Shown here: one piece after another, positions 1-64,000 of the stretch
Layout: each line of letters begins with the position of its first letter
Numbering within the stretch: the first letter of the stretch is position 1
Source: Verrucomicrobiia bacterium DG1235
GTDB taxonomy: Bacteria; Verrucomicrobiota; Verrucomicrobiia; Opitutales; Opitutaceae
Reading direction: 5' to 3'
Assembly (NCBI GenBank): GCA_000155695.1
Contig: DS990592.1
Location: 1,326,556 to 1,390,555, forward strand
Length of the DNA stretch: 64,000 bases
Notes under the pieces: generated by a model
Databases searched by the model: none
Told to the model about the DNA's origin: nothing
What the model saw: the letters and a program-made list of their open reading frames with translations, nothing else
Made by a program: the position numbers and the translations under genes

Positions 1-3000
1 GCAGCCGGATTGTTCGGATTAATCGAATAGTCCCACTCCACGTCCTTGATATTGTAATTGAGCGCGTAGATCGCTTCGCCCGAATCGATTCCCCGAGTGT
101 AATTCCAAATCAGACGGTTATAGATTGGCGTCTTAGTCGTTCCCGGCAGAAGCGAGTCATCGCGGCCGCGAAGCAGGCTGAGCTCCTCTTCAAGCACCGA
201 GGCAAGCTGTCCCTTGAAGGAAAAGAGCGCCGTCGCGACATCTCCATACAGGGAGATGAAATTCGAGGAGCTCTCCGTGTTGAAGGCGATGGTGGAGTTG
301 GCTGCATCGGCAGCCGCCTCGTTGCCAAGAATCATGTAGAGATCACTCAAATAACCTGCGGCGAGCAGAAGCGCGTCGTTAGCTCCACCGTAATTGATCG
401 CTGGCGTACCGTTAATACTCAGGTCCATGCCGCGGCGTAGAACCGTTTCGTAGATCTCAATCAGTCCGGAGTCGTTGATGTTCTCGAGGTTGAGAGCGAT
501 GTCGCCTTCCCAACGTTTTCCGGCCTGCTCAACCAAACTTACGCTGGTATTGGTCTCGTGGTTAAAGAGGTCCTTTATGCGCTGCTGGAATGGATTAATG
601 CCGGCGAGAACGCGTTTGATCCAACCTTCGGCTAGTTGAGGTTCAGTCCATTTCGACCAGCCACCATCTTCAACGTATGCCGCATTATCTGGATCCTTGG
701 ACCGATAACGCATGATAAGCCAATTGTCGGTCAGGGTCAGAATGCTCGTACCTTCAATCGTGTGGCGGTTCTTTCCTTCCACCGCTACGATTCCAGAGGT
801 CACAGGCGAGGCCTCAGCATTGGTGGTCGATTCAGTGCTCGCTGATTCCCCGGGAACGAGTCCGAGCGGCAGCCAGCTTATCAGATTCTCAACCTCCTGC
901 GACCCTTCGATACGTAGATTGAAATTGGTAGAGCTTCCCGTATCCGCCGACGTGTAAAGCTCAACGGTTACGATGTTGTTGTCCGTATCGTCGTCCACAA
1001 CCAAGGCATTGCTCTCGACCTCGAAAACAAGCGGAAGCGGATCAAACGCTGGAGCGGTGGCGGGCACGCTGGTCGTCGCAGTATCGGGGACTCCGGGAAC
1101 GCGCAGAGCCGCTACCCGAGCGCCATTTAGATAAATGGCAGCCCCGTCATTCGCGCCCAAATCCATACTTACGAACAATCTAAGCGGGCGTTCGCTGGCG
1201 CTAAAGGTCCGGCGAAGCATCGCATTGGGCGCTAAAGTACCGTTATCCGCAGAGCCGCCGCCATCGTCGATCACGATGGATCCGGGAATCGCAACGATCG
1301 GATAGCCAGCAACATCAGTCGAAGGAGAACGGAAGCTCGTGTAGTCATTGGCTGGATTCAAGGCATCCACCACGGGATTGTTGATGAGGCTCCATTCGCT
1401 GCTGCTATCGTTGAGGATCAGCTTTCGTACGAACGAGTAGAGCTTCGGCGGCAAGCCATCCACCGGCGGCGCGTAGCGCCATTCGAAGTCGTACTCTTCA
1501 GGATGCCCGGCAAAGTCGCCCGTGTGCTGCAGCGTCAATTTTTCGTCCAAGGGATTGGCGGAATTGATCACCTTCAGCTCACCTCGATAGAGCGGCGCGT
1601 TCACCTTGAAGACTTGCAGCGAAACGGGTTCGCCAGCTGGTGTGAAATCAGTGTCCTGGCCATTGCCCACCGCGAGAACGACATAGCCTTTGCCTCCGCC
1701 ACTTGCGGAAATGGCATAGGAATCCACCGCGGTATCGCTGTAGTAGACTTCCGCAGTTTCAGAAATCGATACGGGCGGACGCTGGTTCGCGCCGACGGTG
1801 GTTCCCGCTAACGCAGTCGCTATGAGAGGTTGGGTGCCAACCGCCGGAGTAAAAGGCGTACCATCGATATCGGTGGCATTTCGAGGCGTATCATTTTCAT
1901 CACGTAGTGGAATGAAAGTGCCTAGCTTGCTCGGATTCTCGATGAATGTTTCCATCGTGGTAGCGAGGCCTTCGACCGCAGCGTCCCATTCGCCCTTTTC
2001 GTCAGAGCCATCGTCGACTGCAAGTCCCTTTGCGGACGCGAGGTCAGCCGCGCTCATTACATTGAGCTGAAGATACTTCTCACCCACTAGCTCGTCCATG
2101 AATAGTCCCTTGAAAATGAGGGCTCCTTGAGCTCCGACCGCCGGATCGAAATACAATCGTCCACTGAGGTGCGGCGGGAGATTCGGGAAATAAGTTTTGC
2201 CGAGGAAAATGCTCGTATTCACGCTTGCAGGAATTTCCTGCAAGGAGTCGTCGGTCGCTCCAAGATGGAAAACCTTGGCCCTTGTTGGATCGATCAATCG
2301 GGCGCTCGGCGGACGCGCCGTCATCCCATCTGTCGTGTCTAGCGCGATGGACTGCTGATAGATCAGTTCGGCGCTGGATTGGCCGCGGACGGAGGGAAGT
2401 CCAAGCTTAGCCAAGGTAAGCGTCTCGCCAACTCGCAGTTCTGGAGCGTAGTCCGGCCATTGCGGGCGGAATGTGACATCTAGCGGCTGCTCCTCTCGTT
2501 CGCCAGACGAAGTCCCAGCCACAGCGCCCGTCACTGGGTCGCCTTCGTAGTTGCCGGGAGTTCCTCGGCGAAGGTAAGGCGTGATGGTGCCTACTGGAGG
2601 TTGTTGGTTATAAGCCAGCTCTGGGTAATAGAAACCTGGTAGCGTTTGGTAGAAGTAACGCATTTTCAGAGTCGGCGTCGTTACCTCTCTGCCTTGGTGA
2701 GGTCCGCGGTAAACCCACAGGATTCCTTTGCGGTCCGTCCAGGTGAACTTTTGATAGTGGATAAACGAGGCGTCATCCGATTCGAGTTTATTGCTGACAA
2801 CGACTGGATCTGGAACTCCAGCTACTTCATAGCTCGCCAAACTGCCATCTGGCAGCAGCGGCGGAGGCAGGATAGGCAGAGGCATGGGAGACTGAAGCAC
2901 CTTGCCCGCCACTGCCGGATAATCGAAGTCGCCTCGTTCAACCTTGAATACTTTCATCGCTGGGCGCTGATCGGATTCGGTGTAATGAAGCAGTACGAAT

Positions 3001-6000
3001 GGCTCCGAACTATCGTCTCGATTCAAGTCGTCGCGCAGAGCCCATGCTCGCCCATTGAGCATAAGGGCGTGCTCTTCGTTCGGGTTGAAGCCGGGCAGAG
3101 TCGGATCGTTCTGCGTGTAGATCAAACCGGTCGCCGCGAGACTTGGAAGATCATCGGAGCCCTTGTTGCTTGCTAAGACAATTGCATCCGGATCCGCTGG
3201 CCAGCTTAGGCGATACTTTTGCACAAAGGTCGGCCAATAGGTCGGAGTAATCGCAGTTGTAGTACCATTTTTCGGCGAACTCTTTCGGTACCACCAAACC
3301 TCAAGCACGTCATTGTTCGTGAGATTATTTACTCCAATAATGGCGCCCTTCGCCGCCTCATCAAATCCCACATCGAAGGGATCTTGGTAAGCGGCAACGT
3401 TATAGGCATTGCCTGAGCGTTCGTGGATGTAGCCGACGTAGACGGGATTCGCGAGGCCATAGGTGTCTGCTGGCAGACCTGTCGGTTCGATTCGAGATCC
3501 TATATCGACTTCGACAATGCCCGGGATTTCATTAAAGGGTAAAGTCGGGGCATCGAAGGTAACTTGAGCCGTGACAACAGGCGGTAGGTCGTATCCGGAC
3601 GACTTGCCAGCGAAGGCTGTCTTTCCCGCGAAATCTGAATGCGAACTTGAATAGATAACCCCTTGATACGGGTGAGCGGAAAATGCCGACGACTCCACCC
3701 TCTCGTAGGCGCCACCGTTTATGCTGACGCGAATCATGCCGCCATCGAGATTGAGACTGCTCGGCGAATAGTAGCTAAAATTATGGCGATGCCTTAATTT
3801 TATTACTATTTCGCCCGTGTCTGAAACGGAGATCTCAGGACTCTTCAACGAGCTTGAACCAGCCCCGGCAATACCGCTATTTCGGTCAACTCTCCACGTT
3901 TTCGTGTCGCCAAAATATCTCCAAGGACTCGCAAGCCCGCTTCCCAAACTGTCCACCGTGTAGCCTCCGCTGCCATCTTTGAACTCATTGTCCAATAGGG
4001 TGGAACCGTCACTGGCTACTTCAACCGAGAGACTACTAACTTCCCAGTCTGGACCCTCGAAGCCATAAGACGACCAAACTGCATAGCCTAAATATATTTC
4101 AACGGACACCGTGTCACCGGCATTGAGCGTGCCGAGAGAAGCGACGCTTTGGATGAACTGTGGCTCGATGAAAGTGATCAAACCTGTGACCTCGTCTACC
4201 TCGAAATCTTCGCCTTCCACCAGGATCGCGCCAGTCTCTGGGTCCACTACTTCGACATTGGTGATATTCTCGTAACCAGTGTCCACCAATCCTTCAGAGT
4301 TGAGCGGCGAAGTGATCGATTTCGCAAGCAAGTCCGAAGGGTCTCGGAAATAAGGGTCGAGCTGAGAGTAGACCCGCTCAAACCAAATATCTTCGTCTCG
4401 GGTGTAGCGGATAAGGGCTCGATTGGTCGGGCTTTCTGACGTCAATTCACTGACAAACCGGTTTCCTGGCAGAAGCTTGGCCTGGCTGGATGAAGGATCG
4501 TCCTGGTAGACCAGTACCGGATTGTTCGCGGAGTCGAGTTCCACGGCAGTCGCAAGCGAAAGGTCGATTCCGTTCTCGGTTGTCGCCACAGCCGTCGCGC
4601 CAGCCCCCGAATCACTGACAAAGCGAACCACGGGTGTGGAGATGTAGCCGCTGCCGGCGTTCGTCACGACTACTCCGGTAACCTTGCCGTTGTTGACGAC
4701 AGCGAGACCGCTGGCTCCAGATCCATCGGCTGAAGTAAATTCGACGGTCGGTGGGGTTGCGTATCCACTTCCTCCAGCGACGACATCCACGCTAACAACG
4801 CTTCCAAGTCGGCCCGCATCAGGACGCGCATAGGTCGCGTATTTCGTAGGATCCCGCGGCCATTCAAGAATGTAGCCAATGTATTGCTTTGGCCACTTTA
4901 GATCGAGTACCGACGTCTCCATCCAGTATATAAGAGCTTCGTTGCTGGTCTGCTGGCGTTTGCCCGTCGAGGCCTCGATGATCCCTATTTGAGTATCCTT
5001 CACCGCGTAAATGGCGCCTTTCGCTCCACTTGCTGTCAGATGCTCGTAGAGATAGGTTTCTCCGGTTAGGCTCAGCCCAGCTATGACCTTCGGTTCCAAC
5101 TCGATGGCATCGCCGTCTCCATCCTCGATCGGCTTGTGACCCACCCTTTCACCAAGGTCGATGACTATCGTTTCAGGAGCGGTTTCCTTAACGATGTTAA
5201 CGATTTCGTAGCCCTTTTGTTCGCTTGTTCCATCGCCACGAGGGTTGCCTAAATACTCGACAAATACACGACCCTCGACGTTGTAGGCGTGAATCAAATT
5301 GTTGTCATAGTAAAAAGTCTTGTAGCGTTTTTTCGCCGGGTCCGTCTCAGAAAAATCGACTACGCCAAGATCCCATTGCTCATCTGGCGTTTTAACTTCC
5401 TTGGGAACGAGCGAGTTATAAATGATGTTGATGGAGTTCACCTTACCTGCGGGAACTTCCACACGAGGACCGTTGAATCCATTTTCCGTCCAGTAGATCG
5501 TCCGTTCAGGTTTATCCGGCGAGGACGCGATGATATAAGTCTTCGTAACTGATTCGCTGCTGGCGGATTCTCGCCACTTGATCTGAATCGCCCCGGGCTG
5601 AGTGGCGTAAACCTTCTTTGCGTGCTTACTCCAATAAAACTGGGGATTGAGGCCAACGGTAACAGTTGTAGTTGTTACAACACTACCCGATGTTGAACTG
5701 GTGACCGTGACGCCATCCAAATCCGCCAAGATAGCATCTTCGGATGTAGTCGTCGTAGAGGACAAAACTCCGCCGGTCACGACGACAATCTCCGTCGTCT
5801 TGATACGAGAGTTAAGCGGTTCCGCCCGATAGTAGCCTTCCAGAGCAACCCCATCCTCGAACTTGACCGGTGGCGGAATAACACCGCCAAAGTTATAACT
5901 TGTCGAAAACAGCGCCAAGGGGCGACCGATGATCGCCGAGCGTAGCTGAACCGTATTCGGCACATTCGCCCCAATCACTGAAATAGGGTAATTCTCGGGA

Positions 6001-6302
6001 ACTACATCCGCATTCGCCGCATCGTCTTCATAAAAAGGCGCGTGCGCTCCATACCCTTGCACTGAGAAACCTCCATACGCCGTACCTGATTGACCCTGCA
6101 CGTTGTAGTGCTCCAGCAAGTCGCTACCCTCTACAGGAATTTCTACGCCCGCCGGCGTTTCAGGAGCCTCGTACCCAAATTCATTCCGGTAGCCGTTTTC
6201 GAGTCGACCCGGGGCTTGAGCCTGCAACGAAGAAACCCCTGCGAGGCCGAGGCACAATGCCACAAAGAGAAAAAGTAACGGCTGCGAGCTGGCGGTTTTC
6301 AT
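1..6302 (-). CDS. Giant secreted repeat-containing protein, 3' end outside window (partial)
   Basis: The frame is open from an ATG at 6302 (minus strand) to the left window edge, at least 2100 codons; I checked it in several places and found no stop. Residues 1-30 form a clear Sec signal peptide (MKTASSQPLLFLFVALCLGL, then AGVSSLQAQA), so the protein is exported. The body is rich in Thr, Ser, Gly, Asp and Val, with many extended beta-like stretches. Two tandem copies of a GSGY repeat lie at 4572-4803 and match the repeats of the protein encoded at 7538-10645. The visible end (residues beyond about 1950) becomes more alpha-helical and Asn-rich. I recognise no enzymatic domain. It is the last visible gene of a three-gene minus-strand run; 102 bases separate it from the collar-domain gene. 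Surface or matrix structural protein is inference only. Confidence 0.85.
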   Translation of the reverse strand, partial: MKTASSQPLLFLFVALCLGLAGVSSLQAQAPGRLENGYRNEFGYEAPETPAGVEIPVEGSDLLEHYNVQGQSGTAYGGFSVQGYGAHAPFYEDDAANADVVPENYPISVIGANVPNTVQLRSAIIGRPLALFSTSYNFGGVIPPPVKFEDGVALEGYYRAEPLNSRIKTTEIVVVTGGVLSSTTTTSEDAILADLDGVTVTSSTSGSVVTTTTVTVGLNPQFYWSKHAKKVYATQPGAIQIKWRESASSESVTKTYIIASSPDKPERTIYWTENGFNGPRVEVPAGKVNSINIIYNSLVPKEVKTPDEQWDLGVVDFSETDPAKKRYKTFYYDNNLIHAYNVEGRVFVEYLGNPRGDGTSEQKGYEIVNIVKETAPETIVIDLGERVGHKPIEDGDGDAIELEPKVIAGLSLTGETYLYEHLTASGAKGAIYAVKDTQIGIIEASTGKRQQTSNEALIYWMETSVLDLKWPKQYIGYILEWPRDPTKYATYARPDAGRLGSVVSVDVVAGGSGYATPPTVEFTSADGSGASGLAVVNNGKVTGVVVTNAGSGYISTPVVRFVSDSGAGATAVATTENGIDLSLATAVELDSANNPVLVYQDDPSSSQAKLLPGNRFVSELTSESPTNRALIRYTRDEDIWFERVYSQLDPYFRDPSDLLAKSITSPLNSEGLVDTGYENITNVEVVDPETGAILVEGEDFEVDEVTGLITFIEPQFIQSVASLGTLNAGDTVSVEIYLGYAVWSSYGFEGPDWEVSSLSVEVASDGSTLLDNEFKDGSGGYTVDSLGSGLASPWRYFGDTKTWRVDRNSGIAGAGSSSLKSPEISVSDTGEIVIKLRHRHNFSYYSPSSLNLDGGMIRVSINGGAYERVESSAFSAHPYQGVIYSSSHSDFAGKTAFAGKSSGYDLPPVVTAQVTFDAPTLPFNEIPGIVEVDIGSRIEPTGLPADTYGLANPVYVGYIHERSGNAYNVAAYQDPFDVGFDEAAKGAIIGVNNLTNNDVLEVWWYRKSSPKNGTTTAITPTYWPTFVQKYRLSWPADPDAIVLASNKGSDDLPSLAATGLIYTQNDPTLPGFNPNEEHALMLNGRAWALRDDLNRDDSSEPFVLLHYTESDQRPAMKVFKVERGDFDYPAVAGKVLQSPMPLPILPPPLLPDGSLASYEVAGVPDPVVVSNKLESDDASFIHYQKFTWTDRKGILWVYRGPHQGREVTTPTLKMRYFYQTLPGFYYPELAYNQQPPVGTITPYLRRGTPGNYEGDPVTGAVAGTSSGEREEQPLDVTFRPQWPDYAPELRVGETLTLAKLGLPSVRGQSSAELIYQQSIALDTTDGMTARPPSARLIDPTRAKVFHLGATDDSLQEIPASVNTSIFLGKTYFPNLPPHLSGRLYFDPAVGAQGALIFKGLFMDELVGEKYLQLNVMSAADLASAKGLAVDDGSDEKGEWDAAVEGLATTMETFIENPSKLGTFIPLRDENDTPRNATDIDGTPFTPAVGTQPLIATALAGTTVGANQRPPVSISETAEVYYSDTAVDSYAISASGGGKGYVVLAVGNGQDTDFTPAGEPVSLQVFKVNAPLYRGELKVINSANPLDEKLTLQHTGDFAGHPEEYDFEWRYAPPVDGLPPKLYSFVRKLILNDSSSEWSLINNPVVDALNPANDYTSFRSPSTDVAGYPIVAIPGSIVIDDGGGSADNGTLAPNAMLRRTFSASERPLRLFVSMDLGANDGAAIYLNGARVAALRVPGVPDTATTSVPATAPAFDPLPLVFEVESNALVVDDDTDNNIVTVELYTSADTGSSTNFNLRIEGSQEVENLISWLPLGLVPGESASTESTTNAEASPVTSGIVAVEGKNRHTIEGTSILTLTDNWLIMRYRSKDPDNAAYVEDGGWSKWTEPQLAEGWIKRVLAGINPFQQRIKDLFNHETNTSVSLVEQAGKRWEGDIALNLENINDSGLIEIYETVLRRGMDLSINGTPAINYGGANDALLLAAGYLSDLYMILGNEAAADAANSTIAFNTESSSNFISLYGDVATALFSFKGQLASVLEEELSLLRGRDDSLLPGTTKTPIYNRLIWNYTRGIDSGEAIYALNYNIKDVEWDYSINPNNPA
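4572..4803 (-). repeat. Two coding GSGY repeats in the giant protein
   Basis: Two tandem units of about 38 residues, each with the core G-[GA]-S-G-Y-x2-x-P-x-V followed by a Gly/Ala-rich stretch (cores GGSGYATPPTVEF and AGSGYISTPVVRF). They are the same family as the eight units at 8305-9270. Such units are probably beta-structured; this is inferred from the alternating Val/Thr pattern. Confidence 0.8.
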
Positions 6303-6404
6303 TGAAGAAGAACGTTAGAGGACGGGTCCATGTCGGAATGCGGCAAAGATCTAGCTAGGAGATTCCAAGTGGCTGGTGACTAATGATTTTGAGAAGGCTC
6401 CAAG

Positions 6405-7526
6405 TCACTGGACGCGCATGATGAAGGCCAAAGCGTAATAAGGAGGACGATTTTCGTGGGCTTGGCCGGAACCTCTCTTGGGTGTATCGACATAGTGCTG
6501 GTGAGCTCCGTCGGCCGAAGAGTTCAAATTGGCGTTCCAGTTGGCATTGTCGCTTTCGGTACTCAGATCCACGCGACCATCCCCGTTCGGATGAGGAGCG
6601 CTGTTGTCTACGCTTCGGTAATGCCAGTGCTTACCATCGCCCGATCTCGTCCAAACGTCGTGATCGTGCGAAGGCATTTGAGCCGTCGTAAGAGTCACCG
6701 AGCTCGCGCCGCCAGTTGCGTTAACTCCATAACCACCCCCTGCTCCCACGATGAATCGATCGCGGAGGTTGGGAGTACCGCCGGAACCATTGCAAAGTCT
6801 CCAACCCGCAGGGATGTTGCTGGTCGAGCCTGACCACATAATGATTCCTCCAATCGGAATGGTGCCATTACCCACAAATGTGGTTGCAGTAACTGTACTG
6901 GAGAAAGAGCCGGTCGTTCCGCTGAGTCCGCCGGAAGTGGTCACGGGTCCGACAAATGAAGTTGGAGCTGAGCTTGTACCCGTAAACTGACTACCAGCGG
7001 TGGCAGTGACCTTACCGACCACCGAATCGGCGACCTTCGCTCGCTCCGCTACGAAGGAGAAAGGCGAGGATTGGAATGCGAGACGAGGCGTGATCGCAGT
7101 TCCGGAGGACGCGGGTGGGATAATCACCGTTAGCTCGAGATAGCGCTCCTTGCCACTAAACGCGTTCGCTAGGCTAGTTTGTGTCGGAGCCGGGGTTTGA
7201 TTCGGAATTGGAACGCCCGATCCCAAACGAACCGAGAAATTGCCTAGGCTTACCGTGACTGTCTGCGTCTCGGCGTAAATGAGAGTGCCGGTTTCCTGCT
7301 GGTCGTAAATTCGAAACTCCATCGTGTAGTTTGACGCGGCAGCCGTGAAGTTGGGCGCGGTCCCCGAGCTGCCCAATGGATTTCCTGTCGTGCCGTCGTA
7401 AACCGTCCCTTGATAGTCGATAAACGCAGGAGCTCCTGCTACTTGCGCGTTAGCTGAGGAAGTGAACGCGGCCAAAGCCACGAAAAGGGCGGAGAGGACT
7501 GGAAGCAGTGTTTGATTCGTTTTCAT
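6405..7526 (-). CDS. Secreted protein with C-terminal phage tail-collar-like domain
   Basis: 373 residues from ATG 7526. A TTG five codons earlier is possible but would overlap the upstream stop. Residues 1-28 are a signal peptide ending near SSANAQ. Residues about 30-170 form a beta-rich domain with the DYQGTVYDG opening often seen in exported verrucomicrobial proteins. Residues about 170-215 are a low-complexity Gly/Thr/Ser linker. From about 220 the sequence is a tail-collar fold: PIGGIIMWSG, AGWRLCNG, PNLRDRFIVGAG, MPSHDHD and the terminal ENRPPYYALAFIMRV signature. In phages this domain caps tail fibres; with a signal peptide and no other virion genes nearby, it is more likely a bacterial surface adhesin. 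It starts 11 bases after the stop of the 1035-residue gene, so the two are probably co-transcribed. Confidence 0.85.
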   Translation of the reverse strand: MKTNQTLLPVLSALFVALAAFTSSANAQVAGAPAFIDYQGTVYDGTTGNPLGSSGTAPNFTAAASNYTMEFRIYDQQETGTLIYAETQTVTVSLGNFSVRLGSGVPIPNQTPAPTQTSLANAFSGKERYLELTVIIPPASSGTAITPRLAFQSSPFSFVAERAKVADSVVGKVTATAGSQFTGTSSAPTSFVGPVTTSGGLSGTTGSFSSTVTATTFVGNGTIPIGGIIMWSGSTSNIPAGWRLCNGSGGTPNLRDRFIVGAGGGYGVNATGGASSVTLTTAQMPSHDHDVWTRSGDGKHWHYRSVDNSAPHPNGDGRVDLSTESDNANWNANLNSSADGAHQHYVDTPKRGSGQAHENRPPYYALAFIMRVQ

Positions 7527-7537
7527 GGAATTTAAAT

Positions 7538-10500
7538 TCAAGGATTCGCAGTGGTAAGGGCGGAAACTTCAGAGACTTGCTGGATAACAAAATTGCCAGA
7601 GATACCGATTTCCTCCGAGCGGAGGCCGGAAATGATCTCAGAATAAGTACCGCCTAGAGTGGTCACTCCCCAAGTCAGGTCGGTGACGCCGGGCGGTGGC
7701 GTCGGACTGAAGGTAAGGGTGATTTTTCGGGTCACTTCGTAGGACTCCATGCCCTTTGGGAGCTTCTTCTCGTATCGCGCATCCCAATTGTCATGGTCGG
7801 GATGGTAGGTGTGAACGAAGGGATTGGTCTCCGCGTCGTATCCGAGCGTGACGGTGAACTCTATCGTGCCGCCAAATAATCCAGAGCCCGGCCAGTTACC
7901 GCCAAGCGGAAAGCTCGCGCTTGAGACTCGGGCCAGATTGCCAGCCGGTAACTCCGAAGGAGCGGTCACCCAAGCTGAAAGCACGTCCTCGTCTAGTCCT
8001 GCGTAGGCGACTCCGCCTCGCTCGCCTAGGTACAGCTGTTGAACCAATGTCGAAGGCGTTCCGGAAGGGGGTGAGTGCAAAATGAGTCGCACAGGAAAAT
8101 GAGACGGAGCCGCAGCAGCTCCACCCGTAGAAATTCGCTTCGTACTAAGATGAGACTTGCCGTTGAGTGTGATCAACTTGCTCGTGGATATTACAGTGCT
8201 ACTTGTCGTACTCTCTACCTCTCCCAAATAAGCTTCGCTAACGCTAGTCACCGAGAAACGGGCCTTGTCGCCTATGCTTCCCAATTCCACCAAATCTATC
8301 ACCTCTACCGCCGTAACAGCCCCACCCGCTATTTGGGCGATCGCCACAGCGCCAGAGCCATTTCCATCCACTGGAGTGAAAATCACATCCGGGGCAGAAG
8401 TATAATCTTGTCCGCCATTCACGACAGTGATGTTTCCGACACTATCGACAGTCCCAGAAACTCCCGCGATCGCGGCGGCGCCCGTTCCTTCTCCACCGGT
8501 TAACTCAACAGTCGGTGTAGTCGAGTAGCCTGATCCAGTATTCGTCACCACGATTTCCGTAACCGAACCCGTGGTGACCACCGCCGTAGCGCTCGCTCCA
8601 GAGCCATCCCCAGTAATCGTTACCGTAGGGGCGGATGCATAGCCTGAACCTCCATCGGTCACAGTTATCGTGCTAACGCCTGCTGATAAAACGGCAGTCG
8701 CGCTCGCTCCCGTACCACCTCCGCCACCGAAAGATACTGTTGGAGCAGCCGTGTAACCTGTTCCGCCATTGGTTACCGTCACCGTCTTTTCAACAATATC
8801 TACGCCAATGACTTTTTCCTCTGAGACCTTAACCGTTGCCCGCGCCCCAGAACCTCCTTCGTTAAGAGGCGTGAATGTGACCTGCGGAATCCCGGTATAG
8901 CCCAGGCCAGCATCGGTAATTGAGAGGCCACCGACTCCACCGACGATTAAAGCCGTCGCAGCAGCGTCTTCCCCGCCACCGCCGGAGATTTCAATTTCGG
9001 GTGGGACCGAATAGCCGGAGCCCCCATTGGTGATGGCGATATCAGTTACGAGGCCCCCATTGATGATCGCGACGCCAGCAGCGTCCTTGCCGTCGCCCGT
9101 AAAGGTGACCACCGGAGCTGTCGTGTAACCGGAACCTCCAGATGTGATGCTTACTCCTTTCACCGCGGCCGAAAGACTCGCATCTGCCCTGGCTCCCGTT
9201 CCTCCACCGCCACTGATTGTGACTGCTGGCGCCACCGAGTAACCGCTACCAGCGTGGGTGACGATTCCTTGGTTGGAGCTGACCACAGAGTAATCCGGGC
9301 CCAAGACAAAAGTTGGACTGCCGCTCGGATGAGTGACGACGACATTGGATTCCAACAAAGCTCCGTCGTTAAGAAAAGCCCTTCCCTCAACGTCAAAGGA
9401 ACTCTCAAAAACCAAGGTTTCGCTCCTCACACCTTCCGCAATCGTAACGGTACTGATAACGCTGGACGTCTCTTCCGCTCCCTCTCCGTCGGGAGTGCCA
9501 AGAGGAGCATCTGTCTCCGGACCGCTCAAGGTCTCAACGCGATTCACTGAGTTAATAATAGCCCCTCCTACCCAAACTCCTGATTTGGAACTTCCAATTG
9601 CGCTGACTGGAAGGTCCACCTGCGTGTGCAGCAGAGAATCGGTTATCCGTAACACACTTTCGTACCGTTTACCGGTAACAGCCATATCCGCCCTATTCGC
9701 ATCAAAAACCACGTCCACTTCCTCGCCAGGAGCCAGCGTAATCGTCGCCGGCAGGGATTCGTAAGTAAACTGAAGATTCGCATCGAGAGACCCTCTTACG
9801 CGAAGCGAAACCGCCGCCTCAACCGAGCTCTCGCCGGGTGCAGCCTCCGAATCTAACAAAGAAAATGTCGCAGTGAGCGTCTTGTTTTTCACCGGATCAG
9901 CCACGTTCTTCACACGAATCGTTGCCGAATTGAGTTTTGAGCCGTACTCGACGCCTTCGCCATTGAGAGCACTTATCTTGAGAGGCCCATAAAAATCAGT
10001 GTAGTCGTTAACTTGCACCCAATACGCCTTTCCTCGCTCCACGCTTGTGGCATCTGGAATGACCAGTCGCCTAGGATTCGAAGCCAAGTCTCCACCATTG
10101 TAGTAAAAAACGGGCGGAGCCTGTTTGAGAACCGAGCTGTAGCTTAGAAACTCTGTGAAACTCGTGTCTTCCGAAGCCAGCATCGGAAAACCTACGAAAT
10201 TCACTCCTGAGCTTTTCCACTGATAACGCGGCGCGACCGGCTTGCCCTTGAGCGGAAGCGTCATGTCAGGCGCCCCATCAGCGACGCGGACCAAATAAGC
10301 GGCGTTTGCAGTAAGAAGTGACAAAGTCGTCTCGCTCGGGAGACCACGTTTCCAGACTTTCCATTGAGAATCGGGCTGATCTGGAGCGATAGGTGAAGCG
10401 GTAAAACGAGAGGAAGACGCATCAACATTCCACTGCCAAATTTCAATCACTTCCGAGTTCCCCGAAAGCAAATCATCAATCGCGCGGTCGGAGCAATCGA

Positions 10501-10645
10501 CCGTAAGCCAAATCGCGTTGTAACCCGCTTTGAGATCAAAATGCTCCGTTTTCCATTGAGCCGAGGCCGCAGATACGAAAATCAGACTTACCAAGACCCA
10601 ACCCGCAAGAGATAGGGGACGAAAACTCGAAGAAACAGGGCTCAT
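7538..10645 (-). CDS. Secreted GSGY-repeat protein, 1035 residues
   Basis: ATG at 10645, followed by a signal peptide ending in VSAASAQ at about residue 29. Residues 30-230 resemble the N-terminal region of exported Verrucomicrobia/Planctomycetes proteins (AGYNAIWLTVDC, GKAYWVQVNDY). Residues about 230-450 are beta-sandwich-like. About residues 455-780 hold eight tandem repeats of roughly 38 residues with the core G-S-G-Y-x3-P-x-V. The C-terminal 250 residues are again beta-rich (TLGGTYSEIISGL near the end), with no recognised enzyme motif. It is the first gene of the three-gene secreted-protein run. A cell-surface or extracellular structural role is inferred; the true function is unknown. 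Confidence 0.85.
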   Translation of the reverse strand: MSPVSSSFRPLSLAGWVLVSLIFVSAASAQWKTEHFDLKAGYNAIWLTVDCSDRAIDDLLSGNSEVIEIWQWNVDASSSRFTASPIAPDQPDSQWKVWKRGLPSETTLSLLTANAAYLVRVADGAPDMTLPLKGKPVAPRYQWKSSGVNFVGFPMLASEDTSFTEFLSYSSVLKQAPPVFYYNGGDLASNPRRLVIPDATSVERGKAYWVQVNDYTDFYGPLKISALNGEGVEYGSKLNSATIRVKNVADPVKNKTLTATFSLLDSEAAPGESSVEAAVSLRVRGSLDANLQFTYESLPATITLAPGEEVDVVFDANRADMAVTGKRYESVLRITDSLLHTQVDLPVSAIGSSKSGVWVGGAIINSVNRVETLSGPETDAPLGTPDGEGAEETSSVISTVTIAEGVRSETLVFESSFDVEGRAFLNDGALLESNVVVTHPSGSPTFVLGPDYSVVSSNQGIVTHAGSGYSVAPAVTISGGGGTGARADASLSAAVKGVSITSGGSGYTTAPVVTFTGDGKDAAGVAIINGGLVTDIAITNGGSGYSVPPEIEISGGGGEDAAATALIVGGVGGLSITDAGLGYTGIPQVTFTPLNEGGSGARATVKVSEEKVIGVDIVEKTVTVTNGGTGYTAAPTVSFGGGGGTGASATAVLSAGVSTITVTDGGSGYASAPTVTITGDGSGASATAVVTTGSVTEIVVTNTGSGYSTTPTVELTGGEGTGAAAIAGVSGTVDSVGNITVVNGGQDYTSAPDVIFTPVDGNGSGAVAIAQIAGGAVTAVEVIDLVELGSIGDKARFSVTSVSEAYLGEVESTTSSTVISTSKLITLNGKSHLSTKRISTGGAAAAPSHFPVRLILHSPPSGTPSTLVQQLYLGERGGVAYAGLDEDVLSAWVTAPSELPAGNLARVSSASFPLGGNWPGSGLFGGTIEFTVTLGYDAETNPFVHTYHPDHDNWDARYEKKLPKGMESYEVTRKITLTFSPTPPPGVTDLTWGVTTLGGTYSEIISGLRSEEIGISGNFVIQQVSEVSALTTANP
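8305..9270 (-). repeat. Eight tandem coding GSGY repeats
   Basis: Eight units of 37-44 residues, for example cores TSGGSGYTTAPVVTF, TNGGTGYTAAPTVSF and TDGGSGYASAPTVTI, each followed by GTGA-type Gly/Ala stretches. Unit 8 is degenerate (NGGQDYTSAPDV). Conservation is at protein level: nucleotide identity between units is only partial, so this is an old expansion and not a recent tandem duplication. Confidence 0.85.
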
Positions 10646-11253
10646 AACGCTAAAAGACTGACACAGGGCTTAGCCTGCTTATCGCAAAAAAGCGCAGCTG
10701 CGCACGTGTTCAGATAGCAAGTGACAGAATCACGACCTCGGGCATGAATTCGACAGGAGGAGACGATGTCGGAAAAATGGGGAAACAAAACTATCGACTT
10801 GAAAATTAACAGAGGAGAGGAAACGGCCCCCCCTATAGAGAACCGATAATTGAGCCTGCGAGATGACCGTAATAGAGGTGGGCTCAGCGGTGAAACGAAC
10901 AAACGTCACATGCCACAAGACCCAATTAGTGGTCCCACAATTGTAATTAACAAGCTAAAATTCATAACAAAACCTTATAAATCTCATATATCACCCTAAT
11001 TTGAGGCCAGTCGCTACCAAAAGGTGTATTGCCCTATTTCAACCCTAGGTTCGACGGTCTAGGGGCCTTCGTCGAAAGGTTCTCGAGCAGTAAATATTCG
11101 TATTCAAACACAGAATATTCTCCCATCTTTCACCGCTCATTCAGCGAAAAGCACAACAAGCGAACGACATATCTGGGCATCCTCCTAAGAAGAGACGCCC
11201 ACGCCCTCGACCTGCAAGGTATCGTGAAGAAACGACCTAGTCTATCGCGCCGC
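10646..11253. other. Intergenic region upstream of the secreted-protein run
   Basis: About 600 bases separate the end of the GNAT-nitrilase gene (11254, minus strand) from the start of the secreted-protein gene (10645, minus strand). It is AT-rich around 10925-11000 and has an imperfect inverted repeat CAATTAGTGG/CCCACAATTG at 10923-10943. It should contain the promoter of the secreted-protein run, but I cannot place a convincing -35/-10 pair. The short open frames across it look random. Confidence 0.5.
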
Positions 11254-12831
11254 TTAAGAAAACCGAACCCGTTTAACAGGCTTGACCGCCTTCAAGCGAT
11301 ACAAGTCCCCGCGCCGCGACCCTAGCGGCCGCACCGTTCCCACATCTCGCTGCATCGCCAGTGTATTCAGATCCAAATCACAGATCACCACCGTCTCCGC
11401 ATTCGGATCCGCTTCACCGGCTATCGCGTTCACCGGAAACGCGAAGTCGCTCGGCGTAAACACCGCTGCCTGTCCATAGTTGATCAAATAGTTTTCGTAG
11501 GTCGGCAAGTTACCAACGTTCCCAGCCATCACCACATAGACATAGTTCTCCGTCGCCCGCGCCTGAGCGCAAAAACGCACGCGATTATACGCCTTCTTCT
11601 CATCCGTGCTGTACGGCACGAAAATCACTTCCGCCCCGCCAAGCGCCAACAAACGCGACGCCTCGGGAAACTCGACATCGTAGCTCAGCTGAATCGCCAC
11701 CCTCGCCATCGATGTATCGAAAATCTTGAGACCATCCCCTGGAGTCATCCCCCATTCGTTAAAATCGGTCGGAGTGATATGCAGCTTCTCCTGAAAGTCG
11801 ACCTGTCCATCGGGCCCGAACAGAAAGCCAACATTCTTCAAGGAGCCATCTTCATACTCCACCGGAATCGAGCCGCCCACGATATACAAGCCATTGTCCT
11901 TGGCCAAATTCGTCATCAAGCCCAAATAACGATCCTTCATCTTCGCTAGTTCGCGAATCGCCACCTTCGGCTCCAGCTCCCTCGGCATCAGACAAAAAAG
12001 CTGCGCCGTGAAAAGCTCAGGCATCACCAGAAAGTGACTATGGTAGCTACTCGCCGTGGATACGAAAAACTTCACCGTCGACTCGAATTCCTCCCAAGAG
12101 TGAATTCGACGCATCTCCCACTGGGCTGCGCAGACGCGAATACTCCGCACCGGTCGCTTAAGAGGTGCCGCCGCAATCATTCGTCGAGCCGGGTCGAAAG
12201 TCGGATTCGGCATCTCCAGATAGGTCGAGTAATTCATGCTCGCCTCGTCCGCCATGAAATCGAAGAGCACTCGCTTCACTTCATAACCCGCCCGCAAATG
12301 AGCCAGCAAAGCATAGTCCTTGAGCTTACCAGCCTCCACCTTGGAGACGAACTCCTCCGGAGTCATCCTCCCCGCAAATTCACTGTACTGAGGGATGCGA
12401 CCATAAGCGACCATGCGACGAAGGTTGTACTTGCTCAGCAACTCCCTCCGCTTCTCGTAGAGCAAACTCGCAATTCGACGCCCGCGGTAGTCGGGTCGCA
12501 CCGCGATATCCGCCCCATAAAGCGTATCACCACTCGGCTCGTGCGTGCTAAAGGTATAGCCACCCGTGATCTCCGAATACGTGTAGACATGCTTCTCTCC
12601 CAGATCGTCCAACTGAACGATAAGCGACGTCGCATAGCCTACCACCTTTCCATCCAGCTCAGCCAAAAACTGCCCCTCAGGAAAAGCCGTCATCTGCAGT
12701 TCGTGCAAGCGTTCGTCAAAAACCTCTTCAGGCGAATAGTCAGGATAGGCGGCCTCGTGGCAGGCCATGATTTCTGGAATATCCTCCAGCTTCCAGTTGC
12801 GAACAACAACCGAGTCTTGCTTAGCGCTCAT
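11254..12831 (-). CDS. GNAT acetyltransferase fused to a nitrilase-like domain (YhcX type), nucleophile Cys replaced by Ser
   Basis: 525 residues. Residues about 8-200 are a GNAT N-acetyltransferase with the acetyl-CoA loop (VRPDYRGRRIASLLYEKRR). Residues about 228-515 are a carbon-nitrogen hydrolase domain. This architecture is that of Bacillus YhcX-like proteins. Of the nitrilase Glu-Lys-Cys triad, Glu272 (MPELF) and Lys349 (QEKLHITPTD) are present, but the position normally Cys (CYDVEFPE) is Ser383 (codon AGC, positions 11683-11685). The domain may therefore have lost amidase activity or changed chemistry. The substrate is unknown. It lies 87 bases downstream of the LysR gene on the same strand, so it may be co-transcribed with or controlled by that regulator. 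The family assignment is firm; activity is open. Confidence 0.88.
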   Translation of the reverse strand: MSAKQDSVVVRNWKLEDIPEIMACHEAAYPDYSPEEVFDERLHELQMTAFPEGQFLAELDGKVVGYATSLIVQLDDLGEKHVYTYSEITGGYTFSTHEPSGDTLYGADIAVRPDYRGRRIASLLYEKRRELLSKYNLRRMVAYGRIPQYSEFAGRMTPEEFVSKVEAGKLKDYALLAHLRAGYEVKRVLFDFMADEASMNYSTYLEMPNPTFDPARRMIAAAPLKRPVRSIRVCAAQWEMRRIHSWEEFESTVKFFVSTASSYHSHFLVMPELFTAQLFCLMPRELEPKVAIRELAKMKDRYLGLMTNLAKDNGLYIVGGSIPVEYEDGSLKNVGFLFGPDGQVDFQEKLHITPTDFNEWGMTPGDGLKIFDTSMARVAIQLSYDVEFPEASRLLALGGAEVIFVPYSTDEKKAYNRVRFCAQARATENYVYVVMAGNVGNLPTYENYLINYGQAAVFTPSDFAFPVNAIAGEADPNAETVVICDLDLNTLAMQRDVGTVRPLGSRRGDLYRLKAVKPVKRVRFS

Positions 12832-12918
12832 CTAAATCTACGTATCAATAAACTCGGTACAAAAGGACACACTTTTAAAAAAAATCGAGCCGAAACCACA
12901 AATAAAGCAAGCCACAGC

Positions 12919-13800
12919 TCAGCTCCCCGCCCAAAATGGCGGAGGCAGCTCGTTCCGCAAGGACTTCGCTACCGTCTCGCGTAAGTGAGCCAAGGCCTCC
13001 TCCACGATGCGAGGCTTCACCTGATCCCGCCAAGCCACATGCGCCGGCTGCACAAACTCCGGCATGCCATCCACCATAAAAAGCTGCTTCGTATCGAGCA
13101 ACGGATCCACCAGACGCTGCGGCATGTAAGCGCTGCCTCCATTATTCAGCAAATAGTTCAGCGTCACCGTACCGAGCTGAAACGTCATGCGAGGATGCTG
13201 AAAATCAGGAAACTGAGTCGAGTGAAACGCCGTGAACTCCTCTCCCCAATCGATAAACACGTAGTCTTCATCCAGCCCCTCCCTGTCAGGACTCGTCGAT
13301 ACCAACAACATCGTCTCGTCAAACAAATGCTCGACCTTGATCCCCGGGCGCACCTGAGGCGTGTAGAGCACTGCCATATCTACCGTTCCCTCGATCATTT
13401 GACGCGTTATCCGGTCGTAGCGTGCCACCTCGGCCCGAAAGGCAATCTCCGGCATGTGCTCGCCTAGCAATGGCAGCCACCTGACCAACAAGCGACTCCA
13501 AAGCCCATACTCGCCAGCCACCACCAATATGTCGCGATACCCATCCGGTACCGCAACCTGCTGCTTCGCCTCCTCCCAAACCTGCAGAAAGCTCTGGGCG
13601 TAACGCTGAAACCGCCGCCCCGCAGGAGTCAGTTTAATCCCCGTCTTGCTCCGCAAGAACACCTTCCGCCCGAGCTGCTCCTCAAGCGACTTGATCCGCA
13701 GACTCACCGCCGACTGCGAAACAAACAATCGCTCCGCCGCTCCCGCAAAGCTGTCGCACGCCACCACCTCCAAAAACGTCCTCACCACTATCGTATCCAT
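12919..13800 (-). CDS. LysR-family transcriptional regulator
   Basis: 293 residues, the usual LysR length. Residues 1-60 form the winged helix-turn-helix (VVACDSFAGAAERLFVSQSA, then VSLRIKSLEEQLGRKVF), and residues about 90-290 the periplasmic-binding-like effector domain (DILVVAGEYGLW onward). LysR proteins bind DNA as tetramers and respond to a small ligand. The ligand here is unknown. The downstream GNAT-nitrilase gene is co-oriented and is the obvious target or partner. A perfect six-base-arm palindrome lies 46 bases upstream of its start. Confidence 0.92.
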   Translation of the reverse strand: MDTIVVRTFLEVVACDSFAGAAERLFVSQSAVSLRIKSLEEQLGRKVFLRSKTGIKLTPAGRRFQRYAQSFLQVWEEAKQQVAVPDGYRDILVVAGEYGLWSRLLVRWLPLLGEHMPEIAFRAEVARYDRITRQMIEGTVDMAVLYTPQVRPGIKVEHLFDETMLLVSTSPDREGLDEDYVFIDWGEEFTAFHSTQFPDFQHPRMTFQLGTVTLNYLLNNGGSAYMPQRLVDPLLDTKQLFMVDGMPEFVQPAHVAWRDQVKPRIVEEALAHLRETVAKSLRNELPPPFWAGS

Positions 13801-14177
13801 CGCTTTTCAAAGCTTATAAATAGCTCCTTTTCAGTCAATTTTTAAATGAGAATTCTTCATCTCATCCGTGATTATTAAGCGTTTGCCTAATCCTTACTGT
13901 TTCAACTATAATCTAGCCTCACCCATCCATACGAACCTCTAGACACTGCCACCGTCCTCGACGTGGTCCTAATAATGCGCTCCTGATCGCCCCTGGACAA
14001 ATTCCGCTTTCTCTACGCCCTCGCGATTCTCCGTATTGCGATTTCAATTACGACTTTGAAGCCTTCTCGCTTTCGGCTTTCGCCCCCAATATCAATTCAG
14101 ACCTGCGAGGAAACATTTTCATCACGCACTGCTAGGAAGGCTTTAAATAGTCAGAAACCTCGATAAACTTTAGCTCA
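13801..14177. other. Divergent intergenic region between LysR gene and lapA-like gene
   Basis: 377 bases between divergent genes. Apart from the palindrome at 13846-13865 I see no gene, terminator or RNA structure. On the minus strand there is a TTGACT box near the palindrome, but its spacing to any TATAAT-like box is poor, so I do not call a promoter. Confidence 0.5.
13846..13865. promoter_or_regulatory. Candidate LysR-type operator (palindrome)
   Basis: ATGAGA at 13846-13851 is mirrored by TCTCAT at 13860-13865, an 8-base spacer between them. The dyad fits the interrupted palindromes bound by LysR proteins and lies 46 bases upstream of the LysR start codon, a typical place for autoregulation. 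Assignment is by position and symmetry only. Confidence 0.4.
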
Positions 14178-14396
14178 ATGAAACTAAGACCAAAGACATA
14201 CGTAATCGCGGCCCTTATCACGCTCATCGCAATCGTCATTCTCCAAAATACCGAATCCGTCGATACACGCATCCTTTTCTTCACCATTAGCATGCCACGC
14301 GCCCTCCTGCTCTTTGTCGCCGGACTCATTGGAGCCTTCGCAGGCATGTCCTTCGCAGCTTTCCTTCGTCGCGACAAAGACTCCGACAAAATCTAA
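14178..14396 (+). CDS. LapA-domain (DUF1049) small inner-membrane protein
   Basis: 72 residues with two hydrophobic segments (about residues 8-25 and 40-62) separated by the family signature ILQNTESVDTRILFF, then a charged tail RRDKDSDKI. The LapA/YciS family takes part in lipopolysaccharide assembly with LapB in enterobacteria; no lapB is nearby here. A periplasmic protein gene follows 22 bases downstream and is probably in the same transcript. Confidence 0.8.
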   Translation: MKLRPKTYVIAALITLIAIVILQNTESVDTRILFFTISMPRALLLFVAGLIGAFAGMSFAAFLRRDKDSDKI

Positions 14397-14418
14397 TTCC
14401 AATTCAACCAACACCACT

Positions 14419-14826
14419 ATGACTAACAAAAACAACCGTCTCATTTCATACTTTGCAGCCTTCGCGCTCCTTCTCGGCTTCGTATCCACCACGCAAGCCG
14501 AAGACCAGAAAGCCGAGTTCGGCCCCTACGTCGCCCTCACCCGCGACGCCAACATCGTACGCGACGTCAAAGTCGAGGAAAACGGACGCATCTACCTCCT
14601 CCTCAACCCAGACTTCAAGGAAAAGGAAATCATCCTAAAGAACTCGACGTCGCTAAAATCCGGATACAGAAAATGGTTCAACGACGAATACGAACTCGTC
14701 TCAGCCGCCAACCAAGGCAAAGCTCCAAACGAATACACCGACTGGGTCACCACCAGCGGTAACTACGTCGAATACTACATGGAAGGAAAGCTCATCCTCC
14801 ACCTAGCCAAGAAATCCGTTCTCTAG
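14419..14826 (+). CDS. Small exported protein of unknown function
   Basis: 135 residues from ATG 14419; an earlier in-frame start would overlap the lapA-like gene. Residues 1-27 are a signal peptide (FAAFALLLGFVSTTQA). The mature part of about 108 residues is charged, with no cysteines or recognised motif and no transmembrane segment. It sits between a LapA-type gene and a TerC gene, so an envelope role is plausible but not shown. Confidence 0.75.
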   Translation: MTNKNNRLISYFAAFALLLGFVSTTQAEDQKAEFGPYVALTRDANIVRDVKVEENGRIYLLLNPDFKEKEIILKNSTSLKSGYRKWFNDEYELVSAANQGKAPNEYTDWVTTSGNYVEYYMEGKLILHLAKKSVL

Positions 14827-14895
14827 TAAGAACGATCGACATTCCTCGCGTCCGATCCGCGCCTAGATCCGGACGCCCCTCCCGCCTATCCACAC

Positions 14896-15603
14896 ATGCT
14901 CGACCTACTCGCCACATTCTTTCTCATCCTGGGACTCGAGCTCGTGCTGGGCATAGACAATATCCTAGTCATTTCCATCCTCGTCGGCCGACTTCCGGAG
15001 GAAAAGCAAGCCCGAGCGCGCCTCATCGGCCTCGCCCTCGCCCTCATCCTCCGCATCGTGATGCTGGGCTTGCTACTGGCGATCACAGGCGTCACCAAGC
15101 AAATCGTATTCGGTCTTTCCCTACGCGACCTTGTGCTGCTCGCCGGAGGAATGTTCCTCATTTGGAAAGCGATTAGAGAGATTCACCATACCGTCGAGCA
15201 CATCGAAGAAAACAACCCAAACAAGCAAAAGACCAAGAGCAAGCTCTCGACCGTCGTGCGAGACATCGTCCTTCTAGATATCGTCTTCTCGCTAGACTCA
15301 GTCATCACCGCCATAGGTCTCACCCGGCACCTCGTCACGATCATCGCCGCCGTCATCGTCTCATTCATCGTCATCCTCGCCTTCGCAAAGCCGATCGGCG
15401 ATTATCTCCTCGCTCGTCCTTCCCTTAAAATCCTAGCCCTTTCCTTTCTCGTCACCATCGGCGTCACCCTCTTCCTCGAAGGCATACACCAGCACGTCCC
15501 GCGCTCCTACATCTACCTCCCCATGGGCTTCGCAATAGTAGTCGAACTGCTCCAAATGCGCCTAGAACACAATAAGAAACAAAGCGGCGGGACAGCTAAA
15601 TAA
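14896..15603 (+). CDS. TerC-family integral membrane protein
   Basis: 235 residues with about seven transmembrane segments. Family signatures are the acidic residues in ELVLGIDNILVIS near the N-terminus and DIVFSLDSVITAIG in the middle; these paired Asp-containing motifs are thought to bind metal. Characterised TerC proteins such as bacterial Alx and MeeF/MeeY act in manganese efflux or metallation of exported proteins. A short His/Glu-rich loop (HHTVEHIEENN) precedes the second half. No yybP-type manganese riboswitch is visible upstream. Metal specificity is inferred. Confidence 0.9.
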   Translation: MLDLLATFFLILGLELVLGIDNILVISILVGRLPEEKQARARLIGLALALILRIVMLGLLLAITGVTKQIVFGLSLRDLVLLAGGMFLIWKAIREIHHTVEHIEENNPNKQKTKSKLSTVVRDIVLLDIVFSLDSVITAIGLTRHLVTIIAAVIVSFIVILAFAKPIGDYLLARPSLKILALSFLVTIGVTLFLEGIHQHVPRSYIYLPMGFAIVVELLQMRLEHNKKQSGGTAK

Positions 15604-15647
15604 ACTGTATCCGATTATCGATTACTCAAAGAAAAATATAAAAAGCC

Positions 15648-16358
15648 ATGAGCCAAAAATTTTCATTCACAATCAATTCCATCAACACCGTATCCGAACT
15701 CCCCGGAGCATGGACGCCAAAGCACAGCTCCGAGCTCCTCAAAAGACTCGAGTTCGAAGGAGCCGCCGATGTCACCGAAGACCAACTACAGGAGTACGCA
15801 GTCATGGCCTTGCAGGACCTTGAGTGCCCCGAAGCCGCTCGCGCCTTGCTCGACGTAGTTCTCGGGAACAAGCTTTCAGACGGAAAAAAGCAAAACGTCT
15901 CGGAAGAGATGGAAAGCGAACGCCTTTGGGAAGAATACCCGGATCTCAGCTGCCACGAGCCCATCTTCAATGCCCAAGTCCTCCTGAACAAAGCCTTCCC
16001 CTCCGTCCCGACCCCCGAAGTCAACCTCGTGCGAGCTACCCTTAGGCCCCTTGATCAAGCAGCCGAAGCGCTGCTAAAAGAGATCGCCTCACCTAACTTG
16101 CCGGAGGCCTTCATCACACGCTGCATCGCCGCAGCGTCCTCGGAGACATCCATTCTGAATCGCCTCTTCGAGGACCAGGTCGCGGGCGGCCCCTTCCCCG
16201 AGGCCGAGCACCTTGTATGGCACATCCAGACCGAAAAAGCGCCCGCCGAAGACAAGTTCCGAGCCGGCTACGTCCTCTCGCTATTCAGCCCGATACGCTG
16301 GACCGAAAGCCTCGAAGAGGATAACGTCACCGAATGCTCTCCAGACACGAAATCTTAA
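15648..16358 (+). CDS. Hypothetical acidic soluble protein
   Basis: 236 residues with no signal peptide or transmembrane segment. It is Glu/Asp-rich and predicted mostly helical from its heptad-like Leu/Ala pattern. I do not recognise a family. It lies 44 bases after the TerC gene and 136 bases before the RimB-like protease, on the same strand, so it may belong to either transcript. Codon use matches its neighbours, which supports it as a real gene. Confidence 0.7.
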   Translation: MSQKFSFTINSINTVSELPGAWTPKHSSELLKRLEFEGAADVTEDQLQEYAVMALQDLECPEAARALLDVVLGNKLSDGKKQNVSEEMESERLWEEYPDLSCHEPIFNAQVLLNKAFPSVPTPEVNLVRATLRPLDQAAEALLKEIASPNLPEAFITRCIAAASSETSILNRLFEDQVAGGPFPEAEHLVWHIQTEKAPAEDKFRAGYVLSLFSPIRWTESLEEDNVTECSPDTKS

Positions 16359-16494
16359 AGCCCCAAAAGCTAGTTTCTCACTTGCATTATCATGGAAAAA
16401 CGATTCCACAACAGCTGCAAACTCGCGCTTCAGATGACACCGAAAAGGAGGCGAGTCAGTATCACAGCATTCCCTCTTTTTCGACCTCAGAACA

Positions 16495-16947
16495 ATGTCC
16501 AATAGCCAGCCAACCTTGATCGGTTGGAAAGAGTCTATCGACCTGCCCGAATGGGGCATTCGAGACATCACAGCCAAGACAGATACCGGAGCGCGCCGCT
16601 CCGCTATAGACGTAGAAAATATCGTCGAGCTCCCGGGCAACCGCGTCCAGTTCGAGGTCGCCGCAGACAGACGCACCGGCCAACTCAAGACCACCGTCAT
16701 AGCCGACATCGAACACCAGACCCACGTCCGCTCCAGCAACGGCCAGCAGCACGAACGATACTTCGTCGCCACCACCGTTCGCGTCGGAGACGTCACCAAG
16801 CGCATCGAGCTCAGCCTCAGCAACCGCAAGCATATGCAATGCCGCATGCTACTCGGACGCCTAGCCCTCGAAAACGACTTTCTCGTAGACTGCTCCGAGA
16901 GCTTTCTGACACGCCCCAACCGAAAACCAAAAATCGGAAAACGCTAA
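16495..16947 (+). CDS. RimB-like retropepsin-fold protease (ATP-dependent zinc protease family)
   Basis: 150 residues, the full length of the single-domain family (PF05618). The catalytic DTG motif of aspartic proteases is present at KTDTGARRSAID, and GRLALENDFLVD closes the domain. In Pseudomonas the RimB member works with RimK and trims the glutamate tail that RimK adds to ribosomal protein S6. It lies 16 bases upstream of rimK here, which supports an opposed ligase-protease pair. The first residues match the family start (IGWKE), so ATG 16495 is well supported. Confidence 0.88.
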   Translation: MSNSQPTLIGWKESIDLPEWGIRDITAKTDTGARRSAIDVENIVELPGNRVQFEVAADRRTGQLKTTVIADIEHQTHVRSSNGQQHERYFVATTVRVGDVTKRIELSLSNRKHMQCRMLLGRLALENDFLVDCSESFLTRPNRKPKIGKR

Positions 16948-16963
16948 CCAACACCGCTCCACT

Positions 16964-18187
16964 ATGGACCCACTAAAAATCGCCATTCTCTCTAGGGGCC
17001 CACGCCTCTACAGTACTACTAGACTACGGGAAGCCGCCGAAAAGCGAGGACACAAAGTCAAAGTCCTCGATACCATGAAGTTCGCCCTCTACATAGAGGC
17101 AGGACAGCCAGACCTAACCTACGGAGGCAAGGCCCTGAGCAGCTATGACGCCGTCATACCTCGTATCGGAACCTCCATTACATTCTTTGGATCATCCGTT
17201 GTGCGACAGTTCGAGCAGATGGGTACCTATTGCTTGAATACAGCCGACGCCATTCTAGCCTCTCGCGACAAGTTAGCATCCATGCAAGAGCTCTCCAGCC
17301 ACAATATTGGCATAGCAGAGACCGCCTTCGTCCGCAACCCCGCCGACGTACTTAAAGCCATCCAAGCTATGGGCGGAGCTCCCGTAGTGATAAAGCTCTT
17401 ACAGGGAACCCAAGGCATTGGCGTCATTCTCGCAGAGACTAACAAAGTCGCCGAAGCCATTATCGAAACCCTCAGCGCCGTTAAGCAAAACGTGCTCGTC
17501 CAGAAATTCGTATCCGAATCTAAAGGACGCGACATACGAGCCTTCGTCGTCGGCGACCGAGTCGTAGGCGCCATGCGCCGCACCGCAGCCGGACAGGAAT
17601 TCCGCAGCAACGTCCACCGAGGAGGCAATACTCAAGCCGTCACCCTCGACCCCGAGTACGAACGCACCGCCGTAAAGGCAGCCCAAATTCTCAATCTGCA
17701 CGTGGCCGGCGTGGACATGCTCGAAGGCAAGGACGGCCCCGTCATCATGGAAGTAAATTCCTCCCCCGGGCTCGAAGGCATCGAAGGCGCTACCGGTCTC
17801 GATATCGCCGGCGAGATCATCGAAAACCTCGAAAACCAAATTCAATTCGGCAACTTCGACGTGCGCGAGCGTCTCGCCCTTACCCGAGGCTACTCCGTCA
17901 CAGAATTCACGGTCGAGCCCCACTCGGAAATCGCCGGCAAAACCATTATCGAATCCGGCCTGCGCGATCGCGACATCGTTGTTATGCGCCTCGCCCGGGG
18001 CACCGACCACATCGCCAACCCAAAAGGCACTCGAGTCATCGAGCCAGGCGACCACTTGCTCTGCTACGGCCTGAAGGCCGCCTTGCAAGGACTCCTTCCC
18101 ACCTTCGCGAAAGCCAAGCGCAGAAAGAAGAAAAGCACCCTCACCAAAAAAGCCACATCTCCCACTAGCGGGGACACGCCTAGCTGA
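16964..18187 (+). CDS. rimK: RimK-type ATP-grasp amino-acid ligase with C-terminal TrkA-C domain
   Basis: 407 residues, about 100 longer than E. coli RimK. Residues 1-100 are the RimK N-terminal domain and about 101-290 the ATP-grasp fold, with the glycine-rich loop LLQGTQGIGV, the RSNVHRGG motif and metal-binding MEVNSSPG (Glu263, Asn265). RimK adds glutamate residues to a C-terminus or peptide using ATP. Residues about 311-380 (EIAGKTIIESGLRDRDIVVM, then PGDHLLCYG) are a TrkA-C domain, known from potassium-transport regulators that bind small ligands, followed by a Lys-rich tail. The stop overlaps the next start (TGATG), so translation is coupled with the AstE-like gene. The S6 protein or another protein or peptide may be the acceptor. 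Confidence 0.92.
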   Translation: MDPLKIAILSRGPRLYSTTRLREAAEKRGHKVKVLDTMKFALYIEAGQPDLTYGGKALSSYDAVIPRIGTSITFFGSSVVRQFEQMGTYCLNTADAILASRDKLASMQELSSHNIGIAETAFVRNPADVLKAIQAMGGAPVVIKLLQGTQGIGVILAETNKVAEAIIETLSAVKQNVLVQKFVSESKGRDIRAFVVGDRVVGAMRRTAAGQEFRSNVHRGGNTQAVTLDPEYERTAVKAAQILNLHVAGVDMLEGKDGPVIMEVNSSPGLEGIEGATGLDIAGEIIENLENQIQFGNFDVRERLALTRGYSVTEFTVEPHSEIAGKTIIESGLRDRDIVVMRLARGTDHIANPKGTRVIEPGDHLLCYGLKAALQGLLPTFAKAKRRKKKSTLTKKATSPTSGDTPS

Positions 18188-19254
18188 TGAAAAGCAAACC
18201 CCTTAAAATCGGAGGCGTCACCGTACGTGCCGGCGAAACCAAAGACATAGGCCTAGACCTCTCCGAAACCTACACCGGCGATGCCATCCGCATGCCGGTA
18301 CGAGTCATTCGCGCAAAAAAGCCCGGACCTCGCGTCTTCGTCACCGCAGCCATCCATGGCGACGAAATAAACGGCACCGGCATTATCCACGACTTCCTCT
18401 TCGGCGAAGCCTGCGACATCAAATGCGGCGCTCTCATCCTCGTACCTGTCGTCAACGTGCTTGGTTTCGAAAACAACCAACGCTACCTGCCCGACCGCCG
18501 CGACCTCAACCGATCATTCCCCGGCTCGCCAAGAGGAAGCATGGCCTCACGTATCGCTCACAAACTCATGACTGAGGTCACATCAAAGTGCGACTTCGGC
18601 ATCGACCTCCACTCCGCCGCCTTCCAACGCACCAACTACCCAAACGTCCGCGCCGACCTTTCAAACCCAGCCATTCGCAAGCTCGCGTCCGCCTTCGGCT
18701 GCGCCCTGGTCATCGACGGAAAAGGTCCCCTCGGCTCCTTCCGCCGAGAATGCGCTCGCTCCGGAGTTCCCACCATCATTCTCGAGGCGGGCGAACCCTG
18801 GAAGATCGAACCGAGTGTATTGCAAATCGGAGTACAAGGCATCAAGAACGTCCTCATTCACCTCGGCATGCTCGAGGGCGAAAACACCCCGCCACCCTAC
18901 CAAGCCATCATCCGCAAGACCCAATGGGTGCGTGCCACCGTCGGCGGTATCCTAAAGTTTCACATCAGCCCCGGCGAGTTCGTGACCGAAGGCCAACCCA
19001 TCGCCACCAACTACAGCATCCTCGGCGCCGAACAAAACATCATCACAAGCCCCGCCTTTGGCATCGCTATCGGTATGGCAACCATGCCAGCCGTAAAGCC
19101 GGGCGAACCCGTCTGTCATATCGCCACTCTTTCCTCTACGCAAATCAAGCGCTACGAGCGGCAGCTCAACAAAGACAAAACCGATCCCTACAAACAGGCC
19201 CAAAAAGACCTCGCCACCAACGTCGACGTAGTGAACGCCGACTCATCCGAATAA
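18187..19254 (+). CDS. Succinylglutamate desuccinylase/aspartoacylase-family zinc hydrolase
   Basis: 355 residues of the M14-like AstE/AspA family. Zinc ligands are His57 and Glu60 (HGDEINGTG) and His142 (DLHSAA); the substrate-binding DLNRSFPG segment and a late Glu in ILEAGEP complete the site. The C-terminal 90 residues form a beta domain typical of the family (GGILKFHISPGEFV). These enzymes remove acyl groups from amino acids or cleave N-acyl-glutamate/aspartate. Its one-base overlap with rimK argues that it processes a RimK-related product and is not an arginine-catabolism AstE; no ast genes are nearby. Confidence 0.88.
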   Translation: MKSKPLKIGGVTVRAGETKDIGLDLSETYTGDAIRMPVRVIRAKKPGPRVFVTAAIHGDEINGTGIIHDFLFGEACDIKCGALILVPVVNVLGFENNQRYLPDRRDLNRSFPGSPRGSMASRIAHKLMTEVTSKCDFGIDLHSAAFQRTNYPNVRADLSNPAIRKLASAFGCALVIDGKGPLGSFRRECARSGVPTIILEAGEPWKIEPSVLQIGVQGIKNVLIHLGMLEGENTPPPYQAIIRKTQWVRATVGGILKFHISPGEFVTEGQPIATNYSILGAEQNIITSPAFGIAIGMATMPAVKPGEPVCHIATLSSTQIKRYERQLNKDKTDPYKQAQKDLATNVDVVNADSSE

Positions 19255-19287
19255 ACATCGAATAAATTCCCAAAACCCAACTCAGTC

Positions 19288-20550
19288 ATGAAATCAAACA
19301 TCTATAACTCCCTCGTGTTCGAAATGGCCTGCCGCCAATTCGACCGTGCCGCCGATATCCTAGATATGGATACAACGCTTCGAGAGCGAGTTAAGATGCC
19401 AAAACGCTGCCTCGCAGTATCCTGTCCAATACGCATGGACGACGGCAGCGTCATCGTCTACGAGGGCTTCCGCGTCCAGCATCACCTCTCGATGGGGCCC
19501 ACCAAAGGAGGCCTCCGCTTCCACCCGAAAGTCGATCTCGGCGAAGTCGCCGCCCTCTCCATGTGGATGAGCTGGAAGTGCGCCCTCGCCGGACTTCCCT
19601 ACGGCGGAGCGAAAGGCGGTATCAGCGTCGATCCCTACGCCCTCTCGCACTCGGAGCTCGAAAGACTGGCCCGCAGGTACATGCAGGAGATGATTCCCTT
19701 CGTCGGGCCAAACGTAGATATCATGGCGCCAGACGTCGGCACCAACGAACAGGTCATGGCCTGGATGATGGACACCTATTCAAGCTACGTCGGCAGCAAC
19801 GCCACCGCCGTCGTCACTGGCAAACCGGTCAGCCTCGGAGGATCCGAAGGACGAAAGGAAGCCACCGGTTTCGGTGTCGCCTACTTCGCAAAATCATACC
19901 TCGAAGACTTCGGCATAAAGCCATCCAACGCGACCGCCGTAATCCAGGGTTTCGGCAATGTCGGATCGGAAGCGGCCAAAGCCCTCGTCAATTTCGGAGT
20001 CAAGGTCATCGGGATCAGCGATGTCAGCGGAGCTTATCACAACCCCAAAGGTATCGACGTCGATCAAGCCATCCGCTACGTCGCCAAAAATCGCACTCTA
20101 GAAGGCTGGAAAGGCGGCGAACGCATCTCGAACGAAGCTCTCCTCGAACTGAAGTGCGACATCCTCGCTCCCTGCGCCCTCGAGCGCGTCATAAACGAAA
20201 CAAACGCCGCAAAACTCCAATGCCGCATCCTCGCAGAAGGCGCAAACGGTCCGACCACCAACCAAGCCGACGCAGTCCTCACGGAAAATGACGAAATCCA
20301 CGTCATCCCCGACATCATTTGCAACAGCGGCGGCGTGATCGTCTCCTACTTCGAGTGGGTCCAAGACCTGCAAAGCACCTTTTGGACCAGAGAAGAAGTT
20401 CTCAACCGACTCTGCAAACTGCTCGACCGTTCAAAACTCGAGCTCGAAGCCCAACGCAAAAAGCTCAACTGCTCCCGACGCGAAGCCGCACTCACCCTCG
20501 GCATACACCGAGTCGCCGAAGCAAAACGCATCCGCGGCCTCTTCCCCTAA
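19288..20550 (+). CDS. gdhA: Glutamate dehydrogenase (Glu/Leu/Phe/Val dehydrogenase family)
   Basis: 420 residues, normal for the hexameric small enzymes. The substrate-binding and catalytic lysines are in KCALAGLPYGGAKGG (Lys97 and Lys109), and the Rossmann glycine motif is GFGNVGSEAAK. It ends in HRVAEAKRIRGLF as expected. It interconverts glutamate with 2-oxoglutarate and ammonia; sequence alone does not fix the cofactor, though the short form is often NAD-dependent. It lies 33 bases after the AstE-like gene, so it may supply glutamate for the adjacent ligases. Its stop overlaps the end of the convergent MscS gene by four bases. Confidence 0.93.
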   Translation: MKSNIYNSLVFEMACRQFDRAADILDMDTTLRERVKMPKRCLAVSCPIRMDDGSVIVYEGFRVQHHLSMGPTKGGLRFHPKVDLGEVAALSMWMSWKCALAGLPYGGAKGGISVDPYALSHSELERLARRYMQEMIPFVGPNVDIMAPDVGTNEQVMAWMMDTYSSYVGSNATAVVTGKPVSLGGSEGRKEATGFGVAYFAKSYLEDFGIKPSNATAVIQGFGNVGSEAAKALVNFGVKVIGISDVSGAYHNPKGIDVDQAIRYVAKNRTLEGWKGGERISNEALLELKCDILAPCALERVINETNAAKLQCRILAEGANGPTTNQADAVLTENDEIHVIPDIICNSGGVIVSYFEWVQDLQSTFWTREEVLNRLCKLLDRSKLELEAQRKKLNCSRREAALTLGIHRVAEAKRIRGLFP

Positions 20551-21401
20551 CCCGACGCCAGCTCCGCTCCGCGATAATTCACCTGCGAAGGGCGTCCAAA
20601 CGGGATGCCCTCAGCGTCGAACCGACGCTTCAACGCCACATGTATGTCCCAGGTCATATTCATCGCTGTCGGCAAGTCCTTGGCCCAAAGCGGCACCCGA
20701 AAGTTCACCATCGAATTCTTGAAGTCCAGAACCGGAACATCCACCAGCTCCTTGCCTTCCTCCAGCTCCTCGGGCGTGCGCAAATCTAGCAGGTCCGGAT
20801 GCTTAGCAGCCTCTTCCTTAACGATCTCCACCGCCCGATCTACATCCGCCTCGAAACCTATGCTGATAAACATGAATTTCTGCGCTTTCTCGTCCCGAAT
20901 CGACCAATTGATGATCGGCTCCGAATCGATCACCGAATTCGGATAAATCAACCGCTTATTCTCCAAAGCCCGAATCACCGTATGCCTCAAAGTGATGTCC
21001 TCAATCGTACCGATCTCACCGTTTATCTTGATAATGTCATCCACCCGAAACGGCTTGAACAACACAATAAAAACGCCACTCACGATATTCGAAAAAGCCT
21101 TCTGCGAAGCAAAGCCAACAATAGCCGCTAAGATACTCGCGCCCGCGAAAAAGCCGACCGCCAAGGACCTTAAAGCTGGGATGCTGTACACGATCGCCAT
21201 CGCTGCCACGATCAAGATCAAAGCCTTCACCGCATTACGCAAAAACGTGATCCCCGTTCGACGCTCACTATTCAAAGCTTTCCTCAAATTGTGATCGAAA
21301 ATACGCTTGGCGACCAAATAAGAAAGCATCGCTACAAACAGCACCACCGCTATATTTATCACGATTGAATAAGGAAGAGAATCTGGCAGATTTAAGTTCA
21401 T
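20547..21401 (-). CDS. MscS-type mechanosensitive ion channel
   Basis: 284 residues from ATG 21401; a TTG 60 bases upstream is less likely. Three N-terminal transmembrane segments (about residues 12-32, 50-70 and 75-100) lead into the pore helix and conserved AAIVGFASQKAFSNIVSGVF. The cytoplasmic beta domain follows (FRVDDIIKINGEIGTIEDI, then LRHTVIRALENKRLIYPNS). MscS channels open under membrane tension and release solutes, including potassium glutamate, on osmotic downshift. Placed convergently inside the glutamate island, it may share the osmotic theme. Confidence 0.92.
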   Translation of the reverse strand: MNLNLPDSLPYSIVINIAVVLFVAMLSYLVAKRIFDHNLRKALNSERRTGITFLRNAVKALILIVAAMAIVYSIPALRSLAVGFFAGASILAAIVGFASQKAFSNIVSGVFIVLFKPFRVDDIIKINGEIGTIEDITLRHTVIRALENKRLIYPNSVIDSEPIINWSIRDEKAQKFMFISIGFEADVDRAVEIVKEEAAKHPDLLDLRTPEELEEGKELVDVPVLDFKNSMVNFRVPLWAKDLPTAMNMTWDIHVALKRRFDAEGIPFGRPSQVNYRGAELASG

Positions 21402-21489
21402 TCGCTGCCTGGGAATCAGCCAGATCCGCGCCAAACAGACTCCCGGGATCAGACACCTCAAAATACCTTCAAAACGCGCAATTTCCCTC

Positions 21490-21518
21490 TTGGAAAACGA
21501 AAACTTACTACCTATAAA
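21490..21518 (+). promoter_or_regulatory. Sigma-70-type promoter of the C39/ATP-grasp operon
   Basis: TTGGAA at 21490-21495 and TATAAA at 21513-21518 with the ideal 17-base spacer. It lies about 95 bases upstream of the C39-like peptidase start in the divergent gap with the MscS gene. No other pair of this quality was seen in the gap. Confidence 0.6.
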
Positions 21519-21613
21519 CCCACGCTAATCCAGAGGGATAAGAACACTTTCACTCCATAGGATTTCGATCAAATTTACCGCAAGAGGCGCCTCGAATAGC
21601 AGACGCTCCAGAA

Positions 21614-22324
21614 ATGAAAAACACATCCGCGCAAAAGCGATTCAAAATCGTAGCGCAACCGACCGAAACGACCTGCGGCCCCACATGCCTTCACTCAGTG
21701 TATCGATACCATGGTGACGATATTTCACTAGACGAAACCATAGCCGCCATACCGGAAAATCCAGATGGCGGCACCTACTCGGTCATGCTGGCCAACCTAG
21801 CGCTACAACGCGGATACAAGGCCACCATATACACGTACAATCTTCGAGTCTTCGACCCGACATGGAAGTCCCTCAAAAGCTCTGAACTGATAGAGAAACT
21901 ACGCCTCCGCCTCGAACACATTTCAAGCAAGCGAGGCCGAGCGAACCTGACCGCCTACATCGAATTCCTCGAGCTTGGAGGAAAGCTCAAATTCGACGAG
22001 CTCACGACCAAGCTCCTTGCCAAGCTTCTCAAAAAAGGCTCGCCCGTGATCGCCGGCCTCAACTCGACTCACCTCTACCGCAACTCGCGCGTTAAGCGAA
22101 CCGGCAAAGACGACGACGTTCGAGGCGAGGTCGAAGGACACTTCGTCACGATTTTCGGATACAAAAAGAAGGACGACACCATCCTCGTCGCCGACCCCTA
22201 CCAAAAGAACCCCCTTTCGGACTCGCTGCATTACGCCATCGACTCCCAACGCCTCATCAACGCTATCATGCTCGGCATCGTCACCTACGACGCCAACCTG
22301 CTTCTCATAGAAAGGAAGCGATAA
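21614..22324 (+). CDS. C39-like papain-fold peptidase
   Basis: 236 residues. The papain-like triad is visible as Cys21 (TETTCGPTC), His176 (EGHFVTIFGY) and Asp194 (VADPY). There is no signal peptide, so it acts in the cytoplasm. In many Proteobacteria the same domain is fused to a GNAT acetyltransferase and lies beside a RimK-like ligase; here it stands alone, without the GNAT part. The stop codon directly abuts the next ATG (TAAATG), indicating a tight operon with the RLAN ligase. It probably cleaves an amide or peptide bond in the product or precursor of that ligase; this is inferred from context. Confidence 0.82.
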   Translation: MKNTSAQKRFKIVAQPTETTCGPTCLHSVYRYHGDDISLDETIAAIPENPDGGTYSVMLANLALQRGYKATIYTYNLRVFDPTWKSLKSSELIEKLRLRLEHISSKRGRANLTAYIEFLELGGKLKFDELTTKLLAKLLKKGSPVIAGLNSTHLYRNSRVKRTGKDDDVRGEVEGHFVTIFGYKKKDDTILVADPYQKNPLSDSLHYAIDSQRLINAIMLGIVTYDANLLLIERKR

Positions 22325-23809
22325 ATGAAAACAAACCTGACCACAAACGATTCGCCATTCCGAATCGTCGTCGACTCTTTGTCGAAAACACCACAGCGAT
22401 TCCAATCGCTCCCTATCATTACTTCAAGTGAGTATCTGTCCTCTGAATACGCTGAAAAAAAACGACTCAAGATCGTAAATCTCTGTTCACACCGGAAACC
22501 TCTTTCCACAAGCTACTACGTCTCACTTCTCGCTGAAGCGCGAGATCACCGCTGCCTGCCCGAAGCCAAAACACTTCACCAAATCGAAAGCAAATTGCTT
22601 ACACGCGACGCTATTCGCGAACACGACGACCTCATCCAGAGCTCATTCCGACGACTGGCCGCCACTCGATTCACTCTCTCCGTCTATTTCGGAAAAAACC
22701 TCGCCAAATCCTACGACAAGCTCGCCAAACGCCTTTACTCCCTCTTCCCGTGCCCGCTCGTCCAATACCACTTTCAAAAGAAAGAAGGCAAATGGAAGCT
22801 CAGAGAAATCGCCCAGCTCGGTCTTCACCAGGTCGCTGAAGATCACCACGAGTTCATCGAAGCAGAGCTCGACGCCATGCTCCACAAACGCTGGCGGCGC
22901 GACAATCCAAGCAAGTCCTTCCGCTACGATATCGCTATCCTCGCCAACGAACAGGAAGCTAACGCGCCGTCAGACGAAGCCGCCCTCGCCAAATTCTGCA
23001 AGGCGGCCAACCAACTGGACATGCGGGCAGAAGTCATATCTCCGCGCGACCTACCCCGCCTCATGGAGTTCGACGCCCTCTTCCTCCGCGAAACGACCCG
23101 TCTCGACAACCACACCATGCGCTTCGCTCTAAAAGCCGAACGCTCCGGCATGGTCGTCATCGACGATCCGGAGTCCATTCGTCGCTGCTGCAATAAAGTT
23201 TACCTGGCGGAGCTCCTTCGTACCCATAATATACCTACGCCAAACTCAACCCTTATCACACGACGAAACCTAACTGAACTCGCTCCAGGTTTCAGTTTTC
23301 CGCTCATCGTCAAAATTCCCGACGGATCATTCTCAATTGGTGTCCATAAGGTCAAGTCCAAGGAAGAGCTCATTATCCTCAGCAAGGATCTCCTCCAAAC
23401 CTCCAGCATCCTAATCGCTCAGGAGTTCGTCCCCACCGAATTCGACTGGCGCATCGGCATCATCGACGGCAAGCCACTCTACGCCTGCCGCTACTACATG
23501 AGCAAAGGACATTGGCAAATCTACAATCACGCCGTAAAAGGCGCCGACTCCACCGGCGATAGCGCTGGCGTACCCATAAATCAAGTACCGGCAGTCGTCC
23601 TAGACACCGCCCTCAAAGCCTCCACCCTCATCGGCACAGGATTCTACGGCGTCGACATAAAGCAAAGCGGCGCAACCGCACTCGTCATTGAGGTCAACGA
23701 CAATCCAAGCATCGACGCCGGCGTCGAGGACGAACTCATCGGCGACGAGCTCTACCTCTCCATCATGAACACCTTCCTCAAACGCCTAGAATCCAAACGC
23801 GACCGGTAA
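22325..23809 (+). CDS. RimK-like ATP-grasp ligase with N-terminal RLAN domain
   Basis: 494 residues. Residues about 10-165 match the RimK-like ATP-grasp N-terminal (RLAN) domain (IVVDSL, IVNLCSHRKPLSTSYYVSLL). Residues about 200-490 are ATP-grasp: PLIVKIPDGSFSIGVHKV for nucleotide binding, ISE-like AQEFVPTEFDWRIGIIDG and the metal site VIEVNDNPSIDAG. It is predicted to form an amide bond with an amino acid or peptide acceptor. It is second in the C39-RLAN-GCS2-formylglutamase operon, 0 bases after the peptidase and 24 bases before the GCS2 gene. The family was described in comparative-genomics surveys of amidoligases; as far as I recall no product is established. Confidence 0.88.
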   Translation: MKTNLTTNDSPFRIVVDSLSKTPQRFQSLPIITSSEYLSSEYAEKKRLKIVNLCSHRKPLSTSYYVSLLAEARDHRCLPEAKTLHQIESKLLTRDAIREHDDLIQSSFRRLAATRFTLSVYFGKNLAKSYDKLAKRLYSLFPCPLVQYHFQKKEGKWKLREIAQLGLHQVAEDHHEFIEAELDAMLHKRWRRDNPSKSFRYDIAILANEQEANAPSDEAALAKFCKAANQLDMRAEVISPRDLPRLMEFDALFLRETTRLDNHTMRFALKAERSGMVVIDDPESIRRCCNKVYLAELLRTHNIPTPNSTLITRRNLTELAPGFSFPLIVKIPDGSFSIGVHKVKSKEELIILSKDLLQTSSILIAQEFVPTEFDWRIGIIDGKPLYACRYYMSKGHWQIYNHAVKGADSTGDSAGVPINQVPAVVLDTALKASTLIGTGFYGVDIKQSGATALVIEVNDNPSIDAGVEDELIGDELYLSIMNTFLKRLESKRDR

Positions 23810-23833
23810 TCGCCTCATCTCTTTCCATTAAAA

Positions 23834-25087
23834 ATGTCAAAACAACCACTTTCACTTTTCCAGGCCTTCGGAATCGAGCTCGAATATATGATCGTCGATC
23901 GCGACACCCTGCGTCCTCGCCCAATCGCCGAATCCATTCTTCTCGACGAAAACGGCGAAACCACCCAGGAAATTTCCCTCGGCTCCATTGACGTGTCCAA
24001 CGAGCTCGCCACCCACGTGCTCGAATTCAAGACAGCCGGACCCACCGCCGACCTAGAACAGCTCGAACGCGACTTTGCCGCCGCCATCACCGAGATGAAC
24101 GATCGCCTCGCCGTCCACAACGCCATGTTAGCGCCAACCGGTATCCACCCTTTCATGGATCCAGCCATCGAAAGTACCACCTGGAGCAAAGGAGATCGCA
24201 CCATCTACGATGCCTACGACCGAATATTCGGATGCAGCAGCCACGGCTGGTTCAACCTGCAAAGCTGCCACATCAATCTCCCCTTCGCCAACGAAGAGGA
24301 ATTCGCCCGACTTCACACCGCCATCATTCTCATACTGCCCTACTTGCCAGCTCTCTCAGCTAGCAGTCCATTCATCGAGGGAGAATATCGTGGATTTTTG
24401 GATACGCGGCTCGACGTCTACAAAAACAATCAGGCAAAAGTTCCCGAAATCGCAGGCGATATCGTCCCAGAAGCAATCTTCACCTACGCCGACTACCAAA
24501 GCCAAATCCTCGAAAAAACCTACGCTGCCATAAAGCCCTACGATCCGGACGGCATCCTTCAATACGAATGGCTCAACTCGCGCGGGGCCATCGCTCGCTT
24601 CGACCGAAACGCAATCGAAATCCGCGTTCTGGATACACAAGAAAATCCCAAACAGGACATCGGCATCGCCTCGCTCATCATAGCGCTATTGGAAAAGCTC
24701 TGTAGCTTGAATATCGAAAAGCTCAAACAACTAGCCCTCTCGCACACCTCAAAACAACGCAAAGCTCAGTTCCTCGCCGTCGCCAAAGATGGCTTCGAAG
24801 CAGATCTCTCCGTGCGCGACCTCGCGAATACCTTCGGCCTGAATCCAAACGAAACGACCGTTGGCGAGCTTTGGGCGAAAATCGTCGAAGCCCTGAAAGA
24901 TCATCCCCGTGTCGCGAAACGAACAACAGCCCTCGGCTATATACTCCAAGAAGGCAGCCTAGCGGAACGCATGATCGCTCGCGTTGGAACTAAACCAGAT
25001 CAGGAAGACTTAAAAAGCACGCTCGCTGAGCTCGCCCACTGCCTGGCGAAAAGCCAACACTTCGATCCAGCCAAAGCGCTTGTATGA
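23834..25087 (+). CDS. GCS2-family carboxylate-amine ligase (glutamate-cysteine ligase-like)
   Basis: 417 residues of the glutamine-synthetase-like GCS2 superfamily. FGIELEYMIVD near residue 15 is the metal-binding Glu motif, and the core shows HINLPF and EWLNSRGAIARFDRNAIEIR. True GshA and YbdK-type enzymes join glutamate to amines through the gamma-carboxyl. With an ATP-grasp ligase on one side and a formylglutamase on the other (ATGA overlap), it likely makes a gamma-glutamyl product and not glutathione; no gshB is adjacent. The ATP-grasp neighbour could perform the second ligation, which is a formal alternative. Confidence 0.86.
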   Translation: MSKQPLSLFQAFGIELEYMIVDRDTLRPRPIAESILLDENGETTQEISLGSIDVSNELATHVLEFKTAGPTADLEQLERDFAAAITEMNDRLAVHNAMLAPTGIHPFMDPAIESTTWSKGDRTIYDAYDRIFGCSSHGWFNLQSCHINLPFANEEEFARLHTAIILILPYLPALSASSPFIEGEYRGFLDTRLDVYKNNQAKVPEIAGDIVPEAIFTYADYQSQILEKTYAAIKPYDPDGILQYEWLNSRGAIARFDRNAIEIRVLDTQENPKQDIGIASLIIALLEKLCSLNIEKLKQLALSHTSKQRKAQFLAVAKDGFEADLSVRDLANTFGLNPNETTVGELWAKIVEALKDHPRVAKRTTALGYILQEGSLAERMIARVGTKPDQEDLKSTLAELAHCLAKSQHFDPAKALV

Positions 25088-25794
25088 GCCATCAAGCTCG
25101 CTTCCAATTCATCGTCACCGCTGAGCACGCCTCGAGATCCGTCCCACCAGAATGTGAAAACCTGCTGGACGACTTGATCGAAAAAACGGATACTCATCGC
25201 ATCTTCGATCCAGGAACGAAAACGATCGCCGAAGAAATAGCCAGTCGCCTTAAATGCCCACTCATCCTCGGCACTTGCACACGCCTCGCTGTAGACCTTA
25301 ACCGATCCATCGGCAACCCCAGCCAGTTCAGCCCTCCAATCTTCGATTCGGACGAAATGCTGAAAGAACAACTCCTAAGAAACTACTTTATTCCCTTCCG
25401 CTCCGAAACAAAAAGCGTCATCGAATCTTTTCTCGAAAGCTCACAAACCGTAGTTCATATTTCAGTACATTCGTTTACGAAAAACTTTGACGGCGAGCAA
25501 CGCGCAGTCGACCTAGGTATCCTCTTCGATGACACGCGATCGAGTGAAACCGCACTCTGTCACCCTTGGCTTAACGCGCTGCAAACACTCATCCCGGAAC
25601 TTTCCGTAATCGCCAACAAGCCCTACCATGGTCGCGAAGACGGCCACACCTCCGCCCTCCGCAAGCGATACCCGGAAAACCGCTACCTCGGTATCGAGCT
25701 CGAGTTTAGCCAAGATCTCGACCTTGATCTCGACGCCGAAACATACGCTAAAATCATAGCGTCAACCTTGCTTAAACTCTTAGCTAGAAGCTAA
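25084..25794 (+). CDS. N-formylglutamate amidohydrolase-family protein
   Basis: 236 residues. The family signature begins at FIVTAEHASRSVPPE (His metal ligand), with AVDLNRSIGNP and a late Glu in LGIELEFSQD. Characterised members hydrolyse N-formylglutamate in histidine breakdown (HutG), but no hut genes are here. It overlaps the GCS2 gene by four bases (ATGA), so it is translationally coupled and probably hydrolyses an N-acyl or gamma-glutamyl compound linked to that ligase. Its end overlaps the convergent TMEM175 gene by 15 bases. Confidence 0.87.
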   Translation: MSHQARFQFIVTAEHASRSVPPECENLLDDLIEKTDTHRIFDPGTKTIAEEIASRLKCPLILGTCTRLAVDLNRSIGNPSQFSPPIFDSDEMLKEQLLRNYFIPFRSETKSVIESFLESSQTVVHISVHSFTKNFDGEQRAVDLGILFDDTRSSETALCHPWLNALQTLIPELSVIANKPYHGREDGHTSALRKRYPENRYLGIELEFSQDLDLDLDAETYAKIIASTLLKLLARS

Positions 25795-26562
25795 TTCGTC
25801 GGTTTCGTCTTTCTCTCTAGTCTCCGGGTTTTCCAACGCCGCCAAAATCCTTTTTGCCTTCCTCCCATAACGTACACCAACAATCGGCATCGCTATCGGA
25901 ATGACGAAATACAAGAAGCCAGCCATCACGCCCCAAGACGCCGGCAGCAGCAAGGCCCAAAGAGCAGAAACTAAACCCACGCCACTTTGTATCAACCACA
26001 TCGCAACACCTTCTTCAGTCCGAATCCTCTCGAACGAGTTCAAACCCAACTCCTCTGCACTTTTCAAAGCCCGATAAAACAGTCCTGACAAAATCCCTGT
26101 AAGCACGAAAAACCCAATTCCATACACGACGAAGAGACCTTGAATCTCTGCAACCGTCTTTGTCTCGAACTCTCCCGGTATCCACCCTTGCGTCGCCCAA
26201 GCAAGAAAACTGGAAAATATCAGTCGTAATGGGAAAACATATACAAGGATCGTAAACACCATAGATAGCGTCAATCCAGTCGTCCACTTATCCTCTAGTC
26301 CATAGCGGCGACTCCACGAACGATGAGCTATCCAGAAAACCGCAATCTGCGCGAAGCTAAGACCAAAACTTGGAACCTTCTTCAGAGCCAGAATCAGCTC
26401 ATCGAAATTTCCCGGAATACTCCCAACCGAAACCACCAAGGTCGTAACCGCAAAAGCGAAAGCCGCATCAGAGAAAACCTCCAACCGAGTCATACTTTCG
26501 CCCCTCATGCGAAATCCGTTTCGAATTGGTAACTTGTCGAGCGCGTAAGATGTCCAGTTCAT
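25780..26562 (-). CDS. TMEM175-family potassium channel-like membrane protein (DUF1211)
   Basis: 260 residues with about six transmembrane segments. The first carries the family signature RLEVFSDAAFAFAVTTLVVS (the FSD motif of the TM1 pore helix), followed by the AVFWIAHRSWSRRY segment. The family usually repeats this motif; here only one six-helix unit is present, as in bacterial members that assemble as tetramers. Characterised bacterial TMEM175 proteins conduct potassium. It is convergent with the formylglutamase operon. A charged tail (ETREKDETDELASS) ends the protein. Confidence 0.88.
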   Translation of the reverse strand: MNWTSYALDKLPIRNGFRMRGESMTRLEVFSDAAFAFAVTTLVVSVGSIPGNFDELILALKKVPSFGLSFAQIAVFWIAHRSWSRRYGLEDKWTTGLTLSMVFTILVYVFPLRLIFSSFLAWATQGWIPGEFETKTVAEIQGLFVVYGIGFFVLTGILSGLFYRALKSAEELGLNSFERIRTEEGVAMWLIQSGVGLVSALWALLLPASWGVMAGFLYFVIPIAMPIVGVRYGRKAKRILAALENPETREKDETDELASS

Positions 26563-26596
26563 TGTCCTATTCCTGTTAGTATAACAATTTAGCCCG

Positions 26597-28885
26597 TTAC
26601 CGCTTCCGCACCTCCACCTGTACGGACTTCGAAGCGGGCGTTTCGCTTCCCGTCGCCACGTGCCCGATCGGCACTAGCGTGTTAGCCTCCGGAAAATACA
26701 TCGCAACACAGCCACGAGGCATATCGTAGGGAATAACCTGATACAGACGAGACACCCTTTCCTCCTCTTCGAAATACGAAAAGACGTCAACCTGCTCCTC
26801 CGCCGACAATTCACGCTCCTTAGCATCCTCGGCATTCATAAATATCACGCGACGCTCTCCACGCACGCCGCGATACCGATCATCCATTCCATAAATAGTC
26901 GTATTGAACTGGTCATGACTTCGAATTGTCATCAGTAGCAAGCGACCGTCCTGAGCTCGTTCCACATCCAGCGAGCCTACGCCAAAGTTCGCCTTGCCCG
27001 TATCCGTTTCAAACCGGCGCTCCTTCGCAGCATTCGGAAGGTAGTACCCGCCTGGCTGACGAGCACGCTTATTGTAATTCCTAAAACCGGGCACCACCCG
27101 TTCAATCGAATCGCGAATCGATGAATAATCGCGCTCGAATCCATCCCAATTAATCCTCCCCGCCCGCCCTTTGAGCGCTCGCTTCGCCAGACCACATACG
27201 ATCGCCACTTCACTCTTCAAAGCTTCCGAAACAGGCTTCAATTGCCCCGAGGAAGAATGCACAATCCCCATCGAGTTTTCAACGCTCACCCATTGAGCTC
27301 CACTCGTTTGCTCGTCTCGTTCGGAGCGGCCGAGACAAGGCAAAATCAGAGCCACCGTTCCCGTCACAAGATGCGATCGATTTAACTTCGTCGAAACGTG
27401 AGCCGTCAAACGGCAATTTCTCAACGCTTTCGCCGTGTATCCAGTATCTGGCGTCGCCGAAAGAAAGTTCCCACCCAAGGCAAAAAACACGCGGCCTTCA
27501 TTCGCCTTCATATCCCGAATCGCCTGCACCGTATTCAGCCCGGACTTGCGGGGGGATTGAATCGAAAACTCCCGATCCAAAGCCGCAAGAAAAGTTTCTG
27601 GCATATGCTCCCAAATCCCCATCGTCCTGTCCCCTTGCACATTACTGTGTCCACGAACTGGGCACATACCTGCTCCCTTGATCCCAATCGCTCCACGCAA
27701 TAAATGCAGATTCGTTAGATCCCGGATTGTCGCCACCGCATTGCGGTGCTGTGTCAAACCCATTGCCCAGCAGGAAATAATTCGCTTCGACTTCGCAAAC
27801 GCATCCGCTAACTCGTCCACGACCGATTGGCTTAATCCAGACGCTTCTAGAAGTGTTACCCACGACGTCCCCGCCAAGTGCTCCTTGTAAGCTTGAAATC
27901 CTGCCGTGAACACCTTTACGAAATCGGCGTCGACTACATCACCCCTCTCTTGCTCAAGTTCTAACAATCGCTTGCCGACAGCCTGAAAGAGAGCCTGATC
28001 CCCATTCGCCGGAACTCGGATAAATGTATCGGCCAATGGCGTCTTTCCACCAAGAGCCTGCCTAACTCGTTGAGGATGAGCGAAAGCCACCAATCCGGCT
28101 TCACGCAATGGATTAATGGATACAATTCGAGCTCCCTTCTCTTTCGCCTGCTGCAAGGTCGTCAACATCCGCGGATGATTCGTTCCAGGATTCTGACCGA
28201 TCACCAAAACCAAATCAGCCTCCCGCAAATCCTCCAGCGTCACCGTCCCCTTGCCTACACCAATCGACTCCTTCAAAGCCAATCCACTCGATTCGTGGCA
28301 CATATTCGAACAGTCGGGTAAATTGTTCGTCCCAAACCCGCGCGCAAAAAGTTGATACAAAAAAGCAGCCTCGTTGCTCGCCCTGCCGGAGGTATAGAAA
28401 ATAGCCTCATTTGGTTCTTTCAAACTCCGCAACTCACCCGCCACCAGATCAAACGCCGCATCCCACGAAATGGGCTCATAGTGACTCGCTCCTTCTCGCA
28501 ATACCATTGGTTCCGCCAAGCGACCCTGCTGATCGAGCCAATAGTCACTTCGCTCAGCCAACTCAGCTATCGAATGTTTCGCGAAAAAGCCCGCGCCTAC
28601 TTTGGCAGCGGTTGCCTCGCTGGCTACCGCCTTCGCCCCATTCTCACAAAACTCGAATGCGCTTCGATGCCCGTCAGGATCGGGCCACGCGCAACTGGGA
28701 CAATCAAAGCCAGTCTTCTGATTCAGCTTCGTCAGAGCCTCCTTCCCTCTCGCGATTCCAGCCTTACCAATAGCGTGCCGAAGAGCGTGGTAAACCGCGC
28801 CCGATCCGCCGGCTTTTTCAGCAGGCTTCGATACACTTAGATTCTTGAGAGTCTCAGGAGTATTTTCGTTTGGGGTATTAGGCAT
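26597..28885 (-). CDS. FdhF/YdeP-type molybdopterin oxidoreductase
   Basis: 762 residues from ATG 28885, which leaves 13 bases after fdhD; an earlier start would overlap that gene. The N-terminal DCPSCAWPDPDG motif, SNMCHESSG with the candidate molybdenum-ligand Cys, VIGQNPGTNHPRML and the C-terminal molydopterin-binding part place it in the FdhF/YdeP family (E. coli YdeP, linked to acid resistance). The reaction is unestablished; it may be a formate dehydrogenase-like oxidoreductase. No separate electron-transfer subunit is adjacent. The fdhD neighbour upstream supports assembly of an active molybdenum cofactor. Confidence 0.92.
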   Translation of the reverse strand: MPNTPNENTPETLKNLSVSKPAEKAGGSGAVYHALRHAIGKAGIARGKEALTKLNQKTGFDCPSCAWPDPDGHRSAFEFCENGAKAVASEATAAKVGAGFFAKHSIAELAERSDYWLDQQGRLAEPMVLREGASHYEPISWDAAFDLVAGELRSLKEPNEAIFYTSGRASNEAAFLYQLFARGFGTNNLPDCSNMCHESSGLALKESIGVGKGTVTLEDLREADLVLVIGQNPGTNHPRMLTTLQQAKEKGARIVSINPLREAGLVAFAHPQRVRQALGGKTPLADTFIRVPANGDQALFQAVGKRLLELEQERGDVVDADFVKVFTAGFQAYKEHLAGTSWVTLLEASGLSQSVVDELADAFAKSKRIISCWAMGLTQHRNAVATIRDLTNLHLLRGAIGIKGAGMCPVRGHSNVQGDRTMGIWEHMPETFLAALDREFSIQSPRKSGLNTVQAIRDMKANEGRVFFALGGNFLSATPDTGYTAKALRNCRLTAHVSTKLNRSHLVTGTVALILPCLGRSERDEQTSGAQWVSVENSMGIVHSSSGQLKPVSEALKSEVAIVCGLAKRALKGRAGRINWDGFERDYSSIRDSIERVVPGFRNYNKRARQPGGYYLPNAAKERRFETDTGKANFGVGSLDVERAQDGRLLLMTIRSHDQFNTTIYGMDDRYRGVRGERRVIFMNAEDAKERELSAEEQVDVFSYFEEEERVSRLYQVIPYDMPRGCVAMYFPEANTLVPIGHVATGSETPASKSVQVEVRKR

Positions 28886-28898
28886 AACAAAAAACGTT

Positions 28899-29765
28899 TT
28901 AATCCGTAAACTGGATACGTTGCGGCGAGCTGTAGACATTGAATCGCTGGCCTCGCAAAAAACCGACCAAAGTCACGTTAAACAGAGTCGCCAACTCGAC
29001 CGCAAAACTCGAAGGAGCCCCTATGCTCACCAGTAAAGGACATCCAGCTGCCAGTGCTTTCTGCATCAGATCATAACCAAGCCGACCACTGTATAAAATC
29101 GCCTGTTCATCCCACGGCTCTTTACCGCCGTCCCTCAACCATGCGCCGACAAGCTTATCCATCGCGTTATGCCGGCCAATGTCCTCCGCGGCTGCGATCA
29201 AGCGTCCATCACCATTAAAACGCGCAGCGGCATGGAGTCCTCCCGTCCGCTGAAAATCCGATTGCTGCTCTTCCAGTCTTCGCGGCAGATCGAGCAGCAA
29301 CGCTTCCGAAAATCGTGGCCCACAAGCATCATGAAACCGATCCTCCTTTTCTATTCGCAGCGATTCAAGAGCGCTCTTGCCACAAGCCCCACAAGCAGAG
29401 CTGATCGGAAAAGCCCGACTATGCCGTTCTGTATCAAAGCTCACGTGATCCTTCACCTTTGCCATTGCACGCCAAGCCGGCATCGTAGCGCCTTTTTCCT
29501 GTGTGAAACGAATGGATACCACGTCTGCATAGGCCTTGATCACTCCCTCATTGTGCAGCATGCCTAAGACCAGCGCTTCATCATCGCCGGGAGTGCGAAA
29601 AGCCACTCCTAAAGGCAAAGTTTCTCTGCCACTTTGAACCGCTATCTCTAGAGGCTCCTCCACGGACAGGCGATCCTCTTCGGGTCGGGACTTACCTCCA
29701 TCGACACGAAGAATGCGCGATCGAACCGTCGTTGATCGTATTTCTCTTATTTCCTTTTCTGACAC
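28899..29765 (-). CDS. fdhD: FdhD sulfurtransferase for molybdoenzyme activation
   Basis: About 289 residues. No ATG is available: I place the start at GTG 29765, which drops a hydrophobic stretch without family resemblance, but GTG 29801 is also in frame. Key features are the cysteine loop SACGACGKSALESL, AAEDIGRHNAMDKLVG and YSGRLGYDLMQKAL. FdhD moves sulfur to the molybdenum cofactor of formate dehydrogenase-type enzymes. It is directly upstream of the FdhF/YdeP gene, with 13 bases between, a natural enzyme-maturase pair. Confidence 0.93.
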   Translation of the reverse strand: MSEKEIREIRSTTVRSRILRVDGGKSRPEEDRLSVEEPLEIAVQSGRETLPLGVAFRTPGDDEALVLGMLHNEGVIKAYADVVSIRFTQEKGATMPAWRAMAKVKDHVSFDTERHSRAFPISSACGACGKSALESLRIEKEDRFHDACGPRFSEALLLDLPRRLEEQQSDFQRTGGLHAAARFNGDGRLIAAAEDIGRHNAMDKLVGAWLRDGGKEPWDEQAILYSGRLGYDLMQKALAAGCPLLVSIGAPSSFAVELATLFNVTLVGFLRGQRFNVYSSPQRIQFTD

Positions 29766-29955
29766 GATTAAGCAATAGAAACCCAATGGGCTAGCACCCA
29801 CCTATCCACTGCTAAGCTTCGATTTCCCGCAATCTATTTCCGTCTTTCCGGACATCACAGTTTCAGCATCACGTTGAACTTTCCCTTCCATTCCTCACCC
29901 CAATGTCGCGCTTGCTACGGAACCTCCAGCTACAGCGAAACCGTCGTAGAGTAAA

Positions 29956-30849
29956 TCAACGCTCCAAGTGCTTCTCAAAAAACGCTAGGGTACGCTCCCA
30001 TGCTAAGGAAGCAGCCGCCTCGTCAAAACGTGGCGTCGTATCATTATGGAATCCATGATTCGCCCCTTCATAGAAATACGCCTCGTGCTCAATCCCATTC
30101 GCTTTCAAGGCTTCTTCATAAGCAGGCCAACCCGCGTTAACCCGCTCGTCTAAACTCCCGAAATGCAGCTGCACCGCTCCCTTGATGCGAGCGGTTTCCT
30201 CCGCCGTCGGCTGACCGCCGTAGTACGGAACCGCCGCCTTAATCAAATCCGGTATCCGAACCGCGAGACGATTCGACATCCAACCTCCAAAGCAGAAACC
30301 AACCACTCCAATGTTTCCATTGCACTCTTCCCTCGACTCCAAGTAGCGAGCCCCTGCGATAAAGTCCTCTACGATTTTTCCTCTATCAAGCTGACGCTGC
30401 ATCGTACGACCCTCGTCATCAGTTCCTGGATACCCTCCAAGCGGCCAAAGAGCATCCGGTCCGAACGCCACGTAGCCAGCCTTACCAAGCCTTCGCACCA
30501 CATCTTCCACGTAAGGATTCAGTCCACGGTTCTCATGTACCACGATCACGCCGGGCAATGCCTCATCCGCTCCATTCGGTTTAGCCAAATAGCCGCGCAT
30601 CTCCCCATTTCCTTCCGGCGAATCATAGAACGCGTATTCTGATTCCAATGACGGATCTTCGGGATCCACTTGCCTCGCAAAGGCGTAATTCGGACTTAGG
30701 CTCTCTACAATTGCGGCCACCGTTAATCCACCTACCGCATACTTGCTAGCCTCCTTAAGAAAATATCGGCGGTCCACCAATCCATGCACGTACTTGTCAA
30801 ATAGATTGAGAAGGTTTTGGTCGAAGTCGGAGGCTTTTTTTCGTTCCAT
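29956..30849 (-). CDS. YghX-type dienelactone hydrolase family protein with Tat signal
   Basis: 297 residues, close to E. coli YghX in length and sequence pattern. A Tat motif DRRYFLK is at residues 26-32, after an unusually long n-region shared with YghX; a hydrophobic stretch follows (about residues 38-50). The triad is Cys186 (GFCFGG), Asp234 (SLDERVN) and His265 (ANHGFHND). VVHENRGLNPYVEDVVRRL is the dienelactone-hydrolase signature. It is predicted to be an exported hydrolase of unknown substrate. It lies 190 bases upstream of fdhD on the same strand, possibly a separate transcript. Confidence 0.9.
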   Translation of the reverse strand: MERKKASDFDQNLLNLFDKYVHGLVDRRYFLKEASKYAVGGLTVAAIVESLSPNYAFARQVDPEDPSLESEYAFYDSPEGNGEMRGYLAKPNGADEALPGVIVVHENRGLNPYVEDVVRRLGKAGYVAFGPDALWPLGGYPGTDDEGRTMQRQLDRGKIVEDFIAGARYLESREECNGNIGVVGFCFGGWMSNRLAVRIPDLIKAAVPYYGGQPTAEETARIKGAVQLHFGSLDERVNAGWPAYEEALKANGIEHEAYFYEGANHGFHNDTTPRFDEAAASLAWERTLAFFEKHLER

Positions 30850-31027
30850 AAGGCAGTCAGGGCTTAAACGTTGTAGAAGTTTTAAAAGATCAGTTAAGGT
30901 GAAACCTTACTGCGAATCCTACACGAACCACAATAAAAGACTGCGGTCTTACAGTCGCAGAATCCCGGAGCGCTTGCTTAATTTGGCGTCGTCGGCTAGG
31001 TTCCCCTTACGTTTACTTACTTGCCCT

Positions 31028-31717
31028 ATGAAAAAGTTTCTACTCACCAAAGCTCTACTGATCCTCGGGTTCGCAGCCAATCTACCAGCCCAAGGAGACA
31101 CGTGGACCAACCTTTTCAAAGACGCCCTTCACGAAGACTTTTACTTCGATTTCCTAGAGGAAGCCGAACCAGAAGACGTGTTCGAGTTCAAGGACGACGG
31201 CATCTTACTCATAAAAGGCAAAGACCAACCAGAGGGCTATATTCAAACCCTCGACGAATACTCGAACTACGAGATCGAGCTCGAATGGCGATGGCCGGAC
31301 GAACCGGGAAACAGCGGTATCCAAATTCATAGTACCTCCGACACTTCCTTCAGCATTTGGCCCGAATGCATCGAAATCCAAATCGAGTCCGAAAACATCG
31401 GCGACTTCTGGTTAAAGAATACCGATATCGAGGTCGCGGAAGAACAAATGCCCAACAAGGCCGCCGACCGAAATCGCCGCCTTAAGCTCAAGCGCGAGAA
31501 AAAATTCGGCGAAGACTGGAAAAAGGAACTGGAAAACAAAGCAGGCCAATGGAACCAAATGCGCATCATCGCCGAGGAAGATACCATCAAAGTCTACCTA
31601 AACTCCGAGCTCGTGAACGAAGGCACCTCCGTATCCAGAACCTCAGGATACATCACCTTTCAGGCAGAGGAGAGCAACATTGAGTTCCGAAACGTCCGCA
31701 TCCGCGAACTCGATTAA
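31028..31717 (+). CDS. Exported DUF1080 (3-keto-disaccharide hydrolase-like) protein
   Basis: 229 residues from ATG 31028; the open frame extends 285 bases upstream but lacks coding character. Signal peptide of about 20 residues (LLTKALLILGFAANLPAQ). The mature protein has the concanavalin-like DUF1080 fold: YIQTLDEYSNYEIELEWRW, GNSGIQIHS and GYITFQAEESNIEFRNVRIREL. Characterised members (3-keto-glycoside hydrolases) cleave oxidised sugars. The loop near residues 150-180 is highly charged. It converges with the ribokinase-family gene; no sugar-oxidase genes are adjacent. Confidence 0.87.
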   Translation: MKKFLLTKALLILGFAANLPAQGDTWTNLFKDALHEDFYFDFLEEAEPEDVFEFKDDGILLIKGKDQPEGYIQTLDEYSNYEIELEWRWPDEPGNSGIQIHSTSDTSFSIWPECIEIQIESENIGDFWLKNTDIEVAEEQMPNKAADRNRRLKLKREKKFGEDWKKELENKAGQWNQMRIIAEEDTIKVYLNSELVNEGTSVSRTSGYITFQAEESNIEFRNVRIRELD

Positions 31718-31808
31718 CCCAGCCAAAACCACTCAATATCTTGGAGCTCGACCACTAAACGAGACGCGCTGCAAGTACCCAATCCTTGGCGAACCAAGCA
31801 AACCAAGC

Positions 31809-32786
31809 CTACTCAAACTGAGTCAGCCGCTCACCTACCTCTTGCAGCCTCGGCATCGAAGGAGCGGTCCCCTCCTTCTCGACGCAAAGACCGGCAACCA
31901 CACTCGCGAACTCGATCGCTTTTGCCAGATCGCCGTCGTACCTCACAATCCCCGCTGCCAAACCGCCGCTGAACGCATCACCCGCGCCAGTCGTATCCTT
32001 CACCTGCACCTCTATACACTGAAATCTACGGCAAAAACCGCCAGGCAAAGACAAATTCCCCGGCAAAGCCCCATCGGCCACCGATATGAAGCTGCCGTCA
32101 TCGCCAAGCGTGATCACGACCACCGGTACGCCAATCTCGCGACAGAGAGCATGTAACTCGGCATCGGAAGAACGAAAAAAGTCCGCCTGAAGGCGAATCC
32201 CCGTAACCTTCTCGTAAGTGTAGGCAAACTCGGTTTCGTTCGGCGTCACCACAGTCGCCAAATCAAGCATCGCCGGATCGAAACTGTCGTTGATGGGAGC
32301 CAAATTCAAAATCGTCAGCGCATCGGCCTTACGCCCCTGCTCCAATGCTCTCTGCATCGCAGGCAGATTAGCCTCGAGCTGACAGAGCACCACCTTCGCC
32401 TCGCGAAAACGCCCCTCGCAACGATCAATCCACTCCGGGCTCAGCAAACCGTTCGCTCCCAGCGCCACAACAATCTGATTGTCGCCAACTTCATCGACGA
32501 TGATCGAAGCCGCACCGCTGGAAATGCCTTCCATCGTTTCAAACTCAGTCTCCAAACCTTCCGACTTCGCGAACATACGGGCCGAATCCGAAAAGACGTC
32601 ATCGCCCAGCGCTCCGATGAAAAGCGTCTCCGCGCCGACCCGCACGCTGGCAATCGCTTGGTTGAAACCCTTGCCGCCCGGGCCCTGCGCGAAAACGCCT
32701 ATGCGCGTCTCGCCCACTTTGGGAAACGTCGGAGTGTTGAAGGCTAAATCTTGGACGAAACTTCCGACGACAATGATATCTGGCAT
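31809..32786 (-). CDS. Ribokinase/PfkB-family sugar kinase
   Basis: 325 residues. PfkB signatures are GPGGKGFNQAIA (substrate site) near residue 36 and DTTGAGDAFSGGLAAG (catalytic Asp) near residue 260. It phosphorylates a sugar or nucleoside; ribokinase is likely from the GGKG[FA]NQA spacing, but the substrate cannot be fixed from sequence. Neighbours give no sugar-transport context. The start ATG at 32786 follows about 95 bases after a strong minus-strand terminator hairpin, so it needs its own promoter. Confidence 0.9.
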   Translation of the reverse strand: MPDIIVVGSFVQDLAFNTPTFPKVGETRIGVFAQGPGGKGFNQAIASVRVGAETLFIGALGDDVFSDSARMFAKSEGLETEFETMEGISSGAASIIVDEVGDNQIVVALGANGLLSPEWIDRCEGRFREAKVVLCQLEANLPAMQRALEQGRKADALTILNLAPINDSFDPAMLDLATVVTPNETEFAYTYEKVTGIRLQADFFRSSDAELHALCREIGVPVVVITLGDDGSFISVADGALPGNLSLPGGFCRRFQCIEVQVKDTTGAGDAFSGGLAAGIVRYDGDLAKAIEFASVVAGLCVEKEGTAPSMPRLQEVGERLTQFE

Positions 32787-32880
32787 AGCTTAGGGTAGGA
32801 TTATTAGGGGCTAGAACCAACTATCTGCCAAGCGCTCTCACATCTGTCCATCAAAAGCAGTGACCCCTCCCAAAAAAGAA

Positions 32881-32905
32881 AAACGGGCGGCTGCACCGCC
32901 CGTTT
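32881..32905 (-). terminator. Rho-independent terminator, minus strand
   Basis: Perfect ten-base stem AAACGGGCGG/CCGCCCGTTT with a five-base loop. On the minus strand it is followed by TTTTCTTTTTTG. No gene is known to end at its 5' side, so the transcript it stops is unidentified; the ribokinase gene starts beyond it. Confidence 0.75.
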
Positions 32906-33109
32906 GACGCTCTCATACCCTGGTTGCTATTCATCGCAGTGCCAGGCAACGCGCCCTTTTAAGTTTGTGATACGATATAACTGAAAAACCGCAATTGGGT
33001 CAATGTAAGTCGGACGCGAAAACGGCGATATTAGGAAATTTCTCCGTACATCACAGGCACTAATCCAGGCGCTTATCTCGGTAGTTCGAGACGCCTGAAA
33101 ACAAGAAGA

Positions 33110-33135
33110 CCGGGGCGGTCCCACATCCGCCCCGG
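33110..33135 (-). terminator. Candidate second hairpin terminator, minus strand
   Basis: Nine-base perfect stem CCGGGGCGG/CCGCCCCGG with an eight-base loop; the minus-strand sequence after it is TCTTCTTGTTTT, a weaker T-tract. It may be part of a structured RNA instead of a terminator. Confidence 0.4.
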
Positions 33136-33427
33136 CCAAGCAACGACTCAGTTTTGGAACTAAAATCAGTTTCTTAAAAATTCGTTCCTGCTTCGTTTTA
33201 CTGTTTCCACTCGTGTTCCTGAGTGTGCCAAAAGAATACCAAATCAGGACAAATTCGACAATCCGTGATGCATACCGTTTTTTCCGTGGTTTTCCGCAAA
33301 CCCGCTAGGTTGCCCCCACATTTCCTACCGTGAGTGTAAAGAGAATGCGAATTCAGGAAGTTTTCGCCCAAAACCGGCATAAAATTGGTGGACACTTAGC
33401 GATCCCCGACTACCTATTTCCTCCGTT

Positions 33428-33667
33428 ATGTCGAAAGTGCTAAAAGTTACGCCTAAATCCATCGCCATTGACCTCCTCCTCGTTGGAATCGTCTGGATCC
33501 TTTTCACACTCTGGTTCCGACCCCACGTACCAAGCGAAAGCCAGGTCATCATCAACCTCGTAGCCGGATTCACCGCTCTCCCTGCAGCAGGCACCTTCTT
33601 CTTCTGCCTCCAGATGTTCAAGGTCACCCTCGCGCACCAGCGCAAACTGAAAGCCGAGCAGAAGTAG
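33428..33667 (+). CDS. Small membrane protein of unknown function
   Basis: 79 residues with two hydrophobic segments (about residues 13-32 and 43-65) and a Lys-rich C-terminus. No family recognised. It is backed by an intrinsic terminator 30 bases after its stop and by C-rich codon use like its neighbours, so I take it as real. It is divergent from the gene-poor 32.8-33.4 kb stretch. Confidence 0.65.
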   Translation: MSKVLKVTPKSIAIDLLLVGIVWILFTLWFRPHVPSESQVIINLVAGFTALPAAGTFFFCLQMFKVTLAHQRKLKAEQK

Positions 33668-33696
33668 CCCTGCTCCTTCAAATTCAATTTCAAAAC

Positions 33697-33726
33697 ACCG
33701 GATCCCATGAAGGCTCCGGTTTTTTT
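33697..33726 (+). terminator. Rho-independent terminator after the 79-residue membrane protein
   Basis: Stem ACCGGA/TCCGGT, extended inward past one mismatch by CC/GG, followed by seven T (33720-33726). It lies 30 bases beyond the stop codon. The minus-strand side has only a short T tract (GTTTTG) and may also help end rnhB. Confidence 0.75.
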
Positions 33727-33735
33727 ACGCCCGCA

Positions 33736-34488
33736 TCAAAACCCAAACTCTTCCTGGCACTCTTCGCTGGGCTCCTCCAATAGCTTTCGCAAAAACAAGG
33801 GCCGATGAATCTTCGTAGGACCATTGTCCAATATCGCCGTTCGATGCAGCACGGTCGCGTAGCCCTTGGATGAAGCAAGATCGTAGTGTGGATACTCGCA
33901 ATCCAAGGCCATCATGATCCTGTCTCTCGTGACCTTCGCGATGATCGACGCCATCGCGATGCAAAGCGACTTCGAGTCACCCTTCACCACCGCCTCATGC
34001 TTGAAACCGAGATGCTTCATCGGCTTCCCATCGACGAGCAGCCGCCATTGAGAAAGCGTTTCGCGCGGCTCCCCGCCAAGTGCAGCATCAAACAAAGGGT
34101 CCGGATCGTGCGGCGAAATATCGCCTTGCTCGAGAATTTCCTCAACCGCCCGCTTCATCGCTGCCTGAGTCGCGCCCAGGATATTCAAATCCTCGATCTC
34201 GGAAATAGATCCTTTGCCTACCCCAATAAGTATACGTCCCTCTCGCTCCAACCAACGAAGCTTTGCGTAAAGCTCTTCGCGTTGAGCCAGCGAAAGCAGT
34301 TTCGAGTCATTGATACTCGAAGCATTCCTCTTGCACCATTCGCTATCGTAAAAGCCTTCCTTCGCCGCCACTGCCGCCGCGACAACCGGTCCCGCCAAAG
34401 CCCCTCGCCCAGCCTCGTCGATGCCTATCAAGCCAATACGGTTCTTCAACCGCTTGCGATCATAGGCCCTGAGACGACGGGACTTCAC
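33736..34488 (-). CDS. rnhB: Ribonuclease HII
   Basis: 250 residues. The catalytic GIDEAGRG motif is at residues about 22-29, with acidic partners in INDSKLLS and the later LCIAMASIIAKVTRDR. It cleaves the RNA strand of RNA-DNA hybrids and removes single ribonucleotides from DNA. It is 52 bases downstream of rnhC on the same strand, probably one transcript. The C-terminal extension (PSEECQEEFGF) is acidic. Confidence 0.95.
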   Translation of the reverse strand: MKSRRLRAYDRKRLKNRIGLIGIDEAGRGALAGPVVAAAVAAKEGFYDSEWCKRNASSINDSKLLSLAQREELYAKLRWLEREGRILIGVGKGSISEIEDLNILGATQAAMKRAVEEILEQGDISPHDPDPLFDAALGGEPRETLSQWRLLVDGKPMKHLGFKHEAVVKGDSKSLCIAMASIIAKVTRDRIMMALDCEYPHYDLASSKGYATVLHRTAILDNGPTKIHRPLFLRKLLEEPSEECQEEFGF

Positions 34489-34540
34489 GCGAAAGCTCTC
34501 CTTTCACGAACAAACTCAAAAACCTGTACCCGACCTACCA

Positions 34541-35545
34541 CTACTTCTTAAACGTATAGGCCTTCGGCTCTTTCAATGGGAGGCGGTCGAGCATCCCAGC
34601 CGCCTTCACCACCTCATAGGAAGTCTTAAAATGGAGCTTCGCGAAATTACCCAGCTGCTCAGGTCCAAATTTTTCCAGTATTTCCGTAGCTTGCGCCTTA
34701 ACCTTCGCGCTTGCTCCCTTCGCTAACGTGTCTCCAAATTTTTTGGACAAACCATCCATATAGCGAACGTACTCCGCGCGCGCCACAACAGATGCCGCAG
34801 CAACAACCGGATCCGCCTCCGCCTTGGTCTGCATGCGCAGATCAAACTTCGGATCCTTGAAATAACGCCCCACCAAGTCCTGCTTGCTAAACTGGTCAAG
34901 CATGCCCCATGGCACTCGCTTCTTCGCAAGAGCCGCAGTCAAGGACTTCGCATGCTGCCAAGCCAAAAGCAGATTCAAATTCGCCCGCGGCTTGCCCATC
35001 AGTTCGTTGTACTTCGGCATCCCGCAAAAACAGGTCTCTACGGACACGCCCTTCGTTCCGCGAATAATCTTATCCAGTTTTAGGATACGCGAATCAGTAA
35101 TCGTCTTCGAATCTCGGATACCATCCTTAACCCATTGGTCGATGTGAACCTTGTCCGCGATCACGCAGGCCGTAACCACCGGGCCAAACAAATCGCCCTT
35201 GCCGCTCTCGTCCATGCCAGCATGGGACTCAAACCACTCCGGATGATAAACCTCGTCGTAACCAAAACGCGCTTCGCCCAAAACCTCGGGCTCTAGCGTA
35301 TTGATGATGAAATCCTCCGTGTCCTTCCCCTGCACCACGAGCTTGCCGCTCTTGTAGCCAACCACGTTCACCTTGTTACCCTTGAAGCCAAACTGGGCAT
35401 ACTCCACCTCGTAGGGCTCCCACATCTTCATATCCAAAATATGCTGAAGCTTGTCCAACTGCTCCTGAGAGAGCTTGTGGGTGTACATCGTCTTCTTCTT
35501 GGGCTCGTCTGGATCGACTACCGGTTTCTTCTTACCTCTGGCCAT
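34541..35545 (-). CDS. rnhC: Ribonuclease HIII
   Basis: 334 residues from ATG 35545; a TTG 15 bases upstream is unlikely. Residues about 20-90 are the N-terminal TBP-like substrate-binding domain typical of HIII (GYKSGKLVVQGK). The catalytic domain shows GMDESGKGDLFGP (the HIII version of GIDEAGRG), RDSKTITDS and EADPVVAAASVVARAEY. It hydrolyses RNA in hybrids, with activity overlapping HII. A Lys-rich N-terminus (MARGKKKPVVDPDEPKKK) precedes the domain. Confidence 0.95.
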   Translation of the reverse strand: MARGKKKPVVDPDEPKKKTMYTHKLSQEQLDKLQHILDMKMWEPYEVEYAQFGFKGNKVNVVGYKSGKLVVQGKDTEDFIINTLEPEVLGEARFGYDEVYHPEWFESHAGMDESGKGDLFGPVVTACVIADKVHIDQWVKDGIRDSKTITDSRILKLDKIIRGTKGVSVETCFCGMPKYNELMGKPRANLNLLLAWQHAKSLTAALAKKRVPWGMLDQFSKQDLVGRYFKDPKFDLRMQTKAEADPVVAAASVVARAEYVRYMDGLSKKFGDTLAKGASAKVKAQATEILEKFGPEQLGNFAKLHFKTSYEVVKAAGMLDRLPLKEPKAYTFKK

Positions 35546-35712
35546 CAATAATTTACTCAAGGCAAAGCAAGGCAGAGCAGCCTTCGTTTGAAAATAAAAA
35601 TCTCAACCGACCTTCCTACGCAATCCCAGCATTCAAACACTTCCCTTTCAATCAATTGCCACATCCCATTCGTTCTCCGCATTAATATCCGTGATCACGT
35701 AAACTACTCCAA

Positions 35713-36279
35713 ATGAAGCGCTTCAAAATCTTAGCCAGCCTCCTGCTCCTGCTCGCCGCCAAACCCTGCCTTCTTCAGGCAAAGACGCCGCCGGACGGAG
35801 TCGTCCCTGTCGAGAATTTCCAGCTCGAGCGCTATCTCGGCCTCTGGTACGAAATCGCTCGCACCGACAACCGTTTCGAACGGGGCCTCGAAAGCGTCAC
35901 GGCAGAGTATACTCTGCGTGACAACGGAGGAATCCGCGTTTTCAACCGAGGCTGGAACGCAGAAAAAGGGACTTGGAACGAAGTCGACGGAAAAGGCTAC
36001 AAAATCGGCGATCCCGACGAAGGCACCCTGAAGGTCACCTTCTTCTGGCCCTTTTACGCCGGATACCACGTCTTCGAGCTCGACCACGAAGGCTACCAAT
36101 ACGCCCTCGTCAGCGGCGACAACCACTCCTACATGTGGATCCTCGCCCGTACACCCACACTTCCCCAATCAACCGTAGACGCGCTCCTCGAAAAGGCCGC
36201 CGCAGCCGGATTCGCCACCAACGAACTCGTCTGGGTCGATCATCAAACCATCCACCCATCACTAGTAAAAAAACGCTAG
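35713..36279 (+). CDS. blc: Lipocalin (Blc family)
   Basis: 188 residues. Signal peptide of about 23 residues; the Cys at 19 lacks a proper lipobox, so I predict a soluble periplasmic protein and not a lipoprotein. The lipocalin GxW motif is GLWYEIARTDNRFERGL, with the later YALVSGDNHSYMWILART typical of Blc. These proteins bind lipids such as lysophospholipids in the envelope. MutY follows 34 bases downstream on the same strand. Confidence 0.92.
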   Translation: MKRFKILASLLLLLAAKPCLLQAKTPPDGVVPVENFQLERYLGLWYEIARTDNRFERGLESVTAEYTLRDNGGIRVFNRGWNAEKGTWNEVDGKGYKIGDPDEGTLKVTFFWPFYAGYHVFELDHEGYQYALVSGDNHSYMWILARTPTLPQSTVDALLEKAAAAGFATNELVWVDHQTIHPSLVKKR

Positions 36280-36313
36280 CCCCCTTTCGCTCCGATCGGC
36301 ACAGTCCACCGAA

Positions 36314-37345
36314 ATGCCATCCAACTCCCTCGCCTCTCAAGCAAAGTCCTTCCGCTCCTCCCTCATCGATTGGTACGACGCCAATGCTCGCGACCTTCCC
36401 TGGCGAAACGCCCCATCCACCTACAAAACCGTAGTATCCGAATTCATGCTACAGCAGACACAGGTAAAAACTGTGCTGCCCTACTTCGCCGCCTGGCTAG
36501 AGAAGTACCCCGACTTCAAAACTCTGGCCGACGCTTCAGAAGAAGAAATTCTCAAAAGCTGGGAAGGTCTCGGCTACTACTCCCGCGCTCGAAATCTCCA
36601 CAAACTCGCCAAAGAAGTCTCCGCTATCCCAGCCGGCGAACTTCCCACCGACGCGAAAAGCTGGCTCCGTTTCCCAGGCGTCGGCCCCTACGCAGCAGCA
36701 GCCATCTGCAGCATCTCCTTCTCCGATCCCTCCGCCGTCGTAGACGGAAACGTCGTCCGTATCCTCTCCCGCATTACAGCCGACGAGTCCGACTACAAAA
36801 ATTCCACCGACGCCGCAAAAGCCTACCGCGAGCTCGTCCAAACGCTTCTCAACCCCGCCCACCCAGGCGACCATAACCAAGCCATGATGGAGCTCGGCGC
36901 CACCGTTTGCCACAAGCAATCCCCCACCTGCCTTCTCTGCCCCGTCCGCGTCCACTGCCAAGGCTACACAAAAGGAATCGCCGAAACCCTTCCCCGTCTC
37001 GCCAAAACCAAATTCGAGGAAGTCACCGTCAATAGAGCCTGGATACAAAGCCCGCAAGGCATCCTACTCCACAAAATCCCCGCCAATGCCAAACGCATGA
37101 AAGGCCTGCACGAGCTCCCCGATCTAGCGGCCCTATCCATACCGGTTCCAAAAACGAAGCCCCACCTCACCCGAAAAAGAGGCATCACCAAATATCGTAT
37201 CACCGAGCGTATCCACACGATCACTCCTCAAGCCCTTCCAAGCAGCCTGCCGCCCGATCACATCTGGGCCAAACCCAGCGAAATTCCCAAACTCCCCTTC
37301 TCCGGCCCCCACCGCCGCTGGATCACCGAACTCCTCTCAACCTAG
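36314..37345 (+). CDS. mutY: A/G-specific adenine DNA glycosylase
   Basis: 343 residues. The helix-hairpin-helix glycosylase domain has the catalytic Glu in FMLQQTQV and Asp in GVGPYAAAAICSI-SFSDPSAVVDG. The iron-sulphur motif is complete (C-x6-C-x2-C-x5-C in CHKQSPTCLLCPVRVHC). The C-terminal MutT-like domain recognises 8-oxoguanine (GLHELPDL). It removes adenine mispaired with 8-oxoguanine. An inverted repeat at 37394-37419 after the stop lacks a T-tract. Confidence 0.95.
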   Translation: MPSNSLASQAKSFRSSLIDWYDANARDLPWRNAPSTYKTVVSEFMLQQTQVKTVLPYFAAWLEKYPDFKTLADASEEEILKSWEGLGYYSRARNLHKLAKEVSAIPAGELPTDAKSWLRFPGVGPYAAAAICSISFSDPSAVVDGNVVRILSRITADESDYKNSTDAAKAYRELVQTLLNPAHPGDHNQAMMELGATVCHKQSPTCLLCPVRVHCQGYTKGIAETLPRLAKTKFEEVTVNRAWIQSPQGILLHKIPANAKRMKGLHELPDLAALSIPVPKTKPHLTRKRGITKYRITERIHTITPQALPSSLPPDHIWAKPSEIPKLPFSGPHRRWITELLST

Positions 37346-37482
37346 CCACCCCACGATTAGCCTACCCAGAGCAATCCCTCGAAATCCGGAACACGAAACG
37401 CGCAACCTTACACGTTTCGCGCCCCAACCCCATTCACCTCCCTTTCATCCCTCACAAACTTCCACTCCCGTTCCGCCATCCC

Positions 37483-38019
37483 TTATCTCGCTGCGTCCGC
37501 CGCCTTCATCCGCGCTAGAGACGCCGCTTCGTGAGCCCGCAAAGCCGCATAATCCATCTCATCCAAACTCTCGTCCGTCTCCGTTGCAACAAACTCCAAC
37601 TCCACCCCCGATCCCGCAAATTCCCGCCGAAACACGTAACTCGCCCTGTCCAAATGGTAGTCCGAAGTCACCACCACACAGCGCTTCGCCCCCGACTCGG
37701 CGATTATTGGCTTCGCTTTCGAGGCGTCCTCCAAAGTATTCAAGCTGAGAGCGAACTCCAGAAAGCGATTACCCGGAATCCCAAGCTCCACGAGTCGCCT
37801 TTTCAAATACTCCGCATGCGCCGTCTCCGTTCGGTTAAAATGCTCGCCAAAGCCGCCAGTCAGCAAGATCCGGCAATCCGGCTCCGCCTTCCAGAGCCCC
37901 ACAGCCGCCACGCAACGCTCCTCAGCAACTCCAAACAGACGCCCATCATCTCCATTCGGCGACCCAAGCACCACGATCAGCTTTTCCGAATCCACTGCCA
38001 TAAAACAAGCTGAGTTCAT
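37483..38019 (-). CDS. DUF218 (SanA/YdcF/ElyC) family protein
   Basis: 178 residues; a second ATG at 38001 is also possible. The DUF218 pattern is clear: VVLGSPNGDDG at the start, ILLTGGFGEHF, a conserved Glu in ETAHAEYLK, NTLEDASKA and VVTSDYHLDRASYVFRREF. There is no transmembrane segment, so it is cytoplasmic, like YdcF. Family members affect envelope integrity or bind nucleotides (S-adenosylmethionine in YdcF); no specific role can be given. It is separated from rpsU by the rpsU terminator. Confidence 0.85.
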   Translation of the reverse strand: MNSACFMAVDSEKLIVVLGSPNGDDGRLFGVAEERCVAAVGLWKAEPDCRILLTGGFGEHFNRTETAHAEYLKRRLVELGIPGNRFLEFALSLNTLEDASKAKPIIAESGAKRCVVVTSDYHLDRASYVFRREFAGSGVELEFVATETDESLDEMDYAALRAHEAASLARMKAADAAR

Positions 38020-38045
38020 CTTTCGCCAAACTGTCGACGCAAAAA

Positions 38046-38073
38046 AAAGACCCTCCCAAACGGGAGAGTCTTT
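38046..38073 (-). terminator. rpsU: Terminator of rpsU (minus strand)
   Basis: Twelve-base stem (AAAGACTCTCCC pairing with GGGAGGGTCTTT on the minus strand, one G-U pair) with loop GTTT, followed by five more T. It lies 26 bases after the rpsU stop. Confidence 0.85.
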
Positions 38074-38099
38074 AGAAATTCGTTTCGCTAATTGGTAGA

Positions 38100-38297
38100 C
38101 TAGTTGTCGTACTTACAGCGGATCATGTTGTTGAAGGCAGCTACCTTCTTCTGGCGGCGCTTCGTTTGCGAAGGCTTTTCGAAGTAGCGGTTCGCACGTA
38201 CGTCCTTGATGACGCCTTCGCGGTCGAGCTTCTTCTTCAGACGGCGGAGTGCGCGTTCTACTGGTTCGTTTTTGCGGATTTTTACTTCGATTGCCAT
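38100..38297 (-). CDS. rpsU: 30S ribosomal protein S21
   Basis: 65 residues. Typical S21 pattern: MAIEVKIRKNEPVERALRRLKKK, then KDVRANRYFEKPSQTKRRQKK. S21 binds the 3' region of 16S rRNA and helps initiation. It is a single-gene unit with its own strong terminator at 38046-38073. Start and length fit the family exactly. Confidence 0.96.
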   Translation of the reverse strand: MAIEVKIRKNEPVERALRRLKKKLDREGVIKDVRANRYFEKPSQTKRRQKKVAAFNNMIRCKYDN

Positions 38298-38367
38298 GGT
38301 GGAAAAATTGAAAGACGCCCAACAAGGGACTTTTCCCCCTGCTCGTCAACCCTTTTTCTAGACAGGT

Positions 38368-40476
38368 TCATTGACGCGCCGCCGCCGAGTCAGCCAGCGC
38401 GTCACGAATCGCATCGCCCAAGATCGCTTTCTTAAGAGGCTTGGTCAAATAGTCATCCATTCCTGCTTCGAGACATCGCTCCCGATCCCCCTGTAACGCG
38501 TTTGCTGTCAGAGCGATAATTCTTGTCGGGCGTTCGAGCTTTCTCACCCCCTCGAGCTTCCGAAACTCACGGACAAATTCGTACCCATCCATTCGCGGCA
38601 TGCAACAATCCAGGAGGATCAGATCATAGTCGTTCTCGATACAGCATTCCATAGCCTCAAGACCGTCCACTGCCTGATCGCATTCGTAGCCTAACTTGGA
38701 CATCAACTTGACCGCCAGTCGCCGATTTACCGCGTGATCTTCCACTAGAAGAATCTTACCCGGCAACGGACTTTGTGAAGCCACCTCCCCAGAATTTGGC
38801 TGCGAATCACTTTGAACTCCGCCCTCGACATTAGCCGGAAACACCCGATCGAGCAACTTGTCAATCTGACTGGGACGAAGCGGCCTACAGAGATGCACCC
38901 GACCCTTCGCTCCGTCCGCCTTGGAATTTCCATGAGAGGAGTAAGCAATCGCCAACGGCCCACCACTCCAATGATCCTGCACACCCTCGCGCCAAATAAA
39001 CTCGTCAACGATGAGAAGCTGAAATCGATTCCCCGGCTCCGTCTTCAATTTCGCAATAGCATCCGCTGTCGAAGATACGACCTCCACACGCGCGTTTCGA
39101 TGCTCAAGCTCCCTCGCCACCAATCCTCCGACCCGCGGATTCTCAAGAGCGACGAGTACACACAGAAATGATCCGCAAACCTTTGGCTGATAAGCCCTAC
39201 GCTTCTCCGCCTCTTTGTCTCTACACGCCACGGTAAACCAGAAACGCGATCCCAAACCTGCTTCACTATCGACCCCGATCTCGCCTCCCATCGCGAAGAC
39301 AAGCTTCCTGCAAATCGCCAATCCGAGCCCCGTCCCGCCATAGATTCGAGTCGTTGACGAGTCCGCTTGCGAAAAGGGCTTAAAGAGCCGCATCTGCGCC
39401 TCCTTCGAAATACCAATCCCCGAATCCCAAACCTCAAACCTGAGCATGAACTCTCCTGGCTTCGCCTCATAGCGAGAAATTCCTAAACCAACTTCGCCTC
39501 TCGGGGTGAACTTGACCGCGTTTCCAATCATGTTCGTAAGGATCTGACGGATACGCCCAACATCCGAGCAAATGCTGAGTGGCACGTCCAAATCGATATC
39601 GCAGATCACCTCCAAGTCGGATTCCTGAGCGTTCTCGGCCATCAAGGTCAGTACCGATTCCGCAAGCTCGCGCACATTGAAGTGCTGCTCCTCCAAAGCC
39701 ATTTTGCCGGAATCAAGTCGCGAGAAATCGAGAATGTCGTTCAAAATTAGCAGCAAAGCCTCCGCGCTATCGTTCGCCGTATCAGCCAATTCTTGCTGCT
39801 CGTCATCTAGCTTGGAGTCCACCAGCAAGGAAAGCATGCCGAGAATCCCATTCAGCGGCGTGCGAATCTCATGACTCATCACCGCCAAAAACTCCGACTT
39901 CGAACGCACTGCTTGAAGACTCTGGTCGCGGGCGATTGCCAGTTGCTTGTTCGTCTCCTGCAAGCGATCCGCCATTTCTTGTAACCTTCGATTGGCGCGC
40001 TCGAGCCGTTCGCTTCGCTCCTCGAGATGCCCGACCTTTTCCGTTACCAGCTGATTCTGCAACTTCGCTAGCGCCGACACCTTAAACAGCCCGAGATAGC
40101 GATCCTCCTCGTCCAACACTACGATGTCCTGCCAAAAATGCTCCTCGCTACGCGAAAAGGCCAATTGCAGGATATGGATCATCGGCTGGTCGATTCTCAC
40201 TGTGAGAAAATCCGACTCCATCTGGCTATCTACCTTCGCCCGACCATATAGGGCATGTCCATAGCGACCCCCAAAAAGAGTCGCAAAACGCTTGCTTGAG
40301 CAAATTCCAACCACCCGCTTTTCGCAGGTAACAGCGAGACATTCAAAGTCGCCGCTGGTCATGACCTGGACCGCATCGTCCAGATGCATCGTCACGGGTA
40401 ATGACGGCGCAGACACCAACAAGGTTCTCATATCAAGGCTCTCGATAGATTCAGTGACGTTCAAGGGATAGATCAT
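38368..40476 (-). CDS. Hybrid sensor histidine kinase with CBS pair and two receivers
   Basis: 702 residues from ATG 40476 (a TTG seven codons upstream is possible). Residues about 15-150 resemble a CBS-domain pair; about 150-205 form a coiled coil. Then come HisKA ([15 protein letters not shown], phosphorylated His), the catalytic domain (N box [12 protein letters not shown]1 DSGIGIS, G2 [14 protein letters not shown]), a degenerate receiver (around residues 445-560) with its Asp pair lost and Lys replaced by Arg, and an active receiver ([15 protein letters not shown], acceptor Asp in [16 protein letters not shown], Lys in LTKPLKK). No membrane segment: a cytosolic sensor, perhaps of adenosyl compounds through the CBS pair. 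Confidence 0.92.
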
Positions 40477-40661
40477 CGCTTTTACACATCGGCCCAAACT
40501 CTCGTTCGTAATGTCACGTAAATGTTAAGCTTAGGTTACAGATGCTCCCGACTCCTCTTCGAAACTGCCGCCAAATGGTGAATAACACCCGCGCAACTCT
40601 GTGAATAACTCCTAGCTTCTTTATTTTGAAAAACACGTAAACTGGGCTTTCCTTCACCGCC

Positions 40662-43600
40662 ATGTCTAATCCCGCCGAAGGACCCTTCGTACACCTCCAC
40701 AATCACACTCACTACTCTCTCCTCGACGGCTGCGCCAAACCCCTCCGCGCCGCCCAACGCTGTCTCGAACTGGGCATGCCTGCCCTCGCCATGACCGACC
40801 ATGGCAACCTCTTCGGCGCCATCGACTTCTACCGCTCCTGCAAAAAAGTCGGCATCAAGCCGCTTATCGGCTGCGAACTCTACTACGTCAACGACCACAA
40901 GCAGTCCGAACGCCCCCGCCGCGAGCGTAAGCGTACCGACGACATCGGAGACATCCCGGAACACTACGTCCCGCCCAAGGAGGACTTCCCCAAATACCAG
41001 ATTCACCACAAAGGCGTCATCGCCAAAAATTTCGAAGGCTACCAAAACCTCTGCAAGCTCGTCTCCGACGCTCACATAAACGGCGTCTACTACAAGCCGC
41101 GCGCCGACATCGAAACCCTCGCCAAATACTCCAAAGGCCTGATCGGCCTCTCCGGCTGCATCAACGGCGTCGCCGCTCAGTATCTGATTTATGGAGACGA
41201 GGAAAACGCTCGCAAGGCCACCGCCACCTTCGTCGACATCTTCGGCAAGGAAAACTACTTCATCGAGATTCAGGACCACGGCATGCCGGTCCAACGTCGC
41301 ATCATCCCCGGTCTCCTAAAGCTGGCCAAGGAATTCGACCTCAAGGTCATCTGCGCCAACGACTCCCACTACGTCTACAAGGAGGACGCCAATCCTCACG
41401 ACGCCCTCCTCTGTATTCAGACAGGAAAAATCATCGAAGACGAAAACCGGATGAAGTACCCCTCCCAGGAGTTCTACCTCAAGAGCCGCCAAGAAATGTA
41501 CGAGATTTTCAAGGAGGTCCCGGAGTCGCTCGACAACACCGTTCACGTCGCCGAAATGGTCGACCTCGAAATCCCCTTCGACGAAGACCATTACCCCGTT
41601 TTCGAATGTCCTCCAGAACTTGGATACAAATCGGATGACGACGCCTTCGATCGCATCCTCGATATCTACGAGCTAGAAAAGACCAAGGTCAACAAGCAGA
41701 ACGGCGACGACACTGTCTGCAAGCTCACCGCCGAAGAGCGCGCCAACCACAAGAAAAACGGATTCGTCCTGCTTGACCTCTGCAAAAAAGGGCTCAAGGA
41801 ACGCTACGGAGTAGACTACGACGACCGCGCCTCCTACGTCCCCAAAGAAGGCGAACGAGAAGACTTCGCGGAATTCGTCTGTGATCAAATGGACTTCCAG
41901 CTGGCCATCATCACCGGTACCGGCTTCGTCGACTACTTCCTCATCGTCTGGGACTTCATCAACTTCGCCCGCAGCCAAGGTATCCCCGTCGGCCCGGGCC
42001 GAGGTTCAGGCGCCGGTTGCATCATCGCCTATGTATTGAAAATTACAGACATCGATCCGCTCCGCTTCGGTCTGCTCTTCGAACGTATGCTCAACCTCGA
42101 GCGCGTCTCCCCACCGGACTTCGATATCGATTTCTGCATGCGCCGCCGAGACGTAGTGGTAAACTACGTACGCGAAAAATACGGCCACGACTCCGTCGCA
42201 AACATCATCACCTTCGGCACCTTCGGCGCCAAGATGATCGTGCGCGACCTCGCCCGCGTAAACAATCTCCAGTTCGCCGAGGCCGACAAGATCGCAAAAA
42301 TGATCCCGGACGAGCTCAACATCTCGCTGGACGACTCCGTCGAGAAATCCTCCGACCTGCGCAACGAGATCGCCGTCAATCCCGTCGCCAAGAAAATCGT
42401 CGAGCACGGCAAGGTAATTGAAGGCATGGTCCGCAACACCGGCAAACACGCCTGCGGCATTATTATCGGAGACCAGCCCATCCATAACCTCGTCCCAGTC
42501 ACGCTACAAGAAGGCGATCTCACCACCCAGTACCCCAAAGGCCCGTCCGAAGACCTCGGTCTTCTCAAGATGGACTTCCTGGGGCTCAAGACTCTCACCG
42601 TCATTTCGGACGCCCAGGATAACATCCAAGCCACCCGAAACCTCCCGGACTTCGACATCGAAAAAGTTACTCTCGAAGACCCGAAAACCTACGACCTCCT
42701 CAATGCAGGCAACACCGTCGGCGTCTTCCAGCTCGAGTCGGGCGGGATGCAAAACCTCTGCAAGCAAATTGGCCTCTCCGTCTTCGAGGAAATCATCGCC
42801 TTGATCGCCCTCTACAGACCGGGGCCTATGCAGTTCATCCCCCAATTCATCGAGGGAAAACGCGACCCGAAAAAAATCCAAATCCCCCATCCGCTCCTAG
42901 AGGAACTCGTATCCGAAACCTACGGCGTCCTCGTCTATCAGGAGCAGGTTATGGAGTCAGCCCGCATCATCGCGGGCTATACGCTTGGCGGAGCGGACAT
43001 GCTGCGGCGCGCCATGGGCAAGAAGATCGCCTCCGTCATGGAAGCCCAAAAACAGATCTTCGTCGACGGCGCCAAAGCAACCCACGGCATCAAGGAAAAG
43101 GAAGCTCTCAATATCTTCGCCATCCTAGAGAAATTCGCCCAGTACGGCTTCAACAAATCCCACTCAGCCGCCTACGCGATGCTATCCTACCGCACCGCGT
43201 ATTTGAAAGCCAACTACCCAGTCGAATTCATGGCCGCTCTCCTCTCCGCGGAATTGGGAAATGCGGACAAGGTTTCGCACTTCATCGACGAGGCCAACAG
43301 CATGGGCATCCGCGTCCTCTCGCCGGACATCAATAAGTCCAAGGAAATGTTCACCCCGGTAATCGACAGCGAGGAAGATATAGCGGACGGTAAGCTCGGT
43401 TCCATCGTCTTCGGCATGGGCGCCGTCAAAGGCGTTGGCGACTCCGCCGCCAAGACCATCATCGCCGAACGCGACGCCAACGGCCCCTACGAAGGTATGG
43501 ACGAGCTACTCGAGCGCGTGGATACAAAATCCGTCAACAAACGCGTGTTGGAAAACCTGATAAAAACCGGAGCATTCGATTTTACGGGCGAACCGCGCGG

Positions 43601-44441
43601 CTCCCTCTTTCACCGACTCGAAGGCGCAATGAATCAAGCCGCCGAAGCCCAACGAGACAAAGAACGCGGCCAAGAATCCTTCTTCGACATGATTGTCGAA
43701 GAGCCCAAGGAGAAAGACGCGCCTCAGTGGGACCTCAGCAAACAGTTCACCAAAACCGAAATGCTACGCTACGAAAAAGAGTTGCTCGGTTTCTACGTTT
43801 CCGGGCATCCACTCGATGAATACAAAGGTATCGCAGAAGCCCTTACCAACTTCGATCTCAGCAAGGTCGATCAACTGGGTGACAAAGTTGAATTCCAAGC
43901 CTGCGGCGTAGCCGGTGGAGTCGTCAAAAAACTCTCTCGCAAGGACAATCGCCCCTGGGCTTTCTTCTCCCTCGGTACACGCAAGACTTCCCTTCAGGTC
44001 AACTGCTACGCTGACGCCTTCGAAGAATACGGCCAAAATCTAGAAAACGACGCCCTAGTTCTCATCAAAGGCACCGTTATCAGACGCGACGGCGAAGTAC
44101 GCCTCAACGTTCTGGAAATACATCCGCTCGAAGCCTTCATGCCCGGCCAAATAAAGCACATCACCTGGGTACTCGACCCTGACAAGGATACCGACAGCTT
44201 CCTCTACAAATACCGAGAAGTGCTCGACCGTACCCGAGGTACCACTACAAGCGACATAGCCTTCAGAATTAGCGACACCTGTATCGCATCCGCCAATACC
44301 GCCAGCTCGCTACGCTGGCGAGTCAACACCAACGAATGGTCAGAACTTCGCAAAAACAAGGCCGTCGTCGGCTGCATAGTACAAACCGAGCCTGTTAAAG
44401 TGAAGCAACGCGAACGCCGCTGGGCCAGCAAAGCCAGCTAG
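40662..44441 (+). CDS. dnaE: DNA polymerase III alpha subunit
   Basis: 1259 residues. The N-terminal PHP domain is marked by [13 protein letters not shown] and [14 protein letters not shown]. The polymerase core has [14 protein letters not shown] and the catalytic acids in [20 protein letters not shown] helix-hairpin-helix and OB-fold region make the C-terminus ([22 protein letters not shown]). It is the replicative polymerase. About 100 residues longer than E. coli DnaE. It starts divergently from the hybrid kinase with 164-185 bases between. Confidence 0.96.
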
Positions 44442-44486
44442 CCTGGCGCACCCACGCTCTAAAGTCGCCCTCGTTCTATATAATGC

Positions 44487-44756
44487 TATAGAGCGCCGAG
44501 GAAGACGAACAGCTACACAATCGTTTTTTACAACAACAGCGACCAAGCCCTTTCTGATATCGTCGTAACCGATACCACGCCTGCCTATACTACTTTTGCT
44601 TCTGCCCTCACCGGACCGTTCCCCGACAATCTTACTTCAGTCGATCTCCAGGCTCCCAATGTAGGCGAAACCGGCTCGATCACTTGGGTTTTCACCGGCA
44701 CTCTAGCCCCGGGAGCCTCAGGTACCGTCAGCTACACTACCACGCTCGACATCTGA
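44487..44756 (+). pseudogene. Remnant of a DUF11-type repeat protein (C-terminal fragment)
   Basis: About 90 codons open in one frame with no start and a stop at 44754-44756; a stop at 44481-44483 closes it upstream. The readable part has strong coding character and matches DUF11 surface-repeat domains: VFYNNSDQALSDIVVTDTTP, NVGETGSITWVF and PGASGTVSYTTTLDI. DUF11 domains occur in large secreted verrucomicrobial proteins and this fragment looks like the last repeat of one. No signal peptide or upstream part is present, so I call it a decayed gene remnant. Confidence 0.75.
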
Positions 44757-44978
44757 TCAGTCCCTAGACCGAACTCTCCCGCTATCGAATCCCTAGAGGC
44801 ACTACGAGAAAAGACTCCTAACAAACAAGGAAACTACTCATTGCAAAGGTCTTTTCCCGATGAGAATCCTAGGGTTGATACGAAGAAAAGCCAGACCTGT
44901 AGAAACGCTAATTACCACCGCGTTAAAGTACAGATACGAAGCGACGATCTGTACGGCGGACACCAACTCGCCGCCCAA

Positions 44979-45506
44979 ATGTCACAGTCTAAATCGAAAC
45001 ACCGTATCGTTGTCGTTGAAGATGATCGAACTTCACGAAAGCTACTCGCTCGAATACTCGAAGTAGCCGGTTATGACGTCATCGAGTGCGCTGAAGGAAA
45101 AGACGCGCTGCACATCGTGCAAATGTACCCCCCTTCCGCCATGATAATAGATGTCATGCTGCCCGACATGCAAGGCACCGAAATCGTGCAAGAACTCGCT
45201 CGAATCCCTGGCTGCCGATTTACCAAATGCATCTTCCTGACCGGAATCTTATCCAAGAAAGTCAACGAACTGAGCTACTACTTTGAAGTCGAAAGCAAAA
45301 AATACAGAGCGCTTCCTAAACCAGTTCGAAAAGGCAAACTACTAAGGTTTTTAGCGGACGCCGTACAAGCCTCGCTTGAGGAAAAAGAAAACGACCGCAA
45401 AAAAGAATCACTGGCTGAAAAGCTAGCGAAAGATGTTCCGAGCGAAGCAATCGCATCAAAAGAGGAGCCGTCACACTCAGAAAACATCGAGAGCTGCTCC
45501 ACCTAA
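44979..45506 (+). CDS. Single-domain response regulator with charged C-terminal tail
   Basis: 175 residues from ATG 44979; the frame extends to a TTG at 44841, but that stretch shows no coding pattern. Residues about 8-120 are a complete receiver: acid pair in IVVVEDDRTSRKLLA, acceptor Asp in MIIDVMLPDMQG, Thr in IFLTGILS and Lys in ALPKPVRKGK. The last 60 residues are a Glu/Lys-rich tail without DNA-binding domain. It probably relays phosphate or signals through protein contact. The partner kinase is not adjacent; the hybrid kinase at 38.4-40.5 kb is the nearest candidate. Confidence 0.85.
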   Translation: MSQSKSKHRIVVVEDDRTSRKLLARILEVAGYDVIECAEGKDALHIVQMYPPSAMIIDVMLPDMQGTEIVQELARIPGCRFTKCIFLTGILSKKVNELSYYFEVESKKYRALPKPVRKGKLLRFLADAVQASLEEKENDRKKESLAEKLAKDVPSEAIASKEEPSHSENIESCST

Positions 45507-45792
45507 AATAGCCAGTCATTGCAGCTAATTTCCTCAAATCTGCTTGCACTCAGTTAAGGGCGAAAAAGGAAATATATCCTTTTAATGAATACACCAAGGA
45601 TCGTGCCTACACCGTCTGCCAGAGGAGACTAGAGCGCCTCCAAAATCAAGAGCGTCCATCACCGCGCTCGAAGAGCAAACCACAATCTTGACTGAACAGC
45701 ATAGGTTCGAATGCAATTCTCGGTCAGATAGCCAACTGCCAGGCAATTCCTTTGCCTCTTGTTCGAAAAACTGAGATACGCATCTATTTAAA

Positions 45793-46587
45793 ATGAACCC
45801 ACTGTCCTACGTATCCCTTTTCGCCCTACTATTTGCATCTGCTATTCAAGCAGCCGAAGAGATTCCCATCTGGCCCGGTCTCGCTCCAGGCACAGAAAAC
45901 CGCCCAAACGAGGAAACCATAACAAACGAGCGCTTTAGAAATATCTACCAACCCTCGCTCACTGTGCACCTTCCTCCACGAGAATTGGCTACAGGCGCAT
46001 CCGTCCTAATTTGTCCCGGCGGCGGCTACCGTCACTTGGCTATCTTCAAGGAGGGACACCATACCTCCTCCTGGCTTAACTCTCTCGGCATCACCGCCTT
46101 TGTTCTCAAATATCGACTCAATGAAGACGAAGCCCTCCAAGATTCGCTCCAAGCCATGCGCTACATTCGCCAAAACGCGAATCGCTGGCAAATCGACCCA
46201 AACAAGCTCGGACTCATGGGATTCTCCGCAGGCGGGCACCTTCTCCTAAACACAGTCTCCCACGCAGATGCGTCCGCCAAACCTAATTTCCTCGTTGTCA
46301 TGTACCCCGTCACTCGAGGCATCGACCTCGAAACCGCCTTCCCCGCAAACGCCTCTCCAACCATCGTATTCGGTGCCAGCGACGACACCACCACGCCCCC
46401 CGCAAACGCCATCTCAGTCTACCAAAGCGTTCTCTCCGCCGGTCATCCCACTGAGCTCCACCTCTACGAGACAGGCGGCCACGGTTTCGGGCTCGGTCTC
46501 TACCGAGGCCCCGTCATCGACTGGACCGATCGCTGCGAAGTCTGGTTCGAAAAACGCGGCCTACTCACGCCGCCGGAAAAAAACTAA
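45793..46587 (+). CDS. Exported alpha/beta-hydrolase, acetyl-xylan-esterase-like (BD-FAE family)
   Basis: 264 residues. Signal peptide of about 20 residues (FALLFASAIQAAEE). Catalytic Ser in GFSAGGHLL, oxyanion GG in LICPGGGYRHLA, acid in FGASDDTTTP and His in GGHGFGLGL complete the triad. Such enzymes deacetylate xylan or related sugars; the exact substrate is not known. A terminator overlaps the stop codon. An earlier hairpin (45741-45757) ends the preceding region. Confidence 0.9.
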   Translation: MNPLSYVSLFALLFASAIQAAEEIPIWPGLAPGTENRPNEETITNERFRNIYQPSLTVHLPPRELATGASVLICPGGGYRHLAIFKEGHHTSSWLNSLGITAFVLKYRLNEDEALQDSLQAMRYIRQNANRWQIDPNKLGLMGFSAGGHLLLNTVSHADASAKPNFLVVMYPVTRGIDLETAFPANASPTIVFGASDDTTTPPANAISVYQSVLSAGHPTELHLYETGGHGFGLGLYRGPVIDWTDRCEVWFEKRGLLTPPEKN

Positions 46588-46607
46588 ATGCCTCCCCTGC
46601 ATTTTTT
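46586..46607 (+). terminator. Terminator of the esterase gene
   Basis: Six-base stem AAATGC/GCATTT with loop CTCCCCT, and T-tract to 46607. The stem begins inside the stop codon region of the esterase gene. The stem is weak (two G-C pairs). Confidence 0.45.
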
Positions 46608-46808
46608 CCTAGGCGAACACCTCTCTTTGCGCTAACCCTCCGCACCTTACTTTCCGCGCCAGCCTTCTGATCGGCTGTCGCCTCGCTCCGGTAGGAACTC
46701 TTTTTATCGCGGCGAACCATAACAGAGCCTCACAGGCCCAACGGAGTCGCCAGATCGGAGCCAATGCCCGCAAAGCATGTGGCCGCGACCCGTTTCCACC
46801 GCACATAT

Positions 46809-48218
46809 ATGCCATTCGCAACTCTCGGGCTACGCCCGGAAATCGTCTCCGCTGTCACCGCAAAAGGTTACACCGAACCCTCTCCCATTCAGGCCAAAGC
46901 CATTCCAGCCATCCTCGAAGGACGCGACGTCCTCGGAGGAGCTCAGACCGGCACCGGCAAAACCGCCGCCTTCAGCCTGCCGCTCCTGCAGCGCCTCTCC
47001 GAATCGGAATTCAAAAACAAACGCCCACGAGCCCTCATCCTTGCTCCGACACGCGAGCTCGCAGCCCAAGTCCACCAGAGCATCCTGGACTACGGTAAAG
47101 GCGTCGACCTCCACTCCGCTTGCTTCTTCGGAGGCGTGAACATAAATCCTCAGATCAGCAAGCTCCGCCGCGGGCTCGACATCATCGTAGCCACCCCAGG
47201 ACGTCTGCTAGACCTCTGCCAACGCCGAGAAGCCAATCTCGGCGCCATCGAGACCCTCGTGCTCGACGAAGCCGACCGCATGCTCGACATGGGCTTCATC
47301 CACGACATCCGGAAGATCCTCAAACTCCTCCCGCACGATCGCCAAAACCTTTTCTTCTCCGCGACCTACGCCAAGGACGTGAAGAAACTCGCCGACTCCA
47401 TCCTGCGGAACCCAGTCGAGGTCGAAGTCGCTCCGCGTAACTCCACCGCCGACCAGATCGCTCAAGAGGCCTACTCGATCGGTCAAAAGAACAAGCGAGA
47501 AGCCCTTTCCAACCTGATCAAAGATGGCGACTGGAAACAAGTCCTCGTCTTCACTCGCACCAAACACGGAGCGAACCGACTCGCCAAGCAGCTCGACTCC
47601 GACGGCATCACCGCCGCCGCCATCCACGGCAACAAAAGCCAATCCGCCCGCGAGCGCGCCCTCCAGGACTTCAAGACAAACTACATTCGCGTCCTCGTCG
47701 CCACCGACATCGCGGCGAGAGGCATCGATATCATCGACCTTCCTCACGTCGTTAACTTCGAGCTCCCCAACATCCCCGAAGACTACGTCCACCGCATCGG
47801 TCGCACCGGTCGAGCAGGAAAAAAGGGCAAAGCCATTTCACTCGTCTGCTCCGAAGAAGAAGCCTATCTCGTCGATATCGAAAAAGTCCTCAAGCGCGAG
47901 GTACCGCTCTTCGAGCTCAGCCCCCGAGGAAAGATTGGCCATCAAGTCCAACGAATCGCCAACCCGAAAAAGCCTAAGAAAACCGCCGTATCCAGACCGC
48001 CAAGACAACACCCACGCCCCGATAGCCGCCACAGCGGCGGTTCAGGCAAACCTTCCTCTCGCCCTTCAGGCAAATCATCTCCACGTCAGGCAGGAAAGTC
48101 TTCGCCCCGTCCCGCAGGACGCCCCGGGCCACGTTCAGCGGATCGAGCAGACGGATCAGCCAGCGCCCCGCGCAGCCCGAACCGTCGCAACCGCAGCCGT
48201 CCAAGCAGGCCGCGGTAA
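46809..48218 (+). CDS. rhlE: DEAD-box RNA helicase, RhlE type
   Basis: 469 residues from ATG 46809; an upstream start at 46764 adds 15 unlike residues. Core motifs are [12 protein letters not shown] (Q motif), [40 protein letters not shown] and [13 protein letters not shown]. It unwinds short RNA duplexes with ATP, in ribosome assembly or RNA decay. The last 90 residues form a disordered, Ser/Pro/Arg-rich tail ([16 protein letters not shown] and similar) likely to bind RNA. A strong terminator follows at 48253. Confidence 0.94.
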
Positions 48219-48252
48219 ACAAACCAGTCGCGCAAAAAGCGTTCGAACTTTC

Positions 48253-48282
48253 AAAGGCGTCTCCTTCAAGAGACGCCTTTTT
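48253..48282 (+). terminator. Terminator of rhlE
   Basis: Eleven-base perfect stem AAAGGCGTCTC/GAGACGCCTTT with a six-base loop, then TT. It sits 35 bases after the rhlE stop and one base before the end of the convergent permease gene, so it may act on both strands. Confidence 0.8.
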
Positions 48283-50729
48283 CAGGCTTCCCTTAGCGTA
48301 TCCGCGAGTACGAGACGACTGACCCGCAGCGACGGCACCCACAAGGCGAGACCCGAAACAACCATCAAGAATACGGTTGGAATAGCAAAGCTCGCCAAAT
48401 CCGGTCTAAGTTCAGAAATGCCCTGCCTAACAACTAGTACCAGCAGGTAACCAAAGACCACACCTAGCAGAATACCGCCAACTGTCTGTACCGCTCCGCG
48501 TCTAAAGATCAGCTTGACCACCTTCCCTTCACTCGCCCCTAAGGACCGCCGGATCCCATACTCCATAGAACGCTGCATCACCGAAAAAGACATCACTCCA
48601 TAAATTCCCACCGAAGCGAGAACCAGAGAGCCAATTCCAAATAAACCAAAAATGTTGCGGAAGAAATAGAGACCGAACTGATTATCCTTCACTGCCGTAT
48701 CAACCTTCTTGATACGATAGGGAGAAAGTTCGGGATCGATATCCAGCACCGTACGTCTAAACGGAGTTATCAGATCCAGTGGATCACCCTCCGCGTAAAG
48801 AAACACCGTGGGGTTCTCAAGCCATGTACGCTGACCGAGCGGTTGATAGAATCCCGCACGACTTCTCTCGTCGTGCACGCCTGGTCCCAGCATTTCCGTA
48901 TCGGGAATCACTCCCACCACCGTTAGCCACGGACCGCTCTCATCCCAAGTATCCTTAATCCGTTTGCCCAATGGCGATTCGCCCGGCCAGTAGGTTTCGG
49001 CTAGGTGCGTGTTCACAACAATCACGCCATCGGTGCCGTCGACATCGAACTCGTTAAACCCTCGCCCCTGAAGAATCGGAATTCCAAGCCGCTCGAAATA
49101 GTCGTTGCTAACGATCTCGTTGCGCATGCGCGGGAAGTCCTCTCGCCGCGCGTACTCGGTCCCCTCGACTTCCATCACGCTATCCCAATTGTACATCAGG
49201 TCGAACGAGCTAGAGAAACCCGCCGCTCTCACTCCGGGGATCGTTTCAAGCTTCGCCTTCAACTCCTGATAAAAGGTCCATTTCTTCTCGTTCGTATCGT
49301 AGCGTTCGCCGTTCAAGTCGATCCGCGAGATCAACATCTTCGACGTGTCATACGGCGGCGAATACTGCTGCGCCGATTGTACGGTTTTGATCAAGGCCCC
49401 TGAAGCGATGAGCAATCCCAGGGAAAACGACATTTGCAGAACCACCAACGTCTTGCTGATTTTCCCGATTACCAGTCCGGACGAAGTCCTCGAACTATCC
49501 TTAAGCACATCGTTCACATTCGTTCGAGAGGCCCGCAACGCCGGAATCAGGCCAGCCAACAAGCTCGCAACCAAGGTCGCCGAAAACAACATGCCCAAAA
49601 CCTTCAGATCGACCGACATATCCATCCAACTCGGCAAAGTCACATTCTCCGAACTCACGATGAAATTCCAAACTAGGCGCGACATCACCTCTCCGATTGC
49701 CCAACCTCCCAAACCGCCGAGACACGCGATAAAAACTCCCTCAAGCAAAAGCTGCACGATCAAGCGCCTACGACCCGCTCCAAGCGAAGCCCGAATCGCC
49801 AGCTCCTTCGTTCGACCCAACATGCGAGACGACAATAGATTCGCCACATTCGCGCAAGCGATGAGCAAGACAAGCCCCGAACAGGCCAGCATAACGTGAA
49901 AAAGATTCCGCACGTCCGGCGGCAAGTAGATAGTAGCGAGCGGCTCAATCAAAACAGAAATATATCCGGTATTCGAATCTGGATACAGTTCCTCGAACTG
50001 CTTCGCCAAATTATTCAGCTCCGCATTTGCTTCCCCGATCGTCACTCCCTCTTTCAAAATCCCTGCCACGAAATACCCATGCCCCACCGCCCGAGAGTCA
50101 TTCTCGTCACGCTGATTTGGCACCCAGATTTGCCCTTCCGCGATAAAATCAAATCCTTCCTGAGACACTCCTACTACCGAGTAGACCCCGCCATTCATTG
50201 GCAGCCCTTTCCCCACGATATCAGGATCCCCCTTCAACTCGTTCTGCCAAAACGAGTAGCTGATCACTATCGAATTATCGAGAGCGGCCCGCTCGTCCTC
50301 AGAATTAAAGAAACGCCCAGCATGCGGCTGAACACCCAATGCACGAAAAAAGTCCGGCGACACGCGATACCCAGATATCCGTTCCGGCTCACCATCAAAA
50401 GTCACATTAAAAGCCGCGTTCCGCACCGCCGTTATATAAGAGAAGCTCGTTTGCTCAGCCTCGAAATCCTCAAACGTAACTAATCGCCAATTCTGAAACT
50501 GATTTCCGTTCTTCCACAGGTGCTCCGTGTCTGGATCCCACCGCATCGTGTACAAACGATCGATCTTCTCAAAATCCGGTTCAGCGCGCGCGACGCCAAA
50601 AATGAGCGCCAACATCACGGTTACCAACCCGAGACCTACCGAATAGGCCATTACCGCGAACACGAGACTACCCGGAGCTTTTAGGAATTGTCTCATTCCT
50701 ACCTTAAAGTCGTTCAAATATTCTTTCAT
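48282..50729 (-). CDS. ADOP-type MacB/FtsX-like permease
   Basis: 815 residues, as in 'acidobacterial duplicated orphan permeases'. One N-terminal transmembrane segment (residues about 22-45) precedes a MacB periplasmic core (SYSFWQNELKGDP), a three-helix FtsX half (about residues 275-400), a second periplasmic core and the final three helices (VYGVMS-type IYGVMSFSVMQRSMEYGIRR). No ATPase gene is next to it, so its partner must be elsewhere. Substrate is unknown. Confidence 0.9.
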   Translation of the reverse strand: MKEYLNDFKVGMRQFLKAPGSLVFAVMAYSVGLGLVTVMLALIFGVARAEPDFEKIDRLYTMRWDPDTEHLWKNGNQFQNWRLVTFEDFEAEQTSFSYITAVRNAAFNVTFDGEPERISGYRVSPDFFRALGVQPHAGRFFNSEDERAALDNSIVISYSFWQNELKGDPDIVGKGLPMNGGVYSVVGVSQEGFDFIAEGQIWVPNQRDENDSRAVGHGYFVAGILKEGVTIGEANAELNNLAKQFEELYPDSNTGYISVLIEPLATIYLPPDVRNLFHVMLACSGLVLLIACANVANLLSSRMLGRTKELAIRASLGAGRRRLIVQLLLEGVFIACLGGLGGWAIGEVMSRLVWNFIVSSENVTLPSWMDMSVDLKVLGMLFSATLVASLLAGLIPALRASRTNVNDVLKDSSRTSSGLVIGKISKTLVVLQMSFSLGLLIASGALIKTVQSAQQYSPPYDTSKMLISRIDLNGERYDTNEKKWTFYQELKAKLETIPGVRAAGFSSSFDLMYNWDSVMEVEGTEYARREDFPRMRNEIVSNDYFERLGIPILQGRGFNEFDVDGTDGVIVVNTHLAETYWPGESPLGKRIKDTWDESGPWLTVVGVIPDTEMLGPGVHDERSRAGFYQPLGQRTWLENPTVFLYAEGDPLDLITPFRRTVLDIDPELSPYRIKKVDTAVKDNQFGLYFFRNIFGLFGIGSLVLASVGIYGVMSFSVMQRSMEYGIRRSLGASEGKVVKLIFRRGAVQTVGGILLGVVFGYLLVLVVRQGISELRPDLASFAIPTVFLMVVSGLALWVPSLRVSRLVLADTLREA

Positions 50730-50890
50730 AACTGAGGCTACGTAGATTCTGACTTCAAGTCACCGTACACGCGAATTGAATCAGGCGTTACAAAAAAATC
50801 CCGCCCATCTTTCTCCCGTGCAGCCATCTAAAGACTTTCAATCCATGCTCCTTGACCCGACTAAAGCTACACTCTATTAAAGCACTCCTT

Positions 50891-51052
50891 ATGACTATCC
50901 TCGAAATAATCCTCGCCATCTTTCTTCCTCCCGTAGCAGTTTTCCTCCGCAAGGGAGCAGGAAAAGAACTCCTCATCAACATACTGCTCTGCATTGTACT
51001 ACCGCTGATCGGCGGTGTTATCCACGCTTTCCTCGTTCTCTCGAAGAAATAG
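50891..51052 (+). CDS. YqaE/Pmp3-family small membrane protein
   Basis: 53 residues from ATG 50891; the frame opens earlier at 50852 but the family starts here. Two transmembrane segments flank the signature IFLPPVAVFLRKG, and it ends IGGVIHAFLVLSKK. Pmp3 homologues are linked to membrane potential and cation tolerance in yeast and plants; the bacterial role is unclear. It lies divergent from the ADOP permease gene with 160 bases between. Confidence 0.85.
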   Translation: MTILEIILAIFLPPVAVFLRKGAGKELLINILLCIVLPLIGGVIHAFLVLSKK

Positions 51053-51149
51053 CGAACCGTTCAACAAGATCCCAAATTTCCCATTGCTTTCTAGCGCGCG
51101 TAGACCCTAAATCTACTCGCGCTTTCTTTTACACAAACACTCGCCAGCC

Positions 51150-51902
51150 ATGCTCACCACCATTGACGAAGTTATCGAAAAACTCGATCAGATCGTCAGA
51201 CAATCCATAGAAACGAGCTCTCCTCTCGGTTACTTTCCAGCCCTCTACAAGCGTGTTACTATCCAGGTTCGCGACGCCATTGCAGCAAAGGCCTTCGATG
51301 ACAATAAGCGTATGGAAATATTGGATATCGTGTTCGCGAATCGCTATATTGAAGCGTATCAATCTTATCAGGACGGGCGTCCACTCACCGCATCCTGGCA
51401 AGCCGCATTCGAAGCTGCTTCCAAGCCTGGGCTACTCACACTCCAACACCTGCTCCTCGGCATGAACGCCCATATCAGTCTCGACCTTGGAATCGCCGCC
51501 GCCGAGTCAGAAAAAGCCAAACCACTTTCCCTCCAAAACGATTTCTACGCCATAAACCGAATCCTCGAAAGTCTCATAGACGACACCCAAAAGCGCCTTA
51601 CCCGCATCTTCGGACCACTCGGAATCGTGGACAGACTGCTCGGCCCCATCGACGAACGACTCAGCATCTACAGTATCACCTACGCTAGAGACAAGGCCTG
51701 GACCCAAACGCTCGAGCTCTCACTCGCCGACGAACCAACCTCAGCCGCACTCATCGCTAAACGGGACAAATCAGTCGCAAGCTTCGCCAAGCACCTTGTC
51801 CACCCGCCAAGACTCTCCATTCGCATCCTACTCCCTTTCGTTCGCCTTCTCGAAAGAGGAAACATCGCCACCCGTATCAAGATCCTAGATACCAATCCCT
51901 AA
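51150..51902 (+). CDS. DUF5995-family protein
   Basis: 250 residues, soluble and mainly alpha-helical, with no signal peptide. The conserved family part is YFPALYKRVTIQVRDAI and RPLTASWQAAFEAA, followed by LLLGMNAHISLDLGIA, a short His/Asp pattern possibly for metal binding. The function is not known. The DUF2238 membrane-protein gene starts 15 bases after its stop and is likely co-transcribed. Confidence 0.8.
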   Translation: MLTTIDEVIEKLDQIVRQSIETSSPLGYFPALYKRVTIQVRDAIAAKAFDDNKRMEILDIVFANRYIEAYQSYQDGRPLTASWQAAFEAASKPGLLTLQHLLLGMNAHISLDLGIAAAESEKAKPLSLQNDFYAINRILESLIDDTQKRLTRIFGPLGIVDRLLGPIDERLSIYSITYARDKAWTQTLELSLADEPTSAALIAKRDKSVASFAKHLVHPPRLSIRILLPFVRLLERGNIATRIKILDTNP

Positions 51903-51917
51903 GCCCCTATCGAAAAT

Positions 51918-52529
51918 ATGAGACTTGCCCCAACCATAGTCTTCACCCTCTACATCCTGCTCTCTATCGTCTGCGCCATCAACCCCTACGATCGCGCCGT
52001 CTGGTGGGCCGAGAACATTCCCATATGGATTGTCATGGGTATCATTTTCCTCGTATCACGAGCGCACAGCTTCTCTAATACAAGCTACGTACTAATGGCC
52101 ATTTTTCCGATGCTTCACACCATCGGCGGACACTACACTTTCGAAAGAGTACCCTTCGGAGCGATTACCGAATTTTTCGAATTTTCGCGAAACCACTTTG
52201 ATCGTCTCGCCCATTTTTCCGTCGGCTTCTACGCATATCCATTTGCTGAATACCTTCGAAATAAAGTCCGCGTGCAAAGCTCGGGCATCGTCTATTTCTT
52301 CCCATTCTGCTTCATCCTCGCTTTGGCCGGATTCTATGAAATCGTCGAATGGCTTTACGCTGTATCCGCGGATCCAGAAGCGGGAATAGCAGTGCTCGGG
52401 TCGCAGGGCGATATCTGGGACGCCCAGAAGGACATGCTCGCCGACAGCCTCGGAGCCATCTGCGTGCTGCTCTACGCCGGAATTTTCCGCACTCTCAAAG
52501 ATTCTCCCAACTACTTGATGGGAAAATAA
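51918..52529 (+). CDS. YjdF/DUF2238 integral membrane protein
   Basis: 203 residues with about six transmembrane segments. Family motifs are HTIGGHYTFERVPFG, FDRLAHFSVGFYAYP, EIVEWLYA and WDAQKDMLADSLGA, with several conserved His/Asp/Glu in or near the membrane. The function is unknown. It is co-oriented with the DUF5995 gene, 15 bases apart, and its 3' end overlaps the convergent effector-binding gene by 19 bases. Confidence 0.85.
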   Translation: MRLAPTIVFTLYILLSIVCAINPYDRAVWWAENIPIWIVMGIIFLVSRAHSFSNTSYVLMAIFPMLHTIGGHYTFERVPFGAITEFFEFSRNHFDRLAHFSVGFYAYPFAEYLRNKVRVQSSGIVYFFPFCFILALAGFYEIVEWLYAVSADPEAGIAVLGSQGDIWDAQKDMLADSLGAICVLLYAGIFRTLKDSPNYLMGK

Positions 52530-53431
52530 ATCGTGGTGAGAAGATTCGACTCTTCTACCTGATTCGGGTCGTTTCCATAAACTTCGAAAGGGGGACGCTT
52601 TTTATGCTGAGCGAAGAGCTTGGCCCGTCCGTGCATCATTCCTGCCGCCCAGGCATTGCCGAGATGACGATAAGCTCCCCGATGCCGAATCGTATAAGCG
52701 TGTAACTCTGGCCTTAAACCACTCACCAGCTCGCTTGGACAGGTCGTCGCGGGACCCACTGGCTTGGCGATCGTGTATCGAGTCGTCGCCTGCGACATAT
52801 TAAACTTATGATACAGAGCAAAGGTCCTTCCCGTCGTAGCAATTGCATTCTCCTCCATTGCGGAGCTCAATTTTTCCAAATCTTCCGCCATTCGCTCCCC
52901 GATCTCACTCATCGAACAATCCGACGTAATCCCCACATACTCGCACCCGGGAACGAGCTCATTTCCTGCGAACTCCAGCACGGACGGCACCGCCCCAAGC
53001 TCTATCTGATCCTTCAGCATTAGTAACCCGCGATCATAATCCATCCCAACTCCCGCAATCAGCATGCGCTTCATCCAAAACAAGAAAAACGGCAGCGACC
53101 CTTCCATTGTCCAACGCGTATTTGTTCCTTCACGACACTCTTCGAAATAGAACGAAACAGAGGAAGTGGATTTCCACGGTTTTAGAAATGTGAGCCGATA
53201 ATGCAGAGCCTTTCCCTCCTCCGCCTCCAACAGCTCCATTTCGCCGGCACCAATGATGTCTCCAGCCCAAGAGTAGCTTGAGCCATCTTCTGCGTACTCT
53301 AGCTTACAGTTCGGCTCCGCAAGAATCCACGGAGACCACTGCCTCCAATCGCGAAAATTCTTTACATAAGAAAAGACCGCCACAGCGGAGGCCTCGATCG
53401 TTATCGCACGTTCAAGATCAAATTTGGGCAT
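52511..53431 (-). CDS. SRPBCC domain fused to GyrI-like effector-binding domain
   Basis: 306 residues. Residues about 1-150 are a START/SRPBCC ligand-binding fold (IEASAVAVFSYVKNFRDWRQW, then WTMEGSLPFF). Residues about 155-306 resemble the AraC effector-binding/GyrI fold (CEYVGITSDCSMSEIG, YTIRHRGAYRHLGNAW, YFPIK). No DNA-binding domain is present. It likely binds a hydrophobic small molecule; role otherwise unknown. Confidence 0.82.
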   Translation of the reverse strand: MPKFDLERAITIEASAVAVFSYVKNFRDWRQWSPWILAEPNCKLEYAEDGSSYSWAGDIIGAGEMELLEAEEGKALHYRLTFLKPWKSTSSVSFYFEECREGTNTRWTMEGSLPFFLFWMKRMLIAGVGMDYDRGLLMLKDQIELGAVPSVLEFAGNELVPGCEYVGITSDCSMSEIGERMAEDLEKLSSAMEENAIATTGRTFALYHKFNMSQATTRYTIAKPVGPATTCPSELVSGLRPELHAYTIRHRGAYRHLGNAWAAGMMHGRAKLFAQHKKRPPFEVYGNDPNQVEESNLLTTIYFPIK

Positions 53432-53602
53432 GACAAAAGTTGGCTACTATTTTGAAGACAGCAAAAGGACGCTCCGATGAGTAGCTACATTTGGGCCAAT
53501 TGTAAATATTGAACCCAATCGAACTTCATACCCCCTTCTCAACATCGACCAATCCCTAACGTTCGGTCCAAAGAGCACCTCACAGGCCCAGAAGAATAAA
53601 GC

Positions 53603-53620
53603 AGGACCCTGAAGGGTCCT
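53603..53620 (-). terminator. Candidate terminator of the heme peroxidase gene
   Basis: Seven-base perfect stem AGGACCC/GGGTCCT with loop TGAA, about 35 bases after the peroxidase stop. On the minus strand it is followed by GCTTTATTC, a poor T-tract, so termination may be weak. Confidence 0.45.
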
Positions 53621-53654
53621 TCCAGAAACATTGAATCTATACTTAGTATGCCAA

Positions 53655-55178
53655 CTACTCCGCCCAACCTATAAACTCTATCACATCCGCCATAGAAACC
53701 AGTCCTGTGCCCGTGATCGTAGACTGAAAATCAACATGAGCGATCGAACTGCGATCTCCCTCAAGCAGCCCGATCACTACCTCTGCCACGATTCGACTCC
53801 CCACATTTCCAAGTCGTTCACCTTCATTCTGCTCGCGAGCTTCCTGCACCACATAAAGAAAGAGCGGAGCCTCTTCCGGAGGTTCAGCCAAATTAATTCC
53901 ATCCGGTCCACAGTCTTCACCCAGTCCGCAAAAATTGAATACCGATATATCAAGAGGCTCGTAACCCATTGCAGCCGCAACATCCTGACCGCTCGGTAAA
54001 CCTAGCGCCTTTCCACGAAAGAGAGAAAGAGCCCCAAGACTCACCGTCGGCATTCCCGCAATCGTGTTTTCCGGATCAAGAATGAAATCCGGCAGACCTG
54101 GGCCTCCAACCGGCAACCTCAACATCGGACGAGCGAGCAATCGATCGATCTTGCGAGCAACCTGCAGCCCGGCAAACTGATCCACATCATCATCCGTATC
54201 GCCAGATGCGCTTCCAGCGATTCGGAAAAATCGATTCCACTCAATTTGACGCTCCGGAGCGATCGCCTGGTTGCCAAGCAGATTTCTCCCTAGCTCCGCT
54301 TCACTCAACGGAAAAACCCGCACTCGATCAAAATCCTCGTTCAGCGTATAACGCCCTCTCACCATCGAGTGACCAAACCGACTGGCAGCAGCCGAGAACT
54401 CGACCGGCACAATGCCGCGCTTGGAATAGTAATTCCGATAGTGCCTCCGACCGTTCTGCATCACGTCATCAAGCACCTCAGCATCCAAGACATTTGGCAG
54501 AAACTCGGTTAACACAATCGACTGCCAATGCCACTCGACCCACTGACGTGCCTTGTCAAACAACTCGTCGCTTGGCACTCCCTCCGACCGTAATTGATCC
54601 ACGAATACATTGTGCAATCGCATCAAAACCCCAGAGAGCTGAGCGACGTTGTTGTTCTCATCGTTTCTGCGATCCGCGAGAATCGCGTGACCAGATAAGG
54701 TACGAGGAAAGTCACGTTCGTTTCCAAGATAATTTCCGAGCAACAGCTTCGCCCTATCAAAGGTCTCCCGAGGAGCCTGTATCCCGTCGAATTCATACAA
54801 GGTGTCCAAATCTAGCCAGGGCGTCGCGTCGTTAGGCAACTCCCAAGCGTTGTTCGACTGGCCCAGCACAGAGTAGCGATCGACCGAAATGTCGTGCGCC
54901 AAGATCTGCCCAATGTAGGTCTGCCCTACCACGGTTTCAGAATTGTTGTCAGTCCCACGAAACTGAGAGTCCTCCAAGTAGGCGGGCAAGTTCGAGTCAT
55001 TCGACGGCTTCCCTATTTCTTTCAAAACACCGTCGGGCACATCCAGACTCGTGAGGCGAGGAAACAGATAGCCAAAACGATATTCCTCCTCGCCGCAGTC
55101 AGGATTCCAGACATGTCCAGAACCGGCAAAAGCGGATTGAACCATCAAAAGCGCTATAGTCAGGGTATTTCTTATCAT
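53655..55178 (-). CDS. Animal-type heme peroxidase, exported
   Basis: 507 residues. Signal peptide of about 18 residues (TIALLMVQSAFA). The animal heme peroxidase fold shows distal His95 (GQILAHDIS), the Arg-Glu catalytic region (ADRRNDENNN, Glu174) with VLMRLHN, and proximal His270 (SRFGHSMVRGRY). It oxidises substrates such as halides or phenols with peroxide; halide specificity is not readable here. The start has a strong AAGGAG ribosome site 8 bases upstream, rare in this window, and that site is partly inside a hairpin. Confidence 0.92.
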   Translation of the reverse strand: MIRNTLTIALLMVQSAFAGSGHVWNPDCGEEEYRFGYLFPRLTSLDVPDGVLKEIGKPSNDSNLPAYLEDSQFRGTDNNSETVVGQTYIGQILAHDISVDRYSVLGQSNNAWELPNDATPWLDLDTLYEFDGIQAPRETFDRAKLLLGNYLGNERDFPRTLSGHAILADRRNDENNNVAQLSGVLMRLHNVFVDQLRSEGVPSDELFDKARQWVEWHWQSIVLTEFLPNVLDAEVLDDVMQNGRRHYRNYYSKRGIVPVEFSAAASRFGHSMVRGRYTLNEDFDRVRVFPLSEAELGRNLLGNQAIAPERQIEWNRFFRIAGSASGDTDDDVDQFAGLQVARKIDRLLARPMLRLPVGGPGLPDFILDPENTIAGMPTVSLGALSLFRGKALGLPSGQDVAAAMGYEPLDISVFNFCGLGEDCGPDGINLAEPPEEAPLFLYVVQEAREQNEGERLGNVGSRIVAEVVIGLLEGDRSSIAHVDFQSTITGTGLVSMADVIEFIGWAE

Positions 55179-55186
55179 ACTTAATT

Positions 55187-55223
55187 CTCCTTAGTCTAAT
55201 ATGTGAGTTCTACTCAGACTAAG
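55187..55223 (-). promoter_or_regulatory. Hairpin overlapping the ribosome-binding site of the heme peroxidase gene
   Basis: Perfect eight-base inverted repeat CTTAGTCT (55190-55197) and AGACTAAG (55216-55223), spacer 18. In the minus-strand transcript the downstream arm ends with AAG, which is the first half of the AAGGAG Shine-Dalgarno site (55187-55192). Forming the stem would partly hide the site. It may be a translational switch or a DNA operator. Confidence 0.5.
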
Positions 55224-55348
55224 CCCAAAACCGGCGAAGCGAAAGCGCAGCTCGCAGATTTATCATCCACTATCTGTAAAAAGCCCTCCAACCCTCCCTC
55301 ATTTTTTCTGGCAACCGGACTATCAGCGGTGAATAAGCACTTACGAAA

Positions 55349-56557
55349 ATGCGAATCCTCATCATAGGAAAAATCTGGCCCGAACCGACCTCCTCCGCCG
55401 CAGGCACGCGGACGGTCGACCTAATCCGCGCCCTCAAAACAGCCTCTTGGGAAATCCACTTCGCCTGCTCGGCCCAAACATCCCCGCATAGCGCGAACCT
55501 AGCCCATACGTTCGAAATAGAAACTCACCCCATCGAACTCAATTCCTCGAGCTTCGATTCATGGCTTAAACAACTCGCCCCAGATATCGTCATCTTCGAC
55601 CGCTACATGACAGAGGAACAATTCGGATGGAGAGTCGCGACAAACCTGCCGAACGCCTTACGCGTCATCGACACGAGCGACCTGCATTGCCTAAGAGAAG
55701 CCCGTCACCAAAATCTGAAGACAGGTGAGACTCCTTCAGTTCGCAACGAAATCGCCCTTCGAGAAATCGCCTGCATTCTCCGCAGCGACCTTTCACTTAT
55801 CATTTCCGAATACGAAATGAAGATTTTGCGACAGGAGTTTCCACTCAACGATTCTAGCATAACCTACTGGCCATTCGCTCTTGGCCCGCCGCTCTCAGAT
55901 TCGCCCGCATTCGATCAACGCGAAAACTTCATGATGATCGGCAGCTTCATGCACGAGCCCAATTGGGATGCCGTACGCTGGTGCCAAAAGGAAATCTGGC
56001 CGGCCATCCGTTCAGCTCTGCCACATGCGAAGCTCGACATCTACGGATCCTACACACCCGCCAAGGCCAAACAACTCCACAGCGAGAAAAACGGATTTCT
56101 TATAAAAGGCAGAGCAGATGACGCCATCTCCACCCTGAAGCGCTATCGCGTCAACCTTGCTCCACTCCGCTTCGGCGCAGGACTCAAAGGCAAGCTCGCC
56201 GACGCCTTCCTCGCCGGCACTCCGAGCGTCGCAACACCCATCGCCGCAGAGGGCATGCGCGGTAGCCTTCCCTGGGGTAGCAACGTATCCGATGATCCAG
56301 GACAATTTGCGAAAACCGCCATTCAACTCTACACCAATCGATCAGAATGGAGCGAAACCCAATCCGCCGGCTACTCCATAGCGCAAAAGCGCTTTTCAGA
56401 ATCCTATTGGCTGCCTAAGCTTCCAGAGCTTCTCGAAACGGCCTACAACAACCGAAAAACAAACCGAGACAACAACTTCATCGGCCAACTTCTCAATCAC
56501 CACCATCACCGTAGCACCGAGTTCATGAGCCGTTGGATCGAAGCCAAAAACAAATAG
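55349..56557 (+). CDS. Glycosyltransferase family 4-like protein
   Basis: 402 residues, GT-B fold. N-terminal MRILIIGKIWPEPTSSAAGT is a typical acceptor-domain start. The C-terminal donor domain has FMMIGSFMHEPNWDAVRW, LDIYGSYTP, FLIKGRADDA and RFGAGLKGKLADAFLAGTPS with the sugar-nucleotide Glu in AAEGMRG. It should transfer a sugar to a glycan or lipid; acceptor unknown. A His-rich tail (LNHHHHRST) is unusual but may be incidental. No sugar-nucleotide or export genes are adjacent. Confidence 0.85.
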   Translation: MRILIIGKIWPEPTSSAAGTRTVDLIRALKTASWEIHFACSAQTSPHSANLAHTFEIETHPIELNSSSFDSWLKQLAPDIVIFDRYMTEEQFGWRVATNLPNALRVIDTSDLHCLREARHQNLKTGETPSVRNEIALREIACILRSDLSLIISEYEMKILRQEFPLNDSSITYWPFALGPPLSDSPAFDQRENFMMIGSFMHEPNWDAVRWCQKEIWPAIRSALPHAKLDIYGSYTPAKAKQLHSEKNGFLIKGRADDAISTLKRYRVNLAPLRFGAGLKGKLADAFLAGTPSVATPIAAEGMRGSLPWGSNVSDDPGQFAKTAIQLYTNRSEWSETQSAGYSIAQKRFSESYWLPKLPELLETAYNNRKTNRDNNFIGQLLNHHHHRSTEFMSRWIEAKNK

Positions 56558-56572
56558 CTTTCGCCTCCTCAA

Positions 56573-58972
56573 CTAGCCCAGCAAGGACTCCAACTCGTCC
56601 AAACCGATAGTCGACTCACCGCCGCCTTCACCAAACAAGGCCGCTGCCAGCTCCGACTTTTCCGCCTGAATCTTGCGGATTTTCTCCTCCACCGTATCCT
56701 TCGCAAGGATACGATAAGCGATCACTTGGTCCTTTTGCCCAATCCGGTGGGCCCGGTCAATCGCCTGAGCCTCCACCGCTGGATTCCACCAAGGGTCCAA
56801 TAAAACAACATAGGACGCCGCAGTCAAAGTAAGCCCCGAACCTGCTGCCTTTAAGGACAATAGAAAGACCTGCTCCTCATTTCCTTTCTGAAAATGTTCT
56901 ACCAACTCTCCACGCCGCTTTGTCTTTCCCGTCAGCTTCAAGCTCCCGATCCCGATTGCATGGAGCTCCCTTTCAGCTATTTCCAGCAAGCTCACGAACT
57001 GACTAAAAACGAGCACCTTATGCCCCTCAGCCACCAGCGGCTCCAGCAAATCTAACAAGGCTTGCATCTTGGCAGACTCGACATCCTCTCGATCCCCGCT
57101 CGTATCCAAAAGTTCAGGATCGCAGCAAATTTGACGCAAGCGAAGCAGGGCTTGCAACACGTTAAACGCCCCAGTTGACTGGCCGCCTTCCTTGGCGGAC
57201 TTAAGCATAGCGCGAGCTTCATCCAACTCCAAGTCATAGCGCTTTCGTTGCTCCCCCTCCAAATCGCAAAAAATGTCCTTTTCGATACGATCCGGCAGAT
57301 ACGTCGCGACCTCGCTCTTCAGTCGACGCAACAAAAACGGACGCATCCGCAAACGCAGATTCGCCAAAACGTCATTCCCGCGTTCTGATTCATAATTCGC
57401 TCGAAAACTAGCCAAGGGTCCAAACAGACGCGGCATAGCAAAACGCATCAAACTCCAAAGGTCCGTCAAGCGATTCTCAATCGGCGTACCAGTGAGAGCC
57501 AGCCGATGCTTCGCCTTCAATTTATAAGCGACCTTGCTCGTCTGCGAATTGGGGGACTTGATATATTGAGCTTCATCCAACACGACAGCATCCCATTCCT
57601 CAGCTAGAAACGTTTCCGCATGAATTCGAAGCTGGGCATAATTCGCCACCAAAATATTTGCAGTCACAAGAGAAGCACCTTGCGGTGAAAACCGCGACGC
57701 CTCAAGTCCGGTCTCAAACTTCCTCGGTTCCTGTATCCAATTGTCAGTTACAGACTTTGGACACACTACGAGAACTCGGATAGAATCCCGTTTCCCTTCG
57801 GCTAGCCATAGCATCCAGGCAAGCGTCTGCAGCGTCTTACCCAGTCCCATATCATCCGCAAGGATACCGCCAAACCCAAGCTGACTAAGCCGACACAGGA
57901 ACTCAAAGCCCTTCATCTGGTAAGGCCTCAGCACCTCGCTCAATACCATCGGAACGGCCGGTAGCCTTTGAGTTTTCAAACGCTCCGCCCGCTTCAGAGC
58001 CTCGCTCCAATCCCGTTTCGCCACCATTTCTTCCGGCAGCATATCTTCTACCTGACACAAGTGCACTCGCTGCGCATTTCCGCGATCTGGATCGAGACCA
58101 AGCGCCGCCAGCGCATTATTCTCTGCTTCCGGCAAGTTTTCGTCCAAGCGATACCATCCCTTGCCCTCAAGCTTCACCAGACCCCCTTTTGCCGCGCGTA
58201 GCTTAGCGATCTCGCCCATATCGAACCCTCCCCCTTCGATTTCCCAGCTAGCCCGAGCTTGAAACCAATCCCGATCCGGCGAATCCTCCAAATGGATACG
58301 CGCTCGTAGGCGCAGCGGTGGACGGTCCCAGTTTTTTTCACGCTCTCCTGTCTCAAAAGGACGCTCAACCGCCCCGGCCGAACCCCTCCCCGGAAGCGAA
58401 ATCCCAGTCGCCATACCGATCCTCTTGTACTCAAAATAATCGCCCAACACAGACGCAAACGCCTCAACAGACTTGGGATCCTCCTTCAGCAAAGCTCGTT
58501 TCAAATCACGCAATGGCTCTCGACCCTGTACACCCAATTGCTTTCGATCCGCCACCAGTTTGTATAAATCCTTCGGATACAACAAATATCCGGAACCACG
58601 AGCGAGTTTCCAAAGCCTATCCAGATCTCGCTCCAAGTCGCTCATCCCTACCGAGCGAGCGCCTCGAGTCGAAGTTCCGATAGTGCCGACGATCTGATCC
58701 CGTGCCGCGCGAGCCAGCGCATAGCTGTGCGCGCAGTTGAAAAACTCCGGGCAGCTACAGCTCCCGCTGAAACCTCCAGAATCGTTCACCTTAAGCGTCA
58801 CTTGAAACACACCCTCGCGCCGCTCCTCGACGCTTCCGCCAATCTGGGAGGCGCCCAACTTGTCCACCCGAGCGGAACCAGATTCGTACAGCTCCGTACC
58901 ACGCGTCGCGGCAGTGGAATCGACTTGCCCCACAAACCGAGCGAATCTCTGATCAAAGACGAATTGGTCCAT
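56573..58972 (-). CDS. SWIM zinc-finger SNF2-family helicase
   Basis: 799 residues. An N-terminal SWIM zinc motif CSCPEFFNCAH (about residues 73-83) binds zinc. The SNF2 core follows from residue 335: DDMGLGKTLQTLA (Walker A), VVLDEAQYIKSP (Walker B), ALTGTPIENRLTDLW and the helicase C motifs KVLVFSQFVSL and DRAHRIGQKDQV. Such proteins remodel or translocate on DNA, often in repair; the bacterial role is not known. It converges with the glycosyltransferase gene, 15 bases apart. Confidence 0.93.
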   Translation of the reverse strand: MDQFVFDQRFARFVGQVDSTAATRGTELYESGSARVDKLGASQIGGSVEERREGVFQVTLKVNDSGGFSGSCSCPEFFNCAHSYALARAARDQIVGTIGTSTRGARSVGMSDLERDLDRLWKLARGSGYLLYPKDLYKLVADRKQLGVQGREPLRDLKRALLKEDPKSVEAFASVLGDYFEYKRIGMATGISLPGRGSAGAVERPFETGEREKNWDRPPLRLRARIHLEDSPDRDWFQARASWEIEGGGFDMGEIAKLRAAKGGLVKLEGKGWYRLDENLPEAENNALAALGLDPDRGNAQRVHLCQVEDMLPEEMVAKRDWSEALKRAERLKTQRLPAVPMVLSEVLRPYQMKGFEFLCRLSQLGFGGILADDMGLGKTLQTLAWMLWLAEGKRDSIRVLVVCPKSVTDNWIQEPRKFETGLEASRFSPQGASLVTANILVANYAQLRIHAETFLAEEWDAVVLDEAQYIKSPNSQTSKVAYKLKAKHRLALTGTPIENRLTDLWSLMRFAMPRLFGPLASFRANYESERGNDVLANLRLRMRPFLLRRLKSEVATYLPDRIEKDIFCDLEGEQRKRYDLELDEARAMLKSAKEGGQSTGAFNVLQALLRLRQICCDPELLDTSGDREDVESAKMQALLDLLEPLVAEGHKVLVFSQFVSLLEIAERELHAIGIGSLKLTGKTKRRGELVEHFQKGNEEQVFLLSLKAAGSGLTLTAASYVVLLDPWWNPAVEAQAIDRAHRIGQKDQVIAYRILAKDTVEEKIRKIQAEKSELAAALFGEGGGESTIGLDELESLLG

Positions 58973-59134
58973 CTGCCAAGATCAGGCCACGCCTGAGCGC
59001 TTTTGCAATCACAGTCCAAAGGACCTCGAGAATTTCCCATCACCAAAACAACTTGCCTTCGTCTTTTTCACCCCATTTCACACCCAATATGCTCCTTGAT
59101 TTTTACTGGGTCAGCCCCATCTTCGACTAGATCA

Positions 59135-59299
59135 ATGATATACGTTTACACCGACGATAGCAGTTCCGGCTCCGCCTATCGACCCTTCGAAGGCGAATCC
59201 GACGAGGAGCCCGACTCGTGTAGTTCCACTTGGAGCTCCAGTCTCAGATTACCCCCAGCTAAGGACGCCCGTTTACCGGCAAATGAGCGAATGTCATGA
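59135..59299 (+). CDS. Possible small acidic protein coupled to the CBS-domain gene
   Basis: 54 residues from ATG 59135, Ser/Asp/Glu-rich (EGESDEEPDSCSS), no membrane segment and no known family. Its stop overlaps the start of the next gene as ATGA, which suggests translational coupling. The evidence is only this overlap and codon use; the frame may be chance. Confidence 0.35.
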   Translation: MIYVYTDDSSSGSAYRPFEGESDEEPDSCSSTWSSSLRLPPAKDARLPANERMS

Positions 59300-60381
59300 T
59301 AATACAATTCGCCGCCGCCGTCGCCTTCACCATTAGCGTCTCCTTCATCTGCTCGATGCTGGAGGCCCTCATCCTGAGCACCACCACCGCCGACATAGAG
59401 TCGCTCAAGAAACGGAATCCAAAAAAAGGAGAGCTGCTCGAGTCGCACAAGACAGAGCTCTCAGATACGATTTCGGCCATCCTTACCCTCAACACTATCG
59501 CCAACACCGCCGGCTCCGCCCTCGTCGGCGCCCTCGCCACCCAAATTTGGGGCAGCACGGTACTGGGCTGGGTAACCGGGCTCCTGACACTAAGCATCCT
59601 CATCTTCTCGGAAATCATCCCAAAAAACCTGGGCGTCACCTACCGAGTGCAACTACAGTCATGGGTGGTCCAACCGCTCAGATGGATGAAAATCACTCTC
59701 TGGCCCGCGACCTCGCTCACCAATTTCTCCGTTCGCTTCGTGGTAAAAGAAGACCAAACAGCCGACGATTCATCAAACGAAGAAGAGATTATCCTCCTCG
59801 CCGAAAAAGGGGCCAAAGACGGCACCCTCACCAGCAGCGAGTCGGATATGGTCACCAACGCCCTCAAGCTCGACGACGAAATGGTCAGCGCCATCATGAC
59901 GCCTCGAGTCGTCGTCACCGCCCTCGAAAAAGTTCTCACCATTGGCGACGTGTTCCGCACGTATCCAAATATCCCCTTCGCCCGCATCCCCGTCTACGAC
60001 GAGGAAATCGACCAGATCGTCGGAATCGTCAGGAGACGAGACTTGCTCAAATACGTTGCCGAAGATCAAGATCGCGTCCGCTTGCACGAGATCATGCATG
60101 AGGTCTTCTTCGTTCCGGAGACTGTCACCGTTGCCGCAGCGCTTCAGACCGTACTCAAGAAACATCAGCAACTCCTCATCGTGGTAGACGAGTTCGGATC
60201 CATGGCTGGAGTCATCACCATGGAAGACATAATGGAGTATATCCTCGGCCGCGAAATCTTCGAGAAAGACGACGTCGCTATCGATATGCGCGAACTCGCC
60301 CGCACGGAAGCCAAAGGCAAGGCATCCGACACCGCAGCCGAAGACGCCGCAGCCGCCCAGGACGATCTGCGCAAAGAGTAG
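59296..60381 (+). CDS. CNNM/CorC-type membrane protein (DUF21 plus CBS pair)
   Basis: 361 residues. The DUF21 transmembrane domain fills residues about 1-150 (VSFICSMLEALILSTTTAD and LIFSEIIPKNLGV). A CBS pair follows at about 195-315 (VSAIMTPRVVV, ARIPVYDEEIDQIVGIVRRRDLL, IVVDEFGSMAGVITMEDIMEYILG). The CorC_HlyC transporter-associated domain at the usual end is missing; instead there is a 35-residue Ala/Asp/Glu tail. The family exports magnesium or senses it with adenine nucleotides. It precedes lgt by 55 bases. Confidence 0.9.
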   Translation: MIIQFAAAVAFTISVSFICSMLEALILSTTTADIESLKKRNPKKGELLESHKTELSDTISAILTLNTIANTAGSALVGALATQIWGSTVLGWVTGLLTLSILIFSEIIPKNLGVTYRVQLQSWVVQPLRWMKITLWPATSLTNFSVRFVVKEDQTADDSSNEEEIILLAEKGAKDGTLTSSESDMVTNALKLDDEMVSAIMTPRVVVTALEKVLTIGDVFRTYPNIPFARIPVYDEEIDQIVGIVRRRDLLKYVAEDQDRVRLHEIMHEVFFVPETVTVAAALQTVLKKHQQLLIVVDEFGSMAGVITMEDIMEYILGREIFEKDDVAIDMRELARTEAKGKASDTAAEDAAAAQDDLRKE

Positions 60382-60436
60382 ACGACGCCGGTCGGCTCAC
60401 GCCTAAAAACGTATCCAACAATTGGAAACACCTCCC

Positions 60437-61240
60437 ATGCTCATTTCCCTAATCTGGAAACACGACCTCGATCCCATAATCTACCAGTTCACCGAAAGCC
60501 TCGCCATCCGCTGGTACGGCCTCGCCTACGTGGTCGGTTTCATGGCAGGAGCCTGGCTCCTTCACATCTACCACAAGAAAGGGCTCTCGCCCCTCGACTC
60601 AAACCAGCAAAGCGACCTCTTTCTCGCTATCATCGCCGGAGTCATCATCGGCGGACGTCTGGGCTACTTCGCCTTCTATGCCCCACGCGACTTTCTGGAA
60701 AACCCTCTGGTCTTTTTCCAGTTCACACAAGGTGGCATGGCCAGTCACGGCGGCTTCATCGGCGTCATCCTAGCCGGCTGGTTCATGTCCCGACGCCTTA
60801 AAACTCCATTTCTCAAAATCGGCGACCTGCTCGCCACCCTCGCCCCGCCGGGTCTGCTTTTCGGCCGGTTGGCTAACTTCGTAAACGGCGAGCTCTGGGG
60901 CAAGCCTACCGACGGCTCCTGGGGCGTCATCTTCCCCGGTGCGGGCGACTTCCCCCGCCACCCTTCACAGCTCTACGAAGCCGGACTCGAAGGCCTGCTC
61001 ATGCTCATCTATACCCAGATTCGCATCTGGACATCTCCCGTCCTAAAAAACCACCCCGGCCAAATCGGCGGCGAATTCCTGCTTGGCTACTCCATCGTAC
61101 GCGTCATCGGCGAACAATTCCGCGAGCCTGACATCGGCATCGATCCCATCTTCGGACTCAATCGCGGCGCCATCCTATCCATCCTCATGGCCGCCGCCGG
61201 CATCGCAATCATCCTCTACGCCCGCCGCAAGGCAAGCTAG
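60437..61240 (+). CDS. lgt: Prolipoprotein diacylglyceryl transferase
   Basis: 267 residues from ATG 60437. About seven transmembrane segments. Family signatures are LAIRWYGLAYVVGF, GGRLGYFAFY, GMASHGGFIGVI, GRLANFVNGELWG and HPSQLYEAGLEG. The enzyme moves diacylglycerol from phosphatidylglycerol to the lipobox cysteine of prolipoproteins. Two phosphatidylglycerol-synthesis genes follow on the opposite strand, matching its substrate. Confidence 0.95.
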   Translation: MLISLIWKHDLDPIIYQFTESLAIRWYGLAYVVGFMAGAWLLHIYHKKGLSPLDSNQQSDLFLAIIAGVIIGGRLGYFAFYAPRDFLENPLVFFQFTQGGMASHGGFIGVILAGWFMSRRLKTPFLKIGDLLATLAPPGLLFGRLANFVNGELWGKPTDGSWGVIFPGAGDFPRHPSQLYEAGLEGLLMLIYTQIRIWTSPVLKNHPGQIGGEFLLGYSIVRVIGEQFREPDIGIDPIFGLNRGAILSILMAAAGIAIILYARRKAS

Positions 61241-61297
61241 CGCCATCACTCCCGCAAAGCGGCCAATAAACCGCCGCCCCCCATCCAGGCGCGACAC

Positions 61298-61801
61298 CTA
61301 GCCTAGCCAGATCCGCACCCCGACATTCATGATCACGCAAACGACTAGCGCCGCTGCCACGTCGTCCGCCACCACGCCAAATCCGCCATGGTAGCGTTGC
61401 AGCTTCTTGATGCCGAGCGGCTTCAGGATGTCGAAAAAGCGAAAAAGGACAAAGGCGGCCAGAATGATCCAGCCAAACATCGGATGCGACCCGAAGCCGT
61501 TAAGCCCGATCAAGCATATCGGCATCGCCACGAACTCGTCTAAAATGATCTCGCCCGGATCCACCTTCTTCAATCGCTTCTCCGCCTCCCCGCAAATGCC
61601 AATCGCAAAGTAGGACGCCGCTGCTAAGAGCAAGACCGAGGAAAACGCGCTCAGGTGAGAAGTGAATACCGCGTAAAACACGAGCCCCATTACCGAGCCC
61701 CAAGTCCCAGGCGCCTTCAAGCTGCCCAGACTGCCTATCGTAGCCAAGTTCACGACTACTTTGTTCGGCCAATAACGAGCCCATCTTGGATTCTTGATCA
61801 T
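61298..61801 (-). CDS. pgpA: Phosphatidylglycerophosphatase A
   Basis: 167 residues with about four transmembrane segments. PgpA motifs: LGSLKAPGTWGS near residue 25, GEIILDEFVAMPI and FRFFDILKPLGIKKLQR, then ADDVAAALV. It removes the phosphate from phosphatidylglycerophosphate to give phosphatidylglycerol. It is 15 bases downstream of pgsA, the enzyme of the preceding step. Confidence 0.93.
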   Translation of the reverse strand: MIKNPRWARYWPNKVVVNLATIGSLGSLKAPGTWGSVMGLVFYAVFTSHLSAFSSVLLLAAASYFAIGICGEAEKRLKKVDPGEIILDEFVAMPICLIGLNGFGSHPMFGWIILAAFVLFRFFDILKPLGIKKLQRYHGGFGVVADDVAAALVVCVIMNVGVRIWLG

Positions 61802-61816
61802 AATGGAAAGAGCCTC

Positions 61817-62410
61817 CTAGTTTTTGAAAGCAAGATCACCGTACTTGCGAAAGTATTTGGCGCCTGAATACAAAGTCATCACTACGCAAAGCCAGAAAAA
61901 CACCCGACCGATCCAAGCGACCCAATAGCCGATCTCCGCCGCATAAGGCAATCCCGCCAGGACCAGATCCACCTTGAAAACCGTCGCCAGCAGCAGGCCG
62001 CCAACCGCGATGATCTGCGTCACCGTCTTCTGCTTACCCGCGCTCTCAGCCGCCATCACCACGCCCTTCGTAGCCGCCACCAGCCTCAGCCCCGTAATCA
62101 TGAATTCACGCCCCAATATCAACAGCACCAGAAAAATCCGAACCCCGTCGTTTTCCACGCCACGCTCCACCAGCGCTACCATCAATCCCAGCATCAGGAT
62201 CTTATCCGTCAACGCATCCATCAAAATACCGAAATTCGACACCTGATTCAGCTTCCGAGCGAAATATCCGTCCAACCAATCCGTGATGCCGGCGATCACG
62301 AACAACGCGAATGCCAGACTCGCAGCTCCCGTAAACGACTCGCGCATAAGCCACACGATGACGAACATCATCGGAATGCGAGAAAGGGTCAGTAGATTGG
62401 GCAGGTTCAT
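61817..62410 (-). CDS. pgsA: CDP-diacylglycerol-glycerol-3-phosphate 3-phosphatidyltransferase
   Basis: 197 residues from ATG 62410; an upstream GTG is possible. The CDP-alcohol phosphotransferase signature DWLDGYFARKLNQVSNFG, continuing ILMDALTD, is complete (D-x2-D-G-x2-A-R-x8-G-x3-D-x3-D). Several transmembrane helices. It forms phosphatidylglycerophosphate. It is transcribed with pgpA, 15 bases apart. Confidence 0.95.
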   Translation of the reverse strand: MNLPNLLTLSRIPMMFVIVWLMRESFTGAASLAFALFVIAGITDWLDGYFARKLNQVSNFGILMDALTDKILMLGLMVALVERGVENDGVRIFLVLLILGREFMITGLRLVAATKGVVMAAESAGKQKTVTQIIAVGGLLLATVFKVDLVLAGLPYAAEIGYWVAWIGRVFFWLCVVMTLYSGAKYFRKYGDLAFKN

Positions 62411-62625
62411 CGGCCGCACTCAAGAAGCTTAGACCGCGAAAGTAAAGCACTCCTCCCGCTGACGCCAGCATTTCCCGATTTCCGCATTTTCCCAGCCAAC
62501 GCGCCACCGCCAGCAACTTGTAAGTCCACCGAAAAGTGTTTCCCTCTGGAAGGCTCGCCGCCCACGCCAATTCCGGCATTGCAAAGCCTCTCCCCCCTCC
62601 GCAAATTCCTCGTTTTTATCGGCTT

Positions 62626-63105
62626 ATGAGGATTTGCATCTACCCAGGCACCTTCGACCCCATCACGCACGGACATCTCGACGTGCTTCAGCGCGCCTGC
62701 CGCATGTTCGACAAAGTCATCGTCGGCATCGCCGACAATCCCGGCAAACAGCCCTTCTTCAACACGCAAGAACGCGTTTCTCTCCTGGAGGCAAACCTTG
62801 GGCAGACGCCAAACGCATCGATAGCCACCTTCAGCGGCCTCCTCGTCGATTTCGCCAAAGAGCAGCAAGCCACCGCCGTCATTCGCGGGCTCAGAGCCGT
62901 ATCCGATTTCGAATACGAATTTCAGATGGCCCTCATGAATCGCCACCTCCAGCCAGATATCGAAACCATCCTCGTCATGACCAAGGAGGGATACAATTAC
63001 ACGAGCTCCAGCCTCGTGAAACAAGTGGCCACCTACGGAGCGGACATCTCACATTTCGTGCCCGCCAATGTTGACCAAGCCCTCAAGGCAAAACTGGCCC
63101 GCTAG
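62626..63105 (+). CDS. coaD: Pantetheine-phosphate adenylyltransferase
   Basis: 159 residues from ATG 62626, the standard length; the frame begins 90 bases earlier without similarity. Motifs: YPGTFDPITHGHLDVLQRA (nucleotidyltransferase HxGH), VIRGLRAVSDFEYEFQMA and the C-terminal SSSLVKQVA. It makes dephospho-CoA from phosphopantetheine and ATP, in CoA synthesis. It is divergent from pgsA; 81 bases precede the alcohol dehydrogenase. Confidence 0.96.
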   Translation: MRICIYPGTFDPITHGHLDVLQRACRMFDKVIVGIADNPGKQPFFNTQERVSLLEANLGQTPNASIATFSGLLVDFAKEQQATAVIRGLRAVSDFEYEFQMALMNRHLQPDIETILVMTKEGYNYTSSSLVKQVATYGADISHFVPANVDQALKAKLAR

Positions 63106-63186
63106 TCGCGACAAACGGTCCCACTCGTTTTAGCGAGCAAGGTTCACTTTTAACTTTCCAAACTCTATCGACACCCTGCTCCCCGC

Positions 63187-64000
63187 ATGACCTTTAGCTT
63201 CGCTACCGCCAACCGGATTCACTTCGGAGAAGGAGTCTCCAAGACCATCCCAAGTCTCCTAGACGAATCGCTCTCGCCGCTCTTTGTGCTCACCGGGAGC
63301 GACTCCAAGCGATACGCCCAAACCATCGGACTGCTCACTCAAAGCGGTTTCGAAGTCTACATTCATCCCGTAAACAGCGAGCCTACCCTAAAGTCGATCA
63401 ACCAGGCCACCGAGGCGGCTCGCGAAGCCCAAGCCAAATGCGTCGTCGCCATCGGAGGCGGCAGCGTAATCGACACCGGCAAAGCAGTCGCCGCGCTCGT
63501 CACCAATCCCGGTAGCCTTCTCGACTATCTCGATGGCGTGGGAAAAGGCAGAAGCCTGCAAATTCCCTCGCTGCCCTTCATGGCCATCCCGACCACTGCC
63601 GGCACCGGATCGGAAGCCACTCGCAACAGCGTCGTCGGAGTTCCTAAAGCAGGCGTCAAGGTCAGCCTCCGCTCCGCATACATGCTGCCCACCTGGGCTG
63701 TTGTGGATCCCGAACTCACCTATCACCTCCCACGTGAGATCGCCGCCTACACAGGCATGGACGCTCTCATCCAGTGCCTCGAAGCCTACCTTTCGAAAAA
63801 CGCGAATCCACTCACCGACGGCATCGCGCGAGAAGGACTCCGCCTGGCCGCTCGCTCCATACGCGACGCCTGTAGTGATCAACTAAATACCGAAGCCAAG
63901 TCCGATCTATGCGCCGCCAGCCTCTGCGGAGGCATCGCCCTCGCGAATGCTAAGCTCGGCTCCATCCACGGCTTCGCCGGATCCCTTGGCGGCATGATCG
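63187..64000 (+). CDS. Iron-containing alcohol dehydrogenase family protein (partial)
   Basis: The frame is open from ATG 63187 to the window edge, 271 codons; the C-terminus lies outside. NAD-binding AIGGGSVIDTGKAVA and IPTTAGTGSEAT are the group III alcohol dehydrogenase signatures. Metal ligands visible are Asp in TGMDALIQCLE and His in GSIHGFAGS. The family oxidises alcohols or reduces aldehydes with NAD(P). Substrate unknown. Confidence 0.92.
   Translation, partial: MTFSFATANRIHFGEGVSKTIPSLLDESLSPLFVLTGSDSKRYAQTIGLLTQSGFEVYIHPVNSEPTLKSINQATEAAREAQAKCVVAIGGGSVIDTGKAVAALVTNPGSLLDYLDGVGKGRSLQIPSLPFMAIPTTAGTGSEATRNSVVGVPKAGVKVSLRSAYMLPTWAVVDPELTYHLPREIAAYTGMDALIQCLEAYLSKNANPLTDGIAREGLRLAARSIRDACSDQLNTEAKSDLCAASLCGGIALANAKLGSIHGFAGSLGGMI

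Follow-up and report, generated by a model that had tools for sequence, protein, structure and literature searches.

The locus described here lies in a window of 64,000 nucleotides (the whole stretch of DNA that was analysed) from Verrucomicrobiia bacterium DG1235. Its conserved unit consists of seven genes in two modules, RimB-RimK(TrkA_C)-AstE (module 1) and C39-RLAN-GCS2-FGase (module 2), found among the following features:

15648..16358, plus strand: conserved protein of 236 aa, family unassigned, upstream of rimB; membership uncertain
16495..16947, plus strand: RimB-like retropepsin, module 1 (PF05618, 73.4 bits, cut-off 27; DTG motif in the translation)
16964..18187, plus strand: RimK alpha-L-glutamate ligase with a C-terminal TrkA_C domain, module 1 (PF08443, PF18030, PF02080)
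18187..19254, plus strand: AstE/AspA-like zinc deacylase, module 1 (PF24827; HGDE motif in the translation)
19288..20550, plus strand: glutamate dehydrogenase (GDH), a neighbour and no fixed member (PF00208/PF02812)
20547..21461, minus strand: MscS mechanosensitive channel, between the modules (PF00924, PF21082)
21490..21518, plus strand: possible sigma-70-type promoter, TTGGAA-17-TATAAA, read in the sequence; weak
21614..22324, plus strand: C39-like papain-fold enzyme, module 2 (PF13529)
22325..23809, plus strand: RLAN-domain ATP-grasp ligase, module 2 (PF14401, 135 bits)
23834..25087, plus strand: GCS2 carboxylate-amine ligase, module 2 (PF04107, 112 bits)
25084..25794, plus strand: FGase, N-formylglutamate amidohydrolase family, module 2 (PF05013, 82.7 bits)
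25780..26562, minus strand: TMEM175-type potassium channel, convergent neighbour, not a member (PF06736)

A preliminary description had presented this region as an island of eight enzymes forming one unit in two groups. All eight genes are intact, lie on the plus strand where it placed them and score above their Pfam cut-offs, but the conserved unit comprises seven of them, and the description had omitted the minus-strand MscS gene that divides the groups. The tight couplings it had pointed out are borne out by the coordinates: RimK and AstE share 1 base, C39 and RLAN abut, and GCS2 and FGase overlap by 4 bases. Its promoter at 21490, in the gap from which MscS and C39 diverge, can be read by eye but is missing from the list produced by our consensus scan, which requires T as the last base of the second hexamer and which returned 3 promoter-like sites for the region (vs 4.7 in shuffles).

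The role of GDH as a member could not be upheld, as in relatives its position shifts or the gene is absent from the fetched stretches. It lies upstream of the cluster in two relatives. The sequence retrieved from G554, G557 and G190, up to 20 kb per stretch, contained none, nor did 40 loci of one RLAN set and 12 further RLAN loci; G190 has both modules, yet its GDH is only 37% identical. Counter to this rejection are GDH-family genes located 4.7-6 kb from RLAN in three of the named loci (L134, L139 and L200).

The genus sample comprised 8 Pelagicoccus genomes, and both modules are present in 6 of them. The modules are joined in five of these six, which is beyond chance, so that of the eight genes whose conserved co-occurrence the preliminary description had proposed to look for, seven do stay together and GDH is not fixed. 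Its make-and-break argument from three ligases and four hydrolases finds support in the same clustering and in the conservation of key residues in the aligned families, namely Q15 and C21 (nearly invariant) with H176 and D194 (invariant or nearly so) in C39 (23 rows), the VIEVNDNPS stretch in the RLAN ATP-grasp protein (32 rows), G13, E15, E17 and other polar residues (invariant) in GCS2 (19 rows), and E14, H15, H125, H129, E205 and E207 (invariant) in FGase (13 rows). For the AstE-like protein, the nearest solved chains are a succinylglutamate desuccinylase/aspartoacylase (3cdx) and an N-acetyl-diaminobutyrate deacetylase (6twl, 6twm).

The junction between the modules varies. In G557 the seven genes follow one another without interruption, the modules being 14 bp apart, and in three genus genomes the gap holds a gene for the polyphosphate kinase PPK2, an enzyme able to regenerate nucleotide phosphates. 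In the window GDH and the minus-strand MscS gene occupy this place instead, most simply as a derived state. The two modules are on different contigs in G190, module 1 (the RimB half) occurs without module 2 in G556, and G555 has neither. In the tree of RimK and AstE the linked G557 branches outside the group (support 0.992) that contains the unlinked G190; the linkage thus most simply predates the split of G190, and the modules most simply became neighbours once, in the Pelagicoccus lineage. The gene families are already known, and it is their joining into one operon-like cluster that is new. Several of the genus genomes also preserve the downstream gene order (FdhA, FdhD), so synteny by itself is a weak argument for a shared function.

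Outside the genus, 32 further genomes of the order sample carry RLAN, and no RimB, RimK or AstE gene was seen in the sequence read around it; in 17 of these genomes a RimB-family gene occurs at another place. The preliminary description had named an independent distribution of the two halves as grounds for abandoning its proposal, and this was seen in part: in the order sample the modules were never seen joined outside the genus, yet they co-occur more often than by chance. Both are present in 10 of 77 genera vs 3.8 expected (p 1.7e-4, relatedness not corrected), or in 9 genera vs 3.5 expected when the added genomes G084 and G147 are left out (p 6e-4, again uncorrected for relatedness). The RimK-linked set consisted of 24 genomes from 14 genera, including G084 and G147 (RimK and AstE beside RimB), and G049 was counted as a module 1 carrier from its RimB score and its genus mate G033. 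No RimK or AstE was found in the 3.4 kb stretches of the RimB-family genomes G076, G095, G145, G162 (one of its two RimB places was read) and G165.

An account by history alone, in which two known and independent modules adjoin by descent and have separate substrates and control (alpha-glutamyl chains in one case, a small peptide in the other), is a real possibility, if somewhat short of an even chance. The lack of module 1 genes near RLAN in the 32 genomes, the split in G190, the solitary module 1 of G556 and the conserved flanking gene order all fit it, as does the observation that each family among the neighbours of module 2 (at least 80 aa) is limited to 3 or fewer of the 39 RLAN-GCS2 loci; it accounts less readily for the joining in five of six genomes although GDH, MscS, PPK2 and TMEM175 vary among these, for the 14 bp junction in G557, for the excess of co-occurrence over expectation and for a Marinobacterium locus (L207) with two RimB-RimK pairs near GNAT-C39 and RLAN genes.

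RimK proteins usually carry the annotation of S6 ligase, and the cluster might accordingly modify ribosomal protein S6 in the manner of the RimBK system, a reading that we consider quite unlikely. The RimK of the window does exceed the cut-off of the NCBIfam S6 ligase model NF007764 (335.8 bits vs 331), has the N-domain and ATP-grasp characteristic of that system, and matches solved S6-modification chains as well as a probable alpha-L-glutamate ligase (7qyr, E 1.5e-99). It also bears an extra TrkA_C domain, and its RimB partner, despite the DTG motif and the Pfam family match, reaches only 74 bits against the RimB equivalog cut-off of 200. Compared with the RimB-RimK(-RimA) system of Pseudomonas, with which it has the RimK ligase and RimB retropepsin families in common, the locus adds AstE and TrkA_C, and no RimA gene was recognised in the cluster. 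The S6 tail, proposed as a target in the preliminary description, also argues against this reading. The predicted S6 of the window organism ends in MIQKA (vs DSEE in the E. coli control), and none of 27 S6 proteins from order genomes counted as module 1 carriers ends in Glu or Asp (S6 ends were read in 51 of the 59 genomes with an S6 match). The same is true of all but 3 of 22 genomes without module 1, and as these look alike, the missing acidic end is a trait of the order and no result of a change in RimK. Judged from these predicted termini, S6 is an unlikely acceptor.

Another ribosomal protein, such as L9 with its acidic tail ending in Glu in this genus, looked promising at first sight. 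In all 7 genus genomes that carry module 1 the last residue of L9 is Glu, and the mean net acidity of the tail is 6.7 in 25 RimB-RimK genomes vs 1.6 in 17 others (42 genomes in all, the tail start being set by a simple pattern that fails in two rows). However, G555, of the same genus and devoid of module 1, has an L9 tail like theirs, which counts against L9 as a target; in 9 of the 25 RimB-RimK genomes the final residue of L9 is neither Glu nor Asp, and salt-adapted proteomes are acidic in general. A ribosomal acceptor of this type is thus very unlikely.

All 8 RimKs tested from the order had the TrkA_C domain, as against none of 3 from outside it. Genes for MscS, CorA or MgtE were found beside RimK-AstE in 14 of 36 loci, Vibrionaceae among them, and none of the three was found within 5 kb in the remaining 22. 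This association with ion channels and transporters, though confined to a minority of loci, is larger than in controls: within 5 kb, MscS occurs in 9 of 30 AstE loci vs 3 of 75 RLAN loci without module 1, MgtE in 7 of 30 vs 0 of 75, and CorA in 5 of 30 vs 0 of 75, an excess inflated by profiles partly seeded from trio neighbours, by the separate counting of related loci and by the choice of plasmid records from top hits. For these counts a locus needed 5 kb or more of sequence on either side, and duplicates were removed (L129, L130 and L132, equal to L223, L224 and L051; L300, from another strain of the same Salinivibrio species as L242; and two duplicate control loci). For example, RimK, AstE, CorA, MscS and MgtE stand in one row in Photobacterium GJ3, a counterpart of the window's MscS (76% identical) adjoins the RimB-RimK-AstE genes in G450 (L233), and the Marinobacterium locus L207, a RimK locus without AstE, also has CorA nearby. 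The surroundings of MscS orthologues in G190, G126 and G180 had no convincing genes in common with the window.

The trio of RimK, RimB and AstE known from marine Vibrionaceae, Phaeobacter and Acaryochloris contains the same three genes, in several cases beside MscS, MgtE or CorA and in Acaryochloris and Photobacterium DA100 without such neighbours. It differs from the present locus in that the two proteobacterial RimKs tested (Hydrogenovibrio, Salinivibrio) have no TrkA_C, and no module 2 gene was found in the stretches read around trio loci. A search of the literature collection used here revealed no paper joining RimK, mechanosensitive channels and succinylglutamate desuccinylase, and none on RimK in Pelagicoccus. 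In Photobacterium damselae, a different organism whose RimK may be of another type, rimK is 52-fold up in low salt (1% NaCl; PMC10308900). In RloABC of Pseudomonas aeruginosa three Rlo proteases are required in low osmolarity and, as here, a RimB-like retropepsin has an ATP-grasp partner; RloA has a signal peptide and is accompanied by a transglutaminase-like membrane protein, and no such gene is present in our cluster (PMC12239564).

Module 2 is found in many phyla among the named loci (best 80 of at least 586 confirmed). It resembles the RLAN/GNAT-papain/GCS2 amidoligase neighbourhoods reportedly described by Iyer et al. in 2009, said to be defined by an RLAN ATP-grasp, a C39-like enzyme and GCS2 together, and its RLAN gene indeed adjoins a papain-like (C39 or DUF3335) gene. 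In proteobacteria a GNAT-DUF3335 fusion stands alongside RLAN in 4 of 4 genes tested; the window instead has a stand-alone C39_2 enzyme (no GNAT match), and further differs by FGase and by the joining to RimB-RimK-AstE. ATP-grasp ligases are paired with C39-type proteases in some peptide natural products, a likeness that would allow module 2 to modify a ribosomally made peptide as graspetide ligases do; no neighbour of the size considered above is shared by more than 3 of the 39 loci, and this reading is highly improbable. Some neighbour-family triplets around RLAN-GCS2 loci span genera or phyla. The literature search yielded no product for the module, no paper on the RLAN ATP-grasp, and none combining at least four of the terms RimK, polyphosphate kinase, ATP-grasp, glutamate-cysteine ligase and operon.

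Our best explanation, offered tentatively since as a whole it falls below an even chance, is that the locus represents a seven-gene glutamyl make-and-break operon whose two modules serve ion or osmotic balance and the production of a small peptide. In module 1, RimK, regulated by its ligand-binding TrkA_C domain, would attach glutamates in alpha linkage, RimB would shorten what RimK has built, and a capped end or residue would be set free by the AstE-like zinc enzyme. S6 is probably not the acceptor, which is most likely a free glutamate peptide or some protein, and the purpose may be a polyanionic glutamate pool tuned to ionic or osmotic conditions. In module 2, GCS2 would couple glutamate to an amine and the RLAN ligase append a further residue, with C39 and FGase hydrolysing or transferring the product, to give a small gamma-glutamyl-type peptide. 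A bolder version, which we regard as unlikely, would take the Opitutales RimK off the ribosome as a TrkA_C-gated osmotic valve converting free glutamate (the usual K+ partner) to poly-alpha-glutamate as salinity falls; with rising salinity it would be released by RimB, AstE and the M42-type peptidases that adjoin some of the loci, and module 2 would draw on the same pool for a gamma-glutamyl osmolyte or thiol-like peptide.

The arrangement in the genus hints at a glutamate-peptide system linked to salt balance and not to the ribosome. Given the missing acidic S6 end (27 of 27), the TrkA_C fusion (8 of 8) and the ion genes (14 of 36), the role of RimK and AstE becomes a directly testable question in culturable marine bacteria, and the putative joined operon provides a handle on the product of module 2.

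An anti-phage defence system was considered and rejected, as none of 9 proteins gave a PADLOC match at E 0.001. For the 236-aa protein, Pfam, NCBIfam and PADLOC gave no match at the same E value; a homologue (50-52% identity) lies upstream of rimB in three further genomes of the genus. A TMEM175-type channel gene is close to the cluster also in G557, G554 and G558.

The gene families of both modules, RimB-RimK(TrkA_C)-AstE (module 1) and C39-RLAN-GCS2-FGase (module 2), are already known; module 2 is said to have been predicted earlier to make peptides, and a 2009 amidoligase survey reportedly predicted peptide synthesis. New are the joining of both modules in Pelagicoccus, a RimK-TrkA_C form in organisms whose S6 offers no acidic end, and ion-transport neighbours at some of the RimK-AstE loci. 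In the reading judged most likely, the locus would turn over alpha-glutamyl chains subject to ionic control and, alongside, synthesise a small glutamyl peptide.

The eight genes named in the preliminary description of the window all lie on the plus strand, are intact and score above their own Pfam cut-offs, and the couplings proposed between them agree with the coordinates. The promoter placed at 21490 is legible as TTGGAA-17-TATAAA, but is absent from the list of a consensus scan. In this 5.8 Mb genome (G000) the interval between AstE and C39 is occupied by genes for glutamate dehydrogenase (GDH) and MscS, and a channel gene faces the end of the cluster:

Between the two gene groups, minus strand: MscS gene (Pfam)
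25780-26562, after the final cluster gene and convergent to it: TMEM175-type potassium channel gene (profile match)

A gene of the latter type is also found near the cluster in three other genus genomes. A 236-aa protein without known family (window 15648-16358) is encoded 5' of rimB in four of the eight genus genomes, and window 11254-12831 encodes a GNAT acetyltransferase domain and a carbon-nitrogen hydrolase domain in one protein, adjoined by a LysR-type regulator gene. Among the RLAN matches listed (the best 80 of at least 586 RLAN loci), the nearest named relatives with the window locus are two Pelagicoccus species (Verrucomicrobiota), to which the RLAN protein of the window is 83% and 81% identical; on this basis the organism is assigned to Pelagicoccus or its near kin.

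A search of the eight Pelagicoccus genomes found RLAN in six and the RimB family in all eight, the two RimB-family genes of G555 being a separate subfamily (27-31% identity). In G557 the row RimB-RimK-AstE-C39-RLAN-GCS2-FGase is unbroken, with 14 bp from AstE to C39; in G554, G558 and G559 (loci L223, L224 and L225) a polyphosphate kinase (PPK2) gene, identified by running PF03976 on one of the three, lies inside the cluster between AstE and C39; G190 carries the modules on separate contigs, and G556 has module 1 alone. GDH, initially counted into the island, does not hold its place in such a unit: in G558 and G559 it is found 5' of the cluster, it is absent from the stretches fetched around the cluster in G554, G557 and G190, and the sole GDH returned by a family search of G190 is 37% identical. 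Because the RimK+AstE tree puts G557 outside the group of G190 and others (supports 0.992 and 0.973), linkage of the modules would most simply predate their separation in G190, and the GDH/MscS interruption in the window would most simply be the derived state. The module-2 tree splits the six genus genomes from other families (support 1.0), with weak internal branching. Synteny alone is no proof of shared function, since FdhA and FdhD, further 3', are also conserved in several of the genus genomes.

Among 177 genomes of the order sample, RLAN occurs in 33, RimB-family genes in 29 and both in 18. The stretches around RLAN in the 32 other RLAN-bearing order genomes contain no RimB, RimK or AstE gene (three were read on contigs of at most 7.1 kb, and G049 by one of its two copies), so the joining of the modules is seen in the genus only. 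Independent distribution of the two halves, named at the outset as the finding that would speak against a single island, thus applies in part: they are never joined in the order sample outside the genus, but their co-occurrence in genomes is above expectation, with both modules in 10 of 77 genera vs 3.8 expected (Fisher p 1.7e-4, for RimK-linked RimB, with kinship ignored and G049 entered by proxy). At the phylum level (387 genomes) RLAN is found in 46 and RimB in 62, and one genome of this set, G243, carries RimB-RimK-AstE at a distance of 11 kb from RLAN. Among the best 80 of at least 586 RLAN loci, C39-RLAN-GCS2 is present in 22 (with FGase in 13 of these), from Verrucomicrobiota, Planctomycetota, Bacteroidota, Nitrospirota and others, and RimK lies near RLAN outside the genus in Hydrogenovibrio, Marinobacterium and an Oceanospirillaceae bacterium. 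In Marinobacterium rhizophilum (locus L207, 5004-11485) two tandem RimB-RimK pairs adjoin GNAT-C39 and RLAN genes.

The C39-like enzyme is probably active, given that Q15, C21, H176 and D194 are retained in almost every one of 23 aligned rows, two of which begin too late to cover Q15 and C21. Many polar residues are likewise conserved in alignments of the RLAN, GCS2 and FGase families. The proteobacterial RLAN genes have a GNAT-DUF3335 fusion alongside (4 of 4 tested); a review of papain-like enzymes reports this fusion and cites the 2009 survey for possible peptide-ligase roles (PMC10318531). In genus g56 (loci L055, L056 and L061) RLAN has a small gene 3' of it, which encodes a SET domain in the single case tested, and a divergent GNAT gene as a flanking neighbour.

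The S6 tail proposed as a product finds no acidic end to build on. The window RimK scores 335.8 bits (S6-ligase cut-off 331), and the S6 of the same organism ends in MIQKA (DSEE in E. coli); none of the 27 order genomes counted with module 1, which was read directly in 26, has Glu or Asp as the last residue of S6. The missing acidic tail is an order-wide trait, since only 3 of 22 genomes counted without module 1 have such a last residue. TrkA_C is added to RimK in 8 of 8 order proteins tested vs 0 of 3 from outside, and in the topology of a 32-sequence RimK tree the order's proteins form a single group. Another candidate acceptor was rejected:

About 2330-2840 of locus L042: rplI, ribosomal protein L9 with a long acidic tail

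An acidic Glu-ending L9 tail is present in all seven module-1 genus genomes, but also in G555, which is without module 1.

Of 36 RimK-AstE loci, 10 have MscS, 7 MgtE and 5 CorA no more than 5 kb from AstE, and 14 have at least one of the three; the same span around RLAN holds them in 3 (MscS), 0 (MgtE) and 1 (CorA) of 107 distinct loci lacking module 1. Where both flanks reach 5 kb the counts are 9/30 vs 3/75 (MscS), 7/30 vs 0/75 (MgtE) and 5/30 vs 0/75 (CorA), an inflated excess on the module-1 side whose size and p-values are unreliable, because the search seeds were in part module-1 neighbours, several loci share a genus or family, and the plasmid records are top hits. RimK loci without AstE have CorA nearby in 1 of 10 (Marinobacterium). 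We take K05844 to be rimK in KEGG. Published studies report that loss of three RimB-like Rlo proteases makes P. aeruginosa fail at low osmolarity (PMC12239564), that rimK of Photobacterium damselae is 52-fold up at 1% NaCl (PMC10308900), and that K05844 is more frequent among brackish relatives than among marine ones (PMC10219603).

Neither the Acaryochloris nor the Photobacterium DA100 locus has MscS, MgtE or CorA. The RimK-AstE locus of Salinivibrio has an annotated MscS and magnesium transporter, and that of Vibrio europaeus an annotated magnesium transporter, CorA and MscS; in Vibrio nigripulchritudo MscS lies 11 bases 3' of the RimB-like gene, with a universal stress protein close by. Photobacterium sp. 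GJ3 (L325, 6962-11948) has a tight one-strand row RimK-AstE-CorA-MscS-MgtE (HMM), and within Verrucomicrobiota the module-1 trio is adjoined by MscS and CorA in G152 and by CorA in G090. In three loci, a gene of the M42 glutamyl aminopeptidase family is found no more than 2 kb from AstE.
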